This document shows, piece after piece, positions 1 to 64,000 of a stretch of DNA of 64,000 nucleotides. The stretch spans positions 166,570 through 230,569 of the forward strand of contig NW_011887298.1 in the NCBI RefSeq assembly GCF_000151315.2, in the 5' to 3' direction. Each line of letters begins with the position of its first letter. Position 1 is the first letter of the stretch. The notes beneath the pieces were generated by a model, which was not told the DNA's origin, ran no database searches, and saw only the letters and a list, made by a program, of their open reading frames with translations. Made by a program: the position numbers and the translations under genes. The stretch comes from Capsaspora owczarzaki ATCC 30864. Taxonomy: Eukaryota; Opisthokonta; Filasterea.

Positions 1-456
1 AGAGAGAGAGAGGAGCCATTTCGCGTTACAGCGTCTCCTTCTTCTCCGAGTTCGGCGACCGCATGAACGGCGACGCCTACCTCTCCTTTCTGAACGAAAA
101 GTTGAAAGACAGTCTGGCCGCTTGGGGAAACGACCCAAACATGATTTTCATGCAGGACAACGTGCCCTGTCACAAGCAGAAGGACGTGATGAAATGGTTC
201 AAAGACCAGAACCTCACCCTCTTGGAGTGGCCTGCGAACTCCCCCCGACCTCAACCCCATCGAGCATGCGTGGAACATGGTCAAGAACGCTGTGTACAAG
301 CAGCGGGAGATCACAAACCAAGACATGCTCTGGGAGCGCTTCCAAGAGGTCTACCACAAGGTCCTCACCGTCGAGGTCTGCACCTCGCTCATTTCATCCA
401 TGCCGCGCCGCATCAAAGCAGTTTTGGATGCCCAAGGTGGTTATACCAAGTATTGA
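1..456 (+). mobile_element. Tc1/mariner-family transposase, 3' part, frameshifted
   Basis: This is the C-terminal part of a Tc1/mariner DDE transposase; the 5' part lies outside the window. The open frame already runs at the left edge (FFSEFGDRMNGDAYLSF) before the first ATG at 63. It contains the second catalytic Asp in MQDNVPCH. After a run of C at about 242-247 the frame shifts by one base, and the proper continuation, SPDLNPIEHAWNMVK, is read in the next frame to a TGA at about 454-456. Counting across the shift, 34 residues separate the Asp and the Glu, giving a DD34E spacing. The copy is therefore probably dead but young, since the sequence on both sides of the shift is otherwise intact. 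It is a plain cut-and-paste DNA transposon, and its 3' flank carries repeats described separately. Confidence 0.88.
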
Positions 457-850
457 AATGGTTTGGTGGGGCTCATGCGTCCGTATGTTGTGTTGTGAAA
501 GTTGAAAAAAGAACGCCAAAAGTCCCTTTTTGGGACGATCGTGTTTTGTCCCGTTTTGCATCCTTTCTCCTTCCCCCGTCGTACCAGTCATCACCCCTCC
601 GCTCCTCTCACTCTAAACACATAGAAGGTACATATATATATGCAGTAGAGAGGGAAAAGGGAGAGTTGCGGTCGAAACGGTCGCAGGGCGGGGTGAGGAG
701 TGGAAAAAAAACGCCATGCAAAAAACTTTTTTGGGGCGATCGTACTCGTACATGTGGACCGTCGAGTGGTACTCTCCAACCGCATAAAACAACAACAAAC
801 ACCAATTCAAAAAGCGCCAAGTTGCTCAACGCAAACGGCACAAACCCCGT
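457..850. other. Non-coding 3' flank of the transposon and of the kinase gene
   Basis: No credible gene is seen. The stretch holds the transposon tail with its two direct repeats, then the sequence just downstream of the stop of the minus-strand receptor kinase. Open frames here are short and low in complexity. Confidence 0.5.
501..742. repeat. Pair of direct repeats, possible IR/DR end of the Tc1 element
   Basis: Two similar stretches lie about 200 bases apart, at about 501-542 and 701-742. Both have the form GAAAAAA, ACGCCA, a T-run, GGG(A/G)CGATCGT. Tc1-like elements of the IR/DR type carry two transposase-binding direct repeats separated by roughly this distance within each end. I infer that these are the inner and outer repeats of the right end. 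The matching left end is outside the window, so the terminal inverted repeat cannot be tested here. Confidence 0.4.
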
Positions 851-3800
851 TTACACCATTGCACCAATTTCGCGAATGGTCGTTCCATCCTGAAGCGATG
901 TCAGCACCTTGGCGAGCTGTGCAAAAGTCGGTCGGAAATCCGGTGTTGCGTTCCAGCAACTCATCATCATGTTGTAGAGCTCTGGCATGCAGGTGTCTGA
1001 CATGGGCAGCCGACCACCAGCCTCCACATGGACCAGCGTTTCACGCCCGCTCACCTGCCCGTACGGCGTTTCTCCGTAACTGCAACATTCCCCTACAACC
1101 AAGCAGCGATGTCAGTGAGAAAACAGTTTGGCACACATCATTGCGACATAGCCCTCGACTTACAGGCCGTAACACCAAACGACCACACATCGGACATGGT
1201 CGAAAACTTGCGGAAAGTCATTGTTTCCGGCGCCATCCACTGCATGTTCAACGAATAGTCAGTATCCCAAATCACAAGCAGCAACATTTGCACACACACC
1301 TTTGACCCACCTTCACAGGAAGTTTGCCACGCGTTTGCATGCGATAGTAATCGTTCTCGGTCAGTTCGCGAGAAAGCCCGAAATCGGCAATCTTGACAAC
1401 CATGCCTTGTCCCACAAGACAGTTGCGCGCGGCGAGGTCACGGTGAACAAAATGCAGCGTGCCCAGATACTCCATGCCGAGAGCAATCTGGCGAATGGCA
1501 TGCACCTGCTCGTTGTGTGTCCACGAAAGCGACTTCTTTTTGGATTTTTGCAGCAGGGTGCGCAAGTCGCCGTATTGCACAAACTCTAGCAGAACGAGAT
1601 GGGGCTCTGACTCGACCAGAGCCGCAAGTAGACGCACGACATTCGGATGCACGAATGGGGCCATCAATTTTGCCTCGCTTTCAAAGTCCTTGCGTGATTG
1701 TTCGTCCGCGTGGGATTTGAGACTCTTGACTGCGACTTGCACGACTTCAGACGAAGCTTTACGTCCAAGCAAGACTTGTGCTCGTGGGGACAGCACGCCG
1801 AAAGGCACTCGACCAAGCGCCACGTCGCCAAAGTTTCCGCTGGCAAGGTGCTTCACAATCGTCAAGCCTTCGCGAACGCGGCGAGAATTGCTGCCAGCAA
1901 CATACGGACTTTCATTGTCGTAGAATTCTTCTGTTGTGTGCGACGAGAAGTCTTCGTACACAGGTTCCGGCTGATTTTGGCTGATTGAGGCGGTGGCTGG
2001 GACGTCGTCTTCTTTGTGAGATCGAGCCGAATGGTTTTGAGGAGAGATTGCCATTTCAACCGCCTCCTGATAAATGGGACCGGCCGAGTCCTTCGATGGC
2101 ATGTCTGCACGCTGTGATCGACGACGGCGCAACATGACGAATACCAAAACAAGTATCACAATAACTGCCGCAGACGCACCAGCAGCTGCAGCGATGATAA
2201 CAACTGGAGATGAGGTTTGGGCGCCGCCGCTGAACTGTGCAATGGAGGAAGCAACAGATGCAGCCGAAGCCGATGCAGTTGACGCAGCCGAAGCCGAGAG
2301 CGCCGAGGACGCGGAAATACGAGACGCAATCGAGGCATCAGATGCCGATGCGGTTGACGCGGCAGAAGCGGAAAGCGCCGAGGTTGCGGAAACAAGAGAC
2401 GCAATCGAGGCCGCCGAGGCGGATTGCGTGGATGCGACTGAGGCGCTGGAGGCAGCCGATGCAATCGATGCGTTCGTCGCGGCTGATGCGAGGCAGTAGT
2501 CGCCCATCGCAACATAGCCTTCATAGCACAGGGTGCAGCTATTATTTGAGGTGCAGGTCAGGCAATTGATCCCACAGCACGACCCAGCACTATAGCAGGT
2601 GGCACAAGCTGTGCCGCACGCTACAGTGTACATGTCAGTCAATGGTTTTGACACGAGGATTGCAGTCACCGCTCACACTTACGTAACGGTTGGAATACAC
2701 TTCCGTATGTGCTGGGCGGAGCGACAGTGTTGCCACCAAAGGTAAAGTTGTTGGAGCTCAGAAAGGGAGCTGAGGACGACAAAGCCAAGCCATTTGGTAG
2801 CCCCTTGAACAGACCGGGGGGCAAGGTCGTGAGGGGGTTGTCATTCAAAGCCCTACAAGTTCCGCAAAGTCAGAGGCGAATCGAATACGTGCATGATGAG
2901 AGTTTTGCTTACAATCGTTGTAACGTAGGCAGGTCTGTGAAAGCGTTTGCGGGAATGCTGTTGAGCTGGACGGAGTGCAGATATCTTCCAAAACGGTCGC
3001 AAATGAGTGAGCCATATATGTGCGTGAGTCTTCTTGTCGTAGCGTACTTACAGGGCAGTCAGCGCGGTCAGGCCTCTGAACGCGTTTGCAGAAATGCTGG
3101 TGATCCGGGTGTGACTCAATTCCCTGAAGACCGTGTTACACAAAAAAAAGATGAGTCTTGTGAGCGTAAGGATTTTCTCGACTTTTCTTGCTTACAATTG
3201 GGTCAGAGCGGTCAGGCCTGCGAATGCGTCTGCGGGAATGCTGGTGATCTGGTTCTCGAACAAAAATCTACAAATCGAGCCGCAAAATGAGTGAGCCGGC
3301 CAGGCTTGATTCTCATTGATGTCACTAGCTTACAATTGGGTCAGAGCGGTCAGGCCTGCGAATGCGTCTGCGGGAATGCTGGTGATCTGGTTCTCGAACA
3401 AATATCTACAAATCGAGCGGCAAATGAGTGAGCCGGCCATGCTTGATTCTCATGCTGTTACATGCTTACAATTGCGTCAGCGCACTCAGGCCTGTGAATG
3501 TGTTCGCAGAAAGGCTGGTGATCATGTTGTAGGATAAATCCCTGCAGGTAGTGTCACAAACGAGTGAGCCGGCCATGCTTGATTCTCATGCTGTTACATG
3601 CTTACAAACGCGTCAGCGCGCTCAGGCCTGTGAATGTGTTTGCAGAAAGGCTGGTGATCATGTTGTAGGATAAATCCCTGCAGGTAGTGTCACAAACGAG
3701 TGAGCCGGCCATGCTTGATTATCATGCTGTTACAAGCTTACAATTGCGTCAGCGCACTCAGGTCTGTGAATGCGTTTGCAGAAAGGCTGGTGATCTGGGC

Positions 3801-5717
3801 GCTGCTCAGATATCTACAGATATAATTCAGTACAGATCGAGCGAACTGCTTTCGGTTGTTTCTTGCTTACAAGAACTGCAGCGCAGTCAGGCCTGCGAAT
3901 GCATTTGCGGGAATGTTGAGAATCTGGTTACTTTGCAGCGTTCTACAGATGAAGTCGAATGTGAGTGAGCTGGCAGCGCGTGATTCTGTGTGTGTGTTTG
4001 CCTACAAGAAGGTCAGCGCAGTGAGGCCTGTAAATGCGTTTGCGGAAATGACGGTGATAAGGCAGGCGAACAGACTTCTATAATACATATGCTGACAAGT
4101 GAGTCATTTTTGAGTGATTCTTCTTGGCTTTGCTTGCATACAAGTAATTCAGCGCAGAAAGGCCCGTGAATGCGTTTGCGGGAATGGCGGTGAACAGGTT
4201 GCCTCCCAGATTCCTACAAATAAGTCGCCGACGAATGAGAGGTTTGTGTGACTCTTCCTGTCTTTGCATGCGTACAAGGTATTCAGTGCAGTCAGGCCGG
4301 TAAAAGCGGAGGAGGGGATGGTGCGGATTATGTTGTTGGTCAGGCTCCTATAGATAGAGTCGCAAAACAGTGAGCCGTTTGTCCGTGCCTCCTCAAGTTC
4401 GTTTACTCGCTTACAATTGTGTCAGTGCAGTAAGGTCTGAGAATGCCGTTGCGTGAATGCTGGTGATTTGGTTCATGGAAAGATCCCTACAATTACAGTC
4501 GCAGCAACGAGTCAGCCGTTTGGGTGATTCTTCATGTCATTGCGTTGCTTACAGCTGTGCCAGCGCAGTCAGGCCTGTGAATGCGTTTGCAGAAAGGCTG
4601 GTGAGCTTGTTGTACGATAGATCCCTAAAGGCAATGTTGCACATGAGTGAATCGTTCACGCTGGAATCTCATGCGGTTGCTTTCTTACGTTTGTGTTACG
4701 CTGCTCAGACCTGTGAATGTGGTTGCAACAATGTTGGTGATATTGTTGTTTTGCAGAGTCCTGCAGACAGTGTCCCAAACAAGTGAGCAGTTCGTGGTCG
4801 AATTATCATGCCTTGTGTTTACTTACACTTGCGTCAGCGAAGTCAGGCCTGTGAATGCGTTTGTAGCAAGGCTGGTGATGTGGTTGAATTGCAGAGACCT
4901 ATAGAGAGCGTTGCAAACCAAGCGAGCCGCTTGCGCAGTCTTCAGCATGACTATCGCGTGACTGAGGATGAGTTAGGAATATCTTTGCTTGCTTACAATG
5001 TCGTCAGCATGGTCAGGCCTGTGAACAACGAGCCAGGAATCTTGGTGATCCGGTTGTTGCTTAAATCTCTACAGATCGCGCCGTTAACGACTGAGCTGCT
5101 CTGTGTGATTCTGCATGCCTTCGTTTACTTACAAGTAGTTTAGCGCAGTCAGGCCTGTGAATGCTTGGGCAGAAATGCCGGTGAGCTGGTTGTAGGATAG
5201 TTCTCTGCATATAGAGTTCCAAACGAGTGAGCCATATGTTGTCTTTCGTGTCTCTGATTGCTTACAAGTACTGCAGCGCAGTCAGGCCTGCGAATGCATT
5301 TGCGGGAATGCTGATGAGCTGCATTTGGTTCAGTCTCCTTCAAACAGAGTCACACACGAGTGAGGCTGTTATCTGCAATTATTTCTATCTTTGCTGTCTT
5401 ACAAAGTAATCAGAGCAGGAAGGCCTGTGAAGGCGTTTGCTGGAATGCTGAACCGGTTTCCGGTGAACGACCTATCGACCGTGTGCCAATCATGAGAGCA
5501 ACGCTTCATGTCAAGGTCAACTCAGTTGCAACACATACAAGTAAGTTGTTGAGACTGGAATTCCGGTTGGAACAGCTGCAAGAGATTGGTAGCTGCAATC
5601 GACAGTAGTTCCTGTGCAACCGCACACCGCACAAGCATTGACTGCTTGTGCCAACTGGACGTGATTTATCCCGCAAAGCAACAGAAGCAGACCAAAGACA
5701 AATCTTTTACGAGTCAT
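851..5717 (-). CDS. LRR receptor tyrosine kinase, single-pass membrane protein
   Basis: Rebuilt from 24 exons to 1113 residues. Exon 1 (5539-5717) gives a signal peptide (MTRKRFVFGLLLLLCG) and a Cys-rich LRR cap. Nineteen LRR exons follow, eighteen of 72 nt and one of 69 nt. Exon 2683-2852 ends the LRR domain. Exon 1311-2620 encodes a Cys-rich module, an Ala/Ser stalk, a membrane helix (AAVIVILVLVFVML then RRRR), a juxtamembrane tail with Tyr motifs, and most of the kinase. The kinase shows GNFGDV, VAVKSLK, HRDLAARN, DFGLSRE and the activation-loop pair YYR. Exons 1164-1239 and 851-1092 supply WMAPE and DVWSFGVTAW. Junctions agree in phase throughout. HRDLAARN and the W after VK mark a true tyrosine kinase. 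The first Gly of the ATP loop is replaced (ASGNFG). The ligand is unknown. Animals and filastereans have many such receptors; this one has no assignable orthologue. Confidence 0.9.
2913..5471 (-). repeat. Tandem array of 19 LRR exon-intron units, period about 136 bp
   Basis: Exons, low to high coordinate, begin near 2913, 3052, 3196, 3334, 3470, 3606, 3742, 3871, 4006, 4142, 4276, 4415, 4553, 4689, 4827, 4997, 5133, 5266 and 5403. All are 72 nt except the last, which is 69 nt. Each encodes one 24-residue leucine-rich repeat of the type ITSIPANAFAGLTAL, and each is flanked by phase-2 introns. Neighbouring units at 3196 and 3334, and at 3470 and 3606, are nearly identical in intron as well as exon, showing recent tandem duplication of the whole unit. 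The DNA periodicity is thus coding, not satellite. Confidence 0.93.
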
Positions 5718-6755
5718 CTTTGTCCTATCGGAGATATGAGAGAGTGAGCTCGCAGCATGTCCACAATTGTCGTATGCAATGCAATGTCAGTTGTGTGACG
5801 GTCAATTCGAGCGCCAACACACGCTTGGTCCCCCCGAGTTCTTACGGACTTATGCCCTCTCCAAGAGCGCGGTTATGATCACTTCCAGTAATGTTGCTGT
5901 CAGAATGTGCCTTCACAAGAGTGTACAAAGAGACGACGCATCAGCCTCGACCTTGCGAGAAAGTGGCACCCCCTCTTTTTTTTTTTTTTCGTTTTCGATT
6001 GGTTTTATGGGGTTTCGCAACTGCACGTTGCCTTCTGCCCTCCCAAGTACGCCAGTTCTTGATCTTTAGCACTGTATTTTCAAGTGGTGTGTGTGTGTGT
6101 GCGCGCGCGCGTGTGTGTGTGTGTGTGAGTGTGGGCGGCCGGACGAGGCGATGCAGCAGCGGGATTGGAAGATCTTAATTTTTTTTTTTGCCATTTGGCG
6201 TTCATGACCAGTCGTTCGTTCCATCGCGTCTTCAGCTTGATATAATTCGTTTGCTTCAACAGAGCGCATGCAAGGCCCAGAGGGAGAGAAACAAGAGAGC
6301 GTACAGTGTGAAAAGCTTAAAACACAAAAGTACACTCAAAAAACGAAAAAAACGAAAAACCCCCCATCCAAGAAAAGACAAACGATACAAACCAAAAAAA
6401 GAGTGATCCCTATTTGGATCGACTGTATTCGCAATTTGTTCTTCATTTGGTCATCCTGGCGTTTGTAACAAAAACAAACAAACAAAAAAAAAAAAAAAAA
6501 AAAAAAAAACACATGACGGGGTTGTAACATTTGGTGTCTTGTCGCTTCGCTCAAAAACTGAAGCTCTTATTTTTGCAAAAATGAAAAATCCGATTATCAA
6601 AGTTGCTCTTAGAGGGGGGTCGCCTAACTTTGGTCGCATTACAGACCATTTTTTTGGCTCCTAACTTCGGTTATTTTATCGCGTCCCCCTGTCGACTGGG
6701 TTGGTCTTTTTGCGTCGCTTCTTTTTTAAATATAGTTCAAACTCTACGTTTGTTC
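5718..6755. other. Intergenic, low-complexity, no gene seen
   Basis: Upstream of the receptor kinase start. It holds a GT/GC microsatellite, A-rich and T-rich runs (a long A-run near 6484-6509) and short open frames without recognisable domains. The promoter of the minus-strand receptor kinase should lie in the first few hundred bases. I see no convincing TATA-type element. Confidence 0.5.
6087..6128. repeat. GT/GC dinucleotide microsatellite
   Basis: About 40 bases of alternating GT with a central GC block. Purine-pyrimidine alternation of this kind can adopt Z-DNA. It lies in the intergenic stretch upstream of the receptor kinase. Confidence 0.85.
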
Positions 6756-8025
6756 TTATGGCAGAGTTGCGGGCCGCTGGGGCGGAGAGGAAGGTTTGGC
6801 TGGATGCTAAGCGCCTGAAATCACGAGGCGAAACATCGCAATGGGAGCAGCACTCAAGCGGCTTTTTCCAGGTCCTGTCTTCCTGCCGTCCGGAGGCACG
6901 TACACGCCATGCCAATGGACTGGTGATCGAGTGGCAAAGCAGTTGACGCTCTGTGGGTTCAGCTGGCTGCGGGCGCGCTACTGTGGGAGACTGGGGTCGG
7001 AATCACTCCCACAACGGCGATTGGATTCGCCAGAACTCGTTCGAGAAAGTTTGTGAGCTGGCGGCGACAGTCCACGCAACGGCAGAGCCCCGATTTTCTC
7101 AAACAGTGAACTCGAGTACATTGTGTGGATGCTCGAGTGGTGTGCTCGCGCCAATCAATGCACGTGCAAGAAAAGGGCTGGCGAAACGATTGTCGCGATG
7201 GCCCTCCACTCTCGAGTCTCCGGGGACCCGCACAGGCAGTTTGCGGGTAGTCTACCGTTACAGGCGTCTTCACAATCTGCGCAGATGGTTCGACACCCAC
7301 ACCTCCCACTCTTATCTTTTCGACGAACGCACAGAAGAACTCGGCCACTCAAAGTCTGCCTCCAAATGTCGCCAATTACCGGGTTTCGGCTAGCAGCTAC
7401 ATTACCCAAGAGCTGTAACCATCGACAAACGACGAGAGGAGCTTCGAGCTCAGGATGCAACGCATGATGCGCAGGCAGAACTGGCCAAACTGGACGACGA
7501 TCGTATCGCCAAGGACACGGAGCTTCAGTCACTTGCAAAACCGAAGCGTAGACGGCTGCCGAGGCAACCACGACCCGTCTCTCCATCAATTACAGCAGCT
7601 ACGAAGCCATCAACCGCGCGCAGAGCGCGGCGGGCTGCGGCGGAAGACGACAGCTCATCGGACTCGGACTCCCAGCAAGCGTCGAACATTGGGCACGAGG
7701 CGGACGAGAGTGGTTATGACTCTGACGACAATGAGCGAGTGTTACAAGTCACACGCACTGACTCCCAGAGTGACGGGGAGGTTCACTTTGCGCTGAAGGC
7801 GCTGGAGACGCGAGAAATCGCGGATAACATCCGCCCTCGCCCTTTCCGCGCAGCCCGCCGGCTTGGAATTGACGCCTTGGGCGACATTAACAACCCTGTG
7901 AACAAAAGGGTACGCCTCGACACCGAAGCCCACGCTGTGGAGCCGCCGCCGATGACCGTCAACTTGACCGAGCTGCTAAGGCACCAGATGTTTGTTCCTG
8001 CCTCTTCTTGCCCTAATCCTTGTTA
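6756..8025 (+). pseudogene. Interrupted open frame of unknown identity
   Basis: One reading frame stays open over most of this stretch but is broken twice, near 6944 and 7391, giving three segments. The last runs to a stop near 8025. Its C-terminal third looks protein-like: a charged, probably helical segment (TIDKRREELRAQ, then AELAKLDDDR), a basic patch (KPKRRRLPRQPR), an acidic Ser-Asp tract (DDSSSDSDSQQ) and a final segment ending near LTELLRHQMF. Either the stops lie in introns I could not define, or this is a decayed gene or a relic of a DNA transposon. I recognise no family. The upstream third is the least secure. Confidence 0.3.
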
Positions 8026-8299
8026 ATTCAATACAATAGCATACTAGAAACACATTCAACATGAAAGAAGACGGCTGGAGTAATTTCCCTCGAAGTTGTC
8101 TCGGCCTCTCAGTCTTCATGTGTTGAATCTCGCGTGCGTTTCGGGTACCCCCTCTCCCCACTCCTGGGGCTCTGCGCCCTGTGATTGAGAGATGACCCTG
8201 TGCTTGTGCTTCGACTAAGAGAATGACGATGGAGAACGGGATTGGTGGGCGCGTGAACGAGAAGCGTTGCGAGCAAACTGACTGAGAGCAAACGTTGTA

Positions 8300-10529
8300 A
8301 TGCAGGCAGTTATGGATGATATGAACGAGCTCCAGCGCGAGCTGTATGATATAGTCAAGAATGCGACTGAAGAGCTCGAGTAAGAGAAACCCCCGACGTT
8401 ATTGGAACAATGTGAGTGTGCGCATGCTGACGAATCGGAACCAGTCTGAGTGAGGAACGGATTGACGTTGCTGCAGCTCAAGCGATAGCTGAAGCACTCA
8501 AGGTGAACACGACGCTGACTTGGCTCAAGTATGTCACTTCACTTTGTACTGATGCATTTGGAGTCAGTGGGTGGCGTCAACAGCGGGTAGGCATGGTACT
8601 CACTGAAGGAAGGGATACGAACAGGTTGGAAAAAAATCAGATTGGAGATCTTGGAGTGCAAGCCATTGCTGAGGCGCTCAAGGTGAACACGACGCTGACT
8701 TATCTCGAGTAAGGAAACTGGCTTTGATTGGTGCGTGTTAGTGAGTGATTGCAGCAACAAGTATTCAGAGTGCTCACCGACGGAGGGGATGCGGGCAGTC
8801 TGGATAGCAATCAGATCGGCGATGCCGGAGCGAAGGTGCTTGCTGAGGCACTCAAGGGGCACACGACGCTGACTGGCCTCGGGTAAGGCATCTCACATTG
8901 AGTCTTGCATGCGAGTGGGTGATTTCAGTAGAGTGCAGCAAGGGCGCTCACTGGTGGAGGGAATGGACAGCTTGAACACCAGTCAGATCGGCGAAGTTGG
9001 AGCTCAGGCCATTTGTGAGGCACTCAAGGTGAACTCGACGCTGACTATGCTCGAGTAAGGCATCTCAAATTTACTGATGCATTTGCGTTGGTGATTTCAA
9101 CATAGCTTAGAATGCTCACCCATGGAGGGGATGTGGACAGTCTGGACGCCAATCAAATCGGCGATGCTGGAGCGCAGGCGATTGCTCAGGCACTCAAAGT
9201 GAATACGACGCTGACTTGGCTCAAGTTAGTCTCCCACTTTGACTGGTGTATGTGAGTGGGTGAATACAGCAGAGAGCATTTAGAGTGCTCACCGATGGAG
9301 GGGATGTGGGCAGTCTGGACGGCAATCAGATTGGCGACGCTGGAGCGCAGGCGATTGCTCAGGCACTCAAGGTGAACTCAACATTGAAGAAGCTCTTGTA
9401 AGTTGCTGTGATTTCGGAGCGTATTCTGAACACCGACTGATTGCGGGGATGGACAGTCTGGACGCCAATCAGATTGGCGATGCTGGAGCGCAGGCCATTG
9501 GCGAGGCACTCAAAGTGAACAAAAGGCTGATCGACCTCAGGTAAGGCACCTCGCTTTCATTGATGCTTGTTAGTGAGCAATTCAGCAGATAGCATTCAGA
9601 GTGCTCACCGATGATGGAAGGGATGTGGACAGGCTGAGTGAGAATCACATTGGCGACGCTGGAGCGAACACGATTGCTGCAGCACTCAAAGTTAACACGA
9701 CGTTGACTTGGCTCAAGTAAGTCTCCCACTTTGACTGGTGTATGTGAGTGGGTGAATACAGCAGAGAGCATTCAGAGTGCTCACCGATGGAGGCGATGGA
9801 CAGTCTGAGTGAGAATCAGATTGGCAATGTTGGAGCGGAGGCGATTGCCGAGGCACTCAAAGTGAACACGACGCTGGCTGTGCTAGGGTAAGGCACCTCA
9901 CGTCGAGTCTTGCATGTGAGTGGGTGATTTCAGCAGAGTGCAGCAAGGGCGCTCACTGGTGAATCGAGTGGACAGTTTGCACACAAATGAGATTGGCGAT
10001 GACGGAGCTTGCGAGCTTGCTGATGCACTCGAAGTGAACACGACGATGACTAAGCTCCAGTAAGCCGCTGTGCGCTTTGCTGGTATCGAAAACTGAGCCA
10101 GTCAGGTATACTTGCTATGTTGTCCATCCCCACTCATGCATTGCGACAGTCTAGACCGTAATTGCATGGACTACGGACGTTCCGCGCTTCTAGATGTACG
10201 CGAAGACAACTGCAGGCTGGAGCTTACGTAGGTGCTGTTTTGTGAACTTGAACATGAGAGCCTCTTCCCACGCAAGTGTTCCTCGAACCAATGGATGGCC
10301 GTGCTGACTGCCCACTAATTGTAATTGTTCGCTGCACAGCTTCGACGACCAGATAGGCTGTCTTGCATTCATCTGGTTGCCACGAAAGGCAACTGCTGAA
10401 GACGTCCAGAGCGTGTTTCTACTGCTGACCAGCGGACTGCAGCTGGAGGATCAATCCGCATGTCTACCGGCACTTCCAGCTGAGACTCACCACAAAAACT
10501 GCAAGTTGTTTCAAATAATTCTTTCTTAA
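8300..10529 (+). CDS. Ribonuclease-inhibitor-type LRR (RNI) protein
   Basis: Rebuilt from 13 exons to 395 residues. Exon 1 (8300-8379) encodes a short acidic leader (MQAVMDDMNELQRELY). Exons 2 to 11 are each exactly 84 nt and encode one 28-residue repeat of the form NQIGDAGAQAIAEALKVNTT, diagnostic of RNI/NLRC-type LRRs. Exon 12 (10150-10227, 78 nt) is a diverged repeat, and exon 13 (10340-10529) gives the C-terminus. All introns are phase 2 and the total is in frame. There is no signal peptide or membrane helix, so a cytosolic curved scaffold for protein binding is likely. No NACHT or other effector domain is visible, although more 5' exons cannot be excluded. The partner is unknown. The last two exons are less certain than the repeat core. 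Confidence 0.78.
8445..10059 (+). repeat. Tandem array of ten 84-nt RNI-LRR exons with duplicated introns
   Basis: Exons start near 8445, 8625, 8799, 8971, 9141, 9314, 9457, 9633, 9804 and 9976. Introns are duplicated too. Those after the 9141 and 9633 exons are almost identical (CTCCCACTTTGACTGGTG), and those after the 8799 and 9804 exons share GAGTCTTGCATG. Upstream of several acceptors the phrase AGAGTGCTCACCGATGGA recurs. This shows copying of exon-plus-intron units. Confidence 0.9.
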
Positions 10530-10711
10530 TTCCAACAATTTGCCAGAATGATTGATCATACACTACGAGTATTATCGAGTTGGAGCGGAGGCAAAATGAC
10601 GAGAGAAGCGCTCAAAATTTAGCTTTGACAAGAATTGAATTTTCAAAATTGTTGGATTGAACGAAAACTAAAATACAGTACTATCGAGAGGCACACAATA
10701 CAAATCAATGA

Positions 10712-13700
10712 TCAGATGGCTTGATCATGGATAGATGACGAGGAAGAAGGGGACGACAAGATCCGCTTGGGTCGCTTGCGAAATTGTTGACCGTTCTCTT
10801 GCTTTGAACGCTGCGAGTCGATTGTTTCACAATCATCAAGGTCGGAAGAGCCAGCCGAGCCGTCCTCATTGTCAGAGTAGATCTCACGAATGTGGCGACG
10901 TGTACGGGGAACAGCGCGCGGAGTCGAATCAAACGTAATCGGAATGTCGAGTTCATCTTCAAGCGCTTGGTCTGCTTCCGCTTGTTGCAACGCATCCCGT
11001 TCTTCTTGGGTCACAAGCGAAAAAGCAAAGCTGGCGGGTCGCCTTCGTCCAGTCTGCGGTGAAGCTATCGGATCGGGTGGCGTTTTTGTGGTTTTGCGAG
11101 TTTGCCTGTCAGCGCTGACCTTCTTCACAGCAACCTGCTGGTCATCTTCAGCATCGCTGCTGTCGTCAGGCACGACGAAATCGGCCAAGTCTTCATCGTC
11201 ATCATCGTTGTCGTCCTCATCGTTTGCACCGACGCCGTCCTCGTCGGACTGCTCAGACGCCTCATCGTCAACGAATGCATTCTTTGGCTTAGGTCGCCGC
11301 CCTTTTGTGGTCGTGGCACGCCGCTTCGAGACTCCCGCATTCACCGCAGCACTCCCAGTAGCAGACCGCCATCGTTCCAAGACTGCGCCCGCTGTTTTCC
11401 AAGCACCTTCCGCCGAGTCGTCCACGAGATTGCTGGCTTCTTCAGAGGTATGACCTCTCGTTGACTGAGGGTGTGTCTCGGGTGGAGGAGGAACTGGTGA
11501 CGCGCCAAAGTCCTCCTCATGCACAGCCAACTGATGTTCAAACGCGGCGATTTCATCGGCATCAAGAGCTTGATCCATTTCTTCAAAGTCGTAATCGTCC
11601 GCAGCATCACCTCGAGCAGGCACAGATGCAAGTGTCGATGCTGTAGCCGATGCCGACACCGCAGCCCCGGCGCCATCTCCCGGCGACCACTCGTTGGCCA
11701 TGATGGTGTGATCTTCCACACCCGAATCATTCAGCATGTTGACGAATGTGAGCGATTCCATATAGCCACTTGGACGAGCTACGCACGTTCAGAATGTGTG
11801 AGTCAAGGAACTGCGTCGCAGACATTCATTTTGACACAGTGCTGGCAGAAGGGGGTTACCTCGGCAAAAGCGCAGAATTTCTCCCCAGAGCGGGTTTCTG
11901 GACAGCATGGCGCTGCCGCCGACGATGAACAAGTGCCTGAAACATATCAACAAGTGCGCACCAATGAGTTCAGTCCAAAGAATGAAACGGTTACGATTGT
12001 TACGACCATTTTTTTTTTTGGGGGGGGGGTTGGGAAGCTTACTGCTTCGCACGAGACAATGCCACGTTCGTCCGTCGTTCGGAATCAACAAAGCCAATCT
12101 GACGAGTACGTGTGCAACTTAATAGAATAATGTTGCGCTCACCGCCTTGAAACGAGTCCGCTGTCGCGACAAGAATAGACTTGAGACTTGAGCCATGGAC
12201 GTCACGAATGGGAAGGCGATCAAGCGCCTGCTTGATGTGAATCGCCTGCGACTTGTACGGAGTGATGATACCAATACTATCAACAGAGATTCCACAAGGT
12301 TTCGCGGGACGAGAGGAAACTCGTTGATCAACGTTGTGGTCGCCATCGACATCATCGAGATCGTGCTTGGCTGCTGCACTTGCACCAGAGGCATCATCGG
12401 GAGTGGCGCGCTCGCCAGGAAGAACACCGTTGGGAAACACACCGGCAAGAAGCGAGCGCAAGATGCCAACAATGCTCGCGACCTCAGCATCGTTGTGGTA
12501 GCTTCCATCGCCATCTTGAACTTCCTGACCCGCCACGTTCACAAAACAGAGGGTAGGTACTCGGGGGTGGATGGGTGGGCGAGCTGCATTCGCGACGCCG
12601 TCCAAGAGCCGGTTGTCATAAAACAGCTTGTTGGGAATGGCACTGATGTCTGGGTGGCATCGATACTGGGTGCGGAGCATCACGAGAGGCTTGTGCTGCA
12701 GGGCCAAACGCTCAAACAAGGTTTGCTCGAGGCCAAACGGGTGGGCGGCCTCGGGTCCCTCCAACGTTGGCTGCAGCTGCTTGGGGTCACCCACAAGAAT
12801 GAGGCGCTTGCAGCCAAACCGGCTGATCGGCACCAGAGACGACGCCTCCGTCATTTGCGAGCACTCGTCAAGGACAATGAACGGAAACGACATGCCATCC
12901 AAGCACGGAAACGTCGCGGCAGCACAGGTCACGCCCACGACGCGCGACTTGACGAGCTTGGTCGGGCGCGTGCCTGATTTGATGTCGGCAATGGTGGTGC
13001 GCACGGCCTGGATTTCGTCTGGCGAGAGAGCTTCGGTGCGAAGCATGTGCTCGAGATCGGTCAAATCTTGCTCGTCACTCCGCTTGCTCATGTTGGCGCT
13101 GTAGGGCAAGACAGTCTTTGCAATCTTTTTGACGCTGCCAACGCGCACAAAGTCAGAGTATCCGAGGCCCAGCAGCCCGTGCATGATGCGATCCACCGCG
13201 ACGTTCGTCGTGGATGAAATCAGTACCTTCCACTGCCGTGAGCCTGGCGCAACTGGACCTTGCAGCATTTCAAAGAGGCTGGCCAAGAAGACCACCAACA
13301 CGGAAAGAATAAAGCTCTTGCCGGCGCCAAACACGCCGTGCACGAGCAGCACCGGGCTGTGGCTACCGCCTTCCAGCGTGACAGAAGGTGCCTGTGACCA
13401 GTCGAGCGTATCAGGCTCATCAAGATCTGCCAAATCCGCCGGGGACGTGTCCGGGTGAAGGAACATTCTTGCGCAGGCGCGCAGCACTGTTCGTTGGTCT
13501 GGATTGAGGGGGTACTTTGTCTCAAAGTCGCGCAAAAGCAAACTCAGCATGGCCGGATCGGCATACAGCATGCCGATCGAAAACAGATAGCGGGACTCGT
13601 CGCTCTTGCTCGCCATCCGGCGTTGATCGGTGCCAAAGTCTGACGACGCGTCGCCGCGTCCCGGTCCCGGCCGACGCAGAGCATTCCGCCCCACTCCCAC

Positions 13701-16238
13701 CTCATCGAGCAAAGGAGGTTCTGACAGCAGGTAGGGGAGGACTGGAATGCTCTCATAGGTCACTTGGCAACTCAGGGCGGTGAGTTCAGAGCTGAACGAG
13801 CCCAGGTGAATGCAATGCACGTTGGCACCGCCAAGATCAACCGCGTCCTGCCGCAGAGACTGGCCAGAGCCGTGTATGATTTCCAGCTCAATCACCAAGT
13901 TGGATGCTGGCCCGAAAAAGGTTGATTTCGCAAGCACCGTCACGCTGGGCTCAAAGTCGAGCCGGCTGGTGACAAGCCAGAGATCGTCGCGCCCGTAGGT
14001 CGTTCGCGACTTGTGAGACAACTCGACAAACAAGGTGGCAGAATTGGTGACTGCAATCCCACGCGAGCGCGATGCCGAGGAAAACGAACTTTCGTCCGGA
14101 TTGACTGTGTATTCGCGCCACGCACTCTCGCGAGCGCGCCCACGACCTCGCCAGCCACCCCGACCACCGCCGCGACCCTTGCCTCGCCAGCTAGCTCCAG
14201 CGGAAGAGCCACTGCCTGCACCATCGCGGGAGTCGGTCAGACTGCAGTTGTAGTACAACGCAACTTCGCGAGCCTTGTGGTACTCTTCAAGCATTCGCGG
14301 CGTGCCAATGGTGACCGTGCCGCCAGTCCCATCCTGCTCTAGTGCAGAAGCAATGAGGGTGTTTGGCTTGGCCACAGAGGAGGCCCAGGCGAAAAACTGA
14401 CAGTCGCCGCACTTGTGGAAAAACCGTCCCTTGTTGGCGCCTTCCTTTTTGCACATGAGCAACACTGCAGGTTTCCCGCACCGACACTTGACAGCATTAG
14501 CGTCCTGTGAGCGGCTGCCGTGCGCTCCCGGCGCGGCTGGGCGGCTTGCCAGAAAGCTAAGAGTTGCTTGCTTCATGCCCAAGTGGAAAAGACGGAGTTT
14601 TTCACGCACCTGGAGGTTGATGGTTTCATTGAGCGCCGAGAACATGGTTTGGCGATAGCTGCGCAACGTCGGAAAGTCTGCATTTATGCGAGCACTTCGT
14701 TTGGGCGTCTCCTCGGCGATGCACTCGTCCGCAGCTGCAATGGCAAGTGGGATTGGATGCTGTTCAGGCAGATTGGCGAGGAAACCTGGGTCTGCATCAG
14801 TACCAGCGGCACGACTCACGATGGCAATCGGGGAAGCGCTGTGTGGCGCTTGAGAGGGCGAGAATGGCGCTTGAGAAGGGCTGGAACCGAGTGGCGAGGC
14901 GCTGGAACTGGGGCCGTGTTCCGAAGCAAGCGGCGGACGCGGTGCAGGTCGCCCTGAAGAAGGGACTTGATACTGGCGGAATGACACCGCTGAAGAAGAA
15001 GCAGGGGCAGGTGGCGGGCGTTGCAACGGTCGCGGTTGACCGGCAAAAGGCTGAGTCGCCGCTGGAGCGACCGTCAAGGCAGCAGGTTCACTACCATCGA
15101 TTGCACTCAACAGGTCGCCTATATCATCGAGATCGTCCAGGTCGTCAAAGTCTGAGGGATTGGGATTTGCAGGCTTCACGGCATGGTGAGCCACGGGCTC
15201 TGCTACCCGAGGCTGCATGCATTCACCAGTAGGCCTTGGAGGAAGCCGTGCCAGCGCTGCTGCCGTTGGCCGTGCGACGGGCAGCGCAGTCGAGAACGCA
15301 GAAGTTGAAGCAAAGGTAGAAGCAGAGGGTGGTGGCGAAGGAGCATACAAAGATGTGACTGGCGCCGGCAAACTTCGTTGATGGAACAGCGGTGCGGGCT
15401 CAGCTCGAGCAATCGACGACACCACAGCTGGAGCAGCGCTGGGAGTTCCGCTGGGGGTTTCGCTGGAGGCTCCGCCTCCGAGAAATGCCAAGAGTTCGTG
15501 CGTGGATCTGCCGCTCGAGGAATGACCGCTCTGTTGCGATGGCAGAGCGGATGGTGCAGGAACGAGCATTGACCGAGCTCCAACGCCATAGGGTACGGGA
15601 TATGACGACACTCGCGGGGTTGCTTGTGCAGCAGCAGCAGCTATTGTTGTTGGTACAGACGCAGAAGCGGCAGGCGGCTTCCAGTGGCTGGGCTGCGAAC
15701 GCGACAGCCCAAATGGGCGTGGTGGTGGCGGCGGTGCAGCTGGCCGCGCGTGCTCGCTGACTGGCGGTGTGGCAGACAGCTGAGAGGACGAAATCGACGA
15801 CACGAATGACAGGCCCGAGGAGACAAACGAGCTGGGTGCGTCTTCCTGGCTTGCAAATGGGCTGCGGGAATCTGGGATTGGGGCATCCACAGTCCGTCCC
15901 TCTGTCGATGCGAGCTCTTCAACTTGGACCAGGTAGTGCTCGAGTGTGAGTTCGGCACCGGGCTCGATGGTTGGGTCGCCCGGCTTGAGCCAGCACGACT
16001 CGACCGTCTTGCTCTCCAGGTCTGTCAGCACGACGCGACCCGACGGCGACGACAAAGCGCCGCCGCCGCCGCCATTATTGGGCAATACAGGCGCCTTCAA
16101 GAAGCCGTCGATCCATCGCTTGCTCTTCTTGGTCGTGTTGGCCGCGTACAAGACGCGCCAGAGCTGCGATGATGACTCTGCACCGCCGCGCTGGTAGTAC
16201 GCCATGCGACGCCGTCGTGCCTCGTCGTCCTTGTACAA
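10712..16238 (-). CDS. ZGRF1: ZGRF1-like DNA helicase
   Basis: Three exons (12043-16238, 11860-11936, 10712-11778) give 1779 residues. Domains in order: an N-terminal DUF2439 module (LWRVLYAANTTKKSKRWIDG), a long Pro/Ser/Ala-rich linker, a GRF-type zinc finger near residue 585 (CRCGKP, later HKCGDCQFFAW), and a UPF1-family SF1 helicase core. The core has Walker A GVFGAGKS, the DEXX box as LDECSQM, GDPKQLQPT, RTQYRCHPDIS, ITPYKSQ, DSFQGGE and NVALSRAKQHLFIVG. This order is that of ZGRF1, a helicase that processes recombination intermediates and supports crosslink repair. After the helicase a long acidic tail (EDDNDDDDEDL) ends in basic residues (RKRPKR), suggesting nuclear import. The gene starts head-to-head with MED17. 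Confidence 0.9.
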
Positions 16239-16694
16239 GCGCGAGGTTTTGCTTGCTCTGTGTGGTGCTGGGGAATGCCCTCTCTCTCACACAAGCAGTG
16301 CACAGAACACGAAGCAAGAAACAAGTGACAAAGAACAACAGCCAAAACAAAAAGACTGAAACTCAAAGTGAAACGAATTTTTTGGCGCCAAAAACACAAG
16401 AAAGCAAACTTGCACGAAAGTAAAGCTTTGAAATGGCGATTGCGATGATTGAGAAGCAAATGTCGCGCTCGTTTCTCTGTGCTACACTCAACGCACCTCA
16501 AGTGCACACGCTCACGCTCGCAAGCACGCGGCCGAAGCGTCGTTGTTCCCGATGATGTGAAATCAGCGAAATGTTTCAATGTTTCGATTTCTGCAATTTC
16601 CGCTTCAGTCAACCATGTACAGTACCCACATCCCTTATCTACATCCCCATTCCCAGTCATCTACATCTCACTCATTTATCTTCCCACTGCAGTC
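16239..16694. promoter_or_regulatory. Shared divergent promoter region of ZGRF1 and MED17
   Basis: 456 bases separate the two divergent start codons. No gene is seen inside. The region should carry both promoters. No clear TATA box or repeated operator is visible. Confidence 0.5.
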
Positions 16695-19600
16695 ATGGCC
16701 TCGGAGCGTCGAACCGCGGACGCATCTGCCGCAACCGATCTCGGGCTGCTGCCGTCCTTCGACACCGCCGCCGATGTGGCTGCCAGCAAGCGCATTCGAC
16801 TTGCCATCGAGCCAGCACTCGAGCGAACTGTGCGCACCGTGGACGCGGCCGGCGTCGAGACCTACGACGAGTTGAGTACTTGGTTGTATCGAAGGCCTTC
16901 TTCCCCCCTCTTTCCACTGGGACTGCCATCCTCACAGACCGAGTTTCCCCCCCCCCCCCACCAACTCACTGCAATACGACGGTCTCGTGACGATTGAGCC
17001 CCTTGAACGTGGGGCTCTTGTGCGCCGCGCCGCGGTGACTGTTGAGATCTCACTCTTTGATTTGACTGCTGCTCTGCTGTTTGTTGCTGATCGCAGTCTG
17101 CAAACGCCAACGTCCAAGCTGCTGCAAGTGGTCCAATATGTCGACTTTGCGATGGCTCCGATGGACGAGTCAGAAGAAGGCGAGGCCGCTCAGGAGCCAA
17201 CCGGAGCGCACTCTACTGGCGCAGCCGCTGAGACCACTGAGCCCGCAGCTCCGCCAGAATGGCATTGGAAGGACGTTCAAGATCACATCTTGTGAGGAAT
17301 TGCATGTGTTTCAAGTATTCCGGGAGAGGATGGCAGCTTGCAGGTGTGTACTCACTTTTCGGATTCGCTTGAAACAGCTACGCACAATCCGAGTCCGAAG
17401 TCCTCCTCGATCTTTTCGCGCTGACACGCAACAAAAAGTATCTTGCAATCAACCACACAACTGCTGTCGAGGCTCCAGTGCCGGATCTAGCTTTCCGTGT
17501 TGTGGCTAAGCGACAGGTGCGTAATCCACTTCTGAAACATGCTGCCCTCCCTTTTCTTGCAGCATATGGATCTGACAGCCTTGCGCGGCGCTGCTTCCCC
17601 TCTGCCATGTAGCTTTTGGCCAATGCTGCAGAAGCGTTGGCGAGCGCAGCTGCCAGACTTGAAAATGCGCTTGAAACCGAGCAGTCCTTCTATTCTCAAT
17701 TGACCAGTCTACAGCAAGATTGGCGCATTGTTCAGCGTGGCCAAACGCTTGGCTTTGATGTCGGGCTTCGCTCGGGTAACATTTCCTTTCGTTGTACCAC
17801 CCTTTTGCGAATCGTTCTTTTGATTCGAGATTGCTTGATGGGTTCGGCTCACTTTTGCTCACGATTGCTCTTTTGTAGCGGGCTCTCGACACCCCGGGTC
17901 TGGATTGTATTCCATCCGGCGCGGGGACACGGCTGCTTCTGTCGTCATCGAATCACCACCAGATTTGCAAACGGCCACTCGATTGCGGTTTTCAGTCTCT
18001 GGCCCTGGCTTGTCGGCTACCAGCACAATCCGTACGTTTCTTGGCCCGCCCCCCTCCTCCTGTTTGGGTTTGCGTAAAGTTCGAAATTGGATGGGAGCCT
18101 TACTGACGTGTCCACGCCCCCCTCATTCCTTGGTTCAGTTCATCCGCCATTCCAAGGGCAAGAGCTGTCTCAAATTAGTTCCACTCTGGAGGCTGCACAG
18201 CATTCCAACTTTTTGCGCGAGATCTTTTCAGCGGTACAGCACTGAATGATTCTGTTGCAACATGAGCCAGTGTTTTGTTTTGCTGAAGATTCTGACACAT
18301 TGCGTTGTTGGTTTTGGGATCATTTTGTGTTGACAGTTGACCAGTGACGCATTGGAAGACGTTTCGAATAACGCTAATGTCGTGGGTCACTCAATCACTG
18401 CGACTGTGGATTCGTCAACCCGAGTGCAGTTCGACCTAGTGAGCAGTACAGACTCTTCCGAGAGCAGCTCGTCGCCCAACCCTGTGGAATCGGTATGCCT
18501 GCGCGTCTTGCCCTCATTTGCACTAGGATGATTCAGGCGGTTGTTGGTCAGTAGCTGCATTGCTGACGGGGTTGTTCAACCACCCCAGATGCTGTGCTCG
18601 TCCATCGAAACATTCTTGGCGCAACAAGTGCGAAAAATGCACCTACACGCGAGCAACACGTTGCATTTCCCTTCCGTCTATGCATCGTCGCGACCAGCTC
18701 CTCAGATTCAACATGCCAAGTAATTCATCACTGAGTGTCTTGCATGGCTGTTGACTCTGCTATTTATTCCCTGCGCTCATTTTCATCGCCTCTCAATCAG
18801 AATTCCTGTGCTTGCACCAGTTCTCGCCATGACACGTCACTGGATTGTGCGGCAGCAAGTTGCGCAAGCGTTGGACAATTTGTCCTCGCGAGTGTCCTCC
18901 ATTCACGTGGCCACGAGCTGGATGAGCTCGTCTTCGCTGGACTCGTCCACTGCGGTTTTGACTCTGGGGACTGAATTGCTCCATCCAGGGTGAGTAGCTG
19001 CGTTGGCGGTTGACCGCCAGTTTGTTGTTTTTTTCGCTTGCTCACGCTGTGTGTGATGCTGATCTTGGCTTGCTTGTCCGGGCGTGTCTCGTTGCGTTCA
19101 TCGGACAGAATCATCACAATTCACATTCAAGGCACTCAGATTCGATGCCACAATTCGGCCGTGCCATCCACTGAACTGCTGGGGTTGGGCGAATTTGGCG
19201 TCTATGTCGTCTTCCAAGTATGCGCCGCGATGGCCAGCGGCTTGGTAGCCGAAGCGCGTTCGTTACTTCGCCGCATCCCAAGCGATCGAGTTGATCTGGG
19301 ACTTGACAACATTTCTGAATGGCAATGCATCACCGAGTTCCCACGTCGCATTCTGCACGGGCCTGTTCAGCTTTCCTTCCGTCACACTGTTTTGAATCGG
19401 TACGTTTGGAGGACTTACGCTATTGGAATGCTGTTTTTTTGATCCTCGCATGGTCCATTCTAACAACTTGTGTGGGTACGGTTGCATCTGGCAGACTACT
19501 CGTGATCAGTTTTGACGTAATTCAACCAGTCTCTGCACCCAAGATTGTCCTCCACATTGAGCAAAGTGACGGGACAGTTCTCGACTTGCTGTCGGTGCCG

Positions 19601-19720
19601 CAGCCTTCTCGGCGCTCGAGCACAGCCAGTTCACCGTACTGGGTGCACTGGTCTTCACTTCCTGGCCAAACGTTCCACGAGCGGTGCCGCTTCTTGTTCT
19701 CACAAGCTGCAGCGATTTAA
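16695..19720 (+). CDS. MED17: Mediator complex subunit 17
   Basis: Eleven exons (16695-16870, 17097-17291, 17378-17516, 17613-17775, 17879-18031, 18139-18233, 18337-18492, 18589-18719, 18801-18989, 19109-19399, 19495-19720) give 637 residues, close to the roughly 650 of animal MED17. Landmarks line up along the whole length: IRLAIEPALERTVRTVDAAG then ETYD; VVQYVDFA followed by an acidic stretch; WHWKDVQDHIL; LFALTRNKKYLAI; SLQQDWRIVQRGQTLGFDVG; LEAAQHSNFLREIFSA; and VLAMTRHWIVRQQVAQALD. MED17 is a central subunit of the Mediator head, bridging regulators to RNA polymerase II. No single exon is long, so the gene is easily missed. Confidence 0.92.
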
Positions 19721-20031
19721 TTATTATTTGCTCTTGATAAAGCGGCAATACACAAACCTTATTCAAGTAGTCGGTAGTTGTTCTTTTGGTGTTTAGTCCA
19801 CTTTTTTTTAGGTGTTCAGATACAAGATCGTGAACCTCTCACAAAACAAAACCCAACAAAAAACAACCAACAACTCGCTCGTTTTTCCAACTGGATCGCT
19901 GACTGTACGAACAATTGCAGACGTATTCTGCCGCTCTTAGCTGCCAAGCGAACAGTTCGAGCACCCAATCACATTTTCCCGCCATTCTTTGCTTCTCGCC
20001 TCGGCTGCTGCGCCCTCTGCCGAGGACTCTG

Positions 20032-22819
20032 ATGACCCTTGCTTCGGGCAACGACATGAACGACATGTCACAGACGCATGCAGATCACGCCGATATCGCA
20101 CCCATGGATGATGATGGGTCACCAAGCTTGTCGCAGTGGGAGCACGAAGACGAAGAAGCGGTCGAGAATTCCCGCCAAAATCACCATGCGTCCGCGCCGT
20201 TCGCAGCGGCGGCCGCGACAGCCTCTGCGTACCTTGGCAACCAAACCCACACCTGGAGTGGATTGGTATCCGACGGATCCCGTGCAAGGTCGGACCCGGC
20301 GATCGCGACGGCGGCTTCTGTCCATCCGTACGCAGCAGCTGCGGATTTTGGTGACATGTCCCTCTCGCCCTTGCTGCCATCGTCGCCATTGATTCCATCC
20401 TCGATAGGAAATTTGGAAATGTATGCATCGATGGATGCGCTCGAACCGATGATGTCCGGCTCAGCGCTAATTCTTGCCGATCCGTCGAACGATGCCGACA
20501 TGCAGTTCAATGACCACGAGCATCTGCTGTTTGCGCAAAGTCCCAGCAGAAATGCGCAGGATTCTCATCTGCAAGAAGCCACCGAGAGCTCAGTAGCATT
20601 CAGGCAAGCTCTGTCGTTCTCTCCAAGTACGATTCTGGACACTTCAGCCGCATTGGCGGCCGCAAACCACGTCCAATCCTCGACTTCTCGCGCAGTTGCA
20701 ACAAGTGCAAACACTCAGATTCCCAAAGGTACAAGGTTGATTTGCGGGGCTGAAGGGTAATTTCACTGACTCACTCACGTCATGATCTCCCTGTTGATCG
20801 TACACAATGCGACTCTTAGGTCCTCGAGCACGAAAAGTTTGCTACGTCGACGAGCTTGTACGTCATCATGCTCACTATCCAACGTGATGGTGTGTGTATG
20901 TGTGTGCGCGTGTGTGTGCATCGTTGACTCATGGCTCATTTGGAATGGTTTGGAACAGGGCTCCATCTACCATCAAAAGTACACAAAGTACTTTCCAAAG
21001 CAAATCGCCGAGCTTCAGCGACAATTCCCTGCTCAAGCGCTTCCCCATGTCGAGCCCACCATCAAGGAGGTATCAATGGCGTCGCCATTGATTTTACAAC
21101 ACACGTTTGCGCAATCAGGTACGACGCCTTTTCGAACGCCATTGCGTTAACTCTGGGGGCAAATTGTCTCCCGCTCATTGTACAGCTTTGTCCCGGCAGA
21201 TTCAGGATGCATATACTCGTCTTCCCTCTCGCTTGATGGTCAACTTCTTGCTACAGCATCGACGCTCGGCTCCATTTGTCTTTGGGATGCCAACACTTTG
21301 GAACAAGTGGGAGAAATCCGCGAACGTGCGGTATGTTTGTTTTGTGTTTCTGCGCTCGCACGATCTCCAATCGATCAGTCTAAACTGACTCGGTTCTTGC
21401 CATTTTCCCTTCTGAAAAGGACACTTTTATTATGGACTACTACGCTGTGCATATACTTCCGAATCCGCGATTTGTCGCGGCTGGCGGCAAATGCAAGGAT
21501 CGACGACGCTGGTCGGCGAACGACAACGACAACCACATTCTGCCATGCGCTGTTCGCGTCTTTGACACTGTGACGTGCGAGGTGGTGGCGATGCTGGCTG
21601 GCCATGTAGAGGAGGTCTTGTCGGTCACGAGCGTGACTTTCAAAGGGGCAAATTTTATCGTGAGTACAAGCGAAGATGGTCACATTTGGCGTTATCCAAT
21701 GGCCGACGACTGGAGGTAAGGTGATCAGCATTGTACGCTGCGACCTACACGCTCGAGCGGCGCACTGACACTGTTCTTAATGCGCTTCAGTGCTCTTGTT
21801 GGCACTCCTTGGAGGATGCGCGACGACTTTACTTGCATGGCGTTCGGAGTCGTCTTCATTCCGAATACGGCCAACAAGTTCATGCTGGCAGCATGCGACG
21901 ATACTGTTCGATTATACGATTTCGAGGACGGGACGGTAAGCTAAATTGGAAATTGGCGTCTGAGCTGAACTGCGGTTTCCCCCCTCCCCCTTTCCCTCTA
22001 GGATTCAAAACTCACGTGTTTGGTGCGCTCCAGCTTCTTCAAAGTTTCGGGAGTCTGTACTCCTCGTACTGCGACTGTATTATTAATGCTCCGTGCGAAG
22101 ATATTCTGCAAGCGGCACACAACGAGTTCTTTTTTATTACACGCGGATGCGAGGTCTTGGATTTAGAGAGTCATTCTGTTGGTGTGTTAGCGTGTTCAAT
22201 GTACCGAGGGGGGGGGGAAACTGCTGTCCGAGACTCACAACTCATTGGAATGGACGAATCCTTGTCCGCTCGCAGCTTCTCGCCCAAACAAGTGCATCCT
22301 TCATCGACTGACTCTTCCAGAGAATGCATCCAGTGGTTTTCGTTTCCAACCAGTGCAAGAGTTTAGCCACAGCGAGTCCGTGGTTTCCCCTGGCTGTTTG
22401 TTGAAGTATTCTTGCTTTTTTTTTTTGTTTGGGAGAGAGGCTCATATTTGTATTCGTTGGGTTGGTAGATATCAAGCGAATTCGTGGTTGATGCACATCT
22501 CCACAAATGGCAGGTTTTTAGCCGCCCCAACTGTTACCGGTCGTGTGTTCCTGTGGAGTCTTCTTGGCGGAGGTCCTGCTTGCATACTTGCGGATCACTC
22601 TGATCGCGAAGTTCGTCAAACCTTATTCCACCCCACAAAGCCGGAGCTTTTCACCTGTGGAGATGGTCGGTTTCCCACTTGTGCTTTGAGGATATGTGGA
22701 CATGAACCTGTCGCTGATTGGACGCCTGTTTGTGTTTCTGAACATTAGATGGAATGGTCAAGGTATACAGCTCAGTGCCCCCGGCTTCCTTGTCTACTCG
22801 TGGAGCAAAGGCCAAATAA
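20032..22819 (+). CDS. WD40-repeat protein with acidic low-complexity N-terminus
   Basis: Eleven exons rebuilt to 651 residues when started at ATG 20032; an in-frame ATG at 19915 is a possible earlier start. The N-terminal 230 residues are acidic and Ser/Ala-rich. A short conserved-looking block follows (ARKVCYVDEL, then HQKYTKYFPKQIAELQ). The rest is a beta-propeller: LDGQLLATASTLGSICLWD, CAVRVFDTVTCEVVAML, VSTSEDGHIWRY, MLAACDDTVRLYDFEDG, GRVFLWSL and FTCGDDGMVKVYSS. The small exons around 20820-20857 and 22002-22181 were placed by phase and are less certain. A possible poly(A) signal (AATAAA) overlaps the stop near 22815. I cannot name an orthologue. A scaffold role is the usual expectation for WD40 proteins. 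Confidence 0.82.
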
Positions 22820-23121
22820 ACGAACGACAAGTCTCGACCAAAATGAGCGCTCTCCCCTCTAAGAAATGATTGTACTCAGAGTTGGATTGAAAACCCAAGC
22901 GTTTGTTTTTCTGACATGAAACGAAGAAAAGCAACCGCGGGCAAATCAAAAACAACGCGAATGACAAAGACAACAACAACAACAACAACAACAACAAAAA
23001 AAAAATCAATAAGCAACCTCAATGCATATTTGCAAAGAAAAAAAAAAAAAGACGAGAAAGGAAAAAAAAAAAACCAACCGCATCCACCAGGCAACGCTCA
23101 ACCCAGTTCAGCAAACTACCA
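22820..23121. other. Convergent intergenic, A-rich low complexity
   Basis: About 300 bases between two gene ends, with CAA/AAC repeats and A-runs (22970-23075). No gene seen. Confidence 0.5.
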
Positions 23122-25191
23122 CTACTCGAGCACAGACCCGGCGTTGATGGTGGCCTGCATCAGCTCGGGCGAAAGAAAGCCACCCCATTGGTCATCATCA
23201 CCGACGGAGAGCGGCGGAGGCTCCATCGAGGAGGCAACGTCATTTGAGCCAAAGGTGGCGGGGGTGGACACGACGGGTGGTAGGATGGACTCGATCTGTG
23301 CCGGAGCCGACGAGCGAACCTTGGCGGCTTCCAAAAAGCTGTCAAAGTCGTCGGAAGAATCGGTGAAGGTCGGGGGAGTTCTCGTCGCGGCGGCAGAAGT
23401 GATCGAGCTGGCAGCGGCACTCGCTCCGGGGTCAACGTGAGAGCCAGAAAACAGAGTGGTCTGTGCTGGAGGCAAAGGCTCAGCAGCGAGCGCAGCTGCG
23501 GTCGCACTCGAAGCAGCCAGAGCAGCGGGATTGGTCAACGCACCAGCATCACTGTCATCATCAAGCCATCGTCGCATGTCCGGCGACATGAACGAGTCCG
23601 AATCGGCGCGAGTGAGCTTGCTGCAGAATGCAATCAAACAGAGACCACAGCAAGGAGAGACAACAGCAAACAGAGACAACAGCAAAATGAGAGCATGAAA
23701 GTTTTGTTGATGTTCGCTGTTTCCTCAATCTCCGTGTCTCTCTCTCTCTCTCTCTGATACTGATTTCAGCTGAGATGACCAAAGTCGTCGACCACACCAC
23801 CACGATTCATCACACAAAACGTACGACTGAGCAGGCGTGGCAGGAGCAGCAATGGCCGAGGTTTGGGGAGCAGCTTTTTGAGGCGTGGCAGGTGCCGCAG
23901 CAGGTCCGTGACTGAAGGCTGACGTTGCCTGGGATTGAGTGGCAGGTTGGTGAGCTGCACGAGCGGCGCCTCGTCGAGCGACGATGGCCTCTTCTTCCTG
24001 CTTTTTGAGCCGCTCTTCTTGCTCGGCATACTGCGTTTCCAGCTCCTTGTCTTTGGCCGTCTGCTGACGGATGATTTCGTCAATCTTTTTACGTGTGATG
24101 GCTTGGATTTCCTCCGGGGTCAGGACGCGTGGATTGCGTTCCCATTCCGATTGAGGTGTGCGACCAAGATCCGCGTCCGCAACGCCCATCAGGATGTCTG
24201 CATCATCCGTCGCTGCACACATGCAAAACAAAACAAAACAAAACAAAAACAAAAACAACAACAAAAAAGGGGGGTTCCAATAAGCACTTAAGTAAGTCAA
24301 GCGATTTCGGTTTTTGAGAGTCCAAATGAAGCCCAAATTTCGCCAGAATGACCAAAAATCTGAACGGCGAAGTCTGTCGTTCTCCACACAATGCAATCAA
24401 CACTGACACCAACCAACGCCACAGAGCTGGTTGCACTTCCGACATACACGACTTTGATGCGTAAGAGAGAGAAAGGGAGAGGGAGAGAGAGAGAAGAGAG
24501 AGAGAGAGGTTGTCGCGTTCCCCTCCCTTTCTCTCACAATGATGCCGCGTTCAAACACACTCGCTCTCTCAACCACCCAGTCCCACCTCACGCATCACTC
24601 ACAGACGTAACGTGGAAACTACCACGTCTCCCGCTCTCGAAACCAGCACAACACAAACACCTCCCCGCCAGCAACGTCAACCTTCGGGGCAGAGTCAGTC
24701 ACACGGCGAGCACACTCCCCAGTTCACGTTCACCCGTCCGACACTAGCAACGGGCAGAGCGAACAAACGAGCACGAAAAGTCAAGCCAAAGTGAAGTGAA
24801 CGTGAAAGTGGCAGCGAGTTCGCGAAAGAAGACAAAGACGAAAGACGAAAGAGGGGGGAAAAACGAGTTCTAATGCAAGTTCAGCCAAAAGTCGTTTCGT
24901 CCTCTCTCTCTCTCTCTTTCTCTCGCCTCCTTCGACTGAGGTAGCATTCGGAGTGATGGTGGTGATGATGATGATGATGGTGATGGTGATGATGGAAAAC
25001 TCACTGCGAGCGTCCATGCGCAGGAGCGAGGCAAACTCAACGCCGTCCATCAGCTCGCCAGAGTACTTTGCATTGCTGGCTGGCTGGGTGCTGCGCGCGG
25101 ACATGGACAGGCCGCCCGAATACGACATGTTTGAGCCGCTGCCATTGCCGCCGCCGCCACCACCGCAGAGAGACGAGCATACTCCACCCAT
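23122..25191 (-). CDS. Putative N-myristoylated, partly disordered protein
   Basis: Three exons (25005-25191, 23825-24212, 23122-23620) give 357 residues. The chosen start gives MGGVCSSLCGGGGGG: Gly at position 2 with Ser at 6 fits an N-myristoylation signal, and the nearby Cys residues could be palmitoylated, so attachment to a membrane face is likely. The middle holds a charged coiled coil (ITRKKIDEIIRQQTAKDKEL, then EEERLKK-type heptads) after the phrase SEWERNPRVLTPEEI. The C-terminal half is Ala/Ser/Thr-rich with short acidic-aromatic motifs (DSSDDFDSF, DDDQWGGF) that resemble peptide ligands of trafficking adaptors. The first intron is long (about 790 bases) and holds GA, CT and GAT microsatellites. 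I recognise no named family. Confidence 0.72.
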
Positions 25192-25431
25192 GGCTGTGTA
25201 ACCAAAAAAAAAACAACGGTCTATCAAGAAGTGGTTTGTGCTTCAACAACGAAAGAAAGAAGAAGGACTGAACAGAAAAGCTCAGAATTGACTCAGAATT
25301 GACTAAGAATTGGCCGAAGGGTAAAATGGCAGGGTACACATGTACCACGAATCCAAAAAGGCCTATACTATTGAAGATTCGCCCAGTACCACACTCGATG
25401 ATGAATGGAAACAAACATATCAACGGCGAGT

Positions 25432-26455
25432 TCACCAACCCAGCAATCTGCGCCACCACGACACACCACTCTCATTCACTGCTTCGGGTTGAGGCTGCGG
25501 TGCGTCTGCTGGTAATTGCACGTCCATGTCAATCAAGAGGGGCTCGCGAAGACGGCCGACATTGCGGAAGGTGCCAGCACACGTCGCCGCATTCACAAAC
25601 GCGATTGGCGCAGCGCGGTCGCTTTCAGTCCTGTGGTAGTACTCGGAATCGACCGTAATTCCGTAGAAGCCGTGCTCGTGGCCATGTATTTGCAGCCGAG
25701 GCCGAACTTCCTGCAACCGATCTGCCAATTCGTTGTCCGAGCGAATGTAGTGCCGCAGCCTCGGTTCCACGACGCCGTATGGAGGCTTGTGTGAGACAAC
25801 CACATCGGTGTCTGCAGGCAGCAGGTCACTGTAACTGTCAGTGCCTCGTGGCAGCCCAAACGTCGATCCAAAGATTCGCACGCCTTGCGCGGTTGTGATT
25901 GTCTCGTTTTGCAGGACGCGCGTATTCCGCAGCAGTGATGACATGGATTGCAAAGCGAAAATCCTGCTCCAATGCACGTCATGATTGCCAAACACTGCAA
26001 CCTTGGTGGCATGCGGCTGGCGATGCATAAACTTGTTGAACGAGGCACAGTGCGCGCTCTTTCCGAGCCCTGAAAAGTCTCCCGCATGGATGAGAATATC
26101 TGTCGTGGAGTTGAAAGTACCAGCAAAGTGAGCGATGTGTTCAACTTGTTCAAACCATGCTTGCACATTTTGACAACGTCAGCACGTCTATGCTGTCGTG
26201 CGCTGGAACGAGATTGAACCATTTTGGAGCAGGGTTTTGTTTTCTGTTTCGGTTTCAAACATTCTGTGCGTTCTTACCGCCTTCCGGGACGTTGAGCTGC
26301 TCGTGCGCGCCGTGGGTGTCGCTGATGCACACGATACGCACAGTGGCCATTTGCGCACCGGGCGGCAATGGCTTACGTAGCGGGATGTGCAAGTGCGGTT
26401 TCGGGCGTTGTTGGGGCGTTGTGGTTTGCGACGACACGGTGGACACTGATGTCAT
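25432..26455 (-). CDS. Calcineurin-like metallophosphoesterase, MPPED1/2-like
   Basis: Two exons (26278-26455, 25432-26099) give 281 residues. The metal-binding blocks of the calcineurin-like fold are all present in order: CISDTHG, HAGDFSG, FGNHDVHW, VSHKPPYG and IHGHEHG. The wording LNVPEGDILIHAGDFSG across the splice junction is typical of the MPPED1/MPPED2 (239AB) group, which hydrolyse phosphodiesters in vitro with poorly known physiological substrates. No signal peptide or membrane helix is seen, so a cytosolic enzyme is likely. A downstream ATG (MATVRIVCISDTHG) could be the real start, as the preceding 35 residues are Thr/Gln/Pro-rich. Confidence 0.9.
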
Positions 26456-26748
26456 CGCTCTGTCTCTGTCGCTGGGAAGCAGTTGGTGTGATAATGCAAC
26501 AAAATGAAGACTGAGACTGAGTTTTATCAACCCTGGAAAACTTGGAAAAGAGAGAAACGCAAAAAACACACGACGCATGCATTAGAATTGAAATGGAAAT
26601 GGACATTGCCAAGCGCCAATGCGAATGCGAATGCAAATCCCGACAGTGCAGGCGTGCTTGGAAACTGTACCTGTATGTATTCCATTTCTCATTTTGGATT
26701 CGACTCAGTCCCATAGTGTGTGTGTGTGTTTGCCATTCAAAACCTGGC
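26456..26748. promoter_or_regulatory. Divergent promoter region
   Basis: About 290 bases separate the start of the metallophosphoesterase (minus) from the start of the methyltransferase (plus). It holds a short GT run near 26717-26730. No specific sites recognised. Confidence 0.4.
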
Positions 26749-28160
26749 ATGGCTTCTGAGAGCAATCGCATTCAATCCGCCCAAGACGAAGATGTCGACG
26801 CAGAGAGCTTTTACGAGCCCGGTCTGTTCCTCGATCTCAAGTACGAGCACGTTTTGTTCCTATCTACAAAATGCTGTTGACTGAGTGGAGTTGTAATGCC
26901 ACTGAGCGGAGATTGCCCTTGCTCCAAAGATTACTAAATCGTGACGTGCTCTCTCTGCTGCTGCGACAGCTACGCCATCTCAACCGTCCAGTTCGAGCAT
27001 GTCACCGTGCAAGTCAAGACGCTCCAATCAGGATCCAGTGCGTAAAATCCCCAACTCTGCTGCTTCGCGCTATTTGCCCTCAATGTCGTTGCGCCTCGTG
27101 GTGGCTCACTGTTGAACCCAACTCTCTCAACTCCGACGCGACCCCGCCTGGCTTGTCGGTGCCTCCACATCCCTTTGTCGTCATTGTTGTGTGACTTGCA
27201 CAGCCGATTTCGATCTCACTGGCCAGATTGTATGGCCGGCAGCCTTGGTAAGTCACTCCTCTCGGCACTGCAGTGTTGGACGCGGTCGCTCAATTCAAGT
27301 TGACTTGGTTGCTCAGCTCTTGTCCAATTATCTGGTTGAGCACCCGTCCGAGTTTCAAAATGCCGGCTCCATCCTTGAGGTCGGCTCTGGAATAGGTGAG
27401 CTCGTGTCGTATTTCGCTGGTGCTGTAAACGTGCTGTAAACGCGCTGTAAACTCATTTTGAGCAACCGTGGACATTCGCAGGCGTTTCAGGACTTGTAGC
27501 TGCCAAACTCCACCAAAAGCCAGCTAGTGTTGTGCTATCAGACTACTCGCAAATAGTTCTTGATGTTTTGCGCGAGAATGTGACGTTAAACTTTCCAGAA
27601 GAGTCCGCAGGTATGCCGACGACGGAGATGGAATTCATGGCTGGTTTGCACAGCACCGTTCACCCCACTCATCACCGTCAAATACCTACCCGCTTGGTTA
27701 GCACCTCGTTGCGCAGCGTTGGCCTGGGGATCTGATCTGAGCGACTTTATCGAGAACCACGGCTTGTTTCAGTGCATTATTGGCGCGGACGTGGTGTACT
27801 GGCCCGACCTCGTTGCCCCTCTCCTCCAAACTGTCGAAAAGCTACTATCTCATGAAGTACGTCTGGTTTCGTTTGTGTTGCCTTGTTCAAGTCGATTCGG
27901 AAGTGATGACACAGTCGGAAGGAACTAACTCGACGGATGTCGTGATGATTTTGCAGCCAAACTCTTTCAGCATCATCAGTTACATCTCGCGCAGCGCTCA
28001 AATCGATCGATTGTTTGAATCGACGGTTATTGATCTGGGTTTCAATGTCGAGCGTATCCAACTAGATGGCAAGTGCCTTGCTTTGGCAGAAAACGAGCGA
28101 GCGGCAGGCAAGGATGGCATTTTGTTCCGCCTGACCCGAGTGCCAAAGACCAAGATATAA
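26749..28160 (+). CDS. METTL21/22-type protein methyltransferase
   Basis: Seven exons (26749-26840, 26970-27037, 27204-27247, 27317-27395, 27482-27610, 27702-27856, 27957-28160) give 256 residues. The fold is that of the family-16 seven-beta-strand lysine methyltransferases. GQIVWPAALLLSNYLVEHP precedes the SAM-binding loop ILEVGSGIGVSGLVAA. The acidic end of strand 2 is VVLSDYSQ. The family's D/E-x-x-Y signature is GADVVYWPD. The C-terminal half is the usual closing beta strands (GILFRLTRV). Members methylate lysines on chaperones, translation factors and other proteins. Sequence alone does not tell me which substrate this one uses. METTL22 or EEF2KMT-like assignments remain open. Confidence 0.87.
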
Positions 28161-28334
28161 GAGACGCTTGCTGTCATAGCTGCTTTGTTTCGTGATGTGA
28201 GCCAACAATGGGGTTTGCGCTTCCCCGTTGTGAAATCGATGACACTTGAAAACAAGAATAATCTCCATCTTCATTTTACAAAATCAAGTTACACACACGT
28301 ACAGCGCATGAATACACAAACAAAACGCTCAACT

Positions 28335-30228
28335 CTATTCCAGGCCCATGGCGATCAATGCTGAAAACTCCCGCTGCACCTCGTTCTTGAATTGCGGACC
28401 AAGTGCTTTTCGCTTCAGCATGCCGTCCCATTGGAGATCATTCAATCCGCCCTTCTGAGCAATCTTGAACTTGACCCGCTTGGCAAAGTCAATGCTATCT
28501 TCATTCTGTGCTTGCCGCATCGGAGTCAAGTAGTAGACATCGGTGACGACGGCCCATGTTGTCATCAACGACAAGATGTGCATCAAAAAATTTTGTTTGC
28601 TTGAGTCCCAGAAGCACTACAAGATGGAAGAAGACGATTTAGTAAGTAGATGTATGCCTTTCAAACCCAACATTCGCTCCATTTTTTTTTTTTTTTTTTT
28701 TTTGCTTGCTCTTCTTACCTCGCCAAATGTAGCGTGGTACTTGATGGCGACGGGGTAAACTGTGGCACCAACTTCGAAAGAGCCCTTCTTGAACATCATA
28801 ACGGATGTGTTGTTGACACAGGTGCCTGAAGTTTCAAACAAACAACAGGGCAAGTCAGTGACGTGCAAGCGAAATAAGGGACAACACGCATCCAACTTTT
28901 GACCAACTTTGACGGCCGCTGAACTGTACCTTCAGGGAAGACGAGAATCGGGTTGTTGGACGGATCCTCGACATGATCGCGCAACCGACGTGCAACCACT
29001 TGGCGATCCCGCGCTTCGGAGCGGTCAAACCAGATGTGCGTCTGAGCGATGGAAAGCGTCTTTTGCAGCAATCCGATAAACCCTCCGTGCCGCTGTCCGA
29101 CCATCGAGTAGCAATTATCGTTTGCCAAAACAATGCAGTCGATGGGGGAGGTGTGGTTGGCCACCACAATGCCTGTCGGGGCTCGATTTTCTGGATTGTG
29201 ATAGCGCACCATTGCAGACCACGACAGAACAAACATGCGAGCGGTGAAGAACGAACAATGGCGTTCGAGCGTTCTTCGGAAGGATGCCGACCGCGGGATG
29301 CAGGCAATCAGCGAGAATGAAGCAATGAAAAACCCAACGGCCGTCAATGCAAAGACGAGACGGAATGGGAAGAAGAGGCAGTACCGCACAAAGATGCCAC
29401 AATAGTACAACGCGCGAAGCCGACGCGAGATTGGCACTCCTTCCAGTTCCACTGGGCGCGAGCGGGTCAAGAGGTTCCAGGACTCGAGGTCTTGTTTCGC
29501 AAAGCAGCGCGTCACGTCATCATCCGTCAGCGCTTGCATGGCGTCCGACGCAAAGCCACAAATGTCGGACAGCACAAAGTTCTTCTTGAACGTCGCTACA
29601 CCACACACAAGAATCAACCAACAAACATCATCAACCACCAGCCTCAAAGTGAGTGTTTTGCCCCCCAAGTGATCATCACACTTTGAGTGGCTGGACACTC
29701 AAGCAATTCGCTGTTTCGCATTGCGTTACCAAACGATTGAGAACGCGTCATGCCGCTTGGCTGTCCAAAGGGAAGCTCGTCCGAGACCTGACCGCCACTA
29801 CTTGTATTACTATTGCTTGCATCGCTGGAGCCACTGTTACTGCTACTGCGCGGGCGGGACGGAGCAGCAGCAGCGGGCGCCTCGTCGCGTGCAGCTTGTA
29901 GCAGTTGATAGCTCTTGGAGCGACGCAGCGAGGGCTCTGGTCGTTTTGAAGCCGGGTCGTCCTCGCTGCTGCTGGTGGACATGCCTGCGGCTGTGGCTGT
30001 GGCTGTGGCTGTGGTGTCCGCTGACTGCTGCTGCTGCTGCTGCTGCTGTTGGGTGGCGGCGTTCGTGACTTCTTGCTGCTGATGATACGACGCCACGTCT
30101 TCGCTGTGGACGCGCTCCACGTACCGCAGCAGACTGCGCAGAGCAGCCATGTAGATGCGACGCACTCCCAGCGACAATCCCAGAAAGGGGAAGGACAGCA
30201 GAACGAGCACGAGCGTCGCTGCCCACAT
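28335..30228 (-). CDS. Glycerol-3-phosphate acyltransferase, GPAT3/GPAT4 type
   Basis: Four exons (29682-30228, 28930-29595, 28719-28825, 28335-28616) give 533 residues. An N-terminal hydrophobic segment (ATLVLVLLSFPFLGLSLG) is followed by a long Gln/Ser/Ala-rich insertion, then the region KQDLESWNLLTRS and paired membrane segments (IFVRYCLFFPFRLVFALTA). The PlsC core carries NHTSPID (HX4D), HIWFDRSEARDR, ILVFPEGT and CVNNTSVMMFKKGSFEVG. These match animal GPAT3/4 almost word for word, rather than LPA acyltransferases. It should make lysophosphatidic acid at the ER as the first step of glycerolipid synthesis. The FPEGT motif is split by an intron, which is why no single frame shows the full core. 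Confidence 0.93.
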
Positions 30229-30519
30229 TGTCTGCGCGTTGGAAAGATTTGGGAAGAGACTGAAAAAGGGTTGCTCAGAGCTGCTAAGAAGTGGAAAAAA
30301 AGTCGAGTGGTCAAGAAGAATGAAATGGATAACAATCGTAGAGGGATTCAGGGTGGTGGTGGTGGTAGTGCTCAAAGAATTGTGATTAAAAAAAAGTGTA
30401 TCAAGGCCTATTACAAGGTGGAAACCATCAAAGAAATACAAGTGCATCATCATAACGCGAGCTAAAGGAAAAAAAAAAGAAAAAGGATCAAAAGAGATCA
30501 GGCAAGCAAAACGCAACGT

Positions 30520-33500
30520 TTATTGCTTGCGAGGCTTCTTGGACGAGGCCGGGGTTGCGGGAGCTGCTGCTGCGCTGGGGGTGGCAGGTGCGCGGGCATC
30601 GTGCTGCTCGGCAGCACGCTTCTGAGATTTGACGGCAGCGGGCGTTGCCGGAGCAGCTTGGACTGGGGTGTTGAGGCCCTTCGGAGGCTTGGAGACAGCG
30701 TCGTGCTTGGCGGGGGTTTTCGAGGCCGGGGCGGGTGTGGAAGGTGCTTCAACCCGAACCTTCTTTGGAGTGGCGGCAGGCGCTGTCGGAGCAGCCGGCT
30801 CAGCAGGGCGCTTTTGGGAGGCACGAGCATTGCTGTACCAAACACGGCACAAGCAAACACACAAACAGACACATACACGTACACAGTCAGCGCATGTTTC
30901 AATTTGACGAATCATCACAGCGAAAACAAGCACACTCACCCCGACTCGCTCGGTTTGCTGGAGCGGAGGCCGGCGAGAAGTTGCTGCGCGATGGAGCGAA
31001 CCGCTGTTGATTGCTCGCAAAGGCTAGAGTCAAGCAGCGCCTCAACAGCCGAGACGCACTCGTTCACGTCGAAAGCGTCGTGCAACTGTGGAGAGAGAGA
31101 GAAAATGATGGACAGAAGAGCCAGCAACAAGCCACTCAGTACCAAACTTTGCATCAACACAATCACAAGTCGTTGTTGGTGAAGAGGCAACTCACCGAAA
31201 CCTGATGTTGCTTGAGAATGTTCAAGTTCATCTGGGCAAAGCGGAGCATCTCGCGCATGTGCTTGGCGCGCAGCTGCTGCTGCTCGTTGTTCTGGACGTA
31301 CTCGCGGATGGCGGCGGCAGAAGCAAGCTGGATGCTTCGTGAAATTTCCACCAACCGATCGGGGTGTGCAACCTGCGAGACGACACGAACATTGAGTGGT
31401 CGAAATCTCCGACGAAAAACTCCAGGCAGCAAACAAACAAACAAAAAAAAAACCCGAAAAAAAACCAATCACTTACAATAAACAGCTTTTGCTTCATCAG
31501 CAAGCCAAGCAAGCCATACGCTTGGGTGATGCGGAAGGCAGTGTTAGCGGAGGTGGTTGCAGCCACCAAGTCTTCAGCGAGCAGCCAGCCCACTTGGGGA
31601 TATCGTTGTATCAACTCCTCAAACATGGATGGATACAGACGTGTACCCTTCTTGTGCATCAAGTTGTTTAGTGCGTTGCGGAGCAGGGGCTCAACGATTG
31701 CGCGGTCCAGCGAACCAAACTAAACCAACACAAATTCAACAAATGAATTAAAAAAAAATGAGTACTTCCAGAAACTCTTCCCCGAAAGCCACACAAGGAC
31801 AGAAACAGCCACTCACATCATCGGATGACTCTTCTTCAGCAGACGCATCCGTTTTGCGCTGGCCTCGTGTCTTGAGCGGGCTGACTTCCGAGGCAGCGTC
31901 GTTGCCAATAAGCACGCGCAGAACTAGCAACATGGCAGAGGTACACAGGCTGACATGCGCGACCGTGGGGGCATGGAGCGCCTCCGACATGATGTTCTTG
32001 AGAATATCGTGGGCATGCTCGAGATTGAGCGCTGGTGTTTTCGGGTAGGGCTTTATCTTGGACAGCTTGCTCTTAAAGAGCAGGTCCAATCGCTCGCTCA
32101 CTCCGGCAAACTGGCGCGAGCCAAAAGTGCGACGGATGGTCACCAGGAAGGGCAAAATAAGGTCGAGGACTAGCGGGTTGGCAGACTGCTTGCGGATGAA
32201 GATTTCGAGCAAATCAATGACCTTCATCTTGAGGTGCAGCATGTCGCGCTTGGCATCTGCAGAGGAGCACACAATGACGTGAGACGAGTCAAACAATAGT
32301 TCCGCCCCACCCCCCAAAACCAAAACCAAAACCAAAACCAAAACAAACAAACAACAACCCCCCGCATTCCCCCCCCCAATAAACTCATGCCTTACCGCGA
32401 CGTTCGACAGCCAGATTGCGCTTCTCGCGGAAAACTCGAGCAAGAGCCTCATCAAACTGAACCATGGCATCGTCGTCAAAGAGCTCTTCGTCAGACGAGT
32501 CCGACTCGGGCTCGACGGGCTTGGCCTTGCCGTTCTTGCTTCCGGCCTTGGGCTTTTGGTCGCCGTTGGGCTGGACGCTGTGGGCCTTCTTGGAAGCTGC
32601 CGGGCCAAGGGCGGCGAGAATCTTGCGGCGGAACTCATCGTCCACCTCGCCTTCTGGGTCGGACTCGTCGAGATCAGAGTTGTCCTCTTCGTCGTCGCTG
32701 CCAAAGCTCAGCACGCTCTCGTCGTCGCTGTCAGCCGCCTTGTGGTGCCGATCAACATCCATGCGGGCGTGCTGGGCAATAGAGTCGCCCTCCTCCTCAT
32801 CCTCGTCGTGGTGGTCGTCGTCACTATCGTCGTGCTCGTGGTCACCAGCGTTGCCATCATCATTTTCGTCCAGCTGCATGAGCTGATCCGAGTCTTGCAG
32901 TTCAAAGAGGTCGCTTTCGCCAGTCTTGGAGTCGCGCACCTCGAGAACGTCGAGGAAGAGCTGCAACGAAGTCTCGGTGAGCTGGTCGCAGAACACGCGG
33001 AAGACTTGCATCACGACGTTGCGCATCAAGCTGGAAGGCTTGGACAAGAACGAAATCATAATGTCGCACAGCACATCCAATGGATTGGGCGCGTCGCCAG
33101 CCTCGTCTTCACCAGACTTTGGCTTCTTGGCATTCTTCTTTGCGCCAACGTTATGCGCGAGTGTCTCCTCATAGACGTGCTCCAGTTCGTCGAGAATGTC
33201 CACACTCTCGGCGGGGCTGGAGAGCACCAACACGCTCAAATGCAAGAACAAGAGCTCGAAAGCGCGGCATTGCGCTCGCAATTGTCGGTTGTGTTCAGCG
33301 CTCTTGACAGCGTTCTTGGACGGAGTGCGAGGGGCGGAAGGGGCGGTGGTGGGCGCCTCCTCCAGCTCGGCAGCGCGAGCATGCAACGTGGCAGCGATGG
33401 CAAGGGCAGACTCGCGAGCAGTCAACATTTCCGGAGCAAATTCGGTTGCTGGTGTCAGGGTGATTGACGCTGCACCTGACGACTTGCTCTTGGTGGGTGT

Positions 33501-36011
33501 CTTGGTCTTGGCAGCGCCCGCAGACACGTGGTTCCAAGAAATGAGCGTCGAAGCATCGGCCGCCAGCTGTTGGACCCAGAAATCGCCAGAGGCCATGGTG
33601 CCTTCAAGCTGCTGGAGCTGGCGGGAAGTCGGCGCAGCCGCACCTTCTTCCTTGGGCGGGGTCATGCTGGACAGTTCTGCCAACACGCTGGAAAATCGCT
33701 GCAAGACCGAAGTGTGGGTGCTCGCGGTCAGAGCGGGAGTCGGGACATGCGACGCTTCGGGGAAGGGCGCAGATCCGCTGCCAGACAGGTTGAACAGACC
33801 ATGAGCGAGCAAAAATCGGGCAATCGACAGCAGCAACGCCTCGTCCTTGGGAATACGGCCGTTGCGGACAATCATGAGCAGCTGGTCAATGGCCCATTCG
33901 CGACGTGCCTGGATGCGGCGCACCTTGTCGGTGGCAGCATCCGCCGGGGTGGGTTGGGCACTTTCGAGCACTGTCGACGACTCATCATCGCTGATGACGC
34001 AGACGAGGAACTGTTGCATGGCAAACTCTGCGTGAGCCTTGACGCCTCCAAGATCCGAGCCGACAATCAGACGCTCAACGGTCTTGGTGCCAGTGAGCGA
34101 GTCGAATCGGAGGTTGCCTTGCTTGCCGAGCAGCTGGGCGAGCACGGCAGAGCGCGTGGTTTGGTCGTTGCTCTTGTTGACAATTTCGACGAGCGCATCG
34201 AGAGCCGAGCGAGCAGCCTTGTGAAGCAGGGTGTGCTTGCCGGCCGCATTGGTGATGAGGGAGCGGATGAACTGGCGTGTAAAGACGAGCGCGACTTGCG
34301 AAGGTTGTAGGCGAGCCAGGAACATTTCAAACAGCTTGAAGCCGAGGAATTTTCGCTCGTGGGTCGAGCCAAACAGCGTGCCCTCAACGACAACAGTCCA
34401 AAAGTCTGTAATAAGATTGTCGGCGCTGGGAGTGGGAGCAGCGCCAGACTTTTGCTGCTTGCCGGCCTTCGTCGAGGCAGCTTGGCTGGCAGGAAGCGTC
34501 AGCTCGTCAAGCACCAGTTGCCACACAATGTGAACGCGGGGATGTGCCACGTCGGTAGATTCGGCCAACATGGTCGCCAGCTTTGCAAAGTTGGCGGGAT
34601 GCACGACACGAGCATGCTTCCACTGACCAAGGAGGCCATCGCAGGCTTGAGGCGCCCAGCGTTGCAGCGCCAAGGAGACGGCCACAACCTCGGGGCCAAA
34701 CTCGGACGCGTTGGCGAGGAATGGTGCGAGCGTCGGCACGAGTTGTGCCGAGATGACGCTCGCTGGGGTGGTGCGGACGAGCAGAATCAGCCCTTGGCAG
34801 CAAATCTCGCGCACGTACGACTTCTTTTGGAGCATGTGGATGAGATCTGATGCAATGCGAGTCACGATTGGCATGTGTGTGACTGCAACGGTGGCTGTTT
34901 TGTGGTGAGCAGCAGGGGTGCGCACCGCGGAGGCGCTCTTCATGCGACCAGCAGCGTTGTCGTCGTCATCGTCATCATCGGAGGAAGACGACGAGGTGGC
35001 GCCGGAATCGTCCGAATCGTTGCCAGAGGAGCTGTTGCGAGCATGCGACGATGCAGCCGGGCCATCCGACACGGTGACTGCCGTTGCGTTCGGCACAGTC
35101 TCTGCAAGGACGGCCGGATCCGATGCGATGCGGTCCGAGCGAAGAATCGAGAGCAGCGCAAACACGCGACCAAACAGCGCGTCCTTGATTTCCTGAGGCG
35201 TCCCAGGCGCAGCCCGGGAGAGCATTGACGGCGACGCAGTCGAGTACGGCGCGGTGGGATCGACGAGCTGCTCGTCCATCAAGCGAACGACGCGCGCGAG
35301 TTCAATCTGGTGGAAGGTGCGCAGCAGCAGCGTGAGGCCGAGCGCAAAGCCCTGCCGAGCGCCCTCGCGGCTCGATGCAACGCCGCGGATCAGACGACGC
35401 AATGCGTAGTTGACGTCTGCACTCAAATGACGATCATCGTCATCATCATCATCATCCTCGTCGTCTTGGTCTTGATCATCATCATCATCATCGTCGTCAA
35501 CGTCGCCTTCAGCTGGCTCGTTGTCGCCCTCGTCCTGGTCGTCCTCGTCGTCATCGCCCTCGGCCGCCTTGCTCCGATCGGCCTGTGATGCGCCCGACTT
35601 TGTGTTGTGAGCATCGCGGGCGCCGGTGGCTGACTTTGCGTTGGCCTTGGCTGGGGCTGCATTGGCCTTGGTCGCCATGTGGCTTGCTGCGGCCTTCGCT
35701 CCGGCTGCGGATCCTCCTGCCACCGCTGCTGCTGCCGCCGCCGCTGCTGCTGCTGCGCTGATGGCTGGCTTGCCTGACGCAGCAGACGCGCCGTGGGCAC
35801 CTGCGGACGCGGCCGATCCCGCCTTGAGCCGGGTCGCCTCGTGCGTGCCCTGGGCCACGCGGAGGCCTTCGACCAGCGACGTCGCCGCCGCCGTGCGCAC
35901 CTTCTCCTCCAGCGAGGCAAGGTTGTTGTAGTGCTGAAGCAGGTTGCTTGCCGATGCCACCACCAGGCCCGGACGACCGCCCTGGGCTTGGGCTGGTTTG
36001 ACAGGCTTCAT
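30520..36011 (-). CDS. MYBBP1A: MYBBP1A / Pol5 family nucleolar protein
   Basis: Six exons (32396-36011, 31817-32256, 31477-31719, 31196-31372, 30940-31085, 30520-30832) give 1644 residues. The family hallmark is the N-terminal phrase RRLIRGVASSREGARQGFAL followed by a long run of helical repeats (LLTFHQI-type, LVRTTPASVISAQLV, FTRQFIRSLI). Acidic tracts interrupt the helices near residue 190 and again near 1110-1150, and the tail is Lys/Pro/Ala-rich and basic (KKVRVEAP, KKPRKQ), typical of nucleolar proteins. MYBBP1A in animals and Pol5 in yeast act in rRNA synthesis and ribosome assembly, despite the DNA polymerase name in fungi. The first exon is 3.6 kb and the rest are small. Confidence 0.9.
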
Positions 36012-36063
36012 AGTGATGGATTGAATGGAAAATGAAAAAAAAAAAAAAAAAAACAAGCTGAAT

Positions 36064-36094
<31 letters not shown>

Positions 36095-36294
36095 AAAAAG
36101 AGCAAGTCGGGACTGAGGCGGATGGATGGACTGGTCGCTGACAATGAGATGTGCTCGAAAGCCAAAAAAGCACAGAACGAACGCGAGAGCAAGAGATGGG
36201 AAGAAAAAAAACACGGATGGATGCAGTGGAAAGAAGGAAACGAAAAATGGATACATTTCAACAAAGTTGGTCGAGCTGTTTCGAGCTGTTTCGT

Positions 36295-38185
36295 TCATCC
36301 TGACTGTTTCAAAAACTCGTCCACCCAATACTTGGTTTGGCGCAAGTAGAACATTGGGTCGTCGTTCGGGTAGTACTCGTACGAGAAGGGTGGGTCGGTC
36401 GTCGTGCTGAATTTGACGGCAGGCTCGATTTGTGTGCCTTCATGCCTGTTTTCAGTTCCCAAATAAACAACAACACGGACGCAGTGATGAGAGAGGGGCT
36501 TTTCCTGACCCTGTTTGAAGAGCTGGTAACGCCTTCTCTCACAGACCACGGCCTCCATCAGTGTGCAAAAAAACTTCCACTTACCACTCATTGAACGATG
36601 TGATGGACACCACTTCCGGTTTCACACTCAACGCAGCCTTCCACATGTCTTCGTAATACTTGCCGTCACCGCGTCCGCGCTGGTTTGCAGGATTCCAGGG
36701 CCGAATGCGCAGATCGCTGTATCCAGGTCCGACGCTTGGCACCCAAATGAAGCGGTTGGAACTTGCCCAACGCGCAATGTCCGCCCATTGACGCGTTGTG
36801 CTGCCGTACGTGAAGCCATCCGTCGCAAAGTACGAGTAGGCGCCATCAAAGCCTCCAGAGAGCAAGTCTTGCTTGTCGTTTTGGTTGACGAGCAACCCAA
36901 TTGCGACAACGTCGTACTTGGTCCCTCGAACGGTCAGATCGCCTGTTCGACCAAACACGCGCTTCCAGCTCGCCGAAGGCGTCTGGTACGAGTCGTAGAC
37001 ATAAATCCAAGGCAAATTGCCACGCGTAGCATCGCGGAACAGTCCGGGATGCCCGCCATACAAGTCGAGAAACTCAATCCAAGCTGCGCGCGTTGATGGG
37101 CCGTCGCGGTTTTTGAATGGCTAGAGGGTGTTGAGTGTATCGAGCATGGCCAGAGCAAAAAACAAACAAAAAGCAGCACAAACAGAGAGGCAGTCGCAAG
37201 AGGTAAGAATAGGCAGGAACGAAAGATAGAGCACTGATCTTTAGGGGGGGGGGGCGTATGTTTTACCTCGATGTGCAAGCAGACTTGCAGCCCATACTTG
37301 GCCGCAGTTTCTAGAACCAAGTCGTTATGAGCCTTGTTGAAGATGCCTTGATCGTCCGCGAGGCCTGGTGGATACCACGAGAGCGACAGAACAGCAATTC
37401 CTGCCTCCTTCATCTGTCGCATGTGCAAATCCACCACGGCGGGATTGATGGAGGAGTACGGCCCCAGCTGCGGGTAAAAGTTGGCTCCAATCTGCTCCGG
37501 GGGAGTGTACTTGTGGTTGCCATTGATGACATTGTGGTTCCTGCGAGAAAACAAGACCCAGTTCAAAATTCACAAAAAACCGATCAGTACTGAGACTGTA
37601 GGACATCCATTCCGTTGATCTCACAACGGTATAACCATTGCGCTGTGCTCATCTTCTCCTTTACCAATGCAGATACACCGAGTCATACTCGGGTGCGCCG
37701 TACCACGCATAGTAGAATGCATGAATACGCGGCGACGGTTGCTCTTGAGCGACCTGCGCCTGTGCTTGCTGCAGATCGCGAGCCTGCGAATCATGCTGTG
37801 CCTGCTCGTCAAACGCTGGCTGGTGGCGGGGCCCAAGGGCCGGTGGCTGGGGCAGTAGCTCTGGGAGCTGCATGTCGTTCTGACGCAGCCGCGGCGGTGG
37901 ATGTGCACCGCGTTCTGGCACCACCGGCGGGAGGTGCTCTTGGAGTTGCACATGCTGCTGCTGTTGCAGCCGGAGCTGCTCTTGGCGGAAGTTCTGCAGC
38001 TGCTCGTGCTGCTCGCGTCGGAGTTCAGCAATCTGCTCTGGTGAACCAATCAGCTCCTCGCTTTGGCCTTCCGAGGTCTCAGGAGGCGGCGGAGCTGTTG
38101 CAAACAGCACGCAGACAATCACACCCACTATGGCCAGAGCGGCGAGAAACCGGCGCGTCCGGGGTCGGAGGATGATGGTTCGCAT
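36295..38185 (-). CDS. GH99 endo-alpha-mannosidase (MANEA-like)
   Basis: Four exons (37665-38185, 37267-37540, 36585-37120, 36295-36445) give 493 residues. A type II signal anchor (FLAALAIVGVIVCVLFATA) follows a short basic N-terminus. Next comes a Gln-rich stem, then the catalytic domain: IHAFYYAWYG, YFATDGFTYGSTTRQW, FIWVPSVGPGYSD, RPWNPANQRGRGDGKYYEDMW and ITSFNEWHEGTQIEPA. These are hallmarks of glycoside hydrolase family 99. The enzyme trims glucosylated mannose from N-glycans in the Golgi, bypassing ER glucosidases. The Trp of FNEWHEG is split by the last intron. The length is close to animal MANEA (about 460) plus the longer stem. Confidence 0.93.
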
Positions 38186-38628
38186 CAAATCTGAGAGGCA
38201 ACAGAGCGAAAAGCGGACTGTCCTCTCTCTCTCTCTGGGGTCAGTGTACGTGAAGTCCTGTATGATGGTATAGCAGTGCATGATGCAAGACCAACGCAAC
38301 CGCAGTGAACGCGACAAACGGAAGGCAGTCGCTGTTGTTTGTTGTTTGTTGTTGTTTTGATTAGATTGACATTGACAGCAATGAAATAAGCACGTATAAC
38401 AGCATGAAAGATGCCGAGAATGATTACACACAGGGGTTACAAAACCCCACACAAAGCTTTGGCGCGTTGACAACTGCAACTGCAACAACGGCGACTGTGC
38501 CGCATCTTGCTTTGCCCTTGACACGCGAGTTTTCAAAGTTTGCTGAAACGAGCAGTCACGCGTTCTTGCTTCTTGTGACAACAACACCAACCACTACTAC
38601 CACGACGACGACGACGACGACGACTGTA
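38186..38628. other. Intergenic, no gene seen
   Basis: Lies upstream of the endomannosidase and downstream of the next minus-strand gene. It holds a CT run near 38221-38236, a TTG/TTGTTT run near 38334-38356 and a CGA trinucleotide run near 38601-38622. The endomannosidase promoter should be here. Confidence 0.45.
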
Positions 38629-39565
38629 CTACTTGTCCTTGAGACTCGAGTTTCGAAGTGCGCTTAGACGAGCAGTAACGCGTTCTGCTTCTTGTTGCAC
38701 GCTTTCCTGAGTCTTTTCGGCCTTCACAAAGAGTGAGCGAATGTCATCTCGCAGTCCTTCCCAGGTCTTGGCCGATCCGACAGAGCTCGAAACAGTCTGA
38801 TGGTGATGTTTTTGCAAAAGTGTTTGGACGATACGAGTGAGGTAACAACAGAATCACAAGCCTTTGTAACCAACCATTCTCGTTGATCTCGAGTAGACTG
38901 CGACGAGTTTGTTCCGCCACAAGCGCACAAAAGCAGCGTGCGTGCAGCTGTTTTACCTGAGTTTGCATTGCCTCGAGGTCTTCCATCATGTACGATAGGA
39001 AGGCGAGCATATTCTGGAGCTTTTGCTTGGTTGAGTTTGTCTCTCTGAGCGATCCCTGCAATCTGTTCATGACAGCGCGGCGGTTGATGCGACCCTTCTC
39101 CTTGTTCACTCGGCTCACTGCAGGGTCCATGGACTTTGCATTGGGGCCGTTTGTGCCAGTGCTGCTGCTGCGGCCACTCCGCTCGCCGCCCGACGACCCC
39201 GCTGGTGCTCCTGCTGCTCCGGCCGTTGATCCTGGTGCTCCTCCGGATCCTGCAGTGGCCGCAGTGGCCGCAGTGGCAGTCGTGGCAGCAGTGGTAGTTG
39301 TGGCAGCAGTAGTACCGGCAGCGGTCTCGTCTGCAGATCCGTCCTCATCCTCGCGTTCTCGCCGTGCTGCTGCTACTTCTGAAGATGACGACGATGCCGA
39401 CGATGACGACGACGATGATGCTGATGTCGATGCTGGTGTTGCGGATGATGTGGCGGTCGTGGAAGTGTCCATTGGCTGAGCGTCATCGTTCGCTTGCTCT
39501 GGTCGTTGCTCAGCCAACGCAGCAGCAGCAGCAGCGCCGCTCTCAGCTGGTAATGCCGAATCCAT
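38629..39565 (-). CDS. Unknown coiled-coil protein with Ser/Thr/Ala-rich N-terminus
   Basis: Two exons (38957-39565, 38629-38796) joined in phase 0 give 258 residues. The first 120 residues are low-complexity Ala/Thr/Ser with an acidic patch. The conserved-looking part is helical: INRRAVMNRLQGSL, KQKLQNMLAFLSYMMEDLEA, then across the splice TWEGLRDDIRSLFVKAEKTQ and QEAERVTARLSALR. This could be a small subunit of a coiled-coil assembly, but I cannot match it to one. Reading through the intron instead gives a different tail (QLHARCFCALVAEQTRRS), and that form is possible. The splice is therefore only moderately secure. Confidence 0.6.
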
Positions 39566-40232
39566 CTTTCAAGTTTGTTTGTTTTGAAAAAGGGGGAGGG
39601 GGGACGGGTTTCGTGTTTATGGTTTGTCTGGTGTTGGTCTCTTTGAGATTTGAGCGAACGCTGAGAAATGGGGTCAAAAACAAAGACTGAGTTTGAGTCT
39701 GAGCTTCTCAGAAGCAAACGGGTGTAGTAAATCCCCATCCACTGACTGCTGGATTCACCCCATCCCCATCGAGACGAGCACTTTGACACTTTGATTGTCA
39801 TCGGCAATGCCACACTCCCTCCCCCTTCCGCCTTCCTGCGCCTCATCAACCTCTGGTGCCTGAGCTCCAGTGCAGGTTGTTCTACTCTCCAACTATCAAA
39901 GCTCCCTCCAACAGCTCTCAACCTCGACTCGATTCTCCTGTTGTCATTGCCCTCTTCCCCATGCTCCCCATGCTTCCCATCCCTTCATCGTCGTCATTCT
40001 ACTCTGTTGCTCGCTATCAGAACAACCCCAACAACAGCAACAATAACAACAATAACAACAACAATAACAACAATAACAACAAAAACCGATCGATGTCACT
40101 CTCCTTTTTTGTATTCAGTTTTTCACACCTTTCTGATTTTGCGTTTTTTTGACAGACAACCAATTTTGGAAGGCGTTTTTGATAGGCTGAACTTGTGTGT
40201 GTGCGTGTGTGTCGATCATCACGCTACACACC
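39566..40232. promoter_or_regulatory. Divergent intergenic region with AAC repeat
   Basis: 667 bases between two divergent starts. A run of AAC/AAT triplets lies at about 40020-40083. Open frames here would encode poly-Asn and are judged not to be genes. It should hold the promoters of both neighbours. Confidence 0.45.
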
Positions 40233-43160
40233 ATGCAGCAGGGGCAGCAGCAGCATGGGCTGCAGCAGGGGCAGCAACCATGGCAATCGCAGCCGCAGCA
40301 GTACTCGGGCTTCACTGTGCCATTCTACCCGCAACAACAGCAGCAACAACAGCAACAACAGCATCAGCAACAACAGCAACAACAACAGCAACCGCTTTCG
40401 CATCACCACTATCAGATGCAGATGGGGATGCAGCCATTGCATGGCGCACCATTGCAGGGAAGCAGACTCGATCCAGCGTCATCTGCGAACGTCGCAGCAG
40501 CCCAAGCAGCAGCCGCCCAAGCCCAAGCACAAGCCCAAGCACAAGCACAGTCGCAAGCACAAGCACAGGCTCAGGCTCAGGCACAGGCACAAGCTCAGGC
40601 ACAAGCATCAGCAGCAGACACGCTGCACCAGATCAGCTTCACGCATCGCCCGCAGATGACTTTCCAGCAGCAGCAACAGCCACAGCAGCAGCAGCAACAG
40701 CCACAACAGCAACAAAGGATGATGAGCCCGTTCTACTCACCGAGTCCACCACCATCGCTGCATCACCACCAGCAACAGCAGCAACAGCAGCAACAGCAGC
40801 AGCAGCAGCAGCAGCCATTCTACACCCCAGTCGCACAGTACAATGCAATGTACATGAGCCCAGTGGTCGTGCCAGCCATGGTGACGACAATCAACAACAA
40901 CAACAACAATAGCAACAGCAGCAACAGCAGCAACAGCAGCAACAATGCTGGCACTGGCACTGGCACTGGCATGGACACTGCTGGCCATCTCAGGGCGAAC
41001 GCGAACGCGGCCGAATGGGACGTTATTTCGAACAAGATCGCCACTGCGACACGTCCGAGTCCAGGTCATCACAGTGCCAATGGATATGCATTGAGCAACC
41101 AGAGCCCAGTCGCATCATCGTCGTCATCACCGTCATCGCCGCAGTACGCAATCGCAAGGCAGAAGCGCGTTGCGTCTCCGTTGGCAAGCGGCGATGCGCA
41201 GCGGAGGCGAGTGGACGAGTCACCCAGCGCAAGCTCAATAGCTCAGACGCTCACCGTCCACAAGCATACAGGCACTCCGAACGACCCGTACAATGCACAA
41301 GCAAGCCCATCTGGCACGCAAGACGTAATGCACTTCCCACTACCAAGCTCAAGCAGCAAAGATCCAGCGAAAGCAATCATCAAGGCAAAGTCTCGCATGA
41401 CGGGAGGAGCAGCTGGCTCCCCGTCCAGTCCAGCAAATAGCCCGAGTGGTGGTGTCCTGGACTCGGTAACGGGCGCATCATCCGATCGGCACCGACAAGT
41501 CCCGGCGTGCATCAACTGCCAGCGAGCGCACCTCGCCTGCGACCGAAAGGTGCCGTGCACCCGCTGCGTTGCCACAAACAAGGAAGCCACGTGCTTGGCA
41601 GTCAGCCATCGAAAGCGAGGCACACGAAAAGAAGACGCCGAGGACGGTCCGGCCGCGTCTGCACTGGCGCAAGTGCAGTCTGGCGCTGGTCCATGCCTGC
41701 TGAGCGACTTTGCCGATGACGCCAACTCAATGTTCTTGACCTTCTTGTTCAACCTGTTTGGCGGCATGGTTTTGGCATCCGACGGAACAGTGCGGTTGCT
41801 GTCGCAGTCGTTGAGCTCGCTTGTTGGCTTGACAGACGATCAAATCTTTGGCCGAAAGATTGCCTTGATTTTGCACCCGAACGACGCGGAGGTGTTCATG
41901 TCGCAGCTGACGCAGTCCATGCACACGTCCCTTCCAGTCACATTGGCCCCGCGTCTCCGCTGTGTCCAAGTTCCCAGCATGGATTCCTTCCCCACCACAC
42001 CATGTATTGGCGGTCTGGATGGTTTGGTCGACTCCAACACCTGGGCCCAACTTCCACAGCACGGTGCCACCACTACAGCAACGCACAGCAACTCGAACGG
42101 CATTATTTCGGCAGCAACCGCCACAGGGCCGGCGGCTGGACTGAGTCGGTCGGATTCGGGAGCTGCGCGCGGATGGTTTGTCCCTGTCATCATCACTGGC
42201 TGCTGGACTTCCAACGCGAGAGGCCCACATTTTGTCTGTGGTATTCGCCATGTCGGCGTGCTTCCGAGCAGTCATGTCCCCTCGACCTCTGCCGCCATGG
42301 CAGCACAATCATCATCAACATCATCAAGTGCTGTCCCTGCACCGTCTTCTGAGCGGTCGTCCACCGCAACTCCGCAGTCACCTGCATCGGTTGTATCCTG
42401 GTCGGAAGTTCGAGAACCTTCCCTCCCGTCCTCCCGATCGACGACCGTGCACGATGCCAACAATACTTTGAATGACAGAATCTCACCCACATCATCCTCG
42501 TCCTTAGCCGTGCCATCGGCACTTCCGCCTCGAACCGGCTCCTCGTCTCAAACGCCACCGCTGGCGTTGGCGAAGCCAGCCGAGGTCGAGCACCCGGTGC
42601 CTGCCCCCAACCCGTCCGCCGCGCCTGCGAGTTCCGAGCCTACCCAGAGGGGAGTGCCGCTGCCAGAGTTGCTACTCGAATTCCCGCGCGGCGTATGGAC
42701 GGGACAGGTCAGCTCCGAGTATTCGCCCCGCTTGGATCTGTCGTATGTGAAGGATCTGGAGACCATCCCGTTCATTGCCATGAGGTTGACGCTGGACGGG
42801 TTTCTCGTGCAAATCTCTGCGTCGTGCATGGAGATTTTTGGATTTACCCCGCTTGAGATGCTTGACAAGTGGGCCTACTGCTTCATTCACACGGAGGACA
42901 TTGTCTTTAGCACGCAGGTTCATGCCCGGGTGCTTGAGGGTAGCGACGTGACCGGGTATCACGTGCGACTCATGCACCGCAACGGAAATTACGTCGTGCT
43001 GGAAGGGCGAACTTGGATGGTTCGCAATCCCGAAACCGGCGAAGGGCGATATCTGATTTCTCTTCTCCTTCCTCACCCTCGGCTGACCAACCGCGACACC
43101 AACACATTCGTCGACATTTCCGACCGGCCACGCTGGGGTAGTAGATCAATAGAGCAATAA
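40233..43160 (+). CDS. Zn2Cys6 transcription factor with PAS domains (ERT1/AcuK-like)
   Basis: A single open frame of 975 residues. The first ATG with good fit to the gene is 40233 (MQQGQQQHG). The N-terminus is poly-Gln and Ala-Gln repeats. Near residues 424-454 lies a binuclear zinc cluster, ACINCQRAHLACDRKVPCTR followed by CVATNKEATC, with spacing C-2-C-6-C-5-C-2-C-8-C and a basic tail (HRKRGTRKE). Two PAS-like regions follow, near 515-570 (GMVLASDGTVRLLSQSL, LVGLTDDQIFGRKI) and near 848-930 (DGFLVQISASCMEIFGFTPL, YHVRLMHRNGNYV). This architecture is that of fungal ERT1/AcuK/RDS2 regulators of gluconeogenesis. It is a sequence-specific DNA-binding regulator by family; the targets are unknown. 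Confidence 0.88.
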   Translation: MQQGQQQHGLQQGQQPWQSQPQQYSGFTVPFYPQQQQQQQQQQHQQQQQQQQQPLSHHHYQMQMGMQPLHGAPLQGSRLDPASSANVAAAQAAAAQAQAQAQAQAQSQAQAQAQAQAQAQAQAQASAADTLHQISFTHRPQMTFQQQQQPQQQQQQPQQQQRMMSPFYSPSPPPSLHHHQQQQQQQQQQQQQQQPFYTPVAQYNAMYMSPVVVPAMVTTINNNNNNSNSSNSSNSSNNAGTGTGTGMDTAGHLRANANAAEWDVISNKIATATRPSPGHHSANGYALSNQSPVASSSSSPSSPQYAIARQKRVASPLASGDAQRRRVDESPSASSIAQTLTVHKHTGTPNDPYNAQASPSGTQDVMHFPLPSSSSKDPAKAIIKAKSRMTGGAAGSPSSPANSPSGGVLDSVTGASSDRHRQVPACINCQRAHLACDRKVPCTRCVATNKEATCLAVSHRKRGTRKEDAEDGPAASALAQVQSGAGPCLLSDFADDANSMFLTFLFNLFGGMVLASDGTVRLLSQSLSSLVGLTDDQIFGRKIALILHPNDAEVFMSQLTQSMHTSLPVTLAPRLRCVQVPSMDSFPTTPCIGGLDGLVDSNTWAQLPQHGATTTATHSNSNGIISAATATGPAAGLSRSDSGAARGWFVPVIITGCWTSNARGPHFVCGIRHVGVLPSSHVPSTSAAMAAQSSSTSSSAVPAPSSERSSTATPQSPASVVSWSEVREPSLPSSRSTTVHDANNTLNDRISPTSSSSLAVPSALPPRTGSSSQTPPLALAKPAEVEHPVPAPNPSAAPASSEPTQRGVPLPELLLEFPRGVWTGQVSSEYSPRLDLSYVKDLETIPFIAMRLTLDGFLVQISASCMEIFGFTPLEMLDKWAYCFIHTEDIVFSTQVHARVLEGSDVTGYHVRLMHRNGNYVVLEGRTWMVRNPETGEGRYLISLLLPHPRLTNRDTNTFVDISDRPRWGSRSIEQ

Positions 43161-43439
43161 TCTTGCGATCAGTCGTTGGGTCGGTTTTGAGTTTGCGTTT
43201 CTTTCTGTGTTTGACGAACGATCTGAGGTTATGCGCTGCAAAAGATTACGAAATAAGATTTTGATCCTGTAGCCACCACTGAGCTCAAATGAATTGAAAT
43301 GTATTTGATGGAATAAGTTGTGTGCGGGTTGTGTGCAATGAACGTGGGAACGGCACTTAAAAAACCCACAAATTGCAGAGTGCTGAGTTAATAAGGTGGT
43401 TGGTGGTTGTTGCTGTTGCCGTTGCCCCGCTGGTGTGGT
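43161..43439. terminator. Convergent 3' ends
   Basis: About 280 bases separate the stop of the zinc-cluster gene (plus) from the stop of the ZAK-like kinase (minus). AT-rich, with ATTGAAATG-like and TTAATAAGG segments near 43295 and 43387. No canonical AATAAA is clear on either strand. 3' processing of both genes must occur here. Confidence 0.3.
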
Positions 43440-47295
<3,856 letters not shown>

Positions 47296-47646
47296 GTCTG
47301 GGAGACCGACAAAAGGAAGGCGGAATCAAAGGGGGGAAGAGGCTGGCAGCAGCAGCAGTGACGGCGGCGGCGGCGGCGGGTGGCGTTGGGTTTGGCGGGA
47401 GAGTATGGCGGGAACAAGAGACGAAATTCACAAGAAAAAAAAAAAGCAAAAAGCAGACTGGAGTGCGACAATGAAGCTCAGACAAGATCAAAACGCACAA
47501 AAAACTCAGAGCTAAACGAGCTGGAAACATGCCTACCAAAATGAGTGAGCGACACACAATCTAGACCGATGTGTGAAGAAAAAGTGTCAAACCATGAAGC
47601 TGCACCTAATTTAGAACCAATCGGTCGGCCTTTTCGTCGACAAAGA

Positions 47647-47717
<71 letters not shown>

Positions 47718-47748
47718 CACACAGGTCATGCACAAAACAGCCCCAGGC
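47296..47748. other. Intergenic, no gene; holds a long AC microsatellite
   Basis: Lies between the start of the ZAK-like gene and the stop of MetE, both on the minus strand. Contains a GGC-rich patch at 47356-47380, A-runs, and the AC repeat. The ZAK-like promoter should be in the part nearest 47296. Confidence 0.5.
47648..47715. repeat. AC dinucleotide microsatellite, about 34 units
   Basis: An uninterrupted AC run of about 68 bases, about 35 bases beyond the stop codon of the MetE gene, so probably in its 3' UTR. Confidence 0.95.
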
Positions 47749-50028
47749 TTAGGCGGCAGGGTACTTGACGCGCAGCTCTCGCGCAGCGGCAACCATGGTC
47801 GTGAGAGCATTCTCGGTCTCGGGCCACTTGCGGGTCTTCAGGCCGCAATCCGGGTTGACCCAGAGGCGCTCGGCGGGGATGACGGCGACGGCCTTCTCGA
47901 GGAGCTGGAGCATTTCGGCAAGGTTGGGCAGCCGGGGCGAGTGAATGTCATAGACGCCCGGGCCAATGTCGTTGGGGTAGGCAAAGGTGCCAAAGCCGGT
48001 GAGCAGCTCCATGTCGGATCGCGAGGTCTCGATGGTGATGACATCGGCGTCCATCGCGGCGATCGCGGGCAGAATGTCATTGAACTCGGAGTAGCACATG
48101 TGGGTGTGGATTTGCGTGTCGTCGCGAACGGGCGAGGCGTTCACTCGGAAGCAGCGCGTCGCCCACTCGAGGTAGGCGTCGTAGTCCTTGCGGCGCAGCG
48201 GCAGGCCCTCACGAATGGCAGGCTCGTCAATCTGGATGACGGCAATGCCAGCCTTCTCCAAGTCAGCAACCTCGTCGCGCAAGGCGACGGCGAGTTGCAG
48301 GCAGGTCTCGGAGCGGGGAATGTCCACGCGCACAAACGACCACTGAAGCACCGTCACAGGACCAGTGAGCATGCCCTTCATCGGCTTCTTGGTCAAGCTT
48401 TGGGCGTAGGTCGTCCAGTCCACCGTCATGGGCTTGGGGCGGGAGACGTCGCCGAAAATGACTGGCGGCTTGACGCAGCGAGAGCCGTAGCTCTGGACCC
48501 AGCCGTTCTCGGTGAAGGCAAAGCCAGCCAGCTGCTCGCCAAAGTACTCGACCATGTCGTTGCGCTCGGCCTCGCCGTGGACGAAAACATCGATGCCGTA
48601 GGCCTCCTGGCGCTCGACCACGAGCGAAATTTCGGCCTTCATCTTTTCGACGTACAAGGCCTCGGGAATGGTACCCTTCTTAAAGTCAGCACGGGCCTTG
48701 CGGATTTCCGCCGTTTGAGGGAAGGAGCCGATCGTGGTGGTGGGGAAGCGCGGGAGCTGGAGGCGGGCGGCTTGAGCCTTGGCGCGGACGGGGTAGGGCG
48801 ACTGGCGAGCATCGCTGTTCGCAGGGAGCTGGGCAATGCGAGCGCGGACTTCCGGGTTGTTGACGCGGACAGAGCTCTTGCGAGAGGCAACGGCAGCATC
48901 GGACTCGGCGAGCTGGGAGGCGACGGCAGCCTCGCCCGAGGTCAAGGCCGTGGCGATGGCAGACACCTCGGCGAGCTTCTGGGTGGAGAAGGCCAGCCAC
49001 GAGCGGAACTCGGCATCGAGCTTGGTCTCGTTGGCCAAGTCCACGGGGGTGTGCAGGAGCGAGCAGCTGGGCGCGACCCAGAGTCGCTCACCCAAGCTCG
49101 AGCTTGCCTTCTGGAGCAGAGCGACAGAGGCGCGGATGTCATTGCGCCAGATGTTGCGGCCGTCAACAACGCCGACAGAGAGCACCTTGGTGCTCGGGAG
49201 GTCGACCAGGAAGCTGTCCAGCTGGGCAGGCGCTCGGACAACGTCAATGTGGATACCGTCGACGGGCAGCGACTTGAGCAGGGCGGCGTGGTCGGAGACA
49301 TCGCCAAAGTAGGTTGCAAGGAGCTTCTTGGGGCCGTGCTTGGCAAGGCGAGCATACGCGGAAGCGAAGAGCTCGAGCTTGTCAGCAGTCAGGTCAAGCG
49401 CGAGCGCCGGCTCGTCCAGCTGAACCCACTCGACACCGAGCAACGTCAGGCGGTCCAAGATGGCGGCGTAGACCTCGAGAAGAGCCGGCAGCAGCGAAAG
49501 ACGAGCAAAGCCAGCCGACTTTTCCTTGCCAAGATACAGGTAGGTGAAGGGACCAACAAGCACGGGCTTGGGGCGCAGGCCTGCAGCAAGAGCTTCAGAG
49601 ACCTGGGCAAACAGCGACTCGTCCGCGATGGCAAACTTGGTCGTGTCAGCAAACTCGGGCACAATGTAGTGGTAGTTGGTGTCAAACCACTTGGTCATGT
49701 CCTGTGCAGGCACGCCAGCGTCGCCTCGAGCCATCGAAAAGTAAGTCTTGAGGTCGGCAGTGCTGCCAGAGGCGTTGGCATGGCGAGGAGGAACGGCACC
49801 CACAAGAGCAGTGACGTTCAGAACGTGATCGTAAAAGGCAAAATCGCCAACGGGCGCGAACGCAATGCCAGCGTTCTTCTGGAGGGCCCAGTGCTTGGCG
49901 CGGAGCTCGCGGCCGACCTCAATCAGCTCAGCCTCGGAGATGGTGCCGGCCCAGAATGATTCCTGTGCCTTCTTGAGCTCGCGGTTGGCGCCGATGCGCG
50001 GGAATCCAAGATTGTGAGCGACGACCAT
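47749..50028 (-). CDS. metE: Cobalamin-independent methionine synthase
   Basis: A single exon of 759 residues, the normal length for this enzyme. It transfers the methyl of 5-methyltetrahydrofolate to homocysteine without vitamin B12. The first Met that fits the family is at 50028 ([13 protein letters not shown]). The N-terminal barrel shows [13 protein letters not shown]. The second half opens with [20 protein letters not shown]. The catalytic barrel has [52 protein letters not shown], the zinc ligands in HMCYSEF, and the last Cys in [11 protein letters not shown]. Codon use is strongly biased to G/C-ending codons, and the gene has no introns, as expected for a highly expressed enzyme. Lack of introns in an intron-rich genome could also hint at old transfer, but this is weak. 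Confidence 0.97.
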
Positions 50029-51832
50029 GATTGTTGTTTCCTGCGAATTTCGGGGACGCAACGAGATGGGGCAAAAGTTGGATGTTAGTGCATACACGAT
50101 TGACTGAGGCAAGTTGTTTGGTGTTTGTATGAGAGGGGAGGGGAGGGACAAAAAGGTACCTGAGCGATGATGCACCCATGGCTTTCTTCCGCTTTTGTGT
50201 TTTTTAAGAAATGTTCCATTTTCATATGACGCCATGTGGATCACTGTAGACCACACAGTCGAGCGGCAGCCCCTCCCACCAGAAAATTGTCACACTTTCG
50301 AGCGTTGTTTTGTAACTCATGCAACTCCTCTTCCACCACCACCACCACCACTGCCACCACCAGGACTAGTGCATGACCTACCAGACAAAAGTCAGCAACG
50401 GCGACAGGCGGTAAAAAAAAAGTGGAGTGAGGTCATTTCCAGCCTCCGAGCCATCCGCTTTTAAACGGCCGTCCGGAAAAGGAAAGCCTCCCTGCCAGCG
50501 TGGTCGTGACGCAGCATTGAAAGAGACGCAAAAGAGACCAAAAGAACATTGCAAGGAAGCGACTTTCACGGTGAGGGGGGGGGCGCGAGGGGGTGACGTC
50601 CAGGCGGCCTTGTGCCGTGGGCTGACTCGCCCCCCTTGGAAATGGTGGCTTTGGGCGCTCCTCGTTTCAGGTTGTTTTTGCGCATCCGATCGTTCACGCT
50701 TTCACAATCCCCCCCTTCGTCCTCCTTCAAGGATCACAGCAGCTTGAGAGGGATCAACGCAGCGTTGTACGACGTGGGTCTGGGTGTGCCAGCCAGCGCT
50801 TCCGGACCTGGGCGAGCGCAGAGCAAAGCGAAGAGCGAAGAGCTTGAGTGACAGACATGTCCAAAAAAAAAAAAAAAAAAAAAGAAAGTAGAAAAAAAAA
50901 TACAATAATAAAAGTATGTGTGAAAAAAACAAAAAAAAAAAAAAATAACAACAACCGCTGCGAAACCGACCGCGCCAAGCGCTGCGACTGCCTTTCGACC
51001 AAGCAAAGCTCTTGCGTTCGTTCCAGGCTGCCGATCGCCCCTCCCGCTGCACTACATCCACGCTGTGCAGCGCTGGCATTTGGAGTACAAATGGCCGTTC
51101 AAAGGGATGGAATAAAACAAACAAAAAAATAAAAAAAAAAACAAAAAAAAAAACAGGGGCACTGCACCAGAGTTTACACGTGTTTTTGCGGCAAGGTTGA
51201 ATGCCATTGGCGTAATGCACGCTGGTTTGGCAGCATTGAGCAGCACTGCAATTGGATGGAGGCAGGCATCATGAAGCGAGGCCGTGATCAAAAATAGGGA
51301 TGACCGTGATCACTCGCTGCGTGATTGCCGCTGTGACCCCCCCTCCTCCCCTCCTGTTCAGTGTCCCGCCATTTTTGACTTTTGTAAAGCACCTATGAAA
51401 CCCCAGATGCTTATGGATTGATGTGCGTATCTGTATTGGGAGTGTTCGCTCGGCGCGTTGTACAATTGAAGTCTTTCGGTTTCCGTTTCGTGAGACGACC
51501 CACTCTCCACTCTCGTCATCAACCACAAATACTACTCGTCTCTTCGTAGAACGATCTCTAATCATAGCACCAGACGCTGAATGCAGACCCGGCCACCTCT
51601 CCTAAAACCGCTGTTCAAATCGCCGCGGGCTCGTGCTTGTGTGTGTAGCCATCTGTAGCCATCGCTGGACCGGCAATCGGATGTCTCTTCGCCCCTTTCT
51701 CTTTCGCTTAGAGTGATAGAACAAACGAGCTGCTGCTGGAGTGGGTGTGCAACACAACCAGTCAGTCAAGAAGTCAGTCTCAGTTTCAGTTCCGGATCAA
51801 AGTTCAGTTCAGTTCGCCATTCAGTCAGCACG
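50029..51832. other. Long divergent intergenic region, no gene seen
   Basis: 1.8 kb between the starts of MetE (minus) and NDUFAF7 (plus). It holds a CCA run near 50334-50362, A-runs near 50862-50945 and 51120-51155, and repeated CAGTCAGT/CAGTTTCAGT words just before the NDUFAF7 start. Open frames on both strands are homopolymer-driven or have no protein-like features. The length is unusual for this compact region, so an unrecognised non-coding RNA or untranslated first exons are possible. Confidence 0.5.
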
Positions 51833-53558
51833 ATGGCTGCGCCATTCACACGACTCGCTCGCCGCGCAATCGAGACCGCCTGGAGAGATCATGCATGCCG
51901 AAGACTTGCCACTGGACCGCCGAAGAGCGACCGACCGGTGATCCTGCGACCAGACGACGCGCGGCCAGCCGCCGCAGTCCCTCGCTCAGTGAGCTCACTG
52001 ACGGAGCCACCGCGACAGCCGCCACCCTCGTCGCCGTCTATCAACGACATTGGCCACCAACTGAAGCGCAGGATCCAGGCAAGACAATGAATGAAACTGC
52101 CGCCAAACCGGAAACGGTTGCTGACGACTCCAACAACCTCACTGTGTTTTCTGTGTTCGACTCGAACAGCTCGTGGGCAAGGTCTCGACCGCCGAGTTTA
52201 TGCGCACGGTGCTCACCGCGCCATCTGGTGGCTATTACATGCGCACGGACGTGTTTGGAGCCGGTGGCGACTTTACAACGTCACCAGAAATCAGCCCGTT
52301 GTTTGGCGAGGTAACATGTGCGATCACCAATCGTATCGGAGCGTACCATCCGAGCCCGCCATTCGCCATGATCTCACTTGGTTTGGCGGTGCGTGCTTGA
52401 CATGCATTGTGCGAACAGATGATTGGAGCTTGGCTGCTCAACCACTGGCAAGTGAGCAATTCTCCAAAGAAAGTAAACCTGATTGAATTTGGCCCGGGAC
52501 GAGGCACTCTGATGCACGATGTGCTGCGGGTAAGGAAACCACTACTACTCCATCTGTCCGATCGTGTACCTTGAGCTGTATCAATCGTCACTCATGCGTC
52601 GGGGCCTGTCGAGAAGATTTTTGCACGATTCAAAGCGGTCGACGCTGTGCATGTCCATTTCGTCGAAAAGAGCCCGGCGCTACTTCGCGTGCAAGCCGAG
52701 ATGCTTGGCGTGCCACTCGGCGCTGACTTGGTGCAGACCGAGCCCGTGCATGGAAAGTCGGAGCGCTTTGGCATTCAAGTGACTTGGCACCAATCCGTCG
52801 ACACCGTGCCGGACGACGACTTTTCCCTGATCTTGGCGCACGAATTCTTTGACGCTCTCCCAGCACTTTCATTCACGCGGACAGAGCGCGGATGGCGAGA
52901 GGTGCTCGTGGATTTAGACGAGAAGGGGTAAGTGCTCGTCTGGGTCATCCTTGTTGCAACGAGAACGCGACCGCTCACACTGCACCTTTTGGCCACTCCA
53001 GGCCGTACCCATTCCGATTGGTGACTGCGAACGCACATACCGTCGCCTCGCGTTCCTTGTTGGTGGACCCGAACGAGGCAGGGTCTTCTTCAAACCTCGG
53101 TCGAGTCTCGCCGCCAGCCCATGTCCGCTCGCTCACTTTGAGCCCTGACAGTTTCATTCTCACTGAAAACCTGTCCAAGCGTATCATCAATCGCGGCGGC
53201 GCCGCTCTCATAATCGACTACGGGTATGCGACCCCTGCTCCGAAAGAAATGACACTCCGTGTAAGTGAAAAGGTTGGGGGAGGGGGTGTGTTTGACTTCT
53301 TGGCAACTGACTTTTGCGAGTTTGTGTGTTACTCCCACTCCCCAATCCAACAAACCTCCTCGCAACCCTTGAACCTAGGCCTTCCGAGGACACAAAGAAG
53401 TGCACCTCTTCGACAAAATCGGCATGTCTGATCTGACTGTCGATGTCGACTTTGAGTATCTCGCAGCTGCTGCTCAGGCACACGGAGGTGTGTGAAACCA
53501 CAGCTTTTGAGTCTCCCAACTTTTAGGGGCTGTGTCCATTATGATTCTTATCCTTGCC

Positions 53559-53590
<32 letters not shown>

Positions 53591-53866
53591 GGCTGTTGAA
53601 TGTCAGCGTACTGCACGGCAGCCACGCCGCAGGGCGAGTTCCTGGAGGCCCTTGGGATAGGACAACGACTCGCTCGGTTGCTCGGTGATCCGCGGCAGGC
53701 AGAGCACCACCAGACGCTGAAATCCGGCGTAGAGCGACTCACCAGCCCAACGGACATGGGCCAGCGCTTCAAGGCCATGGCCATTGTGCCCCAGAATCAG
53801 TATCCTGATAATCTAGTTCCAGGCTTGAGACCGCGCGCATCTCCACCATCAACCGCATCAGCCTGA
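51833..53866 (+). CDS. NDUFAF7: NDUFAF7/MidA mitochondrial arginine methyltransferase
   Basis: Seven exons (51833-52078, 52170-52310, 52419-52529, 52614-52927, 53002-53260, 53379-53487, 53607-53866) give 479 residues. An Arg-rich, acid-poor leader (MAAPFTRLARRAIETAWR) fits a mitochondrial targeting peptide. Family motifs follow: STAEFMRTVL, GGYYMRTDVFGAGGDFTTSP, the SAM loop IEFGPGRGTLMHDVL, ILAHEFFDALPAL, NRGGAALIIDYGY and GHKEVHLFDKIGMSDLTVDV. NDUFAF7 dimethylates an Arg of the complex I subunit NDUFS2 and is needed for early complex I assembly. Intron 1 appears to use a GC donor (CAG|GCAAGA). A poly-pyrimidine run precedes the last exon. Confidence 0.94.
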
Positions 53867-53944
53867 CACAACCGTCAAGCGGCTGAAAGCGAATTCTCTC
53901 ATAAAAATCTTGCAATCACGGTACGAAATCATCATGAGTCTCTA

Positions 53945-53950
53945 AATAAA
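53945..53950 (+). terminator. Possible poly(A) signal of NDUFAF7
   Basis: AATAAA about 80 bases after the NDUFAF7 stop, in the short convergent gap before the end of the TRAP-gamma gene. Confidence 0.45.
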
Positions 53951-54047
53951 ACTATGCTGGGGAACGTTTACACACTAGATGGCAAACACACGCACAAACC
54001 AAGAGCGACAGCCACGCGTCAAAGACTGCCAGTTTTGGTGGGGACCG

Positions 54048-55630
54048 TTACTTGCCAGTCGCAAGAAGGGCAACGATGCCAGAGGCAACAACAGTCGAGC
54101 CGACATAAGCGCTGTCAGTAGCAAAGCAAAGATTCACATACACAGAGATGAAAGTTAGAGGCACATTCCAACCGACATTCAACAAACGAAAAAAGCAACA
54201 AAAAACGACACAAAACAACACAAAAACAAAACAAAAACAACGTACTTTTGCGGCTCCCAGTTCTTGAACAGGTAGAAGGCAAAGACAATCTGAATGGCAA
54301 CGAACAGGGCGTTGTTGTAGAAGAGCGACAGGGCGACAGATTCAAAGGCGGCAATCTCGTTAGCCTTCTTGACGGCCTGCTTATCAAAGTCGGGGCTGCG
54401 GGTCTTGGAGCCAGAGCGCATGCTCTCTTCGACGGCGGACAGACGGACCTTGTAAATCCTGACGAGAGCGACAAAGAGAGAGAGAGCGATCGAGAGTTGG
54501 TGAGCGACCAAAAACAAACAGAAAAAAAAAATCTCAAGCAAGCAATGACTGATCTGCCTGAGATGGGCTGACTCGAATCCAGACAACATACTTGCGCTTC
54601 TGGACGCTGGCAACGTTGTGGTAGGCAAAGAAGAGGGTGGCGATGGTGAGGATGACGGCGATTCCGTGCGAGATCAGGTTGTCGCTCAGCTTGATGTGCT
54701 GGATGGAGTGGAAGGCATCTGGAGTGTTGCAAGATCAACGACGAGCCACAATTGAGCGAAATGAGCGCAAACCACAAAAGGAGGCCATGGAGGCGAGTCG
54801 GAGGGTGATTTTTTCGCAATTGAGGACTTGGTCGAGCTGGCGATGACTGTGCAAAGCGCGACCATTGTGATCCTGGAGCTTGATCGGGTTTTTGCTGCGA
54901 CATTTTGCAAAGACCGGCAGCAAGAAGCACGCAATCGCAGCAGCATAGCAATGGGGGCACTCCCGCCGTCTCATGAGGAGTGACAAGCATCGACTCCCGC
55001 CCTTGAAGGATCACGAGAGCTGTATGACTGGGATTTGCGTTGGAGAATTATTGAAAAAAAAAAAAAAGACAAAAAAAAAAAAAAAAAAGAGAGAGATCTT
55101 GTCCTGTTGCTCAACTCGCGACACAATCGCCAACACCACCACGCTTCGCCCCCGGCCAAGCGTGTCAATGTTGCAGAAAGTAACACTCGATACGTGCAAC
55201 GCACACGAGCAAGACACAAAGGAAACCCCCAAGAGAAGACGGAAAAAAAGAAGAGGAAAAAAAAAAAAAAAAGAGAGATCGTTGGATTCATGCCCTCCTC
55301 CTGCTCCTGCTGCGGCGGCGGCGCGATCGTTCGTTCCACGGAAGCTACTGCCACCCAAGGAATCAAAAGTACCGCCAAAACGCTTCCTGCGCGAGGAGAA
55401 TGAAGCTCGCTCGCAAAACAGCAATCCGCTTTCACTTTCGAAACTCTGGCACAACTTCAATGCAACCGCCATCCCCCCCCCCTAAAACGGCTTTCTTTCG
55501 TACAAGCTGGGAGAGCAGCAATCAGAGCGCCGTTGACGAGGTAGCAGATCTTCTGGCCGAGAGTGAGTTTGCTGGCTTGCATGGAATGCTCGTCCAACAG
55601 CTTGTGTTCCGCCTGCGATGCCTTGCCCAT
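54048..55630 (-). CDS. SSR3: TRAP-gamma, translocon-associated protein subunit
   Basis: Four small exons (55504-55630, 54592-54718, 54246-54458, 54048-54111) give 176 residues, close to animal SSR3 (185). The start MGKASQAEHKLLDEHSMQ leads into the first membrane segment (YLVNGALIAALPA). The second is ISHGIAVILTIATLFFAYHN, the cytosolic loop is KVRLSAVEESMRSGSK, and the pair FYNNALFVAIQIVFAFYLF and STVVASGIVALLATGK closes the protein. The motif SLFYNNALF plus a C-terminal ATGK is typical of SSR3 (IFYNNTLF, STGSK). The subunit belongs to the TRAP complex, which binds the Sec61 channel and ribosome in the ER membrane. Intron 1 (54719-55503) is long and carries several A-runs. Confidence 0.92.
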
Positions 55631-56003
55631 GGTTGTTGGATTTTAGTGCTGGAAAAACAACGACTGGGAAGAATTGAGCATTCCATCCGTGTGTTCGGAT
55701 TGGCAAAACACAGAGCACAGAGCTAGAATGCACTTATGCACCTTCAAGTAATTGTCAGCAAAGAGTAGGAAGGATGGGTGTGTGTGTGTGGAAATGTAGT
55801 GAAGATTTAGTTTTTCAAAAAAGTACATGATTTCGATTGCCAAAATACAAAATCCAACATGGTGAAATCGCGTGTTTTAACAACAGAATGAAAGGGGATA
55901 ATCCGAAAAGAAACCGAAAAAACAAAAGGACAAGCAGCACCAGGCGAGAGACAGACATGGAGAAATCGGACAAAGAACAGATGAATTTGTTGTTTCTTGC
56001 TTT
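55631..56003. other. Intergenic, AT-rich, no gene seen
   Basis: Between the TRAP-gamma start and the phosphonopyruvate decarboxylase stop, both on the minus strand. Should hold the TRAP-gamma promoter and the 3' UTR of the upstream gene. Confidence 0.45.
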
Positions 56004-58408
56004 TTAGTACTCGGACTGCACAAAGTCCATAAAGTCATGCTTGTTCTGGACGGGCGAGCGAGTGGGTCGGCCGAGGTCCTTGCGGCCGCCTCGGTTGACG
56101 CAAATCTCCAAAAGCGCGGGCCCTTGGGCTTCGTGGAGCAGCTTGAGCTTGGCGCGAATGTCGTCAATTTCGGAGGCGGTCTCGACGAATCGGTAGCCGC
56201 TGGATTGGGCCACGCCGGTGATACTGAGACTGCCGTTGAGTGCGCAGGTAGGCTGGCCACCAACCGAGTCGTGTGCGCCGTTGTTAATGACAATGTGCTT
56301 GAGGTTTTTGACGCCAGAGTGGCCAATGGTGGCCATGGTGCCCATGTGCATGAGCAAGGCACCATCGCCGTCGAGGCAGTACACTTGCCGAACAGGTCGG
56401 GCAAGGGCAATGCCCAATGCGATGGCGCTAGCATGGCCCATCGAGCCCACGGTCAAAAAGTCCTTCTCGTGGCCGTGCTTTTTGGCAACGCGGTACTCGA
56501 AGAGCTCACGCGAGAGCATACCAGTCGTGCCAACAACAATGTCGCGGGCCGAGAGCGTGTCAACAATAAGCTTGAGCGCGCCTTCGCGGTTGAGCGGGAA
56601 GCTGCCCTTGTCTGATTTGAGCTTGTACGGCAAAAAGGTCTGGCGACGAACAAGAATGGCGTACGGGCCGTGGTTTTGCTCCATGTACTGGCGCGCAGTC
56701 TCCAGCACCTTGGCCGCGCCCTCCTGGAAGTCGGGCAGCACCTGGAACGGAATGTTGAGCGATGCAAGGAGGCCAGGGGTGGCTTGGCCCTGCACCAAGT
56801 GCTGCGGCTCATCCTTCTTGCCGGGCTCGCCGCGCCAGCCAATCAGCAGCAGCATAGGGATGCTATACACCTCCGGCACAGCCAGTGACATGAGCGGGTT
56901 GACAATGTTTCCCAGGCCCGAGTTCTGTTTCAAAAAAAGAGGAGGCACCAGTGAGAATTCACAAAGTGTGTTGTACGATGAGAAGCATGCGCTTGGTGGT
57001 GGTGGTGGTGATGATGATGATGATCATCCAGGAGTCTGAATCCCGATCGCGGATCCAAAAAGTCACAGTTTGAAACAACGAACTGTGATGGCTTTTTGTG
57101 TTTTAAAAGTTGTTTTTGATTTTTTTAAGGTTTTTTTTTTCTTTTGCCGGGCGTGGGGTTTACGTTTGGGTCTTTCAACCGTTTGTCTCGAACGATTGGC
57201 GTTTCCTCCTCCTCCTCCTCTTGCTCGCCATCCACACACAACGACACGCCTTCCGCATCGAATATCGAATGGCAACGGCAGCTCCCCTCTCAACTCACAT
57301 TCAAACTGTGATGTATTTTTTTTTTTTTTTTTTTTTTTTTGCCACGCTGTTTTTTGTTTCTACCACCGTTTTTTTTTTTTTTTGTTTTTTTTCTCGCCAC
57401 GTTGCAACTCCCAATGAGCGTCCGTGGGGTGCTGCGTCCACAAGGCGGCTCGATCCCTGTCGAGCATTGCTTCGGACAGCAACCACAACGGGTTTTCGCA
57501 TGCTGTCAATTAGCTGTGGCTGTTTTTGGGCGTTGCTTTGTTGTGTTTCGCCCACTTTGCAAAGTTCAAGCTCATATGAACAAAACGCAGTTCAGGGAAA
57601 AACAACACAAAACAGAAAAAAAAAAAAAAAAAAAAAAAAGGATTTGGTTCCGTCGAAGCCCATCTCAGTTTTGCGCTTTGGGCGAAATCGCTGCATCGAA
57701 CTCGTCCCGGAAAGCTCGAAACGCCATTCCACCAACAGTCTCTACAGGGCGGCATTTGCACGCGCGCGCTCTCTCGCACAGCTCAGGTGGGACACGAAGC
57801 ACTCCAAGAAAACAACAAAAACAGGAAAAAAAGAAAAAAAAAAACCGCGCTCCATCACCACAGTGTCGGGTTCTCACCTGGAGATAGACGAGGCCGCTCT
57901 TGCCGGTGGCGAGATGGTGGCCTGCGGCGAGCGCGACAGCATTGCCCTCGTTGGCCGTGATGACGTGGTGGTCGCTGGGCGTGTTGGCCGTCACGTAGGC
58001 GCAAAAGTCCTTGAGGAGCGAGTCTGGAACGCCCGTGAAAAAGTCCACTCCAATCTTGTTGACCTGCTTGTAAAAGTCGCCAGGGTCGAGGAAGTCGCGC
58101 ACCAGCTCCGTGAACGGCTGCTTCTCCTTCTCCTCCTCGGCGTTCGGCTCGACCGCAGACATGCTCGTCTTGGCAGAGGTCTGCACGCCGCGCGACGACG
58201 TGGCGGCCGGCAGCAGAGGCGCAGAACCACGGCCGCTCTGTGCGGTTTGCGCGGTCAGCGCGCTGCTGCTCGTTGTTGCTGCAGCCACGGCAGCCGTCGT
58301 GACGGATCGGCGGCCAGCGCCAACCATAGCAGCAGAAGCAGCAGATGCAACAGAGGCCGAAGCAGCGCGCGAGGCAAGCAAAAGACGCGCCGTAGTGGAA
58401 GTCAGCAT
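56004..58408 (-). CDS. Phosphonopyruvate decarboxylase with targeting-like leader
   Basis: Two exons (57878-58408, 56004-56924) give 483 residues. The first about 95 residues are rich in Ala, Ser, Thr and Arg with few acids (LTSTTARLLLASRAAS), fitting a mitochondrial leader. The enzyme then begins: FYKQVNKIGVDFFTGVPDSL, TANEGNAVALAAGHH, NSGLGNIVNPLMSLA, ILVRRQTFLPYKL, FLTVGSMGHASAIALGIALA, the thiamine diphosphate motif DGDGALLMHMGTMATIG, and NNGAHDSVGGQPT. These are diagnostic of phosphonopyruvate decarboxylase, which turns 3-phosphonopyruvate into phosphonoacetaldehyde in 2-aminoethylphosphonate synthesis. No PEP mutase or AEP aminotransferase gene lies nearby. The 950-base intron is full of A/T runs. 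Confidence 0.92.
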
Positions 58409-58720
58409 TGATCAAAGTGTGTGGGGTTGGGGTTTCCAATCAGAAAACGAAAAAACGAAAACAATACAAAAAAAGGAGTGGTTTTTTTTTTTTGTTTTTT
58501 TTTTTGTGTTCTTTTGGGTGTTTTTGTTTGGTCAATTGGAGCGTGGGCAGTGCGCCACGGTGGCAATTATTGCAACTAGCAATAAAACACAGCACAACAC
58601 AAACCCTCCTCCCTTAAAAAACAAACAAACTCTCAGGGACATGAAAATTCTTGTCATTCAACAATACCATTCAAAACAAAATGCTTGTATTGGATGTTTT
58701 TCGTTCGTTTGTTTTCTTCT
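58409..58720. other. Intergenic with T-runs
   Basis: About 310 bases between two minus-strand genes, with T-runs at 58480-58520. No gene seen. It should hold the decarboxylase promoter and the cystinosin 3' UTR. Confidence 0.45.
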
Positions 58721-59206
58721 TTACAAGTCGGGCGTCAGCAGCCGTGATCGATCTTGCGAATCACCGTTGAGCGGGTATGGCGAATACATGTAGCTGGCAG
58801 GGTCCTCGCGGTTGTGGCGGTACAGGCAGTAATGCTGGATGATGAACAAGACGTCAAACACCACGGAGAACAGACCGAGGCCGAACTTGGTTGGATCGCC
58901 GAAAATGCTGCTCCAGTCGTCTGCAGTGTCAAGGTTGTTTGTAAACAAGGCAGTGAGTGAGTGGAGGTGGCTGCATGACGACCGTGAGATGAAATTCACG
59001 AGCAAAAATCACATCGTGGTCATACCGCTGTTGTACGCCAGGAGGAACATTTGTAGAATACTCAGGGCGCCACCAGTGAAATCCAGCAAGACGTTGCCAA
59101 TGCTCCAGCCGACGGTGCTCTTGCGACGGAAGTTCATAAACGCCTGAACAAGTACAAACGATAAATTTGTCAGCCTCTCTTTCAGGACGACTACTCATGG
59201 CAACTA

Positions 59207-59271
<65 letters not shown>

Positions 59272-60680
59272 CCTGAGGAACGTATTTGATCAAAGTGATG
59301 CCAAGCTTAATGTAGGAAAAGTAGTAGAGGTACGTCAGCCACGAAATGATGCCCTTGAAGGCAATCCAGAACGAGATAAAGGCGAAAAGCCAGGCGCCAA
59401 TCAGAATGATGCGTGAAATCCACGAGACGCGTTGCTCGCCACGCTGTGTTTCGCGCGAGCAGAAGGCAAAAAGTGAGCACAAGGAGAAAAATCTGCGCAG
59501 CTCTGCAAAGTATTCCGTCCCCGTCCTCCAAATCGCACAGCATCAAAGCAATTCCACGTACATCGTAGATGAAGCATTGCACGATCGTCACCAGGGTCAG
59601 AACAACGGCATGGATGGCGAAAAACACGTCATTCGCCTGAACCGGGTTGACGCCGTCCGGGTGGTCGGCGAAATACAAGTCCTGGATGGAAGTCACCCAG
59701 AAGAGACCAATGTTGAACGCCGAGTAGCACAGAAACCCGGTGATGTTGTATGCGAGAAAGTCAAAGTTCAATCCGACCACGGACTTTCGACGGAAATTCT
59801 CGTAGACTTGCGGGTAGAACGAGATAGACCAAGCGACAAAGTAAATCCAGCCAATCACGGTAATGACAATGCTCAGCGGCTTGTTCTTGACAATCGAGAT
59901 GCCCAGCGAGAGATCGCCGCGGAAGGCAGGGTCGGCGCCGCCCATCGTGAATTTGAGGTCGGGGTTGCCCGCGCCCAGTGCAGAGGCGTATGCAATCACC
60001 TGCGCGGTCGAGTTTGCCGGCAGCGTCACTGTGAGTGTCTGGATGTTGACAATGGCCTCGTTGGAGCTTCGCAGCAAGACTGTCACGTCGCTGAGCGGGC
60101 GCTGGCTTGGCCGGATGGCAATCTGGAAGGTATCGCCCGAGAGCACTGGGTCTGGCACGTCAATGTCGAGTGTCGCGCCTGCCAGTCAAAAAAGAGTTCA
60201 AGGATTTTCCGCAAAGAGCCCAACACATTGCCATGCACGGGGATGAGTCAGAAGGTCGGCGCAACGGTTCATACAACGGTCATACAACACACTTCGCTTC
60301 GACCCATTCCCATCATGTGACGGGCTGCGATCGACGGCCGAGCGCTGCATTGCGACGCCACCGCCGCACAGTTGAAGTACAAGGTCTCACAATACAGCAG
60401 CGTGGCTGAGTTGAGACCCGCGCGCTTCAGTCAGATCGACATCGCCCGACTGCTGCCGATTAGCGAGCATTTGACACGGCGAGCTCACTGAGGGTTTGTT
60501 TTCTCTTTTTTATTGGCTGTCCCATCCTCGATTTGCCTTGGTGCCTCAGCAAAGCAAGGTCAAATTGCGTGCGGTAGGGGATTGCTGGATTTGAGGCGGG
60601 GACACGATGGCGTTACCTCGGACGGACGACGCGAGACAGGCGACAAGCATCATCGCAGCAACCAGCGATTTGCCAACCAT
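58721..60680 (-). CDS. CTNS: Cystinosin, lysosomal cystine/H+ symporter
   Basis: Five exons (60617-60680, 59562-60178, 59273-59443, 59026-59143, 58721-58920) give 389 residues (human 367). A signal peptide ([16 protein letters not shown]) is followed by a luminal domain, then seven membrane helices of the PQ-loop fold. The first PQ-loop is [20 protein letters not shown]; the second is [20 protein letters not shown]. Both keep the PQ and the RRKS(V/T)VG signature. Further landmarks: [54 protein letters not shown] and [20 protein letters not shown]. It should export cystine from lysosome-like compartments. The tail ends RSRLLTPDL without an obvious GYDQL-type sorting motif. The third intron carries a CTG repeat. 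Confidence 0.95.
59211..59268. repeat. CAG/CTG trinucleotide repeat, about 19 units
   Basis: An uninterrupted CAG run on the plus strand. On the coding strand of cystinosin it is CTG and begins directly at the 5' splice site of intron 3 (GTATG then CTGCTG). Confidence 0.95.
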
Positions 60681-60902
60681 TCTCGTCGGGAAAAAAAAAA
60701 AAAAAAAATGAAAGAAATGAATGAGTTGATGTCGATGGTACGCGTTGACAAATAGTGCTACATTGAACGGAAAGGGGGGGGGGGAAAGCGAATTCGTTGA
60801 GCAAAACAATGTACAGGCGGAAGACAAACTAAGCGAGAGAATCAGGGTGGCCAGAAGTAAACTGCTGAGAAAAAAAATACGACAACAACAACCGATGCAA
60901 GA

Positions 60903-61694
60903 TCAGTCCGAGCGATCAGAGAGGGTTTGAATCGTCGGGCCGCTTAACGGTGGTTGCACAAGCGAGAGAGCGTAGGAGGACAGCGAGCCCAGCAGAGCAC
61001 GCGACAAATCGTACGTCCATCGGAACGGCGGAATGTTCTTGAGCAGCTCGACCACGCTCCAAGCATCAACATGCCGGCGAATTCGACCCATGTACTAAAC
61101 CGGTGCAGCACAGTGAGTAAAGCACGAAAGCATGGCAGGAGAGTGAGTCAGAGGAAACTGTCAACCATTCTTCTTCTTGATGGCCACGTACATCGAGCTC
61201 AAAGGTCGAGAATTGCTTCAGGGTGATGGCTGTCCACGAGAATCGCAAAATCTGATACTCCTACCATTGTCAAGTCGGAGCATGCCGAGATTTCTCATGC
61301 AAGTCAGAAAACGCGAAACCAAGACCAAATTCCAACCACAGACACACAGACACACTGACACACACACACACTCTCTCTCTCTCTCTCTCTGACTCACTAG
61401 ATCAGTCTGAATCATCAGCTTGGACGGAGTCTCGAGCAGTACTTCATAGCGAAGGACACGCGCACCAGCAAACATTTGGCGCAACGAGAGGAACTGCGAG
61501 CGAATCGACTCGCGCCCGCAGACCATGACCAGGGGATCCTCAAAGATCGCGTCCGGGGCATACAGATGCAGGAAGATGGCGTCAATTTCTGCCACGGGCG
61601 TGCTTGTCGCATACAGGCTCAACACTGGCTTTTCCAGCAACGCGACCGCCGTAGCCGGGTTTGACGATGATCCTCCTGCGGCATGTGGCGGCAT
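60903..61694 (-). CDS. SnoaL/NTF2-like protein, C6orf136-like
   Basis: Three exons (61398-61694, 61192-61260, 60903-61094) give 185 residues. The N-terminus is a short Ala/Ser leader (MPPHAAGGSSSNPAT). The fold reads as a DUF2358/SnoaL-type cone: LYAPDAIFEDPLVMVCGRES, FLSLRQMFAGARVLRYEVLL, EYQILRFSWTAITLKQFSTF, then FELDYMGRIRRHVDAWS. That last phrase, D-x-x-G-x-I-x-x-H-x-D-x-W, is the typical closing motif of this group. Such proteins bind small molecules or have no known activity. C6orf136 homologues occur in animals and plants, often in organelles. The second exon is only 69 nt. Confidence 0.8.
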
Positions 61695-62549
61695 GCTTGT
61701 TGTGTCTTGGATTGTTGACGGAATTCTTGAGAGTTGAGGTCTTGGTTTATTTTGTCGTTGGTTTGTCTTGAAATAAATCTGCAAACGAAAAAAAAAAAAA
61801 TCTGGGAGAGAAGAACGACAATTGCGAATGAGTGAAATTGTGCGCCGCGAGGACACGAGCCAAATGGCTTCCACAACGGCAACGGGTGGAGCAAAGTGAC
61901 AGCAACGAGAAGCGAAGGCGCGGAATCGAAGGTGGAGAGGCAGACACGCAGGTGGGAAGAGGGAAGGGAGGGAAGGAGGGAGGGAGGTAGGGCAGCTGTC
62001 GGAGTTGGCACGTTGGTTTCAGACACGCTGAATGCGGGGAGAACGAAGAGAGAGGGAGAGAACAGAGAGGGGAGTGGAATGGAAGATTGCTGAACACGGA
62101 AGCGCAGTAATCAAACAACGGGGAACGGAGGCGGCAGAGGGAAGGTGAAAGCGGAACGGAGCAGGAGGGGCGGAGGGACAAACACATTGGGGAAGAAAAA
62201 ACAAAAAAATCTGCGACAATGGCGTGATGATGACGATCCATGCAGTAGCAAAAACTGACAACAAAAGACTGCAGGGTTCATGTCTCCGTCGATATAGAAT
62301 AGATAGTGTGCTGCGACTTGCCAATGGTCGGGTCAGGGTGCAATCTTTGACACAAGAACGGAGTGGCGGAAAAAAATATTATGCTGTGTTTTGTTTACAA
62401 CTTCAACAAACGCGGTTGCGAAAAGACGCATCGAGGCCATGTAAAATAATAAACCATTCGACAGAGTCGTTTCATTTGCGCAATGGGGAGGAAATCGCCG
62501 GGGGGAAGGGGAAGGGACTGTTGGATTTCGGACAGAAAGCACAGGAATC
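61695..62549. other. Intergenic, purine-rich, no gene seen
   Basis: 855 bases between two minus-strand genes. Holds a GGGA/GGAA-rich stretch at 61954-61990 and GA-rich runs to about 62075. Should contain the promoter of the SnoaL-like gene and the TRAP-delta 3' UTR. Frames opposite (Ser/Pro/Leu-rich) reflect the purine bias. Confidence 0.5.
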
Positions 62550-63838
62550 TTAAAGGTTGCTCTTCTTGGATTGGGCAAAGATCGCGAGAGCGATGGCGGC
62601 AACAACGGCGACAGCCTCAAGAGGGACAAACAGACCATCCTTGGAGGCACCCTGTGACCATGAACGAGAAGCATAAAGAATCACACAAACCAACAACAAA
62701 TGAGCAAAACACATAAAAAAAAAAAGCCAAACATTTCCAACCCTACGGACAAGCACAGCGGTCGTTCCCCCATTCAAACACCATGCGTACCGAGTGGTGG
62801 ACCTTGACGGAGAAATCAGCAGCGGGGACGGCCTCGTTGGCGCGGACAGCACGGGAGTAGGCGCTGAAGCTTTCCGAGTCGTAGAGCTGGACAGTGTAGG
62901 TCTTGGCGGACACCTGGTCGTGCTCGCGGACCCAGCTGACCTGCGATTCATGAATCACAAAAGCAAGAGCAATGCTCAAGAGTCAGACACCCGGTTGGCT
63001 TTTGGCGCAAGGATTCTCCCACAACATGACGCAAGACAATTTGCGTTACCTGGTAAGTCGAGTCTTCTTGGTTGTCGCCAGTCACAGCAACGGGGAGAAC
63101 CTCACCATCGACGACGGCATGCAGGTTGGCACGCTGGACAAGCAGCAAGCAAGCAGCAAAGAAAAAGAAAAAGAAAAAGGGCAAACAAACAAAAAAAGTC
63201 AACAACCGTTGCAGCAAAGACACGCCGCGGGGCTCGCTCTCACTGCACTCTAAAAGCATGCACATAGCACCGTTGTCGAGGCTTGCGTGCGGGCATGGAG
63301 GAATCGAGCAGCCTTACATCAACAAACTCATCGTTGCACTTGATTTGGAACTGGGAGATGAAAACGGCCTTGGTGGAGGTGGCGAGCTGGGTGGTCGTGT
63401 AGGACACATCAGTCACAACGGGCTTGTCGCACAGCTCGGATGCTGTGCACGTCGATGCATCATCACAGAGAGAGGTGAGTGCAGACAAGATCGGATCAAT
63501 CGCGTAGACGGAATGATTTCTCGCCAGCCACATTTCCCCTCCCCGAGCTTTGGCCAAGGTGGGACAAATAAGGGGCGCCCTTCTTCAACAAACGGAGCAC
63601 CCCGTCGACTCGGATCGCATGCAGGTCGATGGAGAAACGCGCAAATCCAGCGAGATCACCAATTTTTTTTTATTTTTTTTTTTTTGGCCAGGCCGGCCTG
63701 TTTCAATGTAGCGCAGAAGACCCCTCCCCTCTCCCTAAACGACATAGCATTCTTAAACAATCCGTTGTTGCTGTCTTTACCCGAGGCAAGCGCGAGGAAG
63801 GCGGCGAAGCAGACAAAGGTCAGGACGGACTTGATCAT
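62550..63838 (-). CDS. SSR4: TRAP-delta, translocon-associated protein subunit
   Basis: Five exons give 172 residues, against 173 in human SSR4. The first (63781-63838) is a signal peptide (MIKSVLTFVCFAAFLALASG). The second (about 63318-63442) gives SELCDKPVVTDVSYTTTQLA and the strand FISQFQIKCNDEFVD. Then come RANLHAVVDGEVLPVAVTGD, SWVREHDQVSAKTYTVQLYD with AVPAADFSVKVHHS, and a single C-terminal membrane helix (GLFVPLEAVAVVAAIALAIFA) with a short basic tail (QSKKSNL). The luminal immunoglobulin-like domain keeps the two Cys (ELC, IKC). It is part of the TRAP complex at the ER translocon, as is the TRAP-gamma gene 7 kb away. Confidence 0.92.
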
Positions 63839-63919
63839 TGCGAGGAATTAGGCGATCTCTGCGTTGGCAATGACGAGGCAGTCAAAGTCAGTCGATTCAG
63901 CCCGGGATTCAACGCAGCG

Positions 63920-64000
63920 ATGGACAGCGTTCCCATCGACAACGAGCAAGTTGATCAATGGCACACGCAAGAGCCACAATCCACCATCGCGAAGGGCACA
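63920..64000 (+). CDS. Possible 5' end of a divergent gene, cut by the window edge
   Basis: An open frame from ATG 63920 (MDSVPIDNEQVDQWHTQEPQ) runs to the edge. It lies only about 80 bases from the divergent TRAP-delta start, an arrangement common in this window. It is too short to identify. Confidence 0.25.
   Translation, partial: MDSVPIDNEQVDQWHTQEPQSTIAKGT

What the first reader, a model, noticed from the sequence alone, without database searches (positions are those of the whole stretch)
2913..5471. Receptor kinase ectodomain built by tandem duplication of exon-plus-intron units
Nineteen consecutive exons each encode exactly one LRR. They repeat every 136 bp or so with phase-2 introns throughout. 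Adjacent units (3196/3334 and 3470/3606) match in intron as well as exon, so copying is recent and unit-wise. Every exon is symmetric, so units can be lost, gained or skipped in frame, giving an easy route to a variable ligand-binding surface.
Basis: partly seen in the sequence, partly recalled or inferred. Interest (0 to 1): 0.75.

Follow-up and report, generated by a model that had tools for sequence, protein, structure and literature searches.

The report
Receptor assembled from one-repeat exon units
A cell-surface receptor gene of the single-celled animal relative Capsaspora is built from 19 exons of nearly one length, one protein repeat each, copied together with their introns; the same plan runs through a family of sister genes and is already known from algae, ciliates and vertebrates.

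Summary
On the minus strand, 19 exons (18 of 72 nt, one of 69 nt) between phase-2 introns each encode one LRR of a 24-exon, 1,113-aa receptor tyrosine kinase of Capsaspora owczarzaki (window 5717..851). Unit introns are related beyond splice signals, but only exons 14-18 carry clearly recent copying. The gene is ordinary for its genome: in the sister loci examined I found 235 such units in 19 arrays (2-45 per array); 216 of 219 LRR-like stretches sat in 72-nt exons. Two near-identical paralogous arrays differ by about ten units (inside a 12-unit tandem repeat) and by five units, so whole-unit gain or loss is well supported, barring assembly error. Concave-face codons have pN/pS about 1.1 against 0.39 elsewhere: tolerant or diversifying, not proven positive selection. 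Three annotated isoforms omit units, but each join falls where 23-49 identical nt are shared, so none proves exon skipping. Strain variation, ligands and RNA could not be tested. The same architecture is in print for brown-algal ROCO genes (72 bp, phase 2), Tetrahymena LRR genes (90 bp, phase 2) and gonadotropin receptors: a new member of a known kind.

The parts
5539..5717 (-). Exon 1: start, signal-peptide-like stretch, Cys-rich LRR N-cap; ends in phase 2
   Evidence: open frame and GT donor; signal peptide and N-cap by eye only
5403..5471 (-). Exon 2: first LRR unit exon, 69 nt
2913..5337 (-). Exons 3-20: eighteen 72-nt LRR unit exons separated by 17 phase-2 introns (57-98 nt)
   Evidence: Pfam LRR_8 1e-127
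3196..3813 (-). Exons 14-18 with introns 14-17: the recently duplicated block; intron 16 looks like a chimera (5' part like intron 15, 3' part like intron 17)
   Evidence: identities; intron letters; TRF
2683..2852 (-). Exon 21: last LRR and C-cap, 170 nt, phase 2 in, phase 1 out
1311..2620 (-). Exon 22: Cys-rich module, Ala/Ser-rich stalk, transmembrane stretch (about 2205-2133, by eye), start of the kinase domain
   Evidence: PF07714 E 2.1e-86 over residues 825-1096
1164..1239 (-). Exon 23: kinase domain
851..1092 (-). Exon 24: end of kinase domain and stop
4899..4996 (-). Intron 5 (98 nt, the longest): the annotated isoform P0061 starts at an ATG inside it (about 4948), as if this intron were retained

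Best explanation
It is a Capsaspora owczarzaki LRR receptor tyrosine kinase whose ectodomain grew from a founder exon (one 24-residue LRR in 72 nt, phase-2 intron on each side). Unequal crossing-over or slippage between related introns and exons adds or removes whole units; because every unit is 3n long with phase 2 at both ends, each change keeps the frame and adds or removes one turn of the LRR solenoid. In this gene most units are old and one block (exons 14-18) is recent; in some sister genes the process has been active lately. Shown: gene model, phases, relatedness of introns, unit-number differences between near-identical paralogues. Inferred: crossing-over as the mechanism, ligand binding by the concave face, and that unit number changes ligand choice. 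Not shown: unit variation between strains, or skipping of units in transcripts.
For: Gene model in frame over 24 exons with GT-AG borders. The annotated protein P0061 agrees with the model for exons 6, 7 and part of 8, and from inside exon 14 to the stop (759 residues exact), so those introns are removed in that annotation. Unit introns: within-gene mean 65.9, between-gene 62.6, shuffled 53.0; against this gene's three non-unit introns 21-23, 53.1; intron middles alone 59.2 within and 55.6 between against 48.1 shuffled (sampled family pairs). A 14-mer of these introns occurs 33 times in the genome, reversed control 0; 15 of the 33 lie in or within 30 bp of arrays mapped, the others were not examined. 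Family: 235 units in 19 arrays; 216 of 219 LRR-like 23-mers in such exons. Paralogues C18:156725-162801 (45 units) and C16:3699-9143 (39 found): 20 consecutive aligned units are 98.0% alike in exons and 97.1% in introns, yet in a simple unit alignment C18 has ten units without a partner near its 5' end, inside a 12-unit tandem repeat (offset 1,629 bp), and C16 has five that C18 lacks. Exon-to-downstream-intron Mantel r 0.34, P 0.0135.
Against: Exon and UPSTREAM intron divergence do not correlate over the whole gene (r 0.05, P 0.37), although the upstream intron is the one that matches best in the recent pairs. E17/E18 differ at 1 of 72 sites while introns I16/I17 are 88% alike, so conversion or selection on exons may contribute. 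Another close paralogue pair (C16:13k and C16:44k) has the same unit number, 8 and 8. Array differences could in part be assembly errors in repeats. A tree of 233 unit exons has 123 gene-label changes against a shuffled mean of 168 (100 shuffles, minimum 158): clustering by gene is real but far from complete. The LRR profile used for the family scan was built from such units, so LRRs of another make would be missed.
Confidence: 0.85

Rival explanations
1. Fast-evolving receptor repertoire: the arrays are kept modular because unit turnover (and perhaps unit skipping in RNA) is selected for, giving a changing ligand-binding surface, as proposed for brown-algal ROCO genes.
For: pN/pS at six concave-face codons 1.13 (bootstrap 0.76-1.79, 68 recent pairs) against 0.39 (0.29-0.52) at the other 17 codons; 2-45 units per array; 11 of 39 family kinase places within 50 kb of a contig end, against at most 10.6% expected, P 0.002 (a 40th place was dropped for lack of a contig length); PMC3870316 (passages) reports stage-regulated exon skipping enriched in protein kinase genes of this species.
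Against: Concave pN/pS is not significantly above 1, and the pairs are not independent. Duplicated exons here are almost identical in protein (E15/E16, E17/E18), so recent copying added little diversity. The three annotated isoforms that omit units all join at shared stretches (30 nt in P0061, 49 in P0062, 23 in P0001). Contig ends may be assembly breaks. Ligands unknown.
Confidence: 0.27
2. Inert architecture: exon-per-LRR is an inherited layout; unit changes are neutral by-products of repetitive DNA and no variable ligand surface is selected.
For: 16 of 18 adjacent exon pairs here are at background likeness (62-76%); one close paralogue pair kept 8 and 8 units; concave pN/pS near 1 is also what lack of constraint gives.
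Against: Constraint on the other codons (pN/pS 0.39) and an apparently intact kinase domain (HRDLAARN and DFG read) argue for kept function; one pair of near-identical paralogues differs in two blocks of units.
Confidence: 0.5
3. Shared intron text reflects splice-site and branch-site constraint in a genome with short introns, not common descent of units.
For: CTCAC starts at a median 27 nt from the 3' end in the 144 of 208 introns that have it, a branch-site-like position; the 3' part is the more alike part (61.5%).
Against: Middles without the last 30 nt still exceed shuffles; the three non-unit introns of the same gene are at chance against unit introns (53.1%, a small control); I14/I15 97% and I16/I17 88% over full length.
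Confidence: 0.1

Closest known systems
Brown-algal ROCO genes (PMC11378527, abstract and passages seen; Zambounis 2012 is not held and is known to me here through that paper)
   Same: Each LRR in its own 72-bp exon in phase 2, tandem arrays, variable sites on the concave face, alternative splicing of units proposed to diversify receptors
   Different: LRR-ROC-COR GTPases of brown algae; here a transmembrane-type tyrosine kinase with no ROC or COR match in Pfam. The paper reports positively selected sites; here pN/pS is about 1.1 and not significantly above 1
[quoted passage not shown]
   Same: One exon length, extreme phase-2 bias, 1-51 unit exons per gene in T. thermophila, unequal crossing-over proposed, youngest genes pericentromeric and subtelomeric
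   Different: 90-bp exons and thousands of genes; here 72 nt and 235 units mapped; a link with a retroelement was not tested here
Gonadotropin (LH) receptor LRR exons (as stated in PMC11378527)
   Same: In-phase (phase 2) exons of about one LRR each
   Different: G-protein-coupled receptor with a fixed set of LRR exons (recalled)
Sister genes in the C. owczarzaki genome (the 39 other best places)
   Same: 60-84% identical to this gene over the matched kinase-part query; 18 of the 29 others held with 1.5-kb flanks show the same unit exons
   Different: Number of units and, in some (C5, C19, C9:1132k), more than one LRR block

Membership tests
C. owczarzaki LRR receptor tyrosine kinase family | LRR ectodomain | tested here: met
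   Pfam LRR_8 E 1e-127, 12 stretches
C. owczarzaki LRR receptor tyrosine kinase family | Tyrosine-kinase catalytic domain | tested here: met
   PF07714 E 2.1e-86; HRDLAARN, DFG and VAVK read in the translation (their meaning is recalled)
C. owczarzaki LRR receptor tyrosine kinase family | Signal peptide and single transmembrane helix | tested here: inconclusive
   hydrophobic stretches visible; no predictor run
72-bp phase-2 LRR exon arrays (layout described for brown algae) | Tandem exons of exactly 72 nt, phase 2, one LRR each | tested here: met
   18 of 19 unit exons are 72 nt, all between phase-2 introns
Brown-algal ROCO family | ROC-COR domain pair | tested here: not met
   no such family among the 10 Pfam matches
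Brown-algal ROCO family | Positive selection on concave LRR sites | tested here: inconclusive
   pN/pS 1.13, interval 0.76-1.79, by simple counting over 68 pairs
Tetrahymena 90-bp LRR genes | 90-bp exons | tested here: not met
   72 nt, one 69 nt
Exon-shuffled, unit-variable receptor repertoire | Unit number differs between individuals or strains | not testable with these tools
   one genome only; differences between paralogues shown instead
Exon-shuffled, unit-variable receptor repertoire | In-frame skipping of units in transcripts | tested here: inconclusive
   three annotated isoforms omit units, each join at an identical stretch of 23-49 nt; no reads examined

The most novel reading that the evidence does not exclude
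Capsaspora keeps its LRR receptor tyrosine kinases as a recombination-fed receptor repertoire: hundreds of exchangeable 72-nt LRR units, in arrays of up to 45, turn over by whole units within and between genes, partly near chromosome ends, and stage-regulated skipping of units adds a second layer of variety, so that a one-celled relative of animals diversifies recognition (of prey, host or its own aggregates) in the way proposed for brown-algal candidate immune receptors.
Probability: 0.22. Interest if true: 0.75.

Novelty: new member of a known kind. Interest (0 to 1): 0.4.

Why it matters
It puts a case of unit-wise LRR exon turnover into receptor tyrosine kinases of a close unicellular relative of animals, where kinase-gene exon skipping is already reported (PMC3870316), and it supplies a natural experiment: two near-identical arrays that differ in two blocks of units. 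If unit number proves to vary between isolates or life stages, this would be a further lineage, besides brown algae and Tetrahymena, that took the same route to variable receptors.

Tried and rejected
Unit numbers in strains: I had only this genome, so paralogues were used instead. Annotated isoforms as proof of exon skipping: rejected. In P0061 (this gene) the E8-to-E14 join lies inside a shared 30-nt stretch without any GT. Positional matching of this gene's units to those of the C19 paralogue: identities only 60-78%, no useful register. blastn of C16 against C18 with an identity filter gave one short hit and was redone without it. The donor pattern was written one codon out of register (all but one of its 86 rows carry 2 mismatches); its rows were read against by hand. 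Separate exon and intron trees for the 19 units were not built, because about 70 nt each gives little signal; distance matrices and a Mantel test were used, and a FastTree of 233 family units. No structure was predicted. Scanner limits: 11 of 30 kinase loci with 1.5-kb flanks showed no unit (other ectodomain, or units farther off); the exon profile was made from units of this gene and of P0062; units that are not 72 nt or are degenerate are missed, such as exon 2 here and probably one unit in C16 (196-nt gap). The C7 contig is 1,533,084 bases here but the record behind P0061 lists 1,544,022; the cause is unknown, and the gene was matched by sequence.
Full report
What is there. The window is C. 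owczarzaki DNA: the 14 best protein relatives of the kinase part, P0001-P0014, are C. owczarzaki ATCC 30864 records. The gene runs on the minus strand from 5717 to 851 in 24 exons with GT-AG introns and codes for 1,113 residues. Exon 1 holds a signal-peptide-like start and LRR N-cap; exons 2-20 are the 19 unit exons of the finding (one 69 nt, eighteen 72 nt); exon 21 the last LRR and cap; exons 22-24 a Cys-rich module, an Ala/Ser stalk, a transmembrane stretch and a tyrosine-kinase domain (Pfam; signal peptide, caps and transmembrane stretch by eye). Introns 1-20 are all phase 2, so any unit exon can be lost or gained in frame.

Are exon and intron copied together? Over 171 unit pairs the mean identity is 67.4% for exons and 62.3% for downstream introns; shuffled introns with splice ends kept give 52.8%. 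Exon and downstream-intron distances correlate (Mantel r 0.34, P 0.0135); exon and upstream-intron distances do not (r 0.05, P 0.37). Removing the first 6 and last 30 nt leaves 55.5% against 47.7% shuffled, and 54.9% against 48.1% without the recent block. Three non-unit introns of the same gene (21-23) are at chance against the unit introns (53.1%), a small control. An intron 14-mer taken from these units occurs 33 times in the genome, its reversed control never; 15 of the 33 fall in or within 30 bp of arrays mapped, and the rest were not examined.

How recent? Only exons 14-18: I14/I15 97%, E15/E16 94%, I15/I16 86%, I16/I17 88%, E17/E18 99%; 16 of 18 adjacent exon pairs are 62-76% alike and identity does not fall with distance. 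Intron 16 resembles intron 15 in its first part and intron 17 in its last part (letters), as expected if a breakpoint lay in the intron; that is an inference from the letters.

The family. The 40 best-scoring places for the kinase-part query in this genome, this gene included, are 60-100% identical over their matched stretches (further rows are weaker or partial). Of 30 loci held with 1.5-kb flanks, 19 show unit exons and 11 do not. With 13 further stretches there are 235 unit exons in 19 arrays of 2 to 45 units; of 219 LRR-like 23-mers 216 lie in 72-nt AG..GT exons (the profile was made from such units). Of 88 exact genome copies of an LRR exon-tail pattern, 84 stand at a GTAA or GTGA donor; with up to two mismatches the pattern occurs 445 times, reversed control 0. 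The nearest unit is in the same gene for 65 of 233 units, against 22.8 in shuffles, maximum 44: gene-wise copying is real, but 168 of 233 units have their nearest relative in another gene, which close paralogue pairs (C18/C16 and the two C16 genes) partly explain.

Gain and loss. The arrays at C18:156725-162801 and C16:3699-9143 are recent paralogues: 20 consecutive aligned units are 98.0% alike in exons and 97.1% in introns. Yet C18 holds a 12-unit tandem repeat, offset 1,629 bp, with seven unit pairs 12 apart identical (3/15, 4/16, 5/17, 6/18, 8/20, 9/21, 10/22). In a simple unit alignment ten C18 units near the 5' end have no partner in C16, five C16 units have none in C18, and one more C18 unit faces the 196-nt gap in C16 where the scanner probably missed a unit. 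Against this, C16:13k and C16:44k kept 8 and 8 units. Assembly error in repeats cannot be excluded.

Selection. In 68 recent unit pairs, pN/pS is 1.13 (bootstrap 0.76-1.79) at the six concave-face codons and 0.39 (0.29-0.52) at the other 17; in 164 older pairs 0.94 and 0.39; in the 43 closest pairs 1.24 (0.71-2.90) and 0.39. Pairs overlap in units and are not independent. Which codons face the concave side is taken from the LRR consensus (recalled), not from a model. This is what a free or diversifying binding face looks like; it does not prove positive selection.

Splicing. The annotated form of this gene, P0061 (831 aa, 'variant 2'), begins at an ATG in intron 5 and passes from exon 8 to exon 14 inside a shared 30-nt stretch with no GT in it: most likely an artefact of template switching or assembly, less likely a DNA-level deletion. 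P0062 leaves out a 9-unit block of the C5 gene, and P0001 leaves out unit 5 of the C9:212k gene. Both proteins fit exon-precise skipping, but 49 nt before the border are identical in the two N-cap exons of the C5 gene, and units 5 and 6 of the C9 gene share their first 23 nt, so the same kind of artefact could explain them. These are annotations; I saw no reads. PMC3870316 (passages) reports differential exon skipping in this species enriched in protein kinase genes, about 60% of it keeping the frame; its gene list was not available here.

What is known. PMC11378527 (abstract and passages) describes brown-algal ROCO genes in which each LRR exon is 72 bp in phase 2, with positively selected concave-face sites and alternative splicing, and mentions gonadotropin receptors with phase-2 LRR exons. 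[quoted passage not shown] Searches for a print account in Capsaspora (listings and abstract starts only, 12 of 79 papers listed) gave none that I recognised; the library lacks most subscription papers, and I did not read the 2012 survey of premetazoan tyrosine kinases cited in PMC3870316. So the kind is known; whether its use in Capsaspora receptor kinases has been described I cannot say beyond those searches.

Verdict. Observation confirmed; interpretation right about origin, too strong about recency, unproven about function. The most useful new facts are the extent of the layout among sister genes and the paralogue pair that differs by whole blocks of units.

Noticed in passing
window 8445-10059 (+): A second array: ten 84-nt exons, each one 28-residue ribonuclease-inhibitor-type LRR (type recalled; LDxNQIGDAGAxAIAEALKVNTTLTxL), again in phase 2, within tandem repeats of period 172-176. 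Two LRR classes in one window use the exon-per-repeat plan.
   Followed up: partly
window 4948 and exons 8/14 (-): The public annotation of this gene (P0061) misses the first five exons, reads through the end of intron 5 and drops exons 9-13 at an intra-exon join; that public model looks wrong.
   Followed up: yes
contig ends of C16, C10, C18, C7, C19, C6, C9, C4: 11 of 39 family kinase places lie within 50 kb of a contig end (8 within 20 kb), more than expected; subtelomeric clustering or assembly breaks.
   Followed up: partly
C16:47539-49938 (+): An 18-unit array with a two-unit higher-order period (mean exon identity 67-78% at even lags, 62-65% at odd lags).
   Followed up: no
window 1-460 (+) and 6760-8030: Transposase-like reading at the window start, and another mobile-element-like stretch; by eye only, nothing searched.
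   Followed up: no
window 2269-2411 (-): 75-nt tandem repeat in the Ala/Ser-rich stalk, 1.9 copies, 86% matches.
   Followed up: no
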